From NCBI GenBank assembly GCA_937902985.1, contig CALFNG010000194.1:1-39077 (forward strand): 39,077 nt of DNA. The letters are read 5' to 3'. Positions within the stretch are counted from its first letter, which is position 1; the number at the start of each line of letters is the position of its first letter. Of this stretch, positions 1 to 39,077 are shown piece by piece. The notes beneath the pieces were generated by a model that saw only the letters and a list, made by a program, of their open reading frames with translations, did no database searches and was not told the origin of the DNA. The stretch comes from an uncultured Myxococcales bacterium. GTDB lineage: Bacteria; Myxococcota_A; Polyangia; Polyangiales; Polyangiaceae. The translations under genes and the position numbers were made by a program.

Positions 1-2
1 AG

Positions 3-527
3 CTTCTGGCCCGCATCGAGGCGGTCGACGGGCACGAGCCGATCGAGCGAACGACCGAGCTCGTGCCGATGCGGCCCGCGTCGCAGGCGGCCGCGATCCC
101 GACGATGCCGCTCCCGGCGGCGACGCCGCTCGCAACGCTCGCCAGCAGCCCGCTCGAGCCGACGTTGCCTCCGACGCTCGTCCGGCCGCCGCGCCGCGCG
201 CCGCTCCCGCCTGCGGCCGTCGTGGCCCTCGTGATCGGCGGCCTCGGGATTGCGCTCCTGACCGCCGTCGTCGCCATTCGCATCGCGGATCGCAGGCGCG
301 TCGCCAGGAGCGAAAACGACGGCGAAAGCAAGGCCGGCGCGGCCTCGCCCGCGTCGAATAGCGACGGCGCCGCCGCGGACGCGTCGCGCGTCGCGCCGCC
401 TCCGACTCCCCTCGTGGCCGACAGCATCGACGTCACGGCTCCGAGCGTGCCCTCGGCCGAACCGCTGGCGCCTCTCGAGCCCGGGCCCGATTCGCATCGG
501 CCCCCGCATCGCAAGAAGAAGCAGTAG
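3..527 (+). CDS. C-terminal part of a single-pass membrane protein, probably a Ser/Thr protein kinase
   Basis: The reading frame is open to the left edge, so the N-terminus is missing. The visible part has a Pro/Ala-rich linker, one strong hydrophobic segment (around positions 210-290, core AAVVALVIGGLGIALL) followed by the basic stop-transfer stretch RIADRRR, then a low-complexity Ala/Ser/Pro tail ending in KKKQ. A kinase domain followed by a proline-rich linker, one TM helix and an extracytoplasmic tail is the common design of myxobacterial Hanks-type kinases, but no catalytic motif lies inside the window, so this identity is inferred from architecture only. The next gene starts one base after the stop, which suggests translational coupling. 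Confidence 0.5.
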   Translation, partial: LLARIEAVDGHEPIERTTELVPMRPASQAAAIPTMPLPAATPLATLASSPLEPTLPPTLVRPPRRAPLPPAAVVALVIGGLGIALLTAVVAIRIADRRRVARSENDGESKAGAASPASNSDGAAADASRVAPPPTPLVADSIDVTAPSVPSAEPLAPLEPGPDSHRPPHRKKKQ

Positions 528-528
528 G

Positions 529-1116
529 ATGAGCCGGATGCCGCGCGCTGTCCGCGAAGCCTGGAGCAGCGAGTGCTTCCTCCTGGCCATCGCGGTCTCG
601 CTCGGGGGCGCCGGTTGCAAGAGCACCAAGCACGCGCGCATCACGTCGTTCGTGCCTCCCCCCTTGCCCGCGGGCTTCGTGCCGCAGAGCGGCATCCGGT
701 GGCGCGTCGCCGTTCCGTCGACGTGGCGCGACGCGGTCCAGAAAGGCAGCGCCGCGTGGGCGGTCGCCGATCCGCAAGCGGTAGACGACTTTCAGGCGAG
801 CGTGAACGTCTTGACCGAGCTGTTCCCCGGCGAGTCGTACGACTACGCGAAGGCGAGCGAAGCCGCCCTTCGCACCGATGCACACACGACGGTCGAATCC
901 GCGCGCGACGACGTGGTCGACGGCGATCCGACGCTGGTCATCGAGGCTCGCTGGGCGCCGGCGCCGCCTTCGAGCGCGCCGTACCGCACGATGCAGACGG
1001 CGCTGGCCTCGCGCGGCACGGGCTACGTCGTGACGTGCGCGGCATCGGCCGGCGCGTTCGAGCGGTATCGCTCGACGTGCGAGTCCATCGTCCGGTCGTT
1101 CGCGGTGGAGCGTTGA
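529..1116 (+). CDS. Predicted lipoprotein, 195 aa, function unknown
   Basis: The N-terminus has a hydrophobic stretch ending in the lipobox GGAGC with the acylated Cys near residue 30, so the protein is probably exported and lipid-anchored. The mature part is a single compact domain (about residues 45-195) beginning with a motif like GIRWRVAVPSTWRDAV and ending with a short helix, CESIVRSFAVER. This layout resembles the PsbP/LpqN/DUF1795-like group of small secreted domains, but I cannot assign a family with certainty. The ATG lies one base after the preceding stop, so it is probably expressed with the upstream kinase-like gene and could be its accessory lipoprotein. Confidence 0.7.
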   Translation: MSRMPRAVREAWSSECFLLAIAVSLGGAGCKSTKHARITSFVPPPLPAGFVPQSGIRWRVAVPSTWRDAVQKGSAAWAVADPQAVDDFQASVNVLTELFPGESYDYAKASEAALRTDAHTTVESARDDVVDGDPTLVIEARWAPAPPSSAPYRTMQTALASRGTGYVVTCAASAGAFERYRSTCESIVRSFAVER

Positions 1117-1118
1117 CT

Positions 1119-1210
1119 CCTCGAAAGCGGGCCTAGGAACCGTCGGCCTCGAAAGCGGGCCTCGAAACCGTCGGCCTCGAAAGCGGGCCTCGAAACCGTC
1201 GGCCTCGAAA
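1119..1210 (+). repeat. 28-bp tandem repeat, 3.3 copies
   Basis: Copies run 1119-1146, 1147-1174 and 1175-1202, with a partial fourth at 1203-1210. Copies two and three are identical; the first differs in a few bases (CCTAGG in place of CCTCGA). Each unit is itself two related halves, CCTCGAAAGCGGG and CCTCGAAACCGTCGG. The array fills the gap between the lipoprotein stop (1116) and the VWA gene start (1229). Confidence 0.9.
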
Positions 1211-1228
1211 CAGGGTAGAATAGCGACC

Positions 1229-2455
1229 GTGAAAATCGTGTCCCGCCTCACCTTCCCGCTGATGTCCCGCCTGCGGTCGTGGCTCTTGTCGTGCGCCGCC
1301 GGCGTCACGTTGCTCTCGGGAGCCGGCTGCGCCGGTCTGCAGCTCACGACGATCAAGGCCACCCAGCAGCGGCCGAGCAACGTCGCGGTCTACTTCAAGG
1401 TGCAAGACGCCGCGGGCGAACCGCTGGCCGGGCTGACCGCCGATCGCTTCCGGATCTACGAAGACGACCAGCTCGTGTCCCAGTACGAGAGCAAGCAGAC
1501 GATCTTGAACCCCGAGGTGGCGGCGGTTCACTATACGCTGCTCCTCGTCGACATGAGCGGCAGCGTCAGCGAGAGCGGCACCGGCGACGCGCTCGTGGAG
1601 GCGGTGGGCACCTTCACCGATCGGGTCGAGAAGCAGCAGCGGGTCGGCATCTACGCCTTCGACGGCAGCCCGGATCTCACGCCCATCGTGCCGTTCACCG
1701 ATCAGGCTGGGAGCGCCAAGGCGGGCGTGCAGCATCTGGCGACGTTCAAGCCGAAGGACCCGAGCACGAACCTCAACGGCGCCGTGGTCCGCGCGCTCGA
1801 CGAGCTCGACACGGCCCTCGGAAAGGCGACGCAACCCCTGAAGTTCGGCACCCTGGTCGTGTTCACCGACGGCACCGACCGCGCCAACCGCGTGCCCGCC
1901 GGCGACATGCAGCAGCACATCAAAGAGAAGCCGTTCGACGTCTTCGCGATCGGCCTCGGCGCCGAGATCCAGCAGGACCAGCTCGCGAAGATCGGCAAGA
2001 GCGGCACCGCCATGGCCGCCGACAAGAACGCGATCACCAAGGCCTTCGACGACGTGGGCACGAAGGTCGACGCGCGAACGAAGAGCTACTACCTGCTCTC
2101 GTATTGCTCGCCTTCTCGCGCCGGCAAGCACGAGGTGCGCATCGAGGCCGTGGTGAAGAACGCCCCGAACGACAGCGAGCGGACCGGCAGCCTCACCGAC
2201 GCTTTCGACGCTACCGGCTTCATGCCCGGCTGCGACCCGAACATTCCGCCGAGCTTCGACGTCACCCGCGGCGACGCCCTCGCGCCGCCGCCGCCGCCGA
2301 CGGACAAGGACAAGGACAAGAAGCTCGACGTGAAGGCCCACGTCACCGTGAAGGCCGCGTCGCCCCCGCCGCCGCACTTGCCCCCGCCGCCCGCGCCCGC
2401 ACCCACACCCAAGCCCGCCCCGGCACCTCCCCCGGCCCAGGACTTCACGCCGTAG
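1229..2455 (+). CDS. von Willebrand factor type A domain lipoprotein
   Basis: A 408-residue exported protein. It starts at a GTG and carries a signal peptide with lipobox LSGAGC. After a short beta-rich segment (about 45-95) comes a VWA domain (about 100-290). Its metal-ion-dependent adhesion site is visible: DMSGS at residues 108-112 gives the DxSxS motif, and the FTDGTD segment near residue 214 supplies the later acidic ligand. VWA domains bind protein partners through a divalent cation. The last 60 residues are a Pro/Lys/Asp-rich tail, probably a flexible spacer or wall-interacting region. The 28-bp tandem repeat ends just upstream, so the promoter must lie within or next to it. An ATG at 1262 is an alternative start but would shorten the signal peptide. 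Confidence 0.85.
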   Translation: MKIVSRLTFPLMSRLRSWLLSCAAGVTLLSGAGCAGLQLTTIKATQQRPSNVAVYFKVQDAAGEPLAGLTADRFRIYEDDQLVSQYESKQTILNPEVAAVHYTLLLVDMSGSVSESGTGDALVEAVGTFTDRVEKQQRVGIYAFDGSPDLTPIVPFTDQAGSAKAGVQHLATFKPKDPSTNLNGAVVRALDELDTALGKATQPLKFGTLVVFTDGTDRANRVPAGDMQQHIKEKPFDVFAIGLGAEIQQDQLAKIGKSGTAMAADKNAITKAFDDVGTKVDARTKSYYLLSYCSPSRAGKHEVRIEAVVKNAPNDSERTGSLTDAFDATGFMPGCDPNIPPSFDVTRGDALAPPPPPTDKDKDKKLDVKAHVTVKAASPPPPHLPPPPAPAPTPKPAPAPPPAQDFTP

Positions 2456-2501
2456 CCGCGCCGAACGGGAGGGAGAGGGAGATTGGCCGCAGAGGCGTCT
2501 T

Positions 2502-3566
2502 CTAGAGTTGGCCGAGGATCGCCGTGGCGACCGTGTCGGCGGTCAGCTTCGACAAGAGGATGCCGTTACGGTGGTGGCCCGTGGCCAGGAACAGGCCGGG
2601 GAGCTCGGAGGCGCCGACGAGGGGAGCGTGGCCGTCGACGTGGGGGCGAAAGTTGCTCCACGCCGAGGAGAACTGAGCGGCTCCGAGCGATGGAACGCAC
2701 GCGACCGCTCCGCCGAGGATCGCGCTGAGGCCGGCCGCGGTGACCTCTTTGCGGAAGCCGGCGTGCTCCATCGTGGAGCCGCAGACGACGCGGCCGTCGC
2801 CGCGCGGAACGACGTAGGTGCCTGCGCCGAAGACGATCGAGCGCACCCGCGGCGGTCGCTCGTCGAGCATGACGAGCTGACCTCGAACCGGCCGCACCGG
2901 GGGGAGCGACGCGGGCAACCCGGGCACGAGGGACGACCAGCTCCCCGCGGCGAGCACGGTGGCGTCGGCGCGGAGCTCGCCGTCGTCGAGGCGCACTCCG
3001 ATGCAGCGACCGGACTCCACGAGCAGGCCTTGCACGGTCGCGCCGGAGCGGATGGTGACCCGCGGACTGCGCGCGGCGGCGGCGACCAGAGCACGGAGGA
3101 GCACCGGCGGGTCGACCTGCGCGTCGTCCGGGAAGAAGGCGGCGGCGACAGCGGCCGGAGTGAGCTCGGGCTCGATCTCGCGCGCGGACCGCGCGTCGAG
3201 CAGCGAGGCGCGGAGGCCCAGCGACTGCTGCCACGACACGTCGCGCGCGAGCTCGTCTCGGTCCGCTTCGCCGAGCGCCAGGCGAAGGACTCCCGACACG
3301 CGATACCCGACGTCGATTCCGGTCGCGTCGCGCAGCTCGCGCGCCCAGGGCGCCCACGCGGCGCGGGCCCTCGCGAAGAGGCGCGCGTCACCGTCGTCGC
3401 GTCGCCCGTGCAGCTCGGCCTGCGCGCCGAGGATGCCTGCCGCGGCGCTCGACGCTTCGGCCCCCGGCACCGCCCGCTCGAGGACGATCGCGTCGGCGTC
3501 GCGCCCGGCCAGGGCGAGCGCCGTCGCGCAGCCCATGACGCCCCCGCCGACGATCGCGATCCTCAC
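2502..3566 (-). CDS. thiO: Glycine oxidase ThiO (FAD-dependent amine oxidase)
   Basis: A 354-residue DAO-family flavoprotein. The N-terminus is a dinucleotide-binding fold, IVGGGVMGCATALALAG, with ERA at the end of the second strand. The C-terminus has the motif GHHRNGILLSKLTA, characteristic of ThiO, where the Arg binds the substrate carboxylate. ThiO oxidises glycine to iminoacetate (dehydroglycine) for the thiazole moiety of thiamine in aerobic bacteria. No other thiamine genes are adjacent, so the pathway assignment rests on the family. Sarcosine or D-amino acid oxidase are the alternatives. The start ATG is 12 nt from a long hairpin in the shared upstream region with the divergent DUF481 gene. 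Confidence 0.85.
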   Translation of the reverse strand: MRIAIVGGGVMGCATALALAGRDADAIVLERAVPGAEASSAAAGILGAQAELHGRRDDGDARLFARARAAWAPWARELRDATGIDVGYRVSGVLRLALGEADRDELARDVSWQQSLGLRASLLDARSAREIEPELTPAAVAAAFFPDDAQVDPPVLLRALVAAAARSPRVTIRSGATVQGLLVESGRCIGVRLDDGELRADATVLAAGSWSSLVPGLPASLPPVRPVRGQLVMLDERPPRVRSIVFGAGTYVVPRGDGRVVCGSTMEHAGFRKEVTAAGLSAILGGAVACVPSLGAAQFSSAWSNFRPHVDGHAPLVGASELPGLFLATGHHRNGILLSKLTADTVATAILGQL

Positions 3567-3577
3567 GGCGATGTCAC

Positions 3578-3672
3578 CTAAATCGGCCGAGCGTGATCTT
3601 CGATCACGCTCGCCCGATTTATTCGCCCAGGTTTGACTAAATCAGCGCTCACATTCGTGAGCGCCGATTTAG
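3578..3672. promoter_or_regulatory. Twin long hairpins in the thiO / DUF481 divergent region
   Basis: Hairpin 1 has 20-bp arms at 3579-3598 and 3602-3621 with a TTC loop and one mismatch. Hairpin 2 has 16-bp arms at 3637-3652 and 3657-3672 with an ATTC loop and one mismatch. Both stems share the outer sequence TAAATC paired with GATTTA, while the inner parts differ but pair. They lie between the starts of two divergent genes, so they are not ordinary terminators. They could act as operators, transcript-leader hairpins or a repeat-element pair. Confidence 0.75.
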
Positions 3673-3729
3673 CACGCGGGCGGAGGCGTCCGGTGATCGG
3701 TTCTGGACCGGAAACCAAAGATGTGTTGA

Positions 3730-4818
3730 ATGAGCGCCATCATGGCCAATCCGTTCCGTCGCGGCGCGGTCTTGGGGCTCGCCGCGTCTTCGCTCGCGCC
3801 GATCTTTGGGTCGGTTTCAGCTGAAGCGCAAGATGCACCGACCGGCGCGCCCCCTCCCGACGCGACCGCCCTCGTCGCCGCGCCGAAGGACTCGACGACT
3901 GTTCCCGTGATCGACAAGCCGCTCGACGGAACGAACGCCACGGTCTCGGCGGGCGGCCAGCTCGCCACGGGCAACTCGCGCGTCCTGGCGCTGACCGTCA
4001 ATGGACTCTTCGAGTCGCGTTGGGGCATGAACGGCATCGGCGCGTCGGTCATCGGCAACTACGGCCAGGGGGCGCCGCCGGGCGCCGAGGTGGTCGAGAC
4101 CACCGAGAACGTCCAGGGACGCGTCCGCTACGACCGTTACGTCATCGACCAGGCGTCGCTCTTCCTCATCAACACCGTGAGGCGAGACCGCTTTCAGGGT
4201 CTCGACGTTCGCTACAACCTCGACCCCGGCTTCAAGTACCTGTTTCTCGCCGCCTCCGTGACCACGCTCTGGGCCGAGGCCGGCTACGACTTCCAGCACG
4301 ACGTGCGCCGCGACGACGCGCGAATCCAGCTCGACTCGTCGAACGCTCCGATCCCGGGCGCGCCGCTGCTCGACAAGACGTCGACCAACCATTCGCTTCG
4401 AGGCTTCGTCGGCTTCAAGCACGCCTTCAACGAAGAGGTCACCCTCTCGACCGGTGTGGAGTACATCGAGAGCATCACAGAGACGCACCGGTGGCTCAAC
4501 GGCGACGTTCTCTTTGCCGCGAAGGTCGGCGCCGGGCTCGCGGTCGGCGTCGGGGTCAGCGTCCGTTACGACAGCGACCCGCTCCCCTCCAAGAAGAACG
4601 TCGACACGGCGACCACGCTGAGCCTCATCTACGCGTTCAGCGACGCGGCCCCGCCCAAGGCCGCCGCCGCGGTGCCGTGCGAGCCGCCGGTTCCCCCGCC
4701 GACGCCCCCGCCGCCGTCGCCCGCGGCCAACCCGCCCCCGCCGCCGGTCACGACGGACACGACACCGCCCGCTCCGGTCACGACGCCGCCGCCCGCGTCG
4801 CCGCCGCCGCAGCGCTGA
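3730..4818 (+). CDS. DUF481 family outer-membrane beta-barrel protein with Pro-rich tail
   Basis: A 362-residue protein with a Sec signal peptide (cleavage probably after SAEAQ). From about residue 75 it has alternating aromatic beta-strands typical of the DUF481 / YdiY salt-induced outer-membrane family: GGQLATGNSRVLALTVNG near the start, RVRYDRYVIDQASLFL, the GLDVRYNLDPGFKYLF strand pair, and a final strand VDTATTLSLIYAF. Unusually, the barrel is followed by about 60 residues made almost only of Pro, Ala and Thr. DUF481 barrels normally end at the last strand, so the tail would emerge into periplasm or medium. A start at ATG 3742 is also possible. Function is unknown beyond outer-membrane location. 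Confidence 0.8.
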   Translation: MSAIMANPFRRGAVLGLAASSLAPIFGSVSAEAQDAPTGAPPPDATALVAAPKDSTTVPVIDKPLDGTNATVSAGGQLATGNSRVLALTVNGLFESRWGMNGIGASVIGNYGQGAPPGAEVVETTENVQGRVRYDRYVIDQASLFLINTVRRDRFQGLDVRYNLDPGFKYLFLAASVTTLWAEAGYDFQHDVRRDDARIQLDSSNAPIPGAPLLDKTSTNHSLRGFVGFKHAFNEEVTLSTGVEYIESITETHRWLNGDVLFAAKVGAGLAVGVGVSVRYDSDPLPSKKNVDTATTLSLIYAFSDAAPPKAAAAVPCEPPVPPPTPPPPSPAANPPPPPVTTDTTPPAPVTTPPPASPPPQR

Positions 4819-4871
4819 AGCCCGAGCGGACGTCGACGCCTGATCGCGTCAGGGCGGCGTCGCGGCCCTCG

Positions 4872-5570
4872 CTACGCGGGGACCTTGCGAAGGATCCGCG
4901 CGATCGCCACGGCGTTCCAGGCGGCGAAGCCGAGGAACATGGCGCCGAGGAGGATCGACCACCGGGCGTCGGCCGGCTCTTCGCCGTCGACCAGGAGCCA
5001 GGCTCCGTCGCGAACGTGCTGGTGAGTCGCCTGCTCGATCGCCTCTTTGAGTCCCCGATGGCGTGGTCCGGACGCGTCGAGCCGCACGAGGCGCCCCGCG
5101 AACGTACGCGGCGGCTCCCATCGACCGCTCTCTTGCCCCGCGGGCACGCGGACCTCGACCCACATCTCGTCAGTGCCGGACGCTTTCGGGCGGCCCACGA
5201 CCGGCAGCGCGCGGAACGAGTCGTCGACGAACGGGCGCTCGTAGCGAATGCCGCCCGCGGCTCCGAGCATCGCGTCGGCGCGCACGGGGTGGTTCTCGCT
5301 TTCGGCGAGCGACGCATCGGATGCGACACGCAAGTCGCCCAGGCTCGCCGAGCGGTCGCCGGCAAGCGCATAGGCCACCTCGCGCCGGAAGCCGAACGCG
5401 ATCAAGAGCGCGGCCACCGCGCCGAACGCCAAGACGAGCACCGTGAGCGTGCGCGCCCGCCGCGGCGGCGCCGGCAAGGCCACGAGCTCGGGATCGGGCG
5501 GATCGGCTGAGTCCGCCCCCGCGAGCTGCAGAGCAGAAAGGGATCCCGGCTCTTCCGACACTGCTCCCAC
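4872..5570 (-). CDS. Two-TM membrane protein of unknown function
   Basis: A 232-residue protein starting at GTG. It has a short cytoplasmic Pro-rich N-terminus, a TM helix at about 39-62 (TLTVLVLAFGAVAALLIAF), a loop of about 140 residues, and a second TM helix at about 203-224 (SILLGAMFLGFAAWNAVAIA) with a short basic end. The loop, predicted to be periplasmic, contains a WVEVRVPAGQESGRW segment and a DGAWLLVDGEEP segment near the second helix. The TM-loop-TM layout recalls SURF1-like proteins but I see no family motif. It is transcribed divergently from the zinc-ribbon gene, with only about 75 bp between the starts. Confidence 0.65.
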   Translation of the reverse strand: MGAVSEEPGSLSALQLAGADSADPPDPELVALPAPPRRARTLTVLVLAFGAVAALLIAFGFRREVAYALAGDRSASLGDLRVASDASLAESENHPVRADAMLGAAGGIRYERPFVDDSFRALPVVGRPKASGTDEMWVEVRVPAGQESGRWEPPRTFAGRLVRLDASGPRHRGLKEAIEQATHQHVRDGAWLLVDGEEPADARWSILLGAMFLGFAAWNAVAIARILRKVPA

Positions 5571-5647
5571 AGCATAGCTCGGACAGTCGGCGTGGCGCGT
5601 TGTTCCCGCTTGGCGGCTGGCATGGGGGGGCGGTACCCTCGTACGCG

Positions 5648-6184
5648 ATGCCCGCCACGAAGAACGTCCCTTGCCCGTCGTGTGGATTTGAAAAGAACCC
5701 GCCGGGCTCGGCCCGGTGTGCGTCGTGCGGGGCGAAGATCGAAGACAGCGCCCGGTCGAAGCGCTCCCGTGACGAGGAGATGAGCCGCCGCTACCAGCAA
5801 GAGGGCGTGAGCGTGCAGTGGCTGCTCATCGCATTCGCCGTGCAGGGCGTGCTCACGGCGGCGCTCGTGTTCGGGCTGCCGATGGTGCTGCCGATACTCG
5901 ACTTCGAAGGCCAGAACGGCATGCTCGTGTGCGTCCCGGTGTGGTTTCTCGGCGGGCTGCTCGTCGGGATGATCTCGCCGGGCCGCACGTTCATCGAGCC
6001 CGCCGTCGCCAGCTTGCTCGTCGCCATTCCCTCGACCTTCCTGCTGATCCAGAGCCAGACCGTGCGCACGATGCCGCTCTTTCTCTATCTCATCTTCGCG
6101 GGGATCGGCATCTTGCTGACGCTCATCGGCGCGTACATCGGCGAGCGCATCCAGCTCGGGCCGCCTCCAAAGACAGCGGAGTGA
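5648..6184 (+). CDS. Zinc-ribbon membrane protein, four predicted TM helices
   Basis: A 178-residue protein. The start at ATG 5648 is chosen because it follows a G-rich ribosome-binding stretch and begins right at the zinc-ribbon; the frame is open further upstream to 5600. Cys9-x2-Cys12 and Cys24-x2-Cys27 form a two-knuckle zinc ribbon of the kind found before membrane domains in many myxobacterial proteins. Four hydrophobic helices follow (about 58-80, 92-112, 117-140, 145-170). The last codons overlap the start of the halogenase-like gene (GTGA), so the two are co-translated. It could be a membrane anchor, a stress sensor or a transport-related protein; nothing in the sequence decides this. 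Confidence 0.7.
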   Translation: MPATKNVPCPSCGFEKNPPGSARCASCGAKIEDSARSKRSRDEEMSRRYQQEGVSVQWLLIAFAVQGVLTAALVFGLPMVLPILDFEGQNGMLVCVPVWFLGGLLVGMISPGRTFIEPAVASLLVAIPSTFLLIQSQTVRTMPLFLYLIFAGIGILLTLIGAYIGERIQLGPPPKTAE

Positions 6185-7419
6185 CGCTCTTCGACGCGGC
6201 GGTCATCGGCGGCGGTCCAGCGGGGTCCGTCTGCGCCGCGCGCCTCGCCTCGCTCGGTCGCAGCGTCGTCGTCATCGAGCGCGCGCGCCACCCTCGCTTT
6301 CATCTCGGCGAGTCGCTATTGCCCGCGAGCGTCGGCGTCCTCGACGCCATCGGCGTCCTCGACGAGGTGCGCGACACGTTCCTCGTCAAGCGGGGCGCCC
6401 GCTTCGTCGAGGGGAGCGGCGGAGAGTCGGCGCGCACGGTGCGCTACGCCTTCGGCGAGGCCTTTCAAGCGCGATGGGACCACGCCTTCCAGGTCCCGCG
6501 AGACCGCTTCGACGAGCTCTTGCTCCGCCGCGCCGGCGCGTGCGGCGCCGAGATTCACGAGGGCTGCGAAGCGACGCGCGTCGTCTTCGACCGGGGCCGC
6601 GCGGTCGGCGTCGAGGTGCGAGGCGACAGCGGCGCCGGGCAGGCGATCGAGGCCCGGGTCGTGGTCGACGCCAGCGGGCGCGACGCGATCGTGGCGCGGA
6701 CGACGCGCTCGGTCGAGCGCATCTCGCACCTCGATCGGACCGCGCTCTTCACGCAGGTCCGGGGCGCCTGGCGCGACCAGGGCGAGCGCGAGGGCGACAT
6801 CCAGATCGTCGTCTTCGGCGAGGGCGAGGAGCGCGGCTGGTTCTGGCTGATCCCCTTTCGCGACGGCCGAACGAGCGTCGGCGCCGTGGTCTCGGGCGCA
6901 TGGGTGCGCGCACGGCAAGCGCTCGGCGCCGGCGAGGCCCTCTTCGCAGCCGCCGTCGACGAGGCCCCCGCGGTGGCGTCGATGCTCCAGGGCGCGGAGC
7001 GACTGTTCGCTCCAGGAGCCACGGCCGACTTCAGCTTCCGGGTCGGCGCGCGCCGCGGCGACGGGTGGGTCGCCATCGGCGACTCGGGCGGCTTCATCGA
7101 CCCGCTGTTCTCGACGGGGGCGCACCTGGCGATGCACGGCGCGCTCCGCGGCGCCGACGCCATTCACGCCGGCCTCGCCGGTGGCGATCTCAACGCCGAG
7201 CAGCTGGAGCCGTGGGAGCGCGAGATCCGCGCTGGCGCGGAGCTCTTCATCGGCGCCGTTCAGGCCTTCTACTCGGGCGACCTCGTTTCGTTCCTCTTCG
7301 CCGAGCCGCAGCACCCGTTTCTCCGGAGGGCGATCACGTCGATGCTCTCGGGCGACGTGTTCCAGAGCGATGCGCTGTGGGTGCGCGAGATGCGAACGCG
7401 GTTCCCGGCCAGGGCGTAG
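6181..7419 (+). CDS. Flavin-dependent halogenase-family oxidoreductase
   Basis: A 412-residue protein. The GTG at 6181 overlaps the previous stop by four bases. The N-terminus is an FAD-binding Rossmann fold (VIGGGPAGSVCAARLA, residues 7-22), followed by HLGESLLPASVGVLD, a signature of CndH/CmlS-type halogenases and their relatives. A conserved Lys at about 70 (LVKRGARF) sits where the halogenase catalytic Lys occurs. The WxWxIP motif, which in halogenases blocks monooxygenation, is present at 220-225 as WFWLIP. The FAD motif GDSGGFIDPLFSTGAHLAM and the later AFYSGD helix complete the match. The substrate could be free or carrier-bound. Some relatives with these motifs are reductases or hydroxylases, so halogenation is inferred. 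The A-T-TE NRPS lies 230 bp downstream on the same strand. Confidence 0.8.
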   Translation: MTLFDAAVIGGGPAGSVCAARLASLGRSVVVIERARHPRFHLGESLLPASVGVLDAIGVLDEVRDTFLVKRGARFVEGSGGESARTVRYAFGEAFQARWDHAFQVPRDRFDELLLRRAGACGAEIHEGCEATRVVFDRGRAVGVEVRGDSGAGQAIEARVVVDASGRDAIVARTTRSVERISHLDRTALFTQVRGAWRDQGEREGDIQIVVFGEGEERGWFWLIPFRDGRTSVGAVVSGAWVRARQALGAGEALFAAAVDEAPAVASMLQGAERLFAPGATADFSFRVGARRGDGWVAIGDSGGFIDPLFSTGAHLAMHGALRGADAIHAGLAGGDLNAEQLEPWEREIRAGAELFIGAVQAFYSGDLVSFLFAEPQHPFLRRAITSMLSGDVFQSDALWVREMRTRFPARA

Positions 7420-7428
7420 GTTCGCACA

Positions 7429-7514
7429 CGAATCCGGCCGGGTTCGGCGGCGTTCGCCGTCGCATGGGTATCCGAAGCCACGCGGGTTCGGATGCGAAAC
7501 CCAGCTGGCTTCGG
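7429..7514 (+). repeat. Three short imperfect palindromes downstream of the halogenase-like gene
   Basis: Related 19-20 bp units lie at 7429-7447, 7473-7491 and 7495-7514. Each begins CGAA and ends TTCGG, with arms of about 7 bp and one mismatch each. They fill the start of the 231-bp gap before the NRPS gene and could be a terminator region, a regulator-binding cluster or a small repeat array. Confidence 0.6.
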
Positions 7515-7634
7515 GGCCGTGCACCCGGGGGCCGCGGTGCGCCCTTCAATTCGCGAAGCTCGGCCATTAAGCGCCGACTGTCCCAATTGGAAAGCGAAGA
7601 CCGACTGGGCTAGCCTGCCCGGCAACGGTCGCCG

Positions 7635-7640
7635 AGGAGG
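7635..7640 (+). promoter_or_regulatory. Ribosome-binding site fixing the NRPS start
   Basis: A perfect AGGAGG lies 10 nt before the in-frame GTG at 7651. This decides the start against the upstream in-frame ATG at 7492, which lies inside the palindrome cluster, and against GTG 7717. Confidence 0.7.
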
Positions 7641-7650
7641 TCGGAATCAG

Positions 7651-10600
7651 GTGGCGCCAACCGATAGAGCCCGCGGCGCTTCGCAGCTGTCGACGCGGAA
7701 TTCGGAGCCCGAATCCGTGACGGTGCCAACGGTCCATCGGATCGTGCAGTTTCCGACCGATACCGAGCGGTCGTCGGCATCTGGATTCGAGCCGGCCTGC
7801 TCCGCCTGGTGCGAGCTGGACATTCCGCGGGGCCCGCTCGACCGGGCTCGGCAGTCACAGCTCCTCGGCGCCATCTTCGCGCTACTCCACAGGTACACGC
7901 ACCAGGGCACGATTGCGTTGGACGTGCACATCGAGGGGTACGGCCTCTGCCAACTCGACGTCGAGGTCGCGGGCGACGCTCCGATCGCGGCAGTGATCGA
8001 CGCGTCCTATCGGGCGCTCGAGGACGCGGCAGCGAGCTCGGCACGAGGCGCCATCCGGCCTGCCAACGTTGCGGCCAGCTTCATGGCGTCGGCGGGGCCC
8101 GAGGGTACGGTCGACGTGACCGCATACATCGCCGCATGCCACACGAGCTACGATGTCCACTTCATTGTGGCTCAAGCGCAAGACGCCATCGTCTTCGCGC
8201 TCGCATACAACGCAAAACTCATCCTTCCGTCGTCTGCGAATCGGTTGATGGCGAGCTTTGGCGCGCTCCTCGACGGCGCGCTTCGCGATCGCACGAGCGC
8301 GGTCGAGCGGCTCCCGCTGCTAGGGCCCGAGGAACTCCGCGCGCTCACCGCCGCGCAGGACGCCGGCGCCACGGCCGATCCTCCTTCCCCGGTTCATCGC
8401 CTGTTCGAGGTATTCGCGAAGGCGCAACCACACGCCCTCGCCGCGTCGCTCCAGGGGCACAGCCTCACGTACGCGGCGCTCGACATGCGCAGCAGCCAGC
8501 TGGCCCGCCACCTGCTGGCGAACGGAGTCGAACCGGGCGTCGCCGTCGGCGTCTGCGTCCGACCTTCCGTTGACGTGCTCGTCGGGATGCTCGCGATCTG
8601 GAAGGCCAGGGGCATCTACCTTCCGCTCGATCCGACGCATCCGAAGGCGCTCGTGGAACGCATGCTCGCCGAGGCACGGCCCAGGTTCGTGCTCACGACG
8701 TCGGCGCTATCTCCCCTGACCGACGGATTTCCGCAGCTCTTCTTCGATGCGGACGCGGCCCTCCTCGAGGGCCAAGAGGTCACCGCGCCGGCGGTCGAGC
8801 CGCTCCTCGACGATCCGGCCTGTCTCTTTTTCACGTCGGGCACGACCGGGAAGGCCAAAGGGGTCCTGACCACCCAGGGCAATCTCGCTCACTATATCAA
8901 CGCCGCCGCGCGGAACTATGGCTTCTGCGTCGACGACGTCTTCGTGTCGGTCGCTCGCTACACGTTCAGTATCAGCCTGTTCGAGCTCCTTTCGCCGCTC
9001 TGCTGCGGCGGCAGCCTGCGGATTCTCGATCGAGACGAGGTGTTGACTCCCGACCGCCTCGGCGGCGCGCTGGAAGAGGTCACGGTGCTTCACGCGGGCC
9101 CTAGCCTGCTCGGCAGCCTCTTTCGGTATCTCCGTTCCCCGCAGTCGCCGCGCAACTCGCTGCCGCGGATGCGTCACGCGTCGTCCGGAGGCGACATGGT
9201 GCCTCCTGCCGTCATGGAGGAGATGAAGCGAGTCTTCCCGAACGCGGAGCTCTTCGTCATCTACGGGTGCACCGAAGTAAGTTGCATGGGGACGACGTTC
9301 CCCGTGGCTCGCCAGACGACCGTGGCCCGAACGCTCGTCGGCAGGCCGTTTCCGGACGTTACCGTCCAGGTGCTGGATGCGAATCGCACGCTCGTCCCGT
9401 TCGGAGTGGTCGGTGAGATCTGCATCGCCGGCAAAGGCGTCGCGCGCGGTTACCTCGACCGGCCGGAGCTGACGGCGCAGAGGTTCTGGCACCGTGACGG
9501 TCGTCGCTTCTACCAGACCGGCGACGTGGGACGCCTCCACGCCGACGGCAACCTCGAGATACTCGGCCGTCGCGATTTCCAAGTCCAGCTTCGCGGAATT
9601 CGCATCGAGCTCGCGGGCATCGAGAAAACGGTGCTCGAGCTCGGTCTCGCCGCGCAGTGCATGGTGGTGGCCAGGACGTTCGACGAGGGAGACCTGCGGC
9701 TCGTGGCCTTCGTCGTGAAGCCGAGCGACGCACGCCTCTCGCCCTTCCGGCGTGCGCTCGCGTCGCAGCTACCGGACTACATGGTCCCGAACCACCTGGT
9801 GGTCCTCGAGGCGTTCCCCCTCACGGTGAATGGAAAAATCGATCGAAACCAGCTGAAGGAGATGCCTCTCGCTCCGCTTCTCGCGAGCGAGATTGGAGCC
9901 CGACCAGCGAACGAGCGCGAAGAGACGATCGCCGGCGTCTTCGCGCAGGTGCTCGGCGTCCGCGAGGTGGGCGTCGAGGACGGTTTCTTCGACCTGGGCG
10001 GCGACTCGCTGCGCGGCGTGGTCGCGCTCGAAGAAATCGAGCGGGCCATCGGAGTCGCGATTCCACCGCATGTCCTCTTCGAAAAGGGAACGGCGCGCGC
10101 GCTCGCGGAGCACGCCGCGAGCGAAGGGGTGCGTGAGCCGAGGCCGATCTTGCTTGGCGCGACGGCGTCGGGGCCGCCCCTTTTCATGCTGTCGGGGGTC
10201 CACATCTATCGGGATCTCGCCCGACGGCTCGATGGGCGATATGCTTCGTATGGGGTCTTCGCCAGCCGCGAGGTCGAGTCGTTCGATGCCGCGAACGCGC
10301 GCCACTCGGTCGAGGATCTCGCGCGAGACTACGTACAGATCATCAGGAGACAACAGCCGTCGGGCCCCTATCGGCTACTCGGATTCTCCTTCGCCGGCAT
10401 CGTGGCATACGAAGTCGCGCAGCAGCTTCGCGCCGCGGGCGACGAAGTCCGTTTCCTGGCGATGCTGGACGCAGCCCTTCCCGAGTGGACTCTGGGCTGG
10501 CGGTTCAGGCTCTCGCAGCTGGGTCGGGTCATCTCCGCGTCGCCGCGCGACGTCACGTCGTTCGTCGTCCGGCGGCTCCGCGAGGGGCGCAAGTCGGGTC

Positions 10601-10923
10601 AGGAAGAATTCGGGCGGTATCGCCTCGACGAAACGCTGGGGCCGCTCGAGGAGCGGAGAGACGCGGTCAACCGCGAGGCCGCCGCGCACTACATGGCACG
10701 AATCCGTCCGCTCCCCGGCAACGTGCTCCTGGTCGTCTCGGGCGATCGGCTGCGGAACGATCCGCTCAAGAGCCCGAGCTACGGGTGGGGTTCGTACCTG
10801 CCGCAGCTCGACATCCATACCGTCGAGGCCGACCACTTTCGCATGATGAGCGACGATCCGTACGTGACCGAGGTGGCCCGGGCTCTGGCGAATGGAATGG
10901 ATGAGGCCAAGACGCCGGCCTGA
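7651..10923 (+). CDS. NRPS-like protein: truncated C lobe - A - T - thioesterase
   Basis: 1090 residues. Residues about 70-220 resemble only the C-terminal lobe of a condensation domain (LLGAIFALLHRYTHQG ... ERLPLLGPEEL); no HHxxxDG is present, so no peptide bond can be formed here. The adenylation domain (about 235-750) has TSGTTGKAKG at 393, the A8 region GRRDFQVQLRG, and the A10 Lys in VNGKIDR. In A4 the usual FDxS reads FSIS, so the Asp that holds the substrate amino group is Ser440; A5 reads YGCTE. The carrier has GGDSL with Ser786. The thioesterase triad is visible: GFSFAG (Ser913), Asp940 and His1062. By the standard alignment I read the code S-I-F-H-S-G-I-C-M-K. A substrate without an alpha-amino group (hydroxy, keto or aryl acid) is inferred. 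The nearby halogenase-like and HPPD genes suggest an aromatic product. Confidence 0.85.
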   Translation: MAPTDRARGASQLSTRNSEPESVTVPTVHRIVQFPTDTERSSASGFEPACSAWCELDIPRGPLDRARQSQLLGAIFALLHRYTHQGTIALDVHIEGYGLCQLDVEVAGDAPIAAVIDASYRALEDAAASSARGAIRPANVAASFMASAGPEGTVDVTAYIAACHTSYDVHFIVAQAQDAIVFALAYNAKLILPSSANRLMASFGALLDGALRDRTSAVERLPLLGPEELRALTAAQDAGATADPPSPVHRLFEVFAKAQPHALAASLQGHSLTYAALDMRSSQLARHLLANGVEPGVAVGVCVRPSVDVLVGMLAIWKARGIYLPLDPTHPKALVERMLAEARPRFVLTTSALSPLTDGFPQLFFDADAALLEGQEVTAPAVEPLLDDPACLFFTSGTTGKAKGVLTTQGNLAHYINAAARNYGFCVDDVFVSVARYTFSISLFELLSPLCCGGSLRILDRDEVLTPDRLGGALEEVTVLHAGPSLLGSLFRYLRSPQSPRNSLPRMRHASSGGDMVPPAVMEEMKRVFPNAELFVIYGCTEVSCMGTTFPVARQTTVARTLVGRPFPDVTVQVLDANRTLVPFGVVGEICIAGKGVARGYLDRPELTAQRFWHRDGRRFYQTGDVGRLHADGNLEILGRRDFQVQLRGIRIELAGIEKTVLELGLAAQCMVVARTFDEGDLRLVAFVVKPSDARLSPFRRALASQLPDYMVPNHLVVLEAFPLTVNGKIDRNQLKEMPLAPLLASEIGARPANEREETIAGVFAQVLGVREVGVEDGFFDLGGDSLRGVVALEEIERAIGVAIPPHVLFEKGTARALAEHAASEGVREPRPILLGATASGPPLFMLSGVHIYRDLARRLDGRYASYGVFASREVESFDAANARHSVEDLARDYVQIIRRQQPSGPYRLLGFSFAGIVAYEVAQQLRAAGDEVRFLAMLDAALPEWTLGWRFRLSQLGRVISASPRDVTSFVVRRLREGRKSGQEEFGRYRLDETLGPLEERRDAVNREAAAHYMARIRPLPGNVLLVVSGDRLRNDPLKSPSYGWGSYLPQLDIHTVEADHFRMMSDDPYVTEVARALANGMDEAKTPA

Positions 10924-10943
10924 CGCGTCTCCACGCCAGGCGC

Positions 10944-12098
10944 TTACAGGCGGCCTTCGATCTGCTGCTGGCGCTCGATGCTCTCGAAGAGCGCGCGAAA
11001 GTTTCCGCCCCCGAAGCCGTCGTCGCCCTTGCGCTGGAGGAGCTCGATGAAGAGCGGTCCAGCCTGCGGATCGTTGAAGAGAGACGCGGCGTCCTTCATG
11101 AAGATCTGCAGCATGTAGCTGCGGTCCTTCTGACCGTCGACGAGGATCTCGAGCCGGCGCAGCTGCTCGACGTCTTCTTCGACCTCGTTCACGCCGAGCT
11201 CGTTCAGGCGCGCGGGAAGGAGATCGTAGTATCTGCCCGGAGTCGGCATGAACTGCACGCCGCGAGCGCGCAGACCCTCGACGGCGGTCACGAGATTGGA
11301 TACGGCGAGCGCCACGTGTTGCACGCCCGCGCCGCCGTGATCGAGGTAGAAGAGGTAGATCTGCGATGCCTTGAAGAAGGGCTGCGCGGGCTCGTTGTTC
11401 GCGAACTTCAAGCCCGAATGCGGGTCCCACATCACAATCGACTTGAGGCCCGAGCCGCCGACCTGTCCCTTTTTCACGTCCTGCGTGTGAAATTCGATCT
11501 CCCAGAAGCGCTCGAAACCCATCACCTGCTCCATCCACGCGAGCGCGGGCTGGAGCGTGAGGAAGTTCGTCGTGATGTGATCGACGTGGGAGACACCGAA
11601 GCGGTTGGTCCCTCCGCGTGGGGAGTCGAGTCTCGCCATATTGGGCATGATCGGCGTGCGACCCTCGTGCTGCACGAAGCGAAAGAGCGTGTCGCCCAGG
11701 GCGGTCGCGATGTCGAACCAGGTCACCACGCCGCCTTCGACGTTCCGTCGTTCGATGCCCGTCAGCGGCGTGGCCCCACGCTCGGTCAGGAGGGTGAACG
11801 CTTTCTCGGCGTCGCCGACGTCGAACACGATGCGTCCAACGCCCTCCGGATGGTGCGCGAGCCACTGGAAGCTCTCGCCTTTCGAGCCGAGCGGTTCGAT
11901 GAGCATGAAGCGCACCCCGTCCGCTTCGACGGCGCTGGCCCGCGCGCGATGCTCGACCTCGAAGTCCGGGGTCGAAACCGCGACCTCGGTGAAGTCCAGT
12001 TTGTTCAGGTAGTGCTCGAGACTACGCTCGAGGTCGCGCACGAAAATGTGGATCGACGCAATACGATGAATGCCCAGCGATTCTTTTCGGGAGCTCAT
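10944..12098 (-). CDS. hpd: 4-hydroxyphenylpyruvate dioxygenase family protein
   Basis: 384 residues from the ATG at 12098, which has a GGTGA-like ribosome site; a TTG at 12104 is the alternative. Two vicinal-oxygen-chelate modules form the enzyme. The iron ligands are His174 (SHVDHITTN), His261 (GVQHVALAV) and Glu352 (PLFIELLQRKG). The C-terminus has the HPPD signature KGDDGFGGGNFRALFESIERQQ-like helix. HPPD converts 4-hydroxyphenylpyruvate to homogentisate in tyrosine breakdown. The close relative hydroxymandelate synthase makes the hydroxyphenylglycine precursor used by NRPSs and cannot be excluded by eye. The gene is convergent with the A-T-TE NRPS, with only 20 bp between stops, so it is not co-transcribed with it. 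Confidence 0.88.
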   Translation of the reverse strand: MSSRKESLGIHRIASIHIFVRDLERSLEHYLNKLDFTEVAVSTPDFEVEHRARASAVEADGVRFMLIEPLGSKGESFQWLAHHPEGVGRIVFDVGDAEKAFTLLTERGATPLTGIERRNVEGGVVTWFDIATALGDTLFRFVQHEGRTPIMPNMARLDSPRGGTNRFGVSHVDHITTNFLTLQPALAWMEQVMGFERFWEIEFHTQDVKKGQVGGSGLKSIVMWDPHSGLKFANNEPAQPFFKASQIYLFYLDHGGAGVQHVALAVSNLVTAVEGLRARGVQFMPTPGRYYDLLPARLNELGVNEVEEDVEQLRRLEILVDGQKDRSYMLQIFMKDAASLFNDPQAGPLFIELLQRKGDDGFGGGNFRALFESIERQQQIEGRL

Positions 12099-12192
12099 CC
12101 TCAATCACCGGTCAAGCTCGCCTCAGAATAGCCGAGCGCCGCTCCAGGAAACAGCGGCGCGCCCTCGTCCGTAGCCGTGCCGAGGAGCGCGC

Positions 12193-12294
12193 TTATGGAC
12201 AGTCGAGCTCGTCACCGATTGCGATCATGGGGCGGTCTCGCATGAGCCCGCCTCGAGAGAACGGCGTGCCGACGGGAAATTTCTCGCGCCGCAT
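12193..12294 (-). other. Short ORF of 33 codons in the hpd / VOC divergent region
   Basis: An ATG at 12294 opens a 33-codon frame ending in PMIAIGDELDCP. Unlike the Arg-rich shadow frames nearby, its composition is protein-like, but I see no ribosome site and no family match. It may be the end of a decayed gene. The 280-bp region also holds an inverted repeat, GGGTGAC at 12325-12331 and GTCACCC at 12355-12361, upstream of the PhnB-like gene, which could be an operator. Confidence 0.25.
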
Positions 12295-12378
12295 GTAGAA
12301 GTCGGCTCGCGTGCTCCGACTCCTGGGTGACGTCGCGCTTTTGGCGTACGCAAAGTCACCCTCCCTGGAGATCTCCCC

Positions 12379-12849
12379 ATGCCCGACATCACCACCTTTC
12401 TCACCTATGACACCCAGGCCGAAGAGGCCGTACAGCTCTACGTCTCGACCTTCGAGGACGCGAAGATCACGAACACGAGTCGCTCCGGCGACGGCGGCCC
12501 CAAGGCCTCCGTCTTCTCGCTGACTTTCGAGCTCTTGGGTAAGACTTTCATCGCGCTCAACGGCGGTCCGACCTTCAAGTTCGCGCAGGGAGTCTCGCTC
12601 TTCGTGGCTTGCGACACCCAGGCCGAGATCGACCGCTACTGGACCAAGCTGACGGAGAACGGCGGCAAAGAAGTGCAGTGCGGCTGGCTCGTCGACAAGT
12701 TCGGCCTCTCCTGGCAGATCGTCCCCCGCGTCCTCGGAAGCATGATCGGCGACAAGGATGCGGTTAAGGCGGGTCGCGCGATGAAGGCGATGATGCAGAT
12801 GAAGAAGCTCGACATCGCCGCTTTGAAGCGGGCCCACGAAGGCGGCTGA
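12379..12849 (+). CDS. PhnB-like VOC superfamily protein
   Basis: A 156-residue protein of the PhnB / 3-demethylubiquinone-9 3-methyltransferase-like group (PF06983), a small glyoxalase-fold family. Typical features are the start ITTFLTYDTQAEEAVQLYVSTF, then FELLGKTFIALNGGP and the end segment GWLVDKFGLSWQIVPRVLG. The last third (KAGRAMKAMMQMKKLDIAALK) is the usual helical tail. A GGAG ribosome site lies about 9 nt before the ATG. Members are mostly of unknown function; despite the family name they lack a SAM-binding site. The next small gene starts 3 bp after the stop, suggesting an operon. Confidence 0.85.
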   Translation: MPDITTFLTYDTQAEEAVQLYVSTFEDAKITNTSRSGDGGPKASVFSLTFELLGKTFIALNGGPTFKFAQGVSLFVACDTQAEIDRYWTKLTENGGKEVQCGWLVDKFGLSWQIVPRVLGSMIGDKDAVKAGRAMKAMMQMKKLDIAALKRAHEGG

Positions 12850-12852
12850 TCC

Positions 12853-13215
12853 ATGGGCGAAGGCCGCCGACCCAGCGCGGAGGTACGTGACTTCGTCGAG
12901 CGAGACGGCTACCGCGTCTGCCGATACACCCGGACGTACTCGAACGTCGCCGTGAACCCGCTGCCTCCCATCGCCACGAGCCCGGAGACCGGATACCCCG
13001 GCGGCGGATTCGAGACCTCCTTCGCGAACTCGGCCTGGCGCGTCTCCCAGATCGAGACGTGGGCCAGCACCCGAGACCCCCGACCCGCGCGCGAGGCGAA
13101 CGCGGCCGCGAGATCGTCGCGTGTTCCCCCGCCAATCGGCCCCAGGAGTTGCGAGCGGACCGGATTCGCGGCCGACGTGGGCGTCAGCCGCGCACCACCC
13201 GCAACTACCGCGTGA
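12853..13215 (+). CDS. Hypothetical protein, 120 aa, coupled to the PhnB-like gene
   Basis: The frame shows consistently G/C third positions through its whole length, unlike the other five frames here, so it is probably real. The N-terminal half is protein-like (VRDFVERDGYRVCRYTRTYSN and GGGFETSFANSAWRVSQIE) while the last third is Arg/Pro/Ala-rich. I recognise no family. It starts 3 bp after the PhnB-like stop and its last 11 bp overlap the end of the opposite-strand Cys-rich lipoprotein gene (stop at 13205). Confidence 0.5.
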   Translation: MGEGRRPSAEVRDFVERDGYRVCRYTRTYSNVAVNPLPPIATSPETGYPGGGFETSFANSAWRVSQIETWASTRDPRPAREANAAARSSRVPPPIGPRSCERTGFAADVGVSRAPPATTA

Positions 13216-16200
13216 CGCTGTTGCCGCAGACGCCGGGTTTACCGCCGCCACCGCAGGTCTCCGGGGAGACGCACGCGCCGCACTGGATCAAGTTGCCGCA
13301 CCCATCGCCCGCGGGCCCGCAGTTGATGCCCTGCGTCTGACAGCTGACCGGAACGCATGCGCCCGGGGGCGTGCCGCACTGGCCGGCGACTCCGCCGCCG
13401 CCGCACGTCTGGCCCGAAGGGCAGTTGCCGCACTGGATCAGGTTTCCGCACCCGTCGCCGGTCGGTCCGCAGCTGATGTTCTGCTGGGCGCACGTCACCG
13501 GAGCGCACGAGCCGGAGTCGGGCGCGCCGCAATGGCCGGGGACACCGCCGCCGCCGCACGCCTGGCCGCTCGGGCACGTACCGCAGTTGACCTGGTTGCC
13601 GCACCCGTCGCCGGTCGGACCGCAGCTGATGTTCTGCTGCGCGCACGTCAGCGGCGCACAGGAGGAGGCATCGGGGTAGCCACACTGGCTCGGGACGCCG
13701 CCGCCACCGCAGGTCGCCGGGGGCGTGCACGAGCCGCAGTCGACCTGGTTTCCGCACCCGTCGCCAGCCGGACCGCAGGCGACGTTCTGCGCGGCGCACG
13801 TGAGCGGCTTGCACGAACCGGCGTCGGGTCGGCCGCACTGGCCGGGCACGCCGCCACCGCCGCACGTCGCCGGGGCGGTGCACGTGCCGCACGAAAGGAG
13901 GTTGCCGCAACCGTCGCCCGCGGGTCCGCAGGTGATCGACTGGGCGGCGCACGACGTGGGGGCGCACGACGCGGCGTCGGGATATCCACATTGACCGGAC
14001 ACTCCGCCGCCGCCGCAGGTCTGCGGCGAGACGCAGGATCCGCAGTTGATCTGGTTGCCGCAGCCGTCACCCGCAGGCCCGCACGAGATGCCCTGCGAGG
14101 CGCACGTCTGCGCCTGACACCCGCCGCCGTCGGGGTAACCGCAGTGCCCGAAGACGCCGCCGCCGCCGCAAGTCTGCGGCGAGACGCACGTCCCGCAGTT
14201 GAGTTGATTGCCGCATCCGTCGCCGGCCGGCCCGCATGCGATGCCCTCTGAGACGCAAGTCTGCGGCGCGCAGCTCCCGCCGTCGGGATACCCGCACTGG
14301 CCCGCGACACCGCCGCCGCCGCAGGTCTGCGGCGAGACGCAGTTCCCGCAGCTGAGCTGCCCGCCGCAGCCGTCGCCCGCGGGCCCGCAGCTGATGTTCT
14401 GCTGCCCGCAGGTGAGCGCGGTGCACGAAGGCGGGGTCACGCACGAAGTCAGGTCGAACAGCATGAACTCGAGGAGTTTTTCCTGGGGCGTCATCGCGCC
14501 CGCCGTGCACTCCTTCGGGAAGGTCTTTCCCTTCGATTGGTTGTTCGAGGCGTCCTCGACGTGGAAGTCGCTGAAGACGACGCGCCCGCAAGTCCCCGCG
14601 CTGCCGCCGGCGGTGAAGGGCGTGTCGAACGTGTAGTGGATGTCCATGTGCGCCAGGCCGTTGTCCGGCGGGTTGGTCGTGTACATCCACTCCTGCGCCG
14701 GCGCGGTGGCACTGGTGAAGTCGTTGCGGATGACGTCGACGGGAATCTGCCCGTACGTCCCGCCGTACACGACCGGCTGATGGATCCAGTTGGCGAGCGC
14801 CTGCCCGCGCGGGAACGTCGCCTGAGCGTCGATGTTTCCGGTGAACGGGCCTTGCCACGAGCCCTTGTTCAACGCCCAGCTCGCGCTGGCCTCGAAGCCC
14901 GTCGTGGCGGTGCCGTTCGTGTTGAGCAAGGTGTAGTTGAAGTGCGTCGCGAAGACGCGCCCGCCGTCGTTCGCGAAGTTGAGCAGGTTGCCCAGCGTAT
15001 TGGGGAACCCCCGGTTCGACGTATAAGCAGCTTCACCGCCCTGGCACGGGAAGAGGATGACGTCGTACGAGTTCATCACCGACGAGCTCTCGGTGAGCGC
15101 CGACTCCTTGGGCGTCGCGTTGTCCACGACGGCGCCGCCCGCGTAGTTGCTGCCCTGATAGAGGTGCACGCGCCCCGCGGCCGTGGGCACCCCCTTCGCG
15201 ATGGCAGGGTCGACGAACTCCGCGTCGGCGATGCCCATCTTGCGCAGCACGCACTCCATCGTGTCGACGTTGCCCGTGTCGACGGCGAACTGCGGGATGT
15301 GGCCCTGAAGGTGCGTGCTCGGCAGCGTCAAGTTCGCCACGAGCTTGTTCGATGTGCACGGCGTGATCGACTCGGTAAACGCGCGCTGCCACTTGCCCAG
15401 CTGGACGACGAGCGTGAGGCTCGAGTTGCTCGGCACGTTCAGCGTGAAGCTGCCGTCGATGCTTGTGTAGGCCGAGACGTACGCCGGCGGGGCGGTGCAA
15501 CCGCAGATCGCCGGGTTGACTCCCGTTTGCGGCGTCTGTACGGCGCCGATGGGAACGTAGACGAGCGCGTTGTAGACGGGCAGGCTGTTGCCCGGGTCGA
15601 AGACGAAGCCGTTCACGCTGGTCGTCGCCCCGCCGTCGCACACCGACACGCTGGACGGCCCGCACCGATCGTAGCCGCCGCCGCCGCAGTACTGCGGCGA
15701 GGTGCAGGCGCCGCAGTTGATCAAGTTGCCGCAACCATCGCCTGCAGCGCCGCAGGTGTAGTTGAGCTGCGCGCACGTCTTGGGAGTGCACGCGACGCCG
15801 CCGTCGGGCGTGAGACCGTTGTTGCCGCCGCACTGGTCGTAGCCGGCGCCGCCGCAGTATTCGGGGTTGGTGCACGCGCCGCAATTGAGGAGCCCGCCGC
15901 ACCCGTCGGCCGCCTGACCGCAGTTGTAGCCGAGGGCCACGCACGTCGTGGGCGTGCAGGAGACGCCGCCGTCGGGCGTGAGGCCGTTGTTGCCGCCGCA
16001 CTGGTTGAAGCCACCGCCGCCGCAGTACTGCGGGTTGGCGCAAGAGCCGCAGCTGAGCGAACCGCCGCAGCCGTCGCCGGTGATGCCACAGGTGAAGCCG
16101 AGCATCGCGCACGTCTTGGGCGTGCAGGCGACGCTGCCGTCGGGGGTGAGGCCGTTGTTGCCGCCGCACTTGCTGTAGCCGCCGCCGCCGCAGTATCCCG

Positions 16201-17170
16201 GGTCGGTACATGAGCCGCAGCTGAGCGTGCCCCCGCACCCATCACCGGCGACGCCGCACGTATACCCCAGGCTGGTGCAGGTCTGGGGCGTGCACACGAC
16301 GCCCCCGTCAGGCGTGAGGCCGTCGTTGCCGCCGCACTTGTCGAAGCCGCCGCCGCCGCAGTACTGCGGGTTGGCGCAGCTGCCGCAACTGACCACGCCG
16401 CCGCAGCCGTCGGCCGCGATGCCGCAGGTGTAGCCGAAGGCCGTGCAAGTCGTCGGCGTGCACGGGATGCCGCCGTCGGGCAGCAGGCCGTTGCTGCCGC
16501 CGCATTTGTCGAAGCCGCCTCCGCCGCAGAACTGGGGGTTATTGCAGGTGCCGCAACTGAGCACGCCCCCGCAGCCATCTGCGGCGACGCCGCAGGTGTA
16601 CCCGAGCGCGGCGCACGTCGTCGGTGTGCAAGCGGTGCCGCCGCCGTCGGGGGTGAGGCCATTGTTGCCGCCGCACTTGTTGAAGCCGCCGCCGCCGCAG
16701 AACTGCGGACTGGCGCAGCTACCGCAACTGAGCACGCCGCCGCAGCCGTCCCCCGCATAGCCGCAGTCGATGGTGAGGCTCTGACAGGTCTCCTGCGTAC
16801 AGTTGCTCGTCGGCCCGGCGTCGCCGCCGTCGGGCAGAGAGCCGGTGCTTCCTCCGCATAGGCTGTAGCCGCCGCCGCCGCAGAATTGGCCCACCGGGCA
16901 CCCGCCGCAGTCGAGCGTGCTGCCGCACCCGTCGCCGTTCATACCGCACGTATACGAGAGCTCCGCGCACGTCTTCGGCACGCACGCCGTCGCCCCGGCA
17001 TCGTCGCCGCCGAACACACCGCCGCTGCCGTCCGACCGCTGGTCGGAGGCGTCGAATTGCCCCGGTACCGAGACCGTGGCGTCCGAGCCTCCGCACGAGG
17101 CGGCGGCGATCGCAGGCACTATTGCGACGACGAGCGTCGAGAGCCACCGCCCACCAAACCGTATACGCAT
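13205..17170 (-). CDS. Giant Cys-rich repeat lipoprotein: 8 + 8 eight-cysteine modules around a central domain
   Basis: 1321 residues from ATG 17170, chosen because the signal peptide (WLSTLVVAIVPAIAAASC, lipobox Cys26) starts there and a GAGGA site precedes it. Residues 63-510 hold eight tandem modules with spacing C-x4-C-x6-C-x6-C-x5-C-x2-C-x5-C-x7-C, each followed by a linker such as NNGLTPDGG. Residues 916-1321 hold eight more with x8 in the last gap and short YPDGG-type linkers. That is 128 cysteines, enough for four disulfides per module. The central part (about 515-910) starts with a carboxypeptidase-regulatory-like beta domain (SVNGFVFDPGNSLPVYNALV) and continues with a segment resembling a class I amidotransferase-like fold (YDVILFPCQGGEA, then NDGGRVFATHFNYTLL). 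Probably a surface protein; adhesion or carbohydrate binding is inference. Confidence 0.85.
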   Translation of the reverse strand: MRIRFGGRWLSTLVVAIVPAIAAASCGGSDATVSVPGQFDASDQRSDGSGGVFGGDDAGATACVPKTCAELSYTCGMNGDGCGSTLDCGGCPVGQFCGGGGYSLCGGSTGSLPDGGDAGPTSNCTQETCQSLTIDCGYAGDGCGGVLSCGSCASPQFCGGGGFNKCGGNNGLTPDGGGTACTPTTCAALGYTCGVAADGCGGVLSCGTCNNPQFCGGGGFDKCGGSNGLLPDGGIPCTPTTCTAFGYTCGIAADGCGGVVSCGSCANPQYCGGGGFDKCGGNDGLTPDGGVVCTPQTCTSLGYTCGVAGDGCGGTLSCGSCTDPGYCGGGGYSKCGGNNGLTPDGSVACTPKTCAMLGFTCGITGDGCGGSLSCGSCANPQYCGGGGFNQCGGNNGLTPDGGVSCTPTTCVALGYNCGQAADGCGGLLNCGACTNPEYCGGAGYDQCGGNNGLTPDGGVACTPKTCAQLNYTCGAAGDGCGNLINCGACTSPQYCGGGGYDRCGPSSVSVCDGGATTSVNGFVFDPGNSLPVYNALVYVPIGAVQTPQTGVNPAICGCTAPPAYVSAYTSIDGSFTLNVPSNSSLTLVVQLGKWQRAFTESITPCTSNKLVANLTLPSTHLQGHIPQFAVDTGNVDTMECVLRKMGIADAEFVDPAIAKGVPTAAGRVHLYQGSNYAGGAVVDNATPKESALTESSSVMNSYDVILFPCQGGEAAYTSNRGFPNTLGNLLNFANDGGRVFATHFNYTLLNTNGTATTGFEASASWALNKGSWQGPFTGNIDAQATFPRGQALANWIHQPVVYGGTYGQIPVDVIRNDFTSATAPAQEWMYTTNPPDNGLAHMDIHYTFDTPFTAGGSAGTCGRVVFSDFHVEDASNNQSKGKTFPKECTAGAMTPQEKLLEFMLFDLTSCVTPPSCTALTCGQQNISCGPAGDGCGGQLSCGNCVSPQTCGGGGVAGQCGYPDGGSCAPQTCVSEGIACGPAGDGCGNQLNCGTCVSPQTCGGGGVFGHCGYPDGGGCQAQTCASQGISCGPAGDGCGNQINCGSCVSPQTCGGGGVSGQCGYPDAASCAPTSCAAQSITCGPAGDGCGNLLSCGTCTAPATCGGGGVPGQCGRPDAGSCKPLTCAAQNVACGPAGDGCGNQVDCGSCTPPATCGGGGVPSQCGYPDASSCAPLTCAQQNISCGPTGDGCGNQVNCGTCPSGQACGGGGVPGHCGAPDSGSCAPVTCAQQNISCGPTGDGCGNLIQCGNCPSGQTCGGGGVAGQCGTPPGACVPVSCQTQGINCGPAGDGCGNLIQCGACVSPETCGGGGKPGVCGNSVTR
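13208..14424 (-). repeat. C-terminal array of eight Cys-rich modules (type 2)
   Basis: Eight coding repeats of about 150 bp. Each encodes eight cysteines with the constant core CGPxGDGCGN and CGGGG, and linkers of the YPDGGS type. They differ from the N-terminal array in the last cysteine spacing (x8 against x7), so the two arrays expanded separately. Confidence 0.9.
15640..16984 (-). repeat. N-terminal array of eight Cys-rich modules (type 1)
   Basis: Eight coding repeats of about 170 bp with the constant core DGCGG ... CGGGG[FY]xxCGG and the linker NNGLTPDGG. DNA similarity between units is high, so unequal recombination or assembly collapse is possible here. Confidence 0.9.
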
Positions 17171-17246
17171 CGATGTCCTCGCGAGAATTGGCGAAGCGGA
17201 CGTACAGGCCCGCCACACTAGGACCCAATATGGATGAACGCGAGCA

Positions 17247-17358
17247 AAGTTGCAATGCAACTTCGCGTGGCGAAAGCTCTCGCCTAGCTCGCCTAGCTCG
17301 CTCGCTCTCCGGCGAGATTCGCTCACACGCAGCTCGCTGGCGCGATTCGCTCACACGC
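17247..17358. repeat. Palindrome and 28-bp-spaced direct repeat upstream of the Cys-rich lipoprotein gene
   Basis: A perfect 17-nt palindrome, AAGTTGCA-A-TGCAACTT, occupies 17247-17263. A 20-bp direct repeat with one difference lies at 17311-17330 and 17339-17358 (core GATTCGCTCACACGC). The region between the lipoprotein start (17170) and the Sel1 relic has no convincing gene and probably carries the lipoprotein promoter. Confidence 0.6.
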
Positions 17359-17446
17359 ACTTACCGCGTTCGTCGATATCTGCTTATCTGCGCGCAATCG
17401 CCGCTTCGCCTGGGCCGAGCGAGGTCTGACGCCTTCAGGCACGTAC

Positions 17447-17799
17447 GTGACCACCGCTGCGCCAGGCCGCATCGCGATCGATTTCCTCGGCACCTTCGCG
17501 GGAAGACGCCGCGCCCGGCTCGTGAGAGTGCAGCCGCGAAGTGCGAGGGCGGCGCGGGTTGTCTCCTCGCGCGCGCGGGAGAGATGCTCCGCGACGGCCA
17601 GGGAGTGGCAGAAGGCGAAGACCAGGCGCTCGCGATGTTTCAGCGGGCCTGCGCGAGCGGAGAGCCCAAGGGCTGCACGCTGCAGGCCGCGTCGTAGCGC
17701 CGGGACGCCGCGGCCCCTTCCGGCATCGGCTACGGCATCGGCAAGTTCATCGCCGATCCGGCGACGAGGCCGCGTCCGCGAACGCCGTCGTCTTGCTAG
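17447..17799 (+). pseudogene. Sel1-like repeat protein relic
   Basis: At 17529-17697 one frame encodes KCEGGAGCLLARAGEMLRDG followed by an AC-GEPKGC segment. This is the Sel1-like repeat pattern with paired cysteines that is common in myxobacterial secreted proteins. The frame meets a stop at 17695-17697, and downstream the same frame continues with protein-like GIGYGIGKFIADPAT before another stop. Upstream, a protein-like start (TTAAPGRIAIDFLGTFAG from GTG 17447) lies in a different frame. A frameshift plus an in-frame stop make this a decayed gene. Its end abuts the 3' end of the opposite-strand NRPS. Confidence 0.55.
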
Positions 17800-20700
17800 C
17801 GCGCGCGGATCACGGCGGAAACAGGCACTCGACCCGTATCCGGGCGCTCTCGACTCTCCGCCGGCACACGAAGGCCAATCTCGCGAGGAGAAGATCGCGG
17901 TGGCGCATCCGGATGGCAGCGAGCGATCGCCGCCGTGACCAGCTCGGCGATACGCGCCTGGTTCGACTCGCTGAACATGGTCAAGTGCGCCCCCGGAACG
18001 GTCGCCACCTCGATGTCACCGCCGACCCACGACTGCCAGCCGTACAGCGGATCGCCCATGCTGTTTCCGATCCAATGTTCGAAGATTCCCGTCTTGATGA
18101 GCAGCAGATCCGCGGGATCGCGTTGCTGGGGATGGTAGAGACCCCGGGCGTTCGTCAGCCCCGCGGCCACCTTGCGCAGCCGGAGATCCATGTCGGCGTC
18201 GCTGCTGGCGCAGAGAGGCGCCATCGCTTCTTCGGGGCGACCGATGGTCCGGTAGAAGCGGGTTCGCAAGCGATCCATCCGGCGCCGGAGATAGTCGCGA
18301 CGGCCTTCCACGTCGGCGTCGAGGAACGTTCGCACGTGAGCTCGCACACGCGCCAAGCCTGGCAAGAGCTTGGGGAACCCGGGGGCGAACCCATCGAAGG
18401 ACACGAGGAGCGGAACGGTTCGGCCTCGCGACCGCAGCTGGCGGGCCAGCTCGAACGCCACGAGGACGCCGAAGCTGTAGCCGCCGAGCACGATCGTCTC
18501 CTGCGGGCACGCCTCGAGGATTTGCGGCACGTAAATTTCAGCCATGCGCTCGATCGTGTGGTCGTACCCCTCGCTCGGGTCCTGGCTGCCGATGGCATTG
18601 AGCACATGGAGGGGATGCTGTTCGCCGAGACACCGCGCGAGGCCCTGAAACACGAAACCGAAGCCTCCGCTGCCCGACAGCAGCACGAGCGGCGGTTGCG
18701 CCCCGGATCGATTCAAGGTCACCAGATGGCGCGGCCGCGCCGTGACCGCGTCGGCTCGCTCGAGCGAAGCGGCGAGCGCTTCGAGCGTGGGATGCTCGAG
18801 GACGCTGGCGAGCGGGATCGGGAGCCCGAACTCCGTGGCCACGCGCGAGACCAGCATCACAGCCAGGAGCGAATGGCCGCCGAGAGCGAAGAAGTTGTCG
18901 TCGGCGCTTATGTCCTCTTTGCGCAGGAGCTCTCGCCAGATGGCCGCCATGCGCCGTTCCCGCTCGTTACGGGGGGCGATGAATGGCGTACGAGCCGCGC
19001 GCGCCGTGACGAGGGGCAGCGCGCTACAATCGACTTTGCCGTTGGAGGAAACGGGCAATGCGGCCAGCGCCGCGATCCGGCCCGGGACCATGAAGGCCGG
19101 CAGCGTGGAGGCGAGTTGCGCCTTGATCGCTTCTTCATTGAGTGAAGCGCCGTCGCGCATCACGACGTAAGCCACCAGCGCCTTTTGACCCGACGCGTCG
19201 GCGTACGCGGTGCACTTCGCTTCGCGAATCTGTGGCAACGCCGAGAGCGCGATCTCGACCTCACCCAGCTCGACGCGATAGCCCCGGATCTTCACCTGGA
19301 AGTCGGCGCGACCCAGGAACTCGAGATTCCCGTCGTCGAAGTACCGTGCGAGATCGCCGGTCTTGTACAGGCGATCGCCCGCGGCCCCGAAGGGGTCGGC
19401 GATGAAGCGCTCGCGCGTGAGCTCGGCTCGATGGAGATAGCCCTGAGCCAGGCAAGCGCCCCCGATATAGAGATCCCCGGTCACGCCGGCGGCCACCGGT
19501 CGCAGCTTCGCGTCGAGCACGTGGTAACGCGCGTTCTGGATGGGGCGTCCGTAAGGCACGCTCGTCCATCGCGGGTCGATCTGCTCCACGGGAAACGCGT
19601 TCGACCAGATGGCAGCCTCGGTGGCTCCTCCCAGACTGTGCACCGCGACCCCGGCGAAAACGTGCTTCAGCGCCCCGGGGAGGCTGATGGGAATCCAGTC
19701 GCCGCTGAGCATGACCAAACGCAGCGCCGAGCGTGGCGCGCTGCCGGCGGGCGAAGGAAAGAACGGGACGAGGCGCTGCAGCGCGGCCGGAGCCGAATCC
19801 CAGATGGTGATGCCCCGCTCGGTGACCGCGCGCGCGAGCACCGCCGGGTCCTGGAGCCAATCGCTGGTCGCCACGACCACGGTGGCGCCCGCGCCGAGGC
19901 TACCGAAGAGATCGTAAACGGAGAGATCGAAGGAGGGCGAGGTGACGAAGAGCAGACGGTCACCCGGCCCCACGCCAAACGTGCGATTCACCCAGTCGAG
20001 GGTGTTGACGACGGCGCGATGGGTCAGCACGACCCCCTTCGGTCGCCCCGTGCTGCCCGACGTATAGATCGCATAGCAAGCGTCGGTCGGCTCGGCGGCG
20101 TTCGGCGGACGAGTCGGTGGCATCGCGGCGATGTCGGTCATGTCGGCGCCATCGACGACGAGCGCGGGCGCTGCGAAGAGCGCACGGTGCCGCGCATCGA
20201 CGACGACGAGGAGCGCTTCGGCGTCGGCGAGCATGAACGCGAGACGTTCGGCGGGGTAGTCGGGATCGAGCGGCACGTAAGCCGCCCCAGCCTTGGCGAT
20301 GGCCAGGAGGGTGACCACGAGGCCGAAGCCCCGGGAAAGGCAAACCCCGATGTACACGCCCGGCCGAGCGCCCCGGGCGATGAGCGCGTGAGCAAGCCGG
20401 TTCGCCCGTGCCTCGAGCTCGGCGTACGTCAGCGTCGCGTCCCCGCACTCGACGGCAATGTCCGCGGGCCGAAGCGCGACCTGCTGCTCGAAGGCCTCGT
20501 GAATGCAAAGTCCCTCGGGAAACGAACGCACCGTGTCGTTCCATTCGACGAGAATCCGATGGCGTTCGTCCGAGGACAAGATGTCCACCTCGCCGAGGCG
20601 CGTGTGCTCGCCGGCCCCGGCGAGGCCATCCATGGCTGCGATCAAGTAGGCGGCGATCCGCTCGACGACCGGTTCGCGAAAGCGCGAGCGAGCGAAGAGC

Positions 20701-21941
20701 AGGCGAACTTCGAGGGTCTCGCCCTCGAACACGGTGACCGTCAACGGAAGCGAAGGCTGCTCGTGGAGCGTGCAAGAGCGCGATTTCCAGGCCGGATGCG
20801 CCTGGCGCAACTCCTGGTTGAGCTCGCGATTCTCGAACATCAGGAGCGTCTCGAAAAGTGGGGCCCCCGGCGGGAGGTCGCTGTGGGCTTGAATCTCCGC
20901 GAGCACCGCGTGCTCGTGCGGGCGGAGATCGAGCGCGTGCTGTCGCACCTGATCGAGGAATTCGGCCACGAGACCGTCCTCGCCGAGGCTCACGCGCAGC
21001 GGCAAGGTGTTCATCAGCAAACCCACAGTCTGGCGGGCTCGTCCCCCGAGCATTCCGCCGCGGCAAGCGCGCACCGTGCCAAAAAGGACGTCTTGATCTC
21101 CGGTGAGCCGTGAAAGCACGAGAGCCCAGGCCGCATGGATGAGCGTTCCCATCGAAATCTGGGGGCGTCGCTGGGTCAAGGCTCGCGCGGCGGCGAGCAC
21201 CCGCTCGTCGACGACCCGCCGGACCGTGCCCACGCCTTGGTGCGGAAGCGGCCGAGCAGCCGGCTCCGCCAGCGGAAGCGGTGTCGGCGCCGTCTTGCCG
21301 CGCAGCCATTCTTCGAAGAAAGACGAGCTGGCCAGATGAGCGCGCCGCCCGAGCCACTCGACGCACTCGCGAAGCGGCGGTCCCGGAGGCCCCAGGCGGC
21401 TCGGCTCTCCACCCCGCAGGACCGCGTACGAAGCGAATGCCTCCGCCAGGACGATCGCCATCGAGCGTCCGTCGACCAATATGTGATGAACGGTCCAGAC
21501 GACCTCACACCGGTCCGTAGCGCACCGAAAAACGGTGACTCGCATGAGGGGAGCGCGCCGCAGGTCGAAGCCTCGGGCCCGGTCGCTCGCGAGAAAGGCC
21601 TCTCGTCGCCGTTCGAGCTCCGCCTCGTCGAGCCCGCGCCAGTCCACCGTCTCGACCGGCACGACGACCCCCGACTCGGAGCGCTGTTGCGGTTCCTGAG
21701 GCCCCTCCCACCGGAAAGTCGCTGAAAGGGCCGGATGTCGACGAAGAACGAGCGACCAAGCCTTCGCGAACTCGGGCGGACTGATGTTCTCCGCCAGCAC
21801 GATGTGGATCTGTTCGATGTCGTAGCCGGCGCCCTGCTTCTCGAGTTGGAGCACGCTCTGAAAGAGCATCCCCGTCTGCATGGGGAGGAGTCCATAGGCG
21901 ACGCTGCGCGCGGCTGAGTCAGCGATGTCGACGATGGCCAT
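17796..21941 (-). CDS. Single-module NRPS: C - A - T - thioesterase
   Basis: 1381 residues; the ATG is preceded by GGTGGG at a good distance. The condensation domain (about 15-440) has an intact HHILVDG (His152, His153, Asp157) and the later LLMNTLPLRV motif. The adenylation domain (about 470-960) has YTSGSTGRPKG, SFDLSVYD (Asp672 anchors the amino group), GGATEAAIW, GRADFQVKIRG and the A10 Lys in NGKV. By alignment to GrsA I read the code D-L-Y-D-M-S-L-I-W-K, close to the known cysteine code DLYNLSLIWK, with Asp instead of Asn at position 278. The carrier has GGHSL (Ser1024). The thioesterase has GGYSFG (Ser1156) and His1319. It would condense an upstream acyl or aminoacyl donor with a cysteine-like residue and release the product. 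No other module, Sfp-type transferase or transporter is adjacent. Confidence 0.9.
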   Translation of the reverse strand: MAIVDIADSAARSVAYGLLPMQTGMLFQSVLQLEKQGAGYDIEQIHIVLAENISPPEFAKAWSLVLRRHPALSATFRWEGPQEPQQRSESGVVVPVETVDWRGLDEAELERRREAFLASDRARGFDLRRAPLMRVTVFRCATDRCEVVWTVHHILVDGRSMAIVLAEAFASYAVLRGGEPSRLGPPGPPLRECVEWLGRRAHLASSSFFEEWLRGKTAPTPLPLAEPAARPLPHQGVGTVRRVVDERVLAAARALTQRRPQISMGTLIHAAWALVLSRLTGDQDVLFGTVRACRGGMLGGRARQTVGLLMNTLPLRVSLGEDGLVAEFLDQVRQHALDLRPHEHAVLAEIQAHSDLPPGAPLFETLLMFENRELNQELRQAHPAWKSRSCTLHEQPSLPLTVTVFEGETLEVRLLFARSRFREPVVERIAAYLIAAMDGLAGAGEHTRLGEVDILSSDERHRILVEWNDTVRSFPEGLCIHEAFEQQVALRPADIAVECGDATLTYAELEARANRLAHALIARGARPGVYIGVCLSRGFGLVVTLLAIAKAGAAYVPLDPDYPAERLAFMLADAEALLVVVDARHRALFAAPALVVDGADMTDIAAMPPTRPPNAAEPTDACYAIYTSGSTGRPKGVVLTHRAVVNTLDWVNRTFGVGPGDRLLFVTSPSFDLSVYDLFGSLGAGATVVVATSDWLQDPAVLARAVTERGITIWDSAPAALQRLVPFFPSPAGSAPRSALRLVMLSGDWIPISLPGALKHVFAGVAVHSLGGATEAAIWSNAFPVEQIDPRWTSVPYGRPIQNARYHVLDAKLRPVAAGVTGDLYIGGACLAQGYLHRAELTRERFIADPFGAAGDRLYKTGDLARYFDDGNLEFLGRADFQVKIRGYRVELGEVEIALSALPQIREAKCTAYADASGQKALVAYVVMRDGASLNEEAIKAQLASTLPAFMVPGRIAALAALPVSSNGKVDCSALPLVTARAARTPFIAPRNERERRMAAIWRELLRKEDISADDNFFALGGHSLLAVMLVSRVATEFGLPIPLASVLEHPTLEALAASLERADAVTARPRHLVTLNRSGAQPPLVLLSGSGGFGFVFQGLARCLGEQHPLHVLNAIGSQDPSEGYDHTIERMAEIYVPQILEACPQETIVLGGYSFGVLVAFELARQLRSRGRTVPLLVSFDGFAPGFPKLLPGLARVRAHVRTFLDADVEGRRDYLRRRMDRLRTRFYRTIGRPEEAMAPLCASSDADMDLRLRKVAAGLTNARGLYHPQQRDPADLLLIKTGIFEHWIGNSMGDPLYGWQSWVGGDIEVATVPGAHLTMFSESNQARIAELVTAAIARCHPDAPPRSSPREIGLRVPAESRERPDTGRVPVSAVIRAR

Positions 21942-22149
21942 GGGTCAATCCCACCTCGGAGCCGGCGCAGCGAGAGCTCCCGAAACCGCGCGCCGAACGG
22001 CGAGTTCCTTCGTTCCTGAAGACTACTTCGAGGACGTCAGCCTTGCACCTGCAATTCGAGCTCCATGACCTGCAGGTCGGGTCCGAGGGACCCGGGCGAC
22101 CCGCGGCAGGCTCTGGTGCGTCGTCGCCGCCCTCGATGACACACACTGG

Positions 22150-22448
22150 GGCGAAATTGCCGGATTTTAACGAAGCGTTTCGGCAGGACATGCTGCACGA
22201 AGCGACGGAGAAATTCGACGCCAGTGACCGTCGCGGTCGCGCCGTTCTTTGTGGCGATCGTGACCGTATTTCCGTCGCACGACAGGATGCGGCGATTCGA
22301 GATCCCGACGCGATGCGTGTAGCGACCCAGGTACGCGAGCACGTGCGCAGGCCGGCCAAAAGGGCGTTTCGCGTACACGACCCAACGCTTCTTTGTGAGC
22401 TTGGCCATCATGCGGTCGAAGGCCTGTGGGTCGCGAAAACTCGGTCTT
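22150..22448 (-). pseudogene. IS91-family transposase relic (C-terminal part)
   Basis: The minus strand encodes FRDPQAFDRMMAKLTKKRWV, then AKRPFGRPAHVLAYLGRYTH, RVGISNRRIL and VEFLRRFVQHVLPKRFVKIR. This is the conserved C-terminal region of IS91-type Y2 (rolling-circle) transposases. The frame is closed by a stop just upstream, and the sequence after FVKIR no longer matches, so the catalytic N-terminal half and the very C-terminus are missing. It cannot be active. IS91 elements move single-ended and often carry neighbouring DNA, which fits the decayed surroundings. Confidence 0.75.
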
Positions 22449-22803
22449 CATGGACGCCGTGTGCGTCAGGGTCCGGAGGCCATCGGCTTCGCGGGAGGCA
22501 TCGGCGATCCGTCGACCCAGCGACGTCGCGTCCTCGGGGTGCTCTGCGAGCGGCTCGAAGAGCTCCGCGAGGATGCGTAGCGAACGAGTCAGCCCTCGGA
22601 GCGCGCGGGCCGCGGCTCCGCGCGTGGGGGAGCTCGAAGATCGACCGCGCGCTCAGCCGCGCATCGGTGAAGTCGAGCCATTTCCCGGCGAGGTGATGCC
22701 CTGCAAGACGATCGAGCAACCGCCGGAGGGCGCGCCAGTAGCTGATCATGTGAACCAGCGAGACGAGCGTGAGCGCCCAGCCCGTGGACATCGAGCGGAG
22801 CAC
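22440..22803 (-). pseudogene. Frameshifted gene relic, unknown family
   Basis: Two protein-like segments lie in different minus-strand frames: first MSTGWALTLVSLVHMISYWR ... KWLDFTDARLSARSIFEL (22803 to about 22630), then, after a shift of one base, LTRSLRILAELFEPLAEHP ... LGRRIADASREADGLRTLTH down to about 22440. There it runs into the IS91 relic. I do not recognise the family. The break suggests the original gene lost its reading frame and its 3' end at the IS junction. Confidence 0.4.
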
Positions 22804-22824
22804 CGTGCGCGTACCTTGTCGTAC

Positions 22825-23065
22825 CTATCTTTTCGCCAGATCGGCCTCGTCGCCGGGCAATACCAGGTGAGACGGGGTAGCGCGCACGAGGTCGTCCGTG
22901 CACGGAATGACCATCTGGACCGGGTCGAACGCAACGGTCTGGCGCCGCGTTGAGCACCGGAATGCCGAGCGCCACCATGGCGCGTCGACCGATGAGCAGC
23001 GCGCGGGCGCCGCTCTCGGCGATGGCACCGAAAAACCGCTCCTCCGTGAACTCGCCACGCTCCAC
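22825..23065 (-). pseudogene. Frameshifted nucleotidyltransferase-like gene relic
   Basis: From GTG 23065 the minus strand encodes GEFTEERFFGAIAESGARAL followed by LIGRRAMVALGIPVLNA, a start typical of small predicted nucleotidyltransferase-fold proteins. The frame then degrades, but one frame over, the sequence TVAFDPVQMVIPCTDDLVRA continues to DEADLAKR and a stop at 22825. A single frameshift near 22950 explains this. It starts 17 bp after the rplS stop, so it is probably transcribed with rplS as junk or as a recently broken gene. Confidence 0.5.
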
Positions 23066-23082
23066 CGGGACAGCCTAGCGAA

Positions 23083-23439
23083 TCAGACGTCCTTCTGATC
23101 GCGGACGCGCGCGGCCTTGCCGGCCAGGTCACGCAAGTAGAAGAGACGCGCGCGCCGGACGACGCCGCGGCTCACCACGTCGACCTTCTCGATACGCGGC
23201 GAGTGCGACAGGAAAATGCGCTCGACGCCGACGTTGAAGCTCACCTTGCGCACCGTGAAGGTGCTACGGGCCCCGCCCCGATGCCGCTTGATGACGACGC
23301 CCTGGAACACCTGGGTGCGCTCCTTGTCGCCTTCGACGATGCGATAGTGCACGCGCACCGTGTCGCCGACGCGAAACTCGGGGAGGTCCGTGCGAAGTTG
23401 CGAGGACTCGATGTCGGCGATCTTGAGCGAGGTGTGCAT
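23083..23439 (-). CDS. rplS: 50S ribosomal protein L19
   Basis: 118 residues from ATG 23439, the usual L19 length; the frame is open further upstream but that extension has no L19 similarity. Recognisable segments are [60 protein letters not shown] and the C-terminal [19 protein letters not shown]19 sits at the 30S/50S interface. In many bacteria rplS closes the rpsP-rimM-trmD-rplS operon; here the next genes are relics and the upstream region is shared with divergent rplC. Confidence 0.97.
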
Positions 23440-23773
23440 GAGCGGCCGAAGAAGCGTGGGGTGGGAACGCCATTGCCGTGGCAACCCGACCGGGATGCGC
23501 TGGGGAATGCGAGCGCGGGCTTAAAGCATGCGCCAAAGAGACTGTCAAACAGGCCCGTCAACGCGGCTTGACCGGCGTCGGCGCCCAGGTAGAGTGCGCG
23601 CCCCCCCAGGTTTAGCCAGATTTAGCCAGTTTCGACAGAGTCGCCTCGACGAGCCGTGGTCCTCCTTGAAGACGAGGCCACCTGTCCCTTTCGCTTCGTG
23701 GACAGCGCGCTCCGACGGGCACTTCCCACAGTTACGTAGTTACGTACGCGCGCAAGCGAACAGGAGCGCCCTC
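23440..23773. promoter_or_regulatory. Divergent leader region of rplS and rplC with short tandem repeats
   Basis: This 334-bp stretch holds no gene. TTTAGCCAG occurs twice in tandem with a 10-bp period at 23611-23630, and GTTACGTA twice at 23731-23746. A strong AGGAG at 23762-23766 serves the rplC ATG at 23774. The helical-turn spacing of the first repeat would suit a dimeric regulator. I see no convincing -35/-10 pair. Confidence 0.5.
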
Positions 23774-24445
23774 ATGAATCTTCAGCCCGGTATCATCGGC
23801 CGCAAGCTCGGCTCGACTCAGCTCTTCGAGAAAGACGGCACCGTCAGCCGCGTCACCGTCATCGAGGCGGGCCCCGTGGTCGTTCTCGGCAAGCGCACCC
23901 CCGAGAAAGACGGCTACATTGCCCTCATCCTCGGCCTCGGCGAGCGCAAGGAGCGGCACACGACCAAGCCCCTCGCCGGCTACTTCAAGAAGGCCAACAC
24001 GACCCCGAAGCGCGACGTCAAAGAGCTCCGCTGCGACGCCGAGTTCGCCGGCAAGTGGGAGGTCGGCTCGACGCTGAAGCTCGACGAGATCTTCCAGCCC
24101 GGCATGCTGATCGACGCGCGGGGCACCACCCGTGGCCGCGGCTTCACCGGCGTCATGCGCCGCTGGAACTTCGCGGGCGCCGGCTCGGACACGCACGGCA
24201 CCCACGAGTACCGCCGCCACGGCGGGTCGATCGGCACGAACATGACCCCGGGCCGCACGCTGCCGAACGTCAAGATGGGCGGGCAGTACGGCAACGAGAC
24301 CGTCTCGATCCTCAACATGAAGGTCATCCGGGTCGACGCCGAGAAGCACCAGCTCATGGTCGAGGGCGGCGTCCCGGGCGCGCGCAACGGCTTCGTGCTC
24401 GTTCGCCAGGCGGTCAAGACCTCGAAGAGGTCGACGAAACGATAG
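23774..24445 (+). CDS. rplC: 50S ribosomal protein L3
   Basis: 223 residues from ATG 23774, which has AGGAG eight nt upstream. The start NLQPGIIGRKLGSTQLFEKD is typical of L3, and the long central loop that reaches the peptidyl-transferase centre is intact (RGRGFTGVMRRWNFAGAGSD, then HGGSIGTNMTPGRTLPNVKM and GGQYGNETVS). The Gln in GGQ corresponds to the residue methylated by PrmB in E. coli. L3 is an assembly initiator of the large subunit. It is normally second in the S10 operon, between rpsJ and rplD; here it is followed by a structured element and rlmE instead. It may be the only, relocated copy or a second copy. Confidence 0.97.
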   Translation: MNLQPGIIGRKLGSTQLFEKDGTVSRVTVIEAGPVVVLGKRTPEKDGYIALILGLGERKERHTTKPLAGYFKKANTTPKRDVKELRCDAEFAGKWEVGSTLKLDEIFQPGMLIDARGTTRGRGFTGVMRRWNFAGAGSDTHGTHEYRRHGGSIGTNMTPGRTLPNVKMGGQYGNETVSILNMKVIRVDAEKHQLMVEGGVPGARNGFVLVRQAVKTSKRSTKR

Positions 24446-24451
24446 CGTACG

Positions 24452-24485
24452 CGCCGGGGCTGGCGCTGGCGCCGCCTTGCCGGCG
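24452..24485 (+). terminator. Hairpin downstream of rplC
   Basis: Outer arms CGCCGG (24452-24457) and CCGGCG (24480-24485) enclose an inner GGCG-CTGG-CGCC hairpin at 24462-24473. No T-tract follows, so termination is only possible, and read-through into rlmE is likely. Confidence 0.35.
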
Positions 24486-24524
24486 AAGTCCGTCCACCGG
24501 TGCATCCACGCGCCACGTTGGGAA

Positions 24525-24652
24525 GCCAGGGCGCTTTCCTCTAAGTTGAGCGGGTCCGTATCGGCGGGCGCCGCGCGCAGCCGGGCTTCCCGCCCGGCGA
24601 GCACGGCGAGCGCCGAGACGGGCCCGATCAACGACGAGGAAAGTGCCCTGGC
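24525..24652 (+). ncRNA. 128-nt structured element, copy A (5' of rlmE)
   Basis: It folds as one long rod. P1: 24525-24540 with 24637-24652, 16 bp including one G-U. P2: 24548-24557 with 24620-24629, one mismatch and one G-U. P3: 24561-24566 with 24611-24616. P4: 24569-24573 with 24604-24608. P5: 24580-24586 with 24592-24598, capped by TTCCC. The 24541-24626 core is 70/86 identical to copy B at 35205-35290 with no gaps, while the P1 arms share only 3 of 16 bases with B. Internal loops CTAAGT and ACGACG are identical in both copies. The 3' arm of P1 ends two bases before the rlmE ATG and contains AGGA. A structured leader RNA or a folded repeat element are the two readings; strand is assumed from the flanking genes. 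Confidence 0.7.
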
Positions 24653-24654
24653 CC

Positions 24655-25254
24655 ATGGTCTCGCGGAAGAACCCCTACGCCCGGCCCGACCGCTTCACGC
24701 GGGCGGCCAAGGATGCGGGGTTCCCGGCGCGAAGCGTCTTCAAGCTCGAAGAGATCGACCGGCGCGTCCGGCTCCTCCGGGGCGGGATGCGCGTGCTCGA
24801 CCTCGGCGCGTCGCCCGGGAGCTGGGCGATGTACGCGGCGCAGAAGGTCGGGCCGTCGGGGCATGTGCTCGCGGTCGACCTCGAACCGATCGGGACCGCT
24901 CTGCCGCCGCACGCCGTCTTCGTGCAAGGCGACGCGCTGTCGCTCACGAACGACGACCTCGCCCGCTTCGCGCCTTACGACGTGGTGCTCAGCGACATGG
25001 CCCCGCGCACGAGCGGGAACCGCGTGTCCGACCAGGCGCGGAGCTTCGACCTCTTCATGCGCGCCCTGGCGGTGGGCGCGGCGCTCGGCGCACCCGGCAG
25101 CGCGTTCGTGGGCAAGATCTTCATGAGCGGCGACCTCCCGACCGCGCGCGAAGAGCTCCGCCGGCACTACGAGGCCGAGCGCCTCATTCGACCCGAAGGC
25201 ACCCGGTCCGTCAGCACCGAGATCTTCGCGGTCGGAGCGAAGAAGCGCGCATGA
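24655..25254 (+). CDS. rlmE: 23S rRNA (uridine-2'-O)-methyltransferase RlmE / FtsJ family
   Basis: 199 residues from ATG 24655; a GTG at 24643 is the alternative, but it lies within the closing stem of the upstream element. The SAM site is DLGASPGSW and the catalytic tetrad K-D-K-E is complete: Lys30 (SVFKLEEID), Asp114 (SDMAPRTSG), Lys154 (FVGKIF) and Glu189 (SVSTEIF). These match the spacing in E. coli RlmE, which methylates U2552 in the A-loop of 23S rRNA at a late stage of 50S assembly. Its position after rplC makes a ribosome-biogenesis pair. The last four bases (ATGA) overlap the start of the large kinase gene. Confidence 0.93.
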   Translation: MVSRKNPYARPDRFTRAAKDAGFPARSVFKLEEIDRRVRLLRGGMRVLDLGASPGSWAMYAAQKVGPSGHVLAVDLEPIGTALPPHAVFVQGDALSLTNDDLARFAPYDVVLSDMAPRTSGNRVSDQARSFDLFMRALAVGAALGAPGSAFVGKIFMSGDLPTAREELRRHYEAERLIRPEGTRSVSTEIFAVGAKKRA

Positions 25255-28200
25255 CGGCGCCGCTCACCTCCGAGCCCCTGGCGGGGAGGTTCGTCATCGA
25301 GCGCGAGGTCGGTCGCGGCGGCGTCGGCATCGTCTACCGCGCGCGCGATGAAGTGACCGGCGAGCCGGTCGCGCTCAAAGTGATCGCCCTGCCCGGCGTC
25401 GACGCCAGCGAAGAGGCGCGGTTCCAGCGCGAGGGTCGCGTGCTCGCGGGGCTCCGGCACCCGGCGATCGTGCAGGTCGTCGCGTTCGGACAGCTCGACG
25501 ACGGGCAGCCCTACATCGCGATGGAGTGGCTCGAGGGCGAAGACATCGCCCAGCGGCAGCGCCGGTCTCGCCTGCCGCTCATCCAGTGCGTGAACGTGGC
25601 GGCCGACGTCGCCGACGCCCTGGCCGCGGCGCACGCGGCGGGCATCGTGCATCGCGACGTCAAGCCGTCCAACGTGTTCCTTGTCGGCAGCGCGAGCACC
25701 GGCTCCGTCGCGGGCGACGCGAGCCAGCCGTATGCCGTGAAGCTCGTCGACTTCGGCGTCGCCGCCGCCGAGGACGCGAAGCTGACGCGAACGGGCGCGA
25801 TCGTCGGGACGCCGGCGTACATGGCCCCGGAGCAGGCGCGCGGCGACGGCGAGGTCGACGCGCGCGCCGATCTCTACGCCCTCGGCGCGACGCTCTTCGA
25901 GATGATCACCGGCCGTCCGCCGCATGTCGGCCCCACGCCCATCGCGATCCTCGCGCGCCTCGTGACCACGCCGGCGCCTCGCCTGTCGGAGGTCTTCGCC
26001 GACACCCCTCTGCGCCTCGACGCGATCATGGGCCGCATGCTCGCCACGGCGCCCGCGGAGCGGCCGGGCTCGGCCTGGGAGGTCGCGCACGAGCTGCGCG
26101 AGATCGCCGAGCAGCTGCGCACCGGCGAGGCCGCGGGGATGACGCACAACGGCGTCCAGCAAACGAGCCCCGCGGCCGGCGCGACGACCGACAAGAGCGG
26201 CGGCACCCGCATGGTGACCACCATCGTGGCGACCCGCGTGCCCAAGGGCGCCGTCCGGGCGCGCCTCCTCACGCACCTTCGCGCGCGCGGGGCCGACGCG
26301 ACGGAGCTCGGAGGCGACGCGATCGTCTGCCACCTCGGGGTGCGCAAGACCGTGGGCGACGAGGCCGTCACCGCGCTCGATCTCGGCATGCGCGTCGCCC
26401 GCATCAACGCGACGGTGGGGGTGGCGACCGGCCGCACGCGCATCGACCGGACGAGACCCACGGGAGAAGTGGTCGACCGGGCCGCCGCCCTGGCGCGCGA
26501 CGCCGCGCGCGGGCAGGTCCTCGCCGACACCACGACCACGGAGCTCACGCGCGGCCGCTACGAGCTCCAGCTCCGGGGCGACGGGAGCGCCGTGGTCGGG
26601 ACGCCGATCCCCGGCCGCAAGGAGACCGCTGGCGGCGGCGTGCCCTTCGTGGGGCGCGAGGCCGAGCTCGCGCAGATCGTCGCCGCGTTCGAACGCAGCG
26701 TCGAAGACAAGACGCCCATCGTCGTCACCGTGACCGGCGCGCCGGGCATGGGCAAGACTCGCCTCCGCCGCGAGGCGCTCTCGCGCATCGCGAGCCACGC
26801 GAGCACGCCGCGCGTGCTCTTCGCCCGGAGCGAGTCGTTCTCGAAGAGCCACGCGCTCGGCGTCGTGGCCGACGTGGCCCGCGGGCTGACGGGCGTGGCC
26901 AAGGGCGCGCCGCTGCAAGAGGCGCTCGACGCGACCGACGTGCTCATCGCGCTCAGCGACGTGCCTTGCTCGCACGCGTCGCGCGAGCTCATCGCGCGGC
27001 TCGTGGCGAACGAGGCTCTGCCCGAGGTCGACGACACGCGCGGCGCGCGCGACGGCCTGTGGCTCGTCTTGACCGAGATGATCCTCGGCATGAGCAAGCA
27101 CCACCCGCTCGTCATCGTCCTCGAAGACGTGCAGTGGGCCGACGCCGAGAGCCTCTCGTGGATCGATCACCTGCTCGCGCGCTCGACCGGCTCCACGGTG
27201 TTCGTGCTCGCGGCCGCGCGGCCCGCCTTCTGGCGCGAGGGGTCGGCGCGCTTCGAGGGGCGCGACCACGTGCGCATCGAGCTGCGGCCCTTGTCGCGCA
27301 AGCAGGCGAGGTCGATCGCGACGTCCGTCCTCGGCGAGCGGGCCTTGGGAGAGAAGGGCGAGGCGATCGTCGACTCGATCGCCCAGCAGTCGGCGGGGTT
27401 GCCGCTCTTCGCCGAGGAGCTCGCGCGCATCGCCGCCGCGGGCCGCGACGCGGCCGACGCGCCCACGATCGAGGCCGCCATGCAGGTGCACCTCGACGCG
27501 CTCGACGACTTCGGGCGCGACGCCGCGTCGAAGCTCTCGGTCTTCGGGCAAACGGGGTGGGACGTGGGCCTCGAGTCCATCGGCGTGCCGCACGCACCGG
27601 AGGTCCTTCGTGAGCTCGCGGCCGCCGAGATCCTCGTCGAGCAGGCCCACGCGCGGTTCGCGAGCACGCGCGAGTTCGCGTTCAAGCACGCGCTGATGCG
27701 CGAGGTCGCGTACGCCGCGCTCGGCGAGGAGCAGCTCCGCGAGTACCACCACCGCGCCGGCGTGTGGCTGGCCAAGGTGGGCGAAGACGACGCGATCGTC
27801 GCCCGTCACCTCGAGCTCGGCGGCGACGAGATCGCGTCGGCGCAGTACCTCGAGAAGGCCGCGCGGCGAGCGCTCGCGGCGCACTCGCTCGCCGCGGCGG
27901 TCGCGCTGGCGGAGAAGGCGCTCGCATTCGCCGAAGACAAGCCGACGCAGTTCGCGCGCGCGCTCCTGCTCGACGAGGCCTGGAACCGCCTCGACGCCCG
28001 CGCCGCGGAGCGCGACTCGGCGGTGCGGGCGATGCAAGAGGCCGTCTACGACAAGGCGAGCGAGGTCCGCGCGGCCGGCGCGCGCGTTCGTTACGAAGAC
28101 GCGTGCGGCGGCGGCGCCGACACGAGCACGCGCCTCGACGAGGTCCGGAAGGCCGCGCAAGAAGCGAAGCTCTTCGACGAAGAGGCGCGGTGCGCCGCCG

Positions 28201-29177
28201 CCCTCGCCGCGCGCTACGCGTATGCAGGCGAGCTCGATGCGGCTCAGAAGGTCGCCGACGCGCTGCTCGAGCTCGCGAAGCGGCACGGCATCGCGGTGGC
28301 CGCGGTCGACGCCTGGCAGACGCTGGCCGTCGTGAGGCAGACGCGCGGCGAGGTGGCCTCGGCGCTCGAGGCGCGCCGGAACGCGGCGCAGACGGCCAAC
28401 GCGGCGTCGCTCAAGACGCGCGAAGCGACCCTGACCATCAACGTGGGCTTCGCGCTGACCACCGTCGGCGCGCGCGTCGAGGCCCGCCAGGCCATCGAGA
28501 CCGGGATCGCCCTCGGCCAGGCGGTCGGCTCGCCGGGCGTCGAGCGTCACGGCAAGATGATCCTCCTGTGCTGGGCGGCCACGTTCGGCGACGACGCGTC
28601 GCTCGAAGGCCCGCTCGGCGACACCCGCGCCTCCGCGGACGCGGCCCTCGCCGGCAGCTGGGTGCCGCACGACCGGGCCGCTCTCGGCGTCCTCTTCTAC
28701 CGGGGGCTGGAGAAGCTGCGGACCCCCGGACACGAAGAAGACGCGCGGACGCTCCTGCGCCTCGCCACGCAAGGCTATCGGGCCACGAAGATGCTCGACG
28801 TCCTGCCGGTGGCGCGCGGCCTCTGGGCCGAGGCGGAGCGGCGCTGCGGCGACGCCGAACGCGCTCGCGAGCTCGCGAGCGAGGCGGCGGCGCTCCTCGA
28901 CGAGGGCTCCCCGAGCTTGCTCAACGAGGCGCCCGTCTTTCTGGCGCTGCACGACGCGTGCGTCGATCTCGGCAGGCTCGGCGAGGCCAGGCAGGCAATC
29001 GCCCGCGGGGTGCCGCGGCTCGTGACCCGCATGCGCGGCCTGGGCGGCACCCCATACGCTCGCACTTTCCTCACGGGGCTGGCGCCCAACGCCGGGCTGC
29101 TCGCGGCAGCCGAGGCCTACGGCCTCGTGCCCGACGAGATCACCGCGGCGATCGCCGAGGGGCCTCTGCCTGTCTAG
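25251..29177 (+). CDS. Ser/Thr protein kinase fused to cyclase-like and AAA ATPase domains
   Basis: 1308 residues; the ATG overlaps the rlmE stop. Residues 13-285 are a complete Hanks-type kinase: GRGGVG loop at 21-26, Lys43, HRDVKPSN near 134, DFG at 167 and the APE of the activation loop near 191. Residues about 323-460 resemble a degenerate class III cyclase homology domain (GVATGRTRIDRTRPTGEVV ... RAAALARDAARGQVLAD), without clear metal-binding aspartates. Then comes a STAND/AAA-type ATPase: FVGREAEL at 465, Walker A GAPGMGKT near 496, Walker B LVIVLEDVQWAD near 620. About 500 residues of TPR-like helical repeats follow. This is the architecture of large cytoplasmic signalling kinases; substrate and stimulus are unknown. 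There is no TM segment. Confidence 0.92.
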   Translation: MTAPLTSEPLAGRFVIEREVGRGGVGIVYRARDEVTGEPVALKVIALPGVDASEEARFQREGRVLAGLRHPAIVQVVAFGQLDDGQPYIAMEWLEGEDIAQRQRRSRLPLIQCVNVAADVADALAAAHAAGIVHRDVKPSNVFLVGSASTGSVAGDASQPYAVKLVDFGVAAAEDAKLTRTGAIVGTPAYMAPEQARGDGEVDARADLYALGATLFEMITGRPPHVGPTPIAILARLVTTPAPRLSEVFADTPLRLDAIMGRMLATAPAERPGSAWEVAHELREIAEQLRTGEAAGMTHNGVQQTSPAAGATTDKSGGTRMVTTIVATRVPKGAVRARLLTHLRARGADATELGGDAIVCHLGVRKTVGDEAVTALDLGMRVARINATVGVATGRTRIDRTRPTGEVVDRAAALARDAARGQVLADTTTTELTRGRYELQLRGDGSAVVGTPIPGRKETAGGGVPFVGREAELAQIVAAFERSVEDKTPIVVTVTGAPGMGKTRLRREALSRIASHASTPRVLFARSESFSKSHALGVVADVARGLTGVAKGAPLQEALDATDVLIALSDVPCSHASRELIARLVANEALPEVDDTRGARDGLWLVLTEMILGMSKHHPLVIVLEDVQWADAESLSWIDHLLARSTGSTVFVLAAARPAFWREGSARFEGRDHVRIELRPLSRKQARSIATSVLGERALGEKGEAIVDSIAQQSAGLPLFAEELARIAAAGRDAADAPTIEAAMQVHLDALDDFGRDAASKLSVFGQTGWDVGLESIGVPHAPEVLRELAAAEILVEQAHARFASTREFAFKHALMREVAYAALGEEQLREYHHRAGVWLAKVGEDDAIVARHLELGGDEIASAQYLEKAARRALAAHSLAAAVALAEKALAFAEDKPTQFARALLLDEAWNRLDARAAERDSAVRAMQEAVYDKASEVRAAGARVRYEDACGGGADTSTRLDEVRKAAQEAKLFDEEARCAAALAARYAYAGELDAAQKVADALLELAKRHGIAVAAVDAWQTLAVVRQTRGEVASALEARRNAAQTANAASLKTREATLTINVGFALTTVGARVEARQAIETGIALGQAVGSPGVERHGKMILLCWAATFGDDASLEGPLGDTRASADAALAGSWVPHDRAALGVLFYRGLEKLRTPGHEEDARTLLRLATQGYRATKMLDVLPVARGLWAEAERRCGDAERARELASEAAALLDEGSPSLLNEAPVFLALHDACVDLGRLGEARQAIARGVPRLVTRMRGLGGTPYARTFLTGLAPNAGLLAAAEAYGLVPDEITAAIAEGPLPV

Positions 29178-29193
29178 ACCTGCGGCTACTCTC

Positions 29194-29223
29194 GTTCTCG
29201 CAAACGCCGCGCTTTGCGAGAAC
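29194..29223 (+). terminator. Perfect 11-bp hairpin after the kinase gene
   Basis: Arms GTTCTCGCAAA (29194-29204) and TTTGCGAGAAC (29213-29223) pair perfectly around an 8-nt loop, 17 nt after the kinase stop. No T-tract follows. It is the best terminator candidate in the window but could also be an operator for the next gene. Confidence 0.6.
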
Positions 29224-29282
29224 CCGACTGAGACGCGATCGTGCGCCGCAGAGCGGAAACTGCCTGGTAAGCTCGCCGCCCC

Positions 29283-30116
29283 ATGAAGACGGTGACCCTC
29301 GCGGCGGTTCTCTCGTTCCCGCTCTTGCCGGCGCTGGCCGCGTTGTCCGGATTGACTGGATTGACGGGCTGCGACGATCCGAAGAGCGACAGCCCGGCGG
29401 CGCCCGAGGCCGCGGCTCCCGCGCCCGCGCCGACTCCGACGCCCACGCCCTCGCAAACGGCGGCGCCCGCCCCGACGTTCGTGAAGAAGGCGGCCGCCGA
29501 CTGCAAGGCGCACCCCGCGGCGGTCGACTTCGGTGAAGACGCGTCGCTCGAGAAAGAAGTGCGGCGCAAGCTCAGCAAAGACAAGGGACCGATCACGCCG
29601 TCGGACCTCGCGCAGATCAAATCGATCAACCTGTCGAACACGCCCGTGCACCAGATCGACCCGTGCATCTTCCCGATGTTCACCGGAATGAAAGACCTCT
29701 TCCTCGGCACCGGCGAATACGACGACCTCTCGCCCCTGCAGAAGCTCACCAGCCTCGAATCGCTGCGCGCGTCGCTGAGTAAGGTGAAGGACCTTCATCC
29801 GCTCGAGGGGCTGAAGCGGCTCGATCGCCTTGACCTCTCGCACACGCTCATCGGCGACGACGACCTCAAGGCGCTCGGCTCGCTCGTCAACGTGACGGAG
29901 CTGATGCTCGACGAGGACTCCGTGTCCGACCTCACGCCGATCTCGAACATGAAGAAGCTCGAGCGCCTCAGCATCAAGAAGACACGCGTGCAGAACCTGG
30001 CGCCCGTCGCGGGGATCCGCACGCTCAAGTTCCTCTACATCGCCGACTCGGCTGTGTCGGACATCTCGCCGGTGCAGCCGCTCGTCTCGGGCGGCATGAA
30101 GCTCGTGCAAAACTAG
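29283..30116 (+). CDS. Leucine-rich repeat lipoprotein
   Basis: 277 residues with a signal peptide and lipobox GLTGC, then a Pro/Ala/Thr linker (about 35-65). From residue 110 there are about seven LRR units of the internalin / protein phosphatase 1 regulator type (LxxLxxLDLSHTLIGDDDLKALGSL, then LVNVTELMLDEDSVSDLTPISNM, and so on, with 22-23 residue spacing). LRR surfaces bind proteins, so a periplasmic or surface recognition role is likely. It ends without a C-terminal anchor. The gene converges on the lipoprotein operon that ends at 30274; the 157-bp gap holds a small GGCGG/CCGCC hairpin at 30136-30150 and no gene. Confidence 0.85.
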   Translation: MKTVTLAAVLSFPLLPALAALSGLTGLTGCDDPKSDSPAAPEAAAPAPAPTPTPTPSQTAAPAPTFVKKAAADCKAHPAAVDFGEDASLEKEVRRKLSKDKGPITPSDLAQIKSINLSNTPVHQIDPCIFPMFTGMKDLFLGTGEYDDLSPLQKLTSLESLRASLSKVKDLHPLEGLKRLDRLDLSHTLIGDDDLKALGSLVNVTELMLDEDSVSDLTPISNMKKLERLSIKKTRVQNLAPVAGIRTLKFLYIADSAVSDISPVQPLVSGGMKLVQN

Positions 30117-30273
30117 GAGGATTTCCCAGGACGCGGGCGGCTGCGCCGCCGCTAGAGCGCGCGCCGGCCTCAGACACACTAGCCGGGACACTCTCGTCGC
30201 GGTGCTCGCGAGGCGCAGGGCCCCGTCGCGGTCCACGCCGCCTGCGCGCTGAGCGGCGTCTTCGGAGCGGGGC

Positions 30274-31611
30274 TCAGGGGGGCGATGGGTAGTTGCGCTT
30301 CACGAAGCAGAGGCCGTCGCTGTCGAGGTGGCCCTGCGTGCTCTGGTCGTACGTCGTGAAGTCTTCGTAGTCGCATAGACCGGTCGACGGGTCGCTCCCG
30401 GTGCAGTGGGGCACGCTCTGCGGATCGAACGCCATCGGCCCGTTGAACTGCGGGTGCACGTCGGTGGGGGGCGCGATGCAGTAGCGCCACTTCAGCTTGT
30501 TCCCGAGCGCGTCGGTGTACGACGTGTAGTCGACCCCCCTGGTCAGCGCGACGGTCACGGTCGGCGTCACGGCCGCCGCGTCTATGCCTTGCCCCGCGAC
30601 GCGCGCGGCGAACTGATCGAAGTGCGCCGGCGAGTCGTGGAGCACGCTGTCCCAGAAGGGATGGTCCGTGTGGATCGTGATTTGCCCGACCACGGATTGA
30701 CCGCTCTTGAACGCGATCCCCCGCTCGTGCTCTTCGTTCGGGAACGGCGTGGCCGGATCGTTGTCGGGGTTTTGGCAATTCACGTACGTCGCGGGCGAAT
30801 TGAAGCAGAGCCTGAAATTGACCGTCTTCGGCCAGTTCGCATACTCGGGATCGCTGTTGCAGTCGGTATGGCCCGCGACGGTCCCACCCTTGAAGGTCGC
30901 GGAGCCGACGTACAGGACCCCGCAGCCGTCGGCGATCATCGCCTGGTAATCGGCAAGGCCGTCGGCATCGAGGTTCACGTTCGCCGTTCGCCGACCGTCG
31001 GCGGTCGCGGCGGCCGCCTGGATCACATCGAAGCCGAACGCGTACCGGGTTCCGTCGGTCGCGAACGCAGGCGTGCCGCCGACCCGGTTCTGGTTCGAGA
31101 GGGCCGCGATCGGCGCCGCCTCTTCGCCTGGACCGCCTTTGCCGGCGAGGTAGCTCGGATCGCTGTGGGCCAGATCGATCGCCCAGGGGCCGTCGACCTC
31201 CGCGACGACGGCGCCCGTCTGCGACTGATCTCCCGGCGAGAGATCCGCGTTCGCCGAGAGCTTGATCTTGTCGACCGTCACCAGGAGCCGCGTGAAGTGC
31301 ACGTCCCATCCGTCGACGAACGCGGGATCGCCGTCGTTCACGGGCGGGAACGGATACCCGGTGAGCGCCAGCACTTCGCCCGAAGCCGCGAAGAGAATGC
31401 CGCCCGGCCCGGGGTCTGCCTGGGCGGTGAACGATCGGAGGCCGCCGTCCGTCACCGCCGGGCCGTCCATCGCGAGCGCGCCGTCGTTCGTTGTCGGGGC
31501 GTCGCTCGCGCCGCCGTCCGCCGAGGCCGTTGCCTTGTCATCGCCGGAGCACGCGCACACGAGCGCCGTGCCCGTTGCGGCGAGCACGCCGCACAGGATC
31601 GTCTTCATCAT
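30274..31611 (-). CDS. Lipoprotein, last gene of the TonB-receptor operon
   Basis: 445 residues. The signal peptide has lipobox-like ALVCAC; a Ser/Asp/Gly-rich linker follows. A segment near residue 100 reads DGWDVHFTRLLVTVDKIKL, which matches in pattern the GWTVVLSTATLHVGALYL segment of the lipoprotein encoded just upstream. Several cysteines occur in the second half (GCGVLYVG, TDCNSDPE, VNCQNPDND, YCIAPP, HCTGSD), probably in disulfides. The start ATG has GAGGA nearby and lies 27 bp after the previous stop. In an operon with a TonB-dependent receptor it is probably a surface or periplasmic cargo-binding partner. No family name is recognised; MbnP-like metal-related proteins are one possibility. 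Confidence 0.75.
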   Translation of the reverse strand: MMKTILCGVLAATGTALVCACSGDDKATASADGGASDAPTTNDGALAMDGPAVTDGGLRSFTAQADPGPGGILFAASGEVLALTGYPFPPVNDGDPAFVDGWDVHFTRLLVTVDKIKLSANADLSPGDQSQTGAVVAEVDGPWAIDLAHSDPSYLAGKGGPGEEAAPIAALSNQNRVGGTPAFATDGTRYAFGFDVIQAAAATADGRRTANVNLDADGLADYQAMIADGCGVLYVGSATFKGGTVAGHTDCNSDPEYANWPKTVNFRLCFNSPATYVNCQNPDNDPATPFPNEEHERGIAFKSGQSVVGQITIHTDHPFWDSVLHDSPAHFDQFAARVAGQGIDAAAVTPTVTVALTRGVDYTSYTDALGNKLKWRYCIAPPTDVHPQFNGPMAFDPQSVPHCTGSDPSTGLCDYEDFTTYDQSTQGHLDSDGLCFVKRNYPSPP

Positions 31612-31638
31612 GATTTTCCTCGTCGTCGTTGCGGGTCG

Positions 31639-32463
31639 TTACGGGGGGAGCGTCCAGGAGAACGTGTAGAGACGGCCGGCCGAGTGCAGGTTTTGATAGA
31701 GGTTCAGGCTCGGTTGCGTGTATCCGGCCGAGGTGGGGTCGTCGCTGAAGCCATAGGAATCCGAGAATTTCGCGAGCTGACTGAAGTCGACGTTCACGAA
31801 GAACAGCCGCGGATCGACGCGAAGAAGCAGCCCGCCGGTCGAGCCCACGACCACCGAAGTCGGGATGGGCGAGACGATGCGCTGCCTGCAGATCGGGTCG
31901 GCGCCCGCGGCCGCGCTGCCCGACGCCTGGCGGTTCGCGCCGATGGTGAGCTTGCCTTCGAAGGGCATGACGATGTCGCCAGTGCTCGCAGTCCCGGCGA
32001 TCGTGAGGATCGTCGTCGGCGGGCTCGGAGTCGCCGCTACGTCGACGTCGCCGCCCGTGAGCCACACTTGCCCCACGAGGGCCGGCGGCTCGGTCGTACC
32101 CGAGCCCTGCCCGGGAAACGGCTGCGGCGCGGGCGACAGGAGGTTCACGTCGAGGCCAGCGGTCACCTGCCCGACGTACGTGCCCGGGAGCACGCAGTTC
32201 GTTCCCTGCGAGCCCGACACCGGCATGCTCTGATCGAGGTAGAGCGCGCCGACGTGAAGCGTCGCGGTGCTCAGCACGACAGTCCAGCCGCGGTCGGTCG
32301 TGAACCGCAAGGGCTCGCCGGCGATCGCGTCGGCGGGCCCGGCCGCGGCCGCCGGAAACGTCACGAGCTGACCGCCCGTCGTGCCCACGCACGCCGCGCA
32401 AGCGCAAGCGATCAGGCTCGCGAGCGCGGCGGCTCGCCGCGCGAGAGGAGCGGCCAGGCCCAT
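31639..32463 (-). CDS. Lipoprotein, second gene of the TonB-receptor operon
   Basis: 274 residues from ATG 32463, which shares a base with the receptor stop (TGATG), so it is translationally coupled. The signal peptide ends in CAACVG. The mature protein begins with a strand pair around PLRFTTDRGWTVVLSTATLHVGALYLDQ and continues as a beta-rich domain (LVGQVWLTGGDVDV, MPFEGKLTIGANRQ, GGLLLRVDPRLFFVNVDF). The C-terminal segment (SAGYTQPSLNLYQNLHSAGR) reads as a regular strand. The coupling to a TonB-dependent receptor implies that it handles the same ligand. Function is otherwise unknown. Confidence 0.75.
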   Translation of the reverse strand: MGLAAPLARRAAALASLIACACAACVGTTGGQLVTFPAAAAGPADAIAGEPLRFTTDRGWTVVLSTATLHVGALYLDQSMPVSGSQGTNCVLPGTYVGQVTAGLDVNLLSPAPQPFPGQGSGTTEPPALVGQVWLTGGDVDVAATPSPPTTILTIAGTASTGDIVMPFEGKLTIGANRQASGSAAAGADPICRQRIVSPIPTSVVVGSTGGLLLRVDPRLFFVNVDFSQLAKFSDSYGFSDDPTSAGYTQPSLNLYQNLHSAGRLYTFSWTLPP

Positions 32464-35009
32464 CACGCGCCTCCGAAGGTGACCGCGAACGTGACGTAGA
32501 CGCCCCGCGGAGCGCCCGCCGAGAACATCCGCTCCGGCACGAGCGTCGGCTGCGACTGGCTGTGAAAGTCGGACGGGTAGTTGTACTCGCCGAGCCGGTA
32601 CTTCGCGTCGAGCAGGTTCGTCGACGTGATCCCGATCTGGTAGCGCGCCCAGGCCAGCGTCGCGGATGCGTCGACGGTGAAGAGTGCGTCGCTGTCCTGG
32701 CCGAACGGAAGCGGCCGCGGCCCGACGTAGGTGACGCCGCAGCTCAGCGTGCCTCGCACCGGCGAACCGGCGAGCCGGAGCGGGAGCTCGTGAAAGAAGC
32801 TCGTGTCCGAGCGGAGCACGTCGCCCGGGATGTACGCGACGAGGCGATGGGTATCGTCGTAGGTCGCGCGGACCAGCGTGAGGTTCGCCGACTCGTCGAA
32901 GAACGGCCCCGTGAGGCGTAGCGCGCCCACCCAGCCCGTCCGGTGCGTGCCGACGCCGAGCACGTTGCGCCCCACCGTCTCGTCGAAGACGAGATCTTTG
33001 TCGACGAGCGTCTCGAAGAAGATCGAGCGCACGACGACCGAGACGTCGTCGACCGACCCGGCGTACGAGACCCCCGCGTCGTGGGCGGCGATGCTGGCGA
33101 AGGGCGTCTTGACGTCCTGCGTGACGTAGCTCGGGTCGATCGAGCGAACGCCCTTGCCGACGCTGGCCGAGATCACGAGGTGCGCGATCGGGCCCAGGAG
33201 CAGCGACGCCCGCGGCAACACCGCGGCGCTCGACGTCGACGTCTGCTGGTTCGGCTCGCGCGGGCGACCGAAGTCTTGCTGCGAGAGGCAGCTCTGGTCG
33301 ATGGGCGGGTTCGTGGTCGACGGGTGCGCGACGGTCTGGGCCGCGCAGTCGTTCAAGACGTCGTACGTGAGGAGATCGGCCCGCACTCCGCCGCGAACGT
33401 TCACCCACGCCAGCGGCCGCAGGTTCGCGTCGGCATAGAGGCCGATGTCGCCGAGCTTGGAGTCGAGGTCCGTGTCCGTCGCGTAGGGAACGCCGGTGCT
33501 CGCTTCGAGGCGTTGCTGGGTGCCGGCGACGTCGTCGCCGCGCGCGTAGTAGCCGAACTCGAGCTCCTGGCGTTGCCCGAACGCCGTCGCGTGGAGGCGC
33601 GCTGCGCCGCGCGCGCCCACGGTGACCTCGTGCACGTCGAGGTCGATCATGTCGCCTCGCTGCGCGTGGAGGCTCTGGAGCGGCTGCTGCACGTCGAGCA
33701 AGAAGCCCGTGAAGTTCTCGAGCAGACGCATGTCGCGCTTGATGACGAAGACCTGCTGGGTCAGCGTCGTGTTTCCCGACGTCGATTCGACGTCGGCCGC
33801 CACCGAGAACCGCGACGCATCTCCGCCCTCGGGCACGGCCTCGTGCGCGAACGACGAGACGTCGTAGCTGCCGTAGAAGCCGATCTTGCCCGCCTGGTAG
33901 TCGTCTTGCCGGACGAGCCCCGCGGAGTGGTAGTGCGTCGAATACGCCTGCGCCGTCAGCCGGTACGAGCCGCGCGCGCCGAGCTCCCCCTCGTACTGCC
34001 CCATCGCCGTCGCGCGCTGCGCGTCACGGTTCTGCCCGAACCCGGCGGTCGAGTAGAGCTCGACGCCCCCGAGGGTGTGGGCGCTCCCGCCCGGCGGCCC
34101 CCAGAGGAGGAGCGCCCGCTGCGTACCGAAGCTGCCGCCGGTGTACCTGGCGGTGAGCCCCCGCTGCGCGAGGCCGAGCTGGTAGTCGGCGCTGCCGGCC
34201 ACGGCATAGTTGCCCTGGCGAGGATCGAACGGGCCTTCGACGACGCGAAGGCGCTCGACGAGCTCGGGGATGATGAAGTGCGCGTCGGCGTAGCCGTTGC
34301 CATGCAGGTTCCCGCTCTCGTTGATGGGCACGCCGCCCACCGTGAACTCGATGTCCTGCCCCTCGCGGGCGTCGAAGCCACGGAGGAAGACCTGCTCCGC
34401 GTGCCCCTCGCCTCCCTCGTTGCTCAGCATGATGCCGGGGGCGAGCTTCAGCAGCTCGCTGGCGTTCTGGCGCGGCACGTTCGCCAGCGCGCCCACGACG
34501 AGGTTGAAGTCCGAAGCGCCAACGTTCGGTGGCGCGGCGCGACCGCGTACGTTCACTTCTTCGGGCACGGGCACGGGCACGGGCACGGGCACGGGCACAG
34601 ACGCAGGCGCGGGCGCAGGCGCGACCGCGGGCGCAGGCGCAGGCGCGACCACGACTGTGAGCCGCCCAAAGTGAAATGGGATCGTGATGCGGCTGGCGAC
34701 GGGTGTTCCGTCGCGGGTCGCAGGCACGAAGGTCCACCGGCGCGCGGCCGCAGCCGCCGCCTCGTCGAGATCCGCGCCCCCCGAGTCGGCGACCGCCGTG
34801 TCCGAGACATGCCCATCCGCACCGACGGTGACGATGAGAACGACATCGGCCTGCGCGCGGTCGCCGAGGGCCGAGGCTGCGAACACCGCGTCGGCGCGCT
34901 CGACGACGACTGGCGGTGTGACCCGCGGCGAGGGCTGCGCGAGCGCCGTCGCCGTCGCGGCGAAGAGGGACGCCACGAGCCCGAAGGTGAAGGCGAGCCG
35001 GCATTGCAT
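32463..35009 (-). CDS. TonB-dependent receptor with N-terminal TonB C-terminal domain (paralog 1)
   Basis: 848 residues from ATG 35009; an in-frame extension to 35060 overlaps a good promoter, so it is not used. Order: signal peptide (ends ATALAQ); a TonB C-terminal-type domain at about 30-115 (ADVVLIVTVGADGHVSDTAV, then ARRWTFVPATRDGTPV and ITIPFHF); an Ala-Pro / Val-Pro linker at about 120-155; a plug domain at about 158-270 with LKLAPGIMLSNEGGEGHAEQ and FTVGGVPIN; then a 22-strand-type barrel ending in the aromatic-rich strand GVYVTFAVTFGGA. Such receptors import bound ligand across the outer membrane using TonB energy. Having a TonB-like domain in front of the plug is unusual. It heads a three-gene operon with two lipoproteins. 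Ligand unknown. Confidence 0.88.
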   Translation of the reverse strand: MQCRLAFTFGLVASLFAATATALAQPSPRVTPPVVVERADAVFAASALGDRAQADVVLIVTVGADGHVSDTAVADSGGADLDEAAAAAARRWTFVPATRDGTPVASRITIPFHFGRLTVVVAPAPAPAVAPAPAPASVPVPVPVPVPVPEEVNVRGRAAPPNVGASDFNLVVGALANVPRQNASELLKLAPGIMLSNEGGEGHAEQVFLRGFDAREGQDIEFTVGGVPINESGNLHGNGYADAHFIIPELVERLRVVEGPFDPRQGNYAVAGSADYQLGLAQRGLTARYTGGSFGTQRALLLWGPPGGSAHTLGGVELYSTAGFGQNRDAQRATAMGQYEGELGARGSYRLTAQAYSTHYHSAGLVRQDDYQAGKIGFYGSYDVSSFAHEAVPEGGDASRFSVAADVESTSGNTTLTQQVFVIKRDMRLLENFTGFLLDVQQPLQSLHAQRGDMIDLDVHEVTVGARGAARLHATAFGQRQELEFGYYARGDDVAGTQQRLEASTGVPYATDTDLDSKLGDIGLYADANLRPLAWVNVRGGVRADLLTYDVLNDCAAQTVAHPSTTNPPIDQSCLSQQDFGRPREPNQQTSTSSAAVLPRASLLLGPIAHLVISASVGKGVRSIDPSYVTQDVKTPFASIAAHDAGVSYAGSVDDVSVVVRSIFFETLVDKDLVFDETVGRNVLGVGTHRTGWVGALRLTGPFFDESANLTLVRATYDDTHRLVAYIPGDVLRSDTSFFHELPLRLAGSPVRGTLSCGVTYVGPRPLPFGQDSDALFTVDASATLAWARYQIGITSTNLLDAKYRLGEYNYPSDFHSQSQPTLVPERMFSAGAPRGVYVTFAVTFGGA
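34563..34598 (-). repeat. GGGCAC hexanucleotide x6 in the receptor linker
   Basis: Six perfect 6-bp units encode alternating Val-Pro in the linker between the TonB-like domain and the plug. The unit length keeps the reading frame, so copy-number changes would lengthen or shorten the linker by two residues at a time. Confidence 0.9.
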
Positions 35010-35020
35010 CGCCGGCGTTA

Positions 35021-35048
35021 AGTATAACGACGTAACAACCAATGCAAA
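35021..35048 (-). promoter_or_regulatory. Sigma-70-type promoter of the TonB-receptor operon
   Basis: On the minus strand TTTGCA (35048-35043) and TATACT (35026-35021) are separated by 16 bp, 4/6 and 5/6 matches to the consensus hexamers. The stretch is clearly AT-richer than its surroundings. Transcription would start only a few bases before the ATG at 35009, so the message would be leaderless or nearly so; no ribosome site is visible. Confidence 0.5.
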
Positions 35049-35188
35049 CGGATCGCACATCGCTGCGGATTATTTAGGTTCCGGATGCCAAATACGTCTT
35101 ACGACGTTCGCACGTTCCCCGCTGCGGACGTGGACGCCGCGTCCACGTCCAATTCCACGCTCGGTCCGCCAATCGAACGGCAGCGGGC

Positions 35189-35316
35189 CCAGAGCGAGCG
35201 GCGGCTAAGTCGAACGGGGCCGGCTCGGCGGTCGCCGCGCGGAAACGCACTTCCTGTGCGTTGAGCACGGCGAGCGCCGAGACGGGCCCGTTCCACGACG
35301 CCGCCGCCCGCTCTGG
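35189..35316. ncRNA. 128-nt structured element, copy B (between the two receptors)
   Basis: Same length and fold as copy A, at a constant offset of 10664. P1: 35189-35204 with 35301-35316, 15 of 16 pairs. P2: 35212-35221 with 35284-35293. P3: 35225-35230 with 35275-35280. P4: 35233-35237 with 35268-35272. P5: 35244-35250 with 35256-35262, loop TTCCT. Four P5 pairs differ from A by compensatory change on both sides (G-C to A-T, C-G to A-T, G-C to C-G, G-C to A-T). The element ends exactly where the stop codon of the second receptor begins (35317), so on the transcribed minus strand it is the start of that gene's 3' untranslated region. Confidence 0.7.
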
Positions 35317-37833
35317 TCAGAGCGTGGCGGAAAGCGAGAGGAAGAGCATGCGCGGGGCCCCCGCCGTGAAGGACCGCTCCGGAGTGAGCGTGGGCGGCGC
35401 CTGCGGATTGAAGTCGGAGACGAAAGTGAACTCGCTCAGTCGGTACTTCGTGTCGAACAGGTTCGTGCCGGTGAGACCGAGCTCGAACGCGCGCCAGGTG
35501 AGCTTCAGCGCCGCGTCGACGAGCACGTAGGGCACGCTCGATTCGCCGAGCGGAAGCGAGCGCGCGCCCACGTAGGTGACCGACGGGCCGATCGACGCCC
35601 GGATGGTATGGCGAGCGAGCCGCCACGGCAGATCGCCGAAGAACGCCGTATCGGAGCGCGCGAGGACGTGCGGCACGTACGGAATGCCTTCGTGGCTGGC
35701 GTCGAGGATGCCCCGGACGACGGCCACGTTCGCCGCTTCATCGAAGAACCGACCCGTGAGGCGACCGGCACCGACCCAGCCGGTGCGCTCCGTCGCGCCC
35801 GTCTCGACGGTGCGGCCCAGAACGGGGTCGACGACCTCGTCGCGGTCGATCTCCGTGTCGTAGAAGACCGAGCGCAAGGTCAGCTGGCCGGCGCCGGTGG
35901 CGCGAGCGTAGGACACGCCCCCTTCGTACGACGAGATCGTCGCCAGCGGCGTGGTGGGGTTCGCGGCGACCTCGTCGATCGCGAGGGAGCGGACCCCGCG
36001 ACCGTAGCTGCCGACCAGCGTGACGCCGTCGAAGGCGCCCAGGAGGAGCGATACGCGCGGGAGCATCTCGCTGGCGGCGGCGCTCGTGCGAGGGTTGGCG
36101 CCGGGCTTCGCGTCGTCGGTGCAGCCGGGCGCGGCGGCGGCGCAGCCGTTCTCGACCGAATACGTGAACAGCTCTTCGCGCACGCCGCCGCGCACGGTGA
36201 CGAACGACACGGGCTTGAGGCTCGCGTCGGCGTAGAGCGCGAGGTCGCCGAGGAACCCGCCGAGGCTGGCGTTGGTCGCGTAGGGAACCTGCGTCGCGCG
36301 ATCGACGAGGTGCTGCACGTTGTCGACGGAGTCGCCGCGCGCGAAATACCCGATCTCGAGCTCCTGGGGCTGGCCGAGCGCCTCGACGTGGGTTCGCGCC
36401 GCTCCGCGCGCGCCGAAGGAGCGCTCGGTCATCGCCAGATCGAGCATCGTGCCCAGGGGTTCTCGGACCCCTTGGTCGTTCACGTAGCCCGTGAAGTCTT
36501 CGCGGATGCGGAGCGACCGGTCGATCGCGAAGAGCTGCTGCGTCAGCGTGGTGTAGCGCGTGGCGCTGCCCGTCCGCGTCTCGAGGTCGGCGGCGAGCGA
36601 GAAGCGCGACGAGTCTTGCCCCTGGTTGGGGTCGTACGTGCCGTAGAACCCGATGCGACCCGCGTCGTAGTCGTCTTCGCGAACGACTCCAGCCGCCTGC
36701 GACACGACGGAATAGGCCTGGCCGGTGACGCGCCAGGTGCCGCGGTCGCCGAGCTTGCCTTCGTATTGCGCGAGCGCCGAGCCTCGCTGGTACGCGCGGT
36801 TCTGGCCGTACCCGTTCGACTCGGCGTACTCGGCCGCGGCGAACGTGTGAGCGCTCTCGCCCTCCGGCCCCCACGCGAGGAGCATCTTCTCGGTGCCGTA
36901 GCTGCCCGCGGTCCACTTCGCGGTGAGCCCGCGGCGGGCGAGCCCGAGCTCGTAGTCGGCGCTCCCGGCGACGGCGAAGTTGCCCTGATGCGGATCGAAG
37001 GGCCCCTCGAGCACCCGGACCGACTGGACGGCCTCGGGCAGAACGAAGTGGGAGTCGGCGTAGCCGTTACCGTGGAAGTTCCCCGGATCGTTGACCGGTA
37101 CGCCGCCGACGGTGATCTCCATCGACTCGCCTTCTCCGGCGTCGAAGCCGCGGAGAGTGATGGAGTCGGCGTGCCCTTCGCCGCCCTCGTTGGTCACCAG
37201 AACGCCGGGCGCGAGCTTCAAGAAGTCAGCGGCGCTCGCGCGCGGGACCACGGCGAGCTCGCCGACCGGGAGCTCGAAGTCGGCGCCGCCCCGGGCCGGC
37301 GCTCGCGCGCGTCCGGTCACGCTCACCTCGCTCACGTCAGCCGGTGCGGCAGTGGACGGCGGCGCGGGCGGGCTCGGGACCGCCTCGTGGACCGGGACTT
37401 CACCCGGGGCGGGCGGCGTCTCGACGAGCTCCGGCGGAAGCGCGGGCGGCGCGAAGTGGAACGGCATCTTGATGCGGCTCGCCACCGGCTTGCCGTCGCG
37501 AAGGGCGGGCACGAACGTCCACTCGCGGGCGGCGACGATCGCGGCCTCGTCGAGGTCGGCACCGCCGGACTCGACGAGATCGACCTTCGAGACGTGGCCG
37601 TCGGCGTCGACCGTCACGGCGAGGACGACGTCGGCGTGTTCGCGCGCGGCCAGGGCCGACGGCGGGTACACGGCGTCGACGTGGTGAATGACGACCGGCG
37701 GAACGACCACGGGGGGAACGACGTCGTGACGTGCGTTCGCGACCTGACCCATCACCGGGTTCGCGACGCCGAGGCCGGTAGCCGCGGCTCCGAGCGCGGT
37801 CATGAGGGCGAGGCGGCGGCTGGTCTCCCTCAT
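35317..37833 (-). CDS. TonB-dependent receptor with N-terminal TonB C-terminal domain (paralog 2)
   Basis: 838 residues from ATG 37833. Same design as the neighbouring paralog: signal peptide (ending VMGQ), TonB C-terminal-type domain at about 45-130 (VDAVYPPSALAAREHADVVL, SGGADLDEAAIVAAREWTFV, IKMPFHFAPP), a Pro-rich linker at about 133-168 that here has no hexanucleotide repeat, plug with LKLAPGVLVTNEGGEGHADS and ITVGGVPVN, and a barrel ending MLFLSLSATL. The plug and barrel are clearly homologous along their length (for example VEGPFDPRQGNYAVAGSADY against LEGPFDPHQGNFAVAGSADY), so a local duplication is likely. No partner lipoprotein is attached to this copy. The 3' end abuts structured element B. 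Confidence 0.88.
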   Translation of the reverse strand: MRETSRRLALMTALGAAATGLGVANPVMGQVANARHDVVPPVVVPPVVIHHVDAVYPPSALAAREHADVVLAVTVDADGHVSKVDLVESGGADLDEAAIVAAREWTFVPALRDGKPVASRIKMPFHFAPPALPPELVETPPAPGEVPVHEAVPSPPAPPSTAAPADVSEVSVTGRARAPARGGADFELPVGELAVVPRASAADFLKLAPGVLVTNEGGEGHADSITLRGFDAGEGESMEITVGGVPVNDPGNFHGNGYADSHFVLPEAVQSVRVLEGPFDPHQGNFAVAGSADYELGLARRGLTAKWTAGSYGTEKMLLAWGPEGESAHTFAAAEYAESNGYGQNRAYQRGSALAQYEGKLGDRGTWRVTGQAYSVVSQAAGVVREDDYDAGRIGFYGTYDPNQGQDSSRFSLAADLETRTGSATRYTTLTQQLFAIDRSLRIREDFTGYVNDQGVREPLGTMLDLAMTERSFGARGAARTHVEALGQPQELEIGYFARGDSVDNVQHLVDRATQVPYATNASLGGFLGDLALYADASLKPVSFVTVRGGVREELFTYSVENGCAAAAPGCTDDAKPGANPRTSAAASEMLPRVSLLLGAFDGVTLVGSYGRGVRSLAIDEVAANPTTPLATISSYEGGVSYARATGAGQLTLRSVFYDTEIDRDEVVDPVLGRTVETGATERTGWVGAGRLTGRFFDEAANVAVVRGILDASHEGIPYVPHVLARSDTAFFGDLPWRLARHTIRASIGPSVTYVGARSLPLGESSVPYVLVDAALKLTWRAFELGLTGTNLFDTKYRLSEFTFVSDFNPQAPPTLTPERSFTAGAPRMLFLSLSATL

Positions 37834-37882
37834 GCGCGGGCGGACGTTACAGCGACTGAGCGCGCGTGTCAGTCGGGCGCGC

Positions 37883-38752
37883 TCATTCGGCGCGCGCAAG
37901 CTCCCTCAGCGTGCTCGAAGAGACCCACGCGTCGGTCGCCCCGAAGCGAACCCGCGTCGCCCCTCCGCGCAGCTCGACGATCTCGACCCTCGCTCCTTCG
38001 GGGAGGGGCGTCGCGCCCGGGAGCGCGATGCCTCGCGCGTCGTTCGGTCTCGCACTGGTGGCCACGACCACGGCCTCGCGCAGGGTCAACCGGTCGTGGC
38101 GCGCGGCGAGGGTCATCCCGACGGCGACCGCGAGCGCGGGGGCGGCGACCGACGCGACCACCCCGCCCGCGATGCGGACGCGAGGGCGACCGCCCAGCCA
38201 TCGGGCGAAGAGCCCCGCGGCCAGGGCCATGGAGAACCCGATGGCGAGCGCCGACCAGACCGACTCCGGAAGCAGCCCCGCGAGCGTGCGCGCCAGCGTG
38301 CGGCCCGGATCGACCTCGACGGGATCGCCCGCGCTGAGACGCCGCCGCGCAATCTCGCCCCGGACGATGCCGAGCGCGCTCGACGCGTCGTCCGTCAGCT
38401 TGGGATCGGTGGAGAGATCGCGCGCTTCTTCGAACCCGTGCGCCGCGCGGCCGAGATCGCCCGGCACCTCGGCTCCGATGCGGACGCGCATCGCGTACGC
38501 CAGGCCGCGGTCGTAGCTGGCGGCGGCGTCGACGACGCCCTCGTCGGCGAGCGTCTCGAACGACGCGACGGCGTCCCCGGCGCGCCCCTCGCGAAGCGCC
38601 CGGATGGCGCCGTCGAAGAGGGCGCTCGTACCGCTTGCATCGCCGGGGTCATGGTCGGCGTCGGCCCGCGCGACGCCCGCGGGCAGCACGAGCCCCGCAA
38701 AGGCCAGCATGACCCCGAGGGCCCACGGGACGACGAACGCCGCGCGGCTCAT
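37883..38752 (-). CDS. BatE-like TPR / SH3 membrane protein
   Basis: 289 residues from ATG 38752, which overlaps the stop of the preceding gene (ATGA). Order: signal peptide (ALGVMLAFAGLVLPAGVARADA), a TPR-like helical region at about 45-140 (SALFDGAIRALREGRAGDAV, SYDRGLAYAMRVRIG), a TM pair at about 168-188 and 197-225 (WSALAIGFSMALAAGLFARW; RIAGGVVASVAAPALAVAVG), and a small C-terminal SH3-like beta domain (TPLPEGARVEIVELRGGATRVRFGATDAWVSSSTL). This TPR-TM-SH3 arrangement is that of BatE-type proteins of the Bacteroides aerotolerance operon. The assignment rests on architecture and on the neighbour. The function of Bat proteins is poorly known. Confidence 0.65.
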   Translation of the reverse strand: MSRAAFVVPWALGVMLAFAGLVLPAGVARADADHDPGDASGTSALFDGAIRALREGRAGDAVASFETLADEGVVDAAASYDRGLAYAMRVRIGAEVPGDLGRAAHGFEEARDLSTDPKLTDDASSALGIVRGEIARRRLSAGDPVEVDPGRTLARTLAGLLPESVWSALAIGFSMALAAGLFARWLGGRPRVRIAGGVVASVAAPALAVAVGMTLAARHDRLTLREAVVVATSARPNDARGIALPGATPLPEGARVEIVELRGGATRVRFGATDAWVSSSTLRELARAE

Positions 38753-39077
38753 CCCCTCTTCTCCAGTCCGCGAATCACGCCTTGCGCCCGCGCCCAGCGA
38801 TCGCGAGCGGCGAGCACGTCGACGTCGTCGGGCGAGAAGCGCGCCGCTTCGCACTCGCGCAGGAGATCGGCCACCGTGAGGGCCGCGTCGTGCTTGACGC
38901 CGGCGCGCTCCAGGCGCTCGACGACCTCGCCGCCGACGGCCGCGCGGACGCTCACCCCGGCGTGCACCACCGTGGCCGCCTCGAGGGCCCGCGCGATGGC
39001 GGCATCCGCCCGCCGCGCGTCCTTGCCGCCGCAGGCGGTGTGGGACCTGATCATGGACCCCCACAGACTCGGCGAGT
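38749..39077 (-). CDS. C-terminal end of a gene upstream of the BatE-like gene, possibly BatD-like
   Basis: The minus-strand frame is open to the right window edge (upstream residues read SPSLWGSMIRSHTACGGKDA), so only the last 109 residues are present. The segment is helical: DAAIARALEAATVVHAGVSV, then ALTVADLLRECEAARFSPDD, DVLAARDRWARAQGVIRGLE. A cytoplasmic helical end of this kind is found in BatD-type proteins, and the 4-bp overlap with the BatE-like start supports a Bat operon. The defining BatD beta domains lie outside the window, so this remains a guess. Confidence 0.45.
   Translation of the reverse strand, partial: SPSLWGSMIRSHTACGGKDARRADAAIARALEAATVVHAGVSVRAAVGGEVVERLERAGVKHDAALTVADLLRECEAARFSPDDVDVLAARDRWARAQGVIRGLEKRG

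Follow-up and report, generated by a model that had tools for sequence, protein, structure and literature searches.

Is the long palindrome directly in front of rlmE in this genome a structured RNA that works where it lies, or one copy of a repeat that has spread? The window analyzed here is a 39,077-nt stretch of DNA from an uncultured Myxococcales bacterium. It holds two copies of the palindrome, which the earlier note, made from these letters alone, had called a candidate new structured RNA or folded repeat family. The features concerned are these, R1 being a covariance model made from 35 copies of the source genome:

24525..24652, + strand (the strand with the conserved fold), copy 1 of the hairpin element (R1, 134.8 bits)
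24525..24541, + strand, 5′ arm of the 17-bp outer stem of copy 1, from the fold (column pairs 3-19/138-154)
24636..24652, + strand, 3′ arm of that stem, ending 2 nt before the rlmE ATG (24655)
24541..24636, + strand, conserved core of copy 1, with internal loops CTAAGT/ACGACG, a C.A mismatch and an apical GGA/GA loop
35189..35316, + strand, copy 2, with its 3′ end directly against the stop codon of a convergent TonB-receptor gene
23528..24445, + strand, upstream gene with a ribosomal protein L3 domain (PF00297), whose TAG stop lies 77-79 nt before copy 1
24655..25254, + strand, rlmE/ftsJ (PF01728), whose ATG comes directly after copy 1
35317..37899, − strand, TonB_C/TonB-dependent receptor gene, its TGA stop adjoining copy 2

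The two copies do match over 128 nt without a gap (84/128 identical), and comparison of 24541-24626 with 35205-35290 gives exactly the 70/86 identities and 16 differences reported before; likewise, the first description was correct about the 17-bp outer stem and about the loops CTAAGT/ACGACG and GAGCA. Compensated pairs are present in the apical stem, to which the earlier note had assigned them, but they are not limited to it, and most lie in the outer stem, outside the core that it had compared. Of the 51 pairs in the copy 1 fold, 16 differ at both positions in copy 2 yet still pair there, 4 are lost, and none differs at a single position only. Both copies fold as single 128-nt rods (−107.1 and −104.7 kcal/mol, z ~ −11 versus dinucleotide shuffles), and in many other copies of the same genome the core 24541..24636 is the sole matching part. 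About 12 nt ahead of the rlmE ATG, the 3′ arm of copy 1 (window 24636-24655) includes GAGGAAAG; if this is a ribosome-binding site, as it may be, pairing in the stem would hide it. Near copy 2, the receptor gene is one of two adjacent TonB_C/plug-domain receptor genes, at 32463-35060 (−) and 35317-37899 (−), a tandem pair of similar layout.

A blastn search of the source genome with copy 1 gives 40 matches, and R1 finds, in its 8.3 Mb, at least ~45 copies of full length plus several partial ones, some of which are truncated at contig ends; the total is about 50, and here as elsewhere genome copy counts from model searches are lower bounds. In the R1 alignment 97.7% of cells are paired and 31 of the 50 pairs show double changes. 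Double-change cells number 220 against a mean of 64 in shuffles, and the covariation signal is lost when pair partners are shifted by one column. The tree of copies is star-like, and internal versus terminal branch changes were counted on that star-like tree. Two copies of the source genome, L021 and L044, have a longer apical stem with ~10 extra nt (CTCGGTCACGTT / CTCGGTTACGTT). Rfam has no matching family, in agreement with the initial impression that no named RNA class applies: nothing reaches gathering score in the window, related loci give only their neighboring tRNAs, and permissive E-values bring up nothing but weak look-alikes, most of them miRNA hairpins that are alike in shape.

The covariance-model check that the earlier note had proposed, in the source genome and its relatives, finds many further copies with covarying stems. 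Outside the source genome, R1 gives at least 54 matches in a Sorangium genome (G021) and diverged matches in G003, G007, G010 and G012, with no match in the congeners G001 and G002. By contig scan, carriers of the Sorangium type include S. cellulosum So ce26, So ceGT47, So0157-2, So0008-312 and MAGs. A second, inner-80-nt model, R2, was made only from copies of G001, G003, G007, G010 and G012, leaving out those of the source genome and Sorangium, and it nevertheless recovers at least 39 copies in the source genome and at least 21 in G021, together with at least 18-34 copies in each of G001, G003, G006, G010 and G014. R2 matches occur in 17 of 38 relatives and, in a sample of the phylum, in 24 of 189 genomes, where the matches extend weakly to other classes. 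Those distant matches that were inspected likewise form long rods and resemble the others at the apex, and the same modules recur: the apical GGA/GA internal loop, the C.A mismatch and a CUAGG (or CUAAG)/CCGACG loop. Each genome has a subfamily of its own, amplified there with its own outer stem. From these comparisons we take the source element to be a member of a superfamily spread across the phylum Myxococcota.

Which strand folds can be read from wobble pairs, because G.U becomes an A.C mismatch when the opposite strand is considered. Counted on the + strand, G.U and A.C stand at 122:8 in the source genome and 113:16 in Sorangium, and at 22:2, 51:1, 15:3 and 18:1 in other genomes or genera. 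This excess in six genomes or genera indicates that the + strand fold was selected, and the selected molecule would be RNA or single-stranded DNA. Rare variants (found in two copies or fewer) show almost no bias (11:8 in the source genome, 16:13 in Sorangium), and one copy of the orthologous pair L137/L170 has lost its outer 5′ arm, so constraint at individual loci seems weak; we read this as selection that acted in the spreading lineages, with little constraint afterwards. The singletons of G003 do keep a G.U bias (7:1). The original description is right as to a repeat family and only partly right as to a structured RNA, since what the strand bias shows is the folded strand, not a function at each locus.

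As a rule the copies lie almost exactly where a gene ends. With gene calls from a purpose-made codon-usage gene finder, which are approximate, the element's 3′ end meets the stop codon of the facing gene in 33 of 40 copies of the source genome (mostly TAG) and in 78 of 95 Sorangium copies (47 TAG, 30 TGA, 1 TAA), whereas only about 3% of random intergenic positions would be expected to fall as near to a stop. Copies in G003 and G016 abut mainly TGA. Ends of tRNA genes are also used: two G010 copies adjoin the 3′ ends of tRNA-Asn and tRNA-Arg, and in G232 (L349) three different tRNA-Ser genes each have a copy directly behind them, and the outer stems of these copies are nearly the same. On the other side of many Sorangium copies is a C-rich leader of ~33 nt, which sometimes begins at the stop of the upstream gene. 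Placement before rlmE, to which the earlier note had drawn attention, is correct for copy 1, two bases before the ATG and behind the L3-like gene, but it is an exception in the family and not the rule. The same L3-rlmE gene pair in G002 has a spacer without the element, and in G001 a member of a different subfamily lies directly behind the L3-like gene.

Could the element then be a functional 3′-end RNA? Its hairpin would end + transcripts after a C-rich (Rho-type) leader and so shield the facing gene from antisense transcription, or would protect mRNA 3′ ends from exonuclease; such effects have been proposed for REPs (PMC3733652). The exact stop-codon placement, in most cases in a convergent gap (59 of 95 Sorangium copies), the C-rich leaders upstream and the selected + strand fold are all in its favor. 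We nonetheless consider this explanation unlikely, given the patchy presence at orthologous sites, the lack of a clear G.U bias among rare variants of the source genome and Sorangium, the loss of an outer arm in an orthologous copy, the lack of a T run after the hairpin, and the location of copy 1 before a start codon.

A further question is whether these are classical TA-target MITEs in the manner of ERIC and RUP, belonging to an IS630- or IS5-type transposon, with a CTAG/GTAC target, TA duplication and terminal repeats TAGAGC/GCTCTA. The palindromes of the source genome do stop sharply one base beyond TA (33/40, with the next base at null), mostly as CTAG/GTAC, and three hairpin-only Sorangium copies have the TAG of both convergent genes at their two ends. 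However, TA is found at both flanks in 24 of 40 copies of the source genome and in only 5 of 95 Sorangium copies, a pattern that gives no clean target-site duplication, and G003 and G016 use TGA. Non-coding TA sites, moreover, lie mostly away from stops (168 vs 27; 988 vs 112), so a target combined with selection does not explain the placement; a scheme of TA/CTAG targeting plus purifying selection was rejected because it gives no stop-codon precision. In five genomes, the IS630-type (PF13358) loci have ends unlike those of the element. A TA-target origin thus seems improbable to us. A SINE-like retroposon, whose + RNA would be reverse transcribed at gene 3′ ends by a reverse transcriptase acting in trans, could account for the RNA-like wobble bias, the truncated tandem arms and the placement at mature RNA ends, including those of tRNAs, but it is very improbable given that the carriers G006, G010 (83% complete) and G014 have no RVT_1 match.

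Comparison of orthologous gene ends among Sorangium genomes points to movement. Such ends are found with and without the element, and the native stop either falls on the same codon or comes two to three codons later. One convergent gap (L106/L124) is occupied in both GT47 and So ce26, but the two elements point in opposite directions, and each of these copies meets the stop codon that it faces. These are comparisons between species, not strains, and insertion as opposed to loss is inferred from them. A Y1 transposase domain (PF01797) is absent from G000, G001, G003, G006, G007, G010, G012, G014 and G021, with two matches in G016, and a RAYT/Y1 enzyme was set aside because most carriers tested lack it. 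RVT_1 was likewise rejected, being present in some carriers and some non-carriers and missing from the three carriers named above. The R″/R′ core boxes of attC sites were found at the ends of 0 of 135 copies.

Taken together, dispersed copies, genome-specific subfamilies, element-free orthologous sites, a compensated fold selected on the + strand and 3′ ends that lie at gene ends argue that the element belongs to a new Myxococcota superfamily of mobile palindromes that are small, non-coding and non-autonomous and that resemble REP, ERIC and IRU elements, and we put the probability of this reading at roughly 0.62. Counting against it are the G.U bias of the G003 singletons, the inconsistent TA flanks and the failure to find a mobilizing enzyme among those searched for (Y1, RVT_1, IS630-type). 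The earlier note had held that a REP/MITE-type repeat or a known Rfam family would speak against its proposal; high copy number, patchy presence, element-free orthologous sites and gene-end location make the former largely the case, and the latter is not. Such mobile palindromes would spread through a folded single-stranded + strand intermediate (single-stranded DNA as in REPs, or RNA), recognized by a trans-acting enzyme other than a Y1/RAYT transposase, and would insert or be retained where the element's end supplies or follows a stop codon. As REP and ERIC are known to do, the element may also have a slight secondary influence on mRNA 3′ ends, and internal-loop modules conserved across the phylum, which exceed what a simple hairpin would need, leave room for an RNA function. 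More tentatively, the elements may form a phylum-wide class, sharing a conserved multi-loop architecture, that moves in the form of a folded single strand and that a non-Y1, non-RVT_1 enzyme inserts specifically where genes end; if so, this would be a new mode of targeting tied to gene or transcript ends (in-frame stops, tRNA 3′ termini).

For gamma- and alphaproteobacteria there are good descriptions of small palindromic repeats. Integron attC sites are long structure-conserved palindromes that come immediately after a stop codon and fold on the antisense strand. The myxobacterial element resembles attC in being a long structure-conserved palindrome directly at a stop codon, but its copies are dispersed and not in cassette arrays, and its apex is conserved, not its base. 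REPs are high-copy extragenic palindromes that mostly lie close to ORF 3′ ends, between genes in convergent or codirectional arrangement; their termini often supply TAG stops, and their stems have been noted to contain GT pairs (PMC3733652). The myxobacterial element shares the high copy number, location near gene 3′ ends, TAG stops and G.U pairs with REPs and REPINs, but its rods are 100-130 nt long with several conserved internal loops (REPs are 20-40 bp), its end bases vary and are paired instead of forming a constant unpaired GTAG/CGTC tag, and most carriers tested lack a Y1 transposase. ERIC is an intergenic imperfect palindrome of about 127 bp with a stable fold and often TA ends (PMC2229807). 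Like ERIC, IRU/RU-1 and other MITEs (RUP, NEMIS), our element is small and non-coding and its ends form a stable stem-loop; it differs in its inconsistent TA ends, abutted stop codons, conserved apical domain and host phylum, in an outer stem that varies between and within genomes by paired changes, and in that no autonomous transposon with the same ends was seen among the IS630-type loci of five genomes. We therefore file it among the mobile extragenic palindromes as a new variant, set apart from REP and ERIC by its size, internal-loop modules, lack of RAYT and host range. Our literature search on Sorangium and myxobacterial repeats, which covered few subscription papers, found no earlier description. 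The complete Sorangium genomes, with dozens of copies each, make a clean system in which to ask how short palindromes reach exact stop codons, which enzyme moves them, and how far covariation in repeats reflects palindrome correction instead of a role as RNA.

After insertion, the arms of such mobile palindromes would be kept matched mainly by palindrome correction and not by a job at each locus. In L024, L035 and L038 the conserved loop ACGACG is replaced by the perfect complement of the opposite side, and L113 carries a mirror copy of the facing gene's TGA at its far end, although no gene there requires it. L084 and L085 have a duplicated arm or half-hairpin, and L117 has three tandem 105-bp units. 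The erased loops and the scant bias among rare variants are more readily explained by selection that acted during spread, together with DNA palindrome correction, than by an RNA at work everywhere. The covariation that the earlier note took as the hallmark of selected structure is indeed massive, but given such arm-copying events (template switching at hairpins) covariation in a repeat is not by itself proof of RNA function or of selection for RNA here; this is a caution for covariation-based RNA discovery, where the “covariation” of repeats can stem from palindrome correction. Tandem or half-element duplications that keep one arm plus the apex are seen at L117:2565-2903, L165:5921-6119 and L085:2900-3139, and their form suggests hairpin-driven template switching.

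Follow-up and report, generated by a model that had tools for sequence, protein, structure and literature searches.

Does the long hairpin at positions 35189–35316 of the window, by which we mean the whole 39,077-nucleotide stretch of DNA that was analysed, stand alone, and why does it end exactly at a stop codon? The element (copy B) is given here on the plus strand, which is the orientation of its family (CTAAG half-loop on the 5' side) and antisense to the abutting gene. Its 5' closing arm, CCAGAGCGAGCGGCGGC (35189–35205), is of the B type (family form NTAGAGC...), its 3' closing arm (35300–35316) touches the stop codon with its outer end, and the TAA and GAC halves of a conserved 3×3 internal loop lie at 35206–35208 and 35297–35299 (all plus strand). 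An earlier note on this DNA had counted 15 of 16 paired positions between the arms (35189–35204 and 35301–35316) and placed the element at a stop codon. Both observations were borne out: the sole exception is the ninth pair, A·C on the plus strand, and base 35316 adjoins the TGA (35319–35317) of a minus-strand gene at 35317–37899. This gene encodes a TonB-dependent receptor-like protein (TonB_C, Plug, beta-barrel) whose named relatives are from Myxococcota MAGs, including a Labilithrix sp. The next gene on the same strand (32463–35060; TonB_C, Plug) is its paralogue and has its first ATG 128 nt past copy B. Copy B is flanked by these tandem TonB-receptor-like paralogues, both of which combine an N-terminal TonB_C domain with a Plug domain. 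Folding energies were −106.3 and −108.1 kcal/mol on the plus and minus strands (z −9.7 and −9.9), slightly better on the minus, non-family strand. None of 200 shuffles folded as well for copy A (below) or copy B, and the hairpin of copy B is thus far from chance. In an Rfam scan of the window, none of 4227 families reached its gathering score.

The second element of the window, copy A (24525–24652, plus strand, A-type arms; −109 and −103.9 kcal/mol on plus and minus, z −9.5 and −8.8), occupies an atypical site. It lies 79 nt after the stop of the ribosomal protein L3 gene (23528–24445, plus strand) and adjoins a start codon, and is an exception to the stop-codon placement described below; the corresponding site in the related genome G002 is unrelated intergenic DNA. 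The arms of copy B had been described as fully replaced relative to copy A, with only 3 of 16 bases in common. Position by position this is correct, but it is the artefact of a one-base offset: after a shift, the outer eight bases, CCAGGGCG and CCAGAGCG, agree at 7 of 8 positions and the 3' ends at 6 of 8. Replacement is not complete in the family either, since the outer TAGAGC occurs in both arm classes and only about nine inner pairs differ. That the only non-Watson-Crick pair is the ninth in both copies (G·T on the plus strand in copy A) is likewise right as to position, but coincidental, as the two fall in different alignment columns. The G·U of copy A belongs to a subfamily-wide pair (columns 12–140, G-U in 14 of 41 copies) and the A·C of copy B, at the following pair, occurs in no other copy (columns 13–139, 1 of 41).

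Both copies of the window and a covariance model served as queries against its genome (G000; a soil bacterium, 8.3 Mb in 563 contigs). The matches comprise 44 complete copies, a weaker one of full length and a 70-bp copy, 46 in all, in addition to contig-end fragments; this total excludes copies truncated at a contig end and repeat entries for a single locus. The alignment holds 41 copies, and the closing-stem, G-U/A-C and energy counts refer to 44, with L113 and L115 excluded. The elements are about 122–130 bp long and most end NTAGAGC...GCTCTAN', with NTAG at both ends, where N is usually C or G. Their arms fall into two main classes that have the TAGAGC end in common: B (TAGAGC-GAGCGGCGG) and A (TAGAGC-GCTTTTCCT). 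The arms of copy B are not unique, more than 20 copies having recognisably the same ones, and copy A falls in the second class. The interior, which contains the 3×3 internal loop, is more conserved than the arms, with the loop 5-mers CTAAG in 32 and CGACG in 40 of the 44 copies. CTAAG/CGACG looks like the UAA/GAN RNA motif, on which a literature search found nothing.

Covariation of the closing stem, which the earlier note had read from two copies, holds throughout the family: there are 36 distinct 5' arms in 44 copies, 722 of 748 cells are paired (693 Watson-Crick and 29 G-U; 96.5%), and 31 of 50 consensus pairs show double-sided change among the aligned copies. Judged from the aligned copies, the stem co-varies, which argues that pairing itself has been maintained. 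As an argument against a mobile repeat, the use made of it in that note, covariation does not serve, given 46 copies of which most have the common terminal sequence NTAGAGC...GCTCTAN'. Many copies with one fixed terminal sequence had been named there as the mark of an ordinary mobile repeat, and this is largely what was found, in the form of two arm classes with the TAGAGC end in common. In L012, L023 and L048 the asymmetric internal loop has been converted to paired sequence, and in copies L107 and L139 of another genome, G021, one half-arm has been copied from the other half-arm; because of these closed loops and converted half-arms, arm-to-arm correction seems to occur. At L053 (G000:C510, contig end) the contig breaks off inside the element, an assembly artefact at the palindrome, and runs into what is apparently Illumina adapter.

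The covariance model matched 7 of 38 genomes in the relatives set and 17 of 108 in the family set (G000 included in both), with the matches of the latter set concentrated in genus g20 (G021, G114–G118); from G021, 44 of at least 54 copies were examined. G001, a genus-mate of G000, gave no match at first. It has its own family with the same architecture, spotted on inspecting the L3 gene end, where the G001 orthologue carries an element of this family at its TAG stop; the G001 family sequence was not found in G000 by blastn. Among G000–G002 the hits of the G001 family comprised 29 loci (28 in G001 and one in G002, the latter only a 57-base match). Of these, 26 G001 loci were analysed, including the damaged or partial copies L268, L272 and L281, of which L268 and L281 were omitted from the alignment only. 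G001 elements often form inverted pairs with a spacing of about 60–130 nt, in which each member faces the gene on its own side (C376:15908-16246, C265:14972-15292, C109:3571-3972). Two genes are occupied in different genomes, L010/L263 (56% identical) and L004/L203 (67% identical), ending at the same residue, which could reflect independent hits or very old residence; the hosts of L012/L211, L039/L271 and L026/L269 are homologous, their orthology not being clear. L048/L167 was rejected as a third doubly occupied gene, the G001 side being at most a partial copy. A limited literature search found no description of such repeats in myxobacteria or Sorangium.

Placement was scored by requiring a coding-like ORF (≥300 nt, GC3 minus GC2 ≥0.25) with its stop ≤9 nt from the element end; gene calls are GC-based, the genomes are incomplete drafts and the copies are related. 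On this criterion a stop lies at the 3'-arm end in 34 of 46 G000 copies and at the 5'-arm end in one of the 46 (L023, with a stop at either end), and 12 of the 46, copy A included, have no abutting stop. When stops were sought up to 400 nt away, the 34 on the 3'-arm side all lay at −3 to +2, and the 21 on the 5'-arm side were spread from −6 to −385. The corresponding figures are 28 vs 1 of 44 in G021 (one copy with both) and 17 vs 0 of 26 in G001. The G000 host genes are unrelated, with 84 Pfam families over 39 proteins and a single alike pair, L006/L018 (acyl-CoA dehydrogenase). TAG predominates among the abutting stops (27 TAG, 6 TGA and 1 TAA of 34 in G000; 18 TAG and 9 TGA of 28 in G021; 17 of 17 TAG in G001), against a rough background of 8 TAG in 25 ORF ends in G002 loci. 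The REP/RAYT feature of a terminus that supplies a TAG stop to flanking ORFs is present in all three genomes. Read in gene sense (NTAG-AGC...), the unit starts with its own TAG and seems often to provide the stop of its host gene, because relatives stop with TGA where G000 has the TAG of the element (L004, L045, L009, L041); at L035 a TAG stands directly before the unit. In-frame peptide insertion (RPE-like) was considered and rejected: two gene-sense frames look open on visual inspection, but the element length is not divisible by three.

The earlier note had proposed that each copy pairs best on the strand used by its neighbours. The folding energies of copies A and B agree with this narrowly, but the rule fails for the family, because 42 of 44 G000 copies have the more stable minimum-energy fold on the strand antisense to the gene normally abutted, as do 38 of 44 in G021 and 25 of 26 in G001. 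The mean advantage of the antisense strand is 12.2 kcal/mol in G000 and 5.2 in G021. In the family orientation, G-U and A-C cells number 137:11 in G000 and 61:4 in G021 (44 copies each), counts based on a fold predicted for that same strand, a procedure biased towards G-U. Columns common to at least two copies stand at 13:0 and 6:0, singletons at 7:11 and 7:4. When the structure is taken from the other strand, common columns still give 7:1 and 3:1 for G-U, while the cells reverse to 30:53 and 13:48 through single columns; wobble cells are not independent, because the copies are related. In G001 each strand's own prediction gives near-equal counts (47:2 and 44:3 for whichever strand was folded), and therefore only the energy comparison speaks for the strand there. 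Since G-U occurs in common columns, no such A-C does, and singletons are roughly even, we infer that antisense-strand folding was selected in the lineages that multiplied and relaxed afterwards, rather than being selected site by site.

Seventeen orthologous gene ends (14 genes) were inspected in G001 and G002. Sixteen are without an element and L167 has a partial G001-type start; most orthologues terminate at the same residue or a few residues away, and the L048 protein is 10 codons shorter than its orthologue. The arms of the G000 elements are absent from these ends, the best match being 13 of 17 bases in about 3 kb (a figure that has no shuffled baseline). An empty site with a plain hairpin made of the two arms, which the earlier note had suggested looking for at orthologous loci, was found at none of the 17. 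As to a TA duplication, the element ends have the form NTA...TAN', and the orthologous sites are too distant to align downstream of the stop. As to a longer mobile unit, distal flanks are mostly unrelated, but L008/L020/L021 and L032/L033 are alike from the junction onward, and many G021 copies (uncounted) have a common TGCTC-type tail. At L230 (G000:C456:5945-6028) the tail 'TTCTCCATGGCTGGGG', common to three element copies, follows a TGA stop without a hairpin, possibly a hairpin deletion.

On balance we consider it rather more likely than not that copy B is a member of a dispersed, non-autonomous mobile palindrome, similar to REP, ERIC or YPAL, which settles at stop codons in one orientation and spreads via its folded strand. 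Directly observed are the family itself, the placement, fixed orientation and better-paired antisense strand (these in three sequence-distinct families), orthologous sites that lack the element, covariation of the stem and, in G000 and G021, the bias of common columns to G-U over A-C. If folding was selected in the lineages that spread, spreading would use the folded antisense strand, most likely as single-stranded DNA or else as RNA. Occasional arm-to-arm copying, as suggested by the closed loops of L012, L023 and L048, may help to keep the arms complementary, and insertion at the 3' ends of genes would be the work of some enzyme. The resident hairpin begins at the stop codon and could, by analogy, hold up ribosomes during termination or stabilise the end of the mRNA; passages of PMC12306157 report ribosome stalling by REPs ≤15 nt from a stop codon. 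The Y1 transposase domain (Y1_Tnp, PF01797) had no match in G000, G001, G021, G010, G012 or G022, most of them drafts, and one match in G002. A linkage to reverse transcriptases was rejected (14 loci scanned with the model, one 19-bit match), as were carriers among plasmids, phages and viral contigs, where the search gave no match.

The alternative raised in the earlier note is that a core inserted into the loops of existing hairpins such as terminators. The outer arms are indeed variable around a more constant core, but they fall mainly into two classes with a common TAGAGC end and the point at which they depart from the consensus varies between copies; because the orthologous sites have neither element nor arm hairpin, we give this idea almost no credence. 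A much stronger competitor, although still an unlikely one, is a MITE of the ERIC/RUP/IS630 type, moving by cut-and-paste with TA duplication into palindromic NTAN' targets (CTAG, GTAC). As CTAG is rare in the genome and often at stop codons, placement would then follow from target choice alone. The ends do read NTA[GAGC...GCTC]TAN', 34 of 41 copies have complementary outermost bases (35 if a single U-G is counted), CTAG occurs 14 times in the window vs 109 expected from base composition only, and TA termini with TA duplication are recorded for ERIC and RUP in portions of PMC2229807. But with the same NTAG on both arms the orientation should be random, and it is 34:1, 28:1 and 17:0 in G000, G021 and G001; some sites abut TGA (6 of 34 in G000, 9 of 28 in G021); and where the outer pair is G/C (e.g. 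L045, L041), removal of the element with its TA would leave no stop where relatives do stop. Targeting of the rare CTAG may contribute to placement but cannot give the orientation.

It is less likely again that the hairpin is a resident functional RNA at the 3' ends of genes, acting as terminator, as protector of the mRNA end or as a hairpin that stalls ribosomes, and selected gene by gene with mobility incidental. Exact stop-codon placement in G000, G021 and G001 would suit it, as would the stalling reported for REPs in the passages cited (PMC12306157). Against this, the mRNA strand is the worse-paired one, singletons have no clear G-U bias, and at the same genes congeneric species carry other sequence families or no element. 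L017, moreover, lies between two same-strand genes, which we take to be iscS and iscU, where a terminator would be harmful. Complementarity kept purely by mutation (quasi-palindrome correction, template switching), with no selection on folding, draws on the closed internal loops of L012, L023 and L048 and the converted half-arms of L107 and L139. We think it quite improbable, since it predicts no bias of G-U over A-C and would erase the CTAAG/CGACG loop, the CGACG side of which is kept in 40 of 44 copies.

If copy B belongs to a mobile palindrome, several known systems invite comparison. YPAL of Yersinia prefers sites just downstream of stop codons. Integron attC sites combine a palindrome after the stop codon, a folded bottom strand and variable arms, in which respects the present elements are like them. 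In contrast to attC sites, no cassette arrays were seen here and no R'/R'' core boxes of attC were recognised by eye. An integron link was rejected, no integrase (TIGR02249) being found over the cut-off in G000. L237 of G021 (G021:C4:1124454-1125395) is, separately, a TIGR02249 match over the cut-off with one in-frame TGA.

GTAG REPs lie near gene 3' ends and 'often provide' the ORF beside them with its TAG stop (PMC3733652), and TnpAREP acts on one folded strand, with strand-specific recognition of ssDNA (PMC8266576). Dispersed palindromes at gene 3' ends, a TAG-supplying terminus and one favoured strand, which here is the better-paired one, are thus common to both. REPs are described there as 20–40 bp with GTAG at one end, however, compared with 122–130 bp and NTAG at both ends here; the favoured strand is here antisense to the host gene, and no Y1_Tnp was found in G000, G001 or G021. 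Size, the double NTAG and the missing Y1_Tnp led us to reject membership in REP/RAYT. Given these differences, and those in exactness, fixed orientation and antisense strand, the elements are therefore REP-like in behaviour, larger than known palindromic repeats, and not REPs by the features tested. ERIC/IRU, in the parts of PMC2229807 and PMC2759123 seen, is an imperfect palindrome of about 127 bp with TA termini, intergenic and sometimes fused to gene ends; it is similar in palindrome size and terminal TA, but exact one-orientation placement at stop codons is not described for it in those parts, and no sequence relation was found. YPAL appears in PMC2229807, as far as its relevant passages go, as palindromic insertions near gene ends, co-transcribed and, like ERIC, similar in size to the present elements, but differs in having termini without TA and duplications of 3–26 bp.

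A bolder idea, which we put forward only tentatively and regard as doubtful, is that the palindrome recognises stop codons as such. An enzyme or process that reads gene 3' ends, perhaps via transcription, translation termination or mRNA cleavage at UA/G, would install the folded antisense strand with its own TAG in fixed orientation, and would do so for unrelated families in different myxobacteria and sometimes in the same gene. Whichever reading applies, the elements of three families sit at unrelated genes with a precision of a few bases and in a single orientation, with no RAYT found in the three genomes. They appear to replace stop codons and set a hairpin of about −100 kcal/mol before the terminating ribosome. 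They make a clean test case for whether the accumulation of mobile repeats at gene ends reflects targeting or filtering by selection, and for the strand that such repeats use.

Three further features of the window were observed. A minus-strand ORF of 1373 amino acids (13205–17326) contains 153-bp and 168-bp tandem repeats and has no Pfam match. A single-module NRPS with condensation, AMP-binding, carrier and thioesterase domains is encoded at 17796–21941 (minus strand), and a direct repeat with a 28-bp period and three registered copies lies at 1119–1215.
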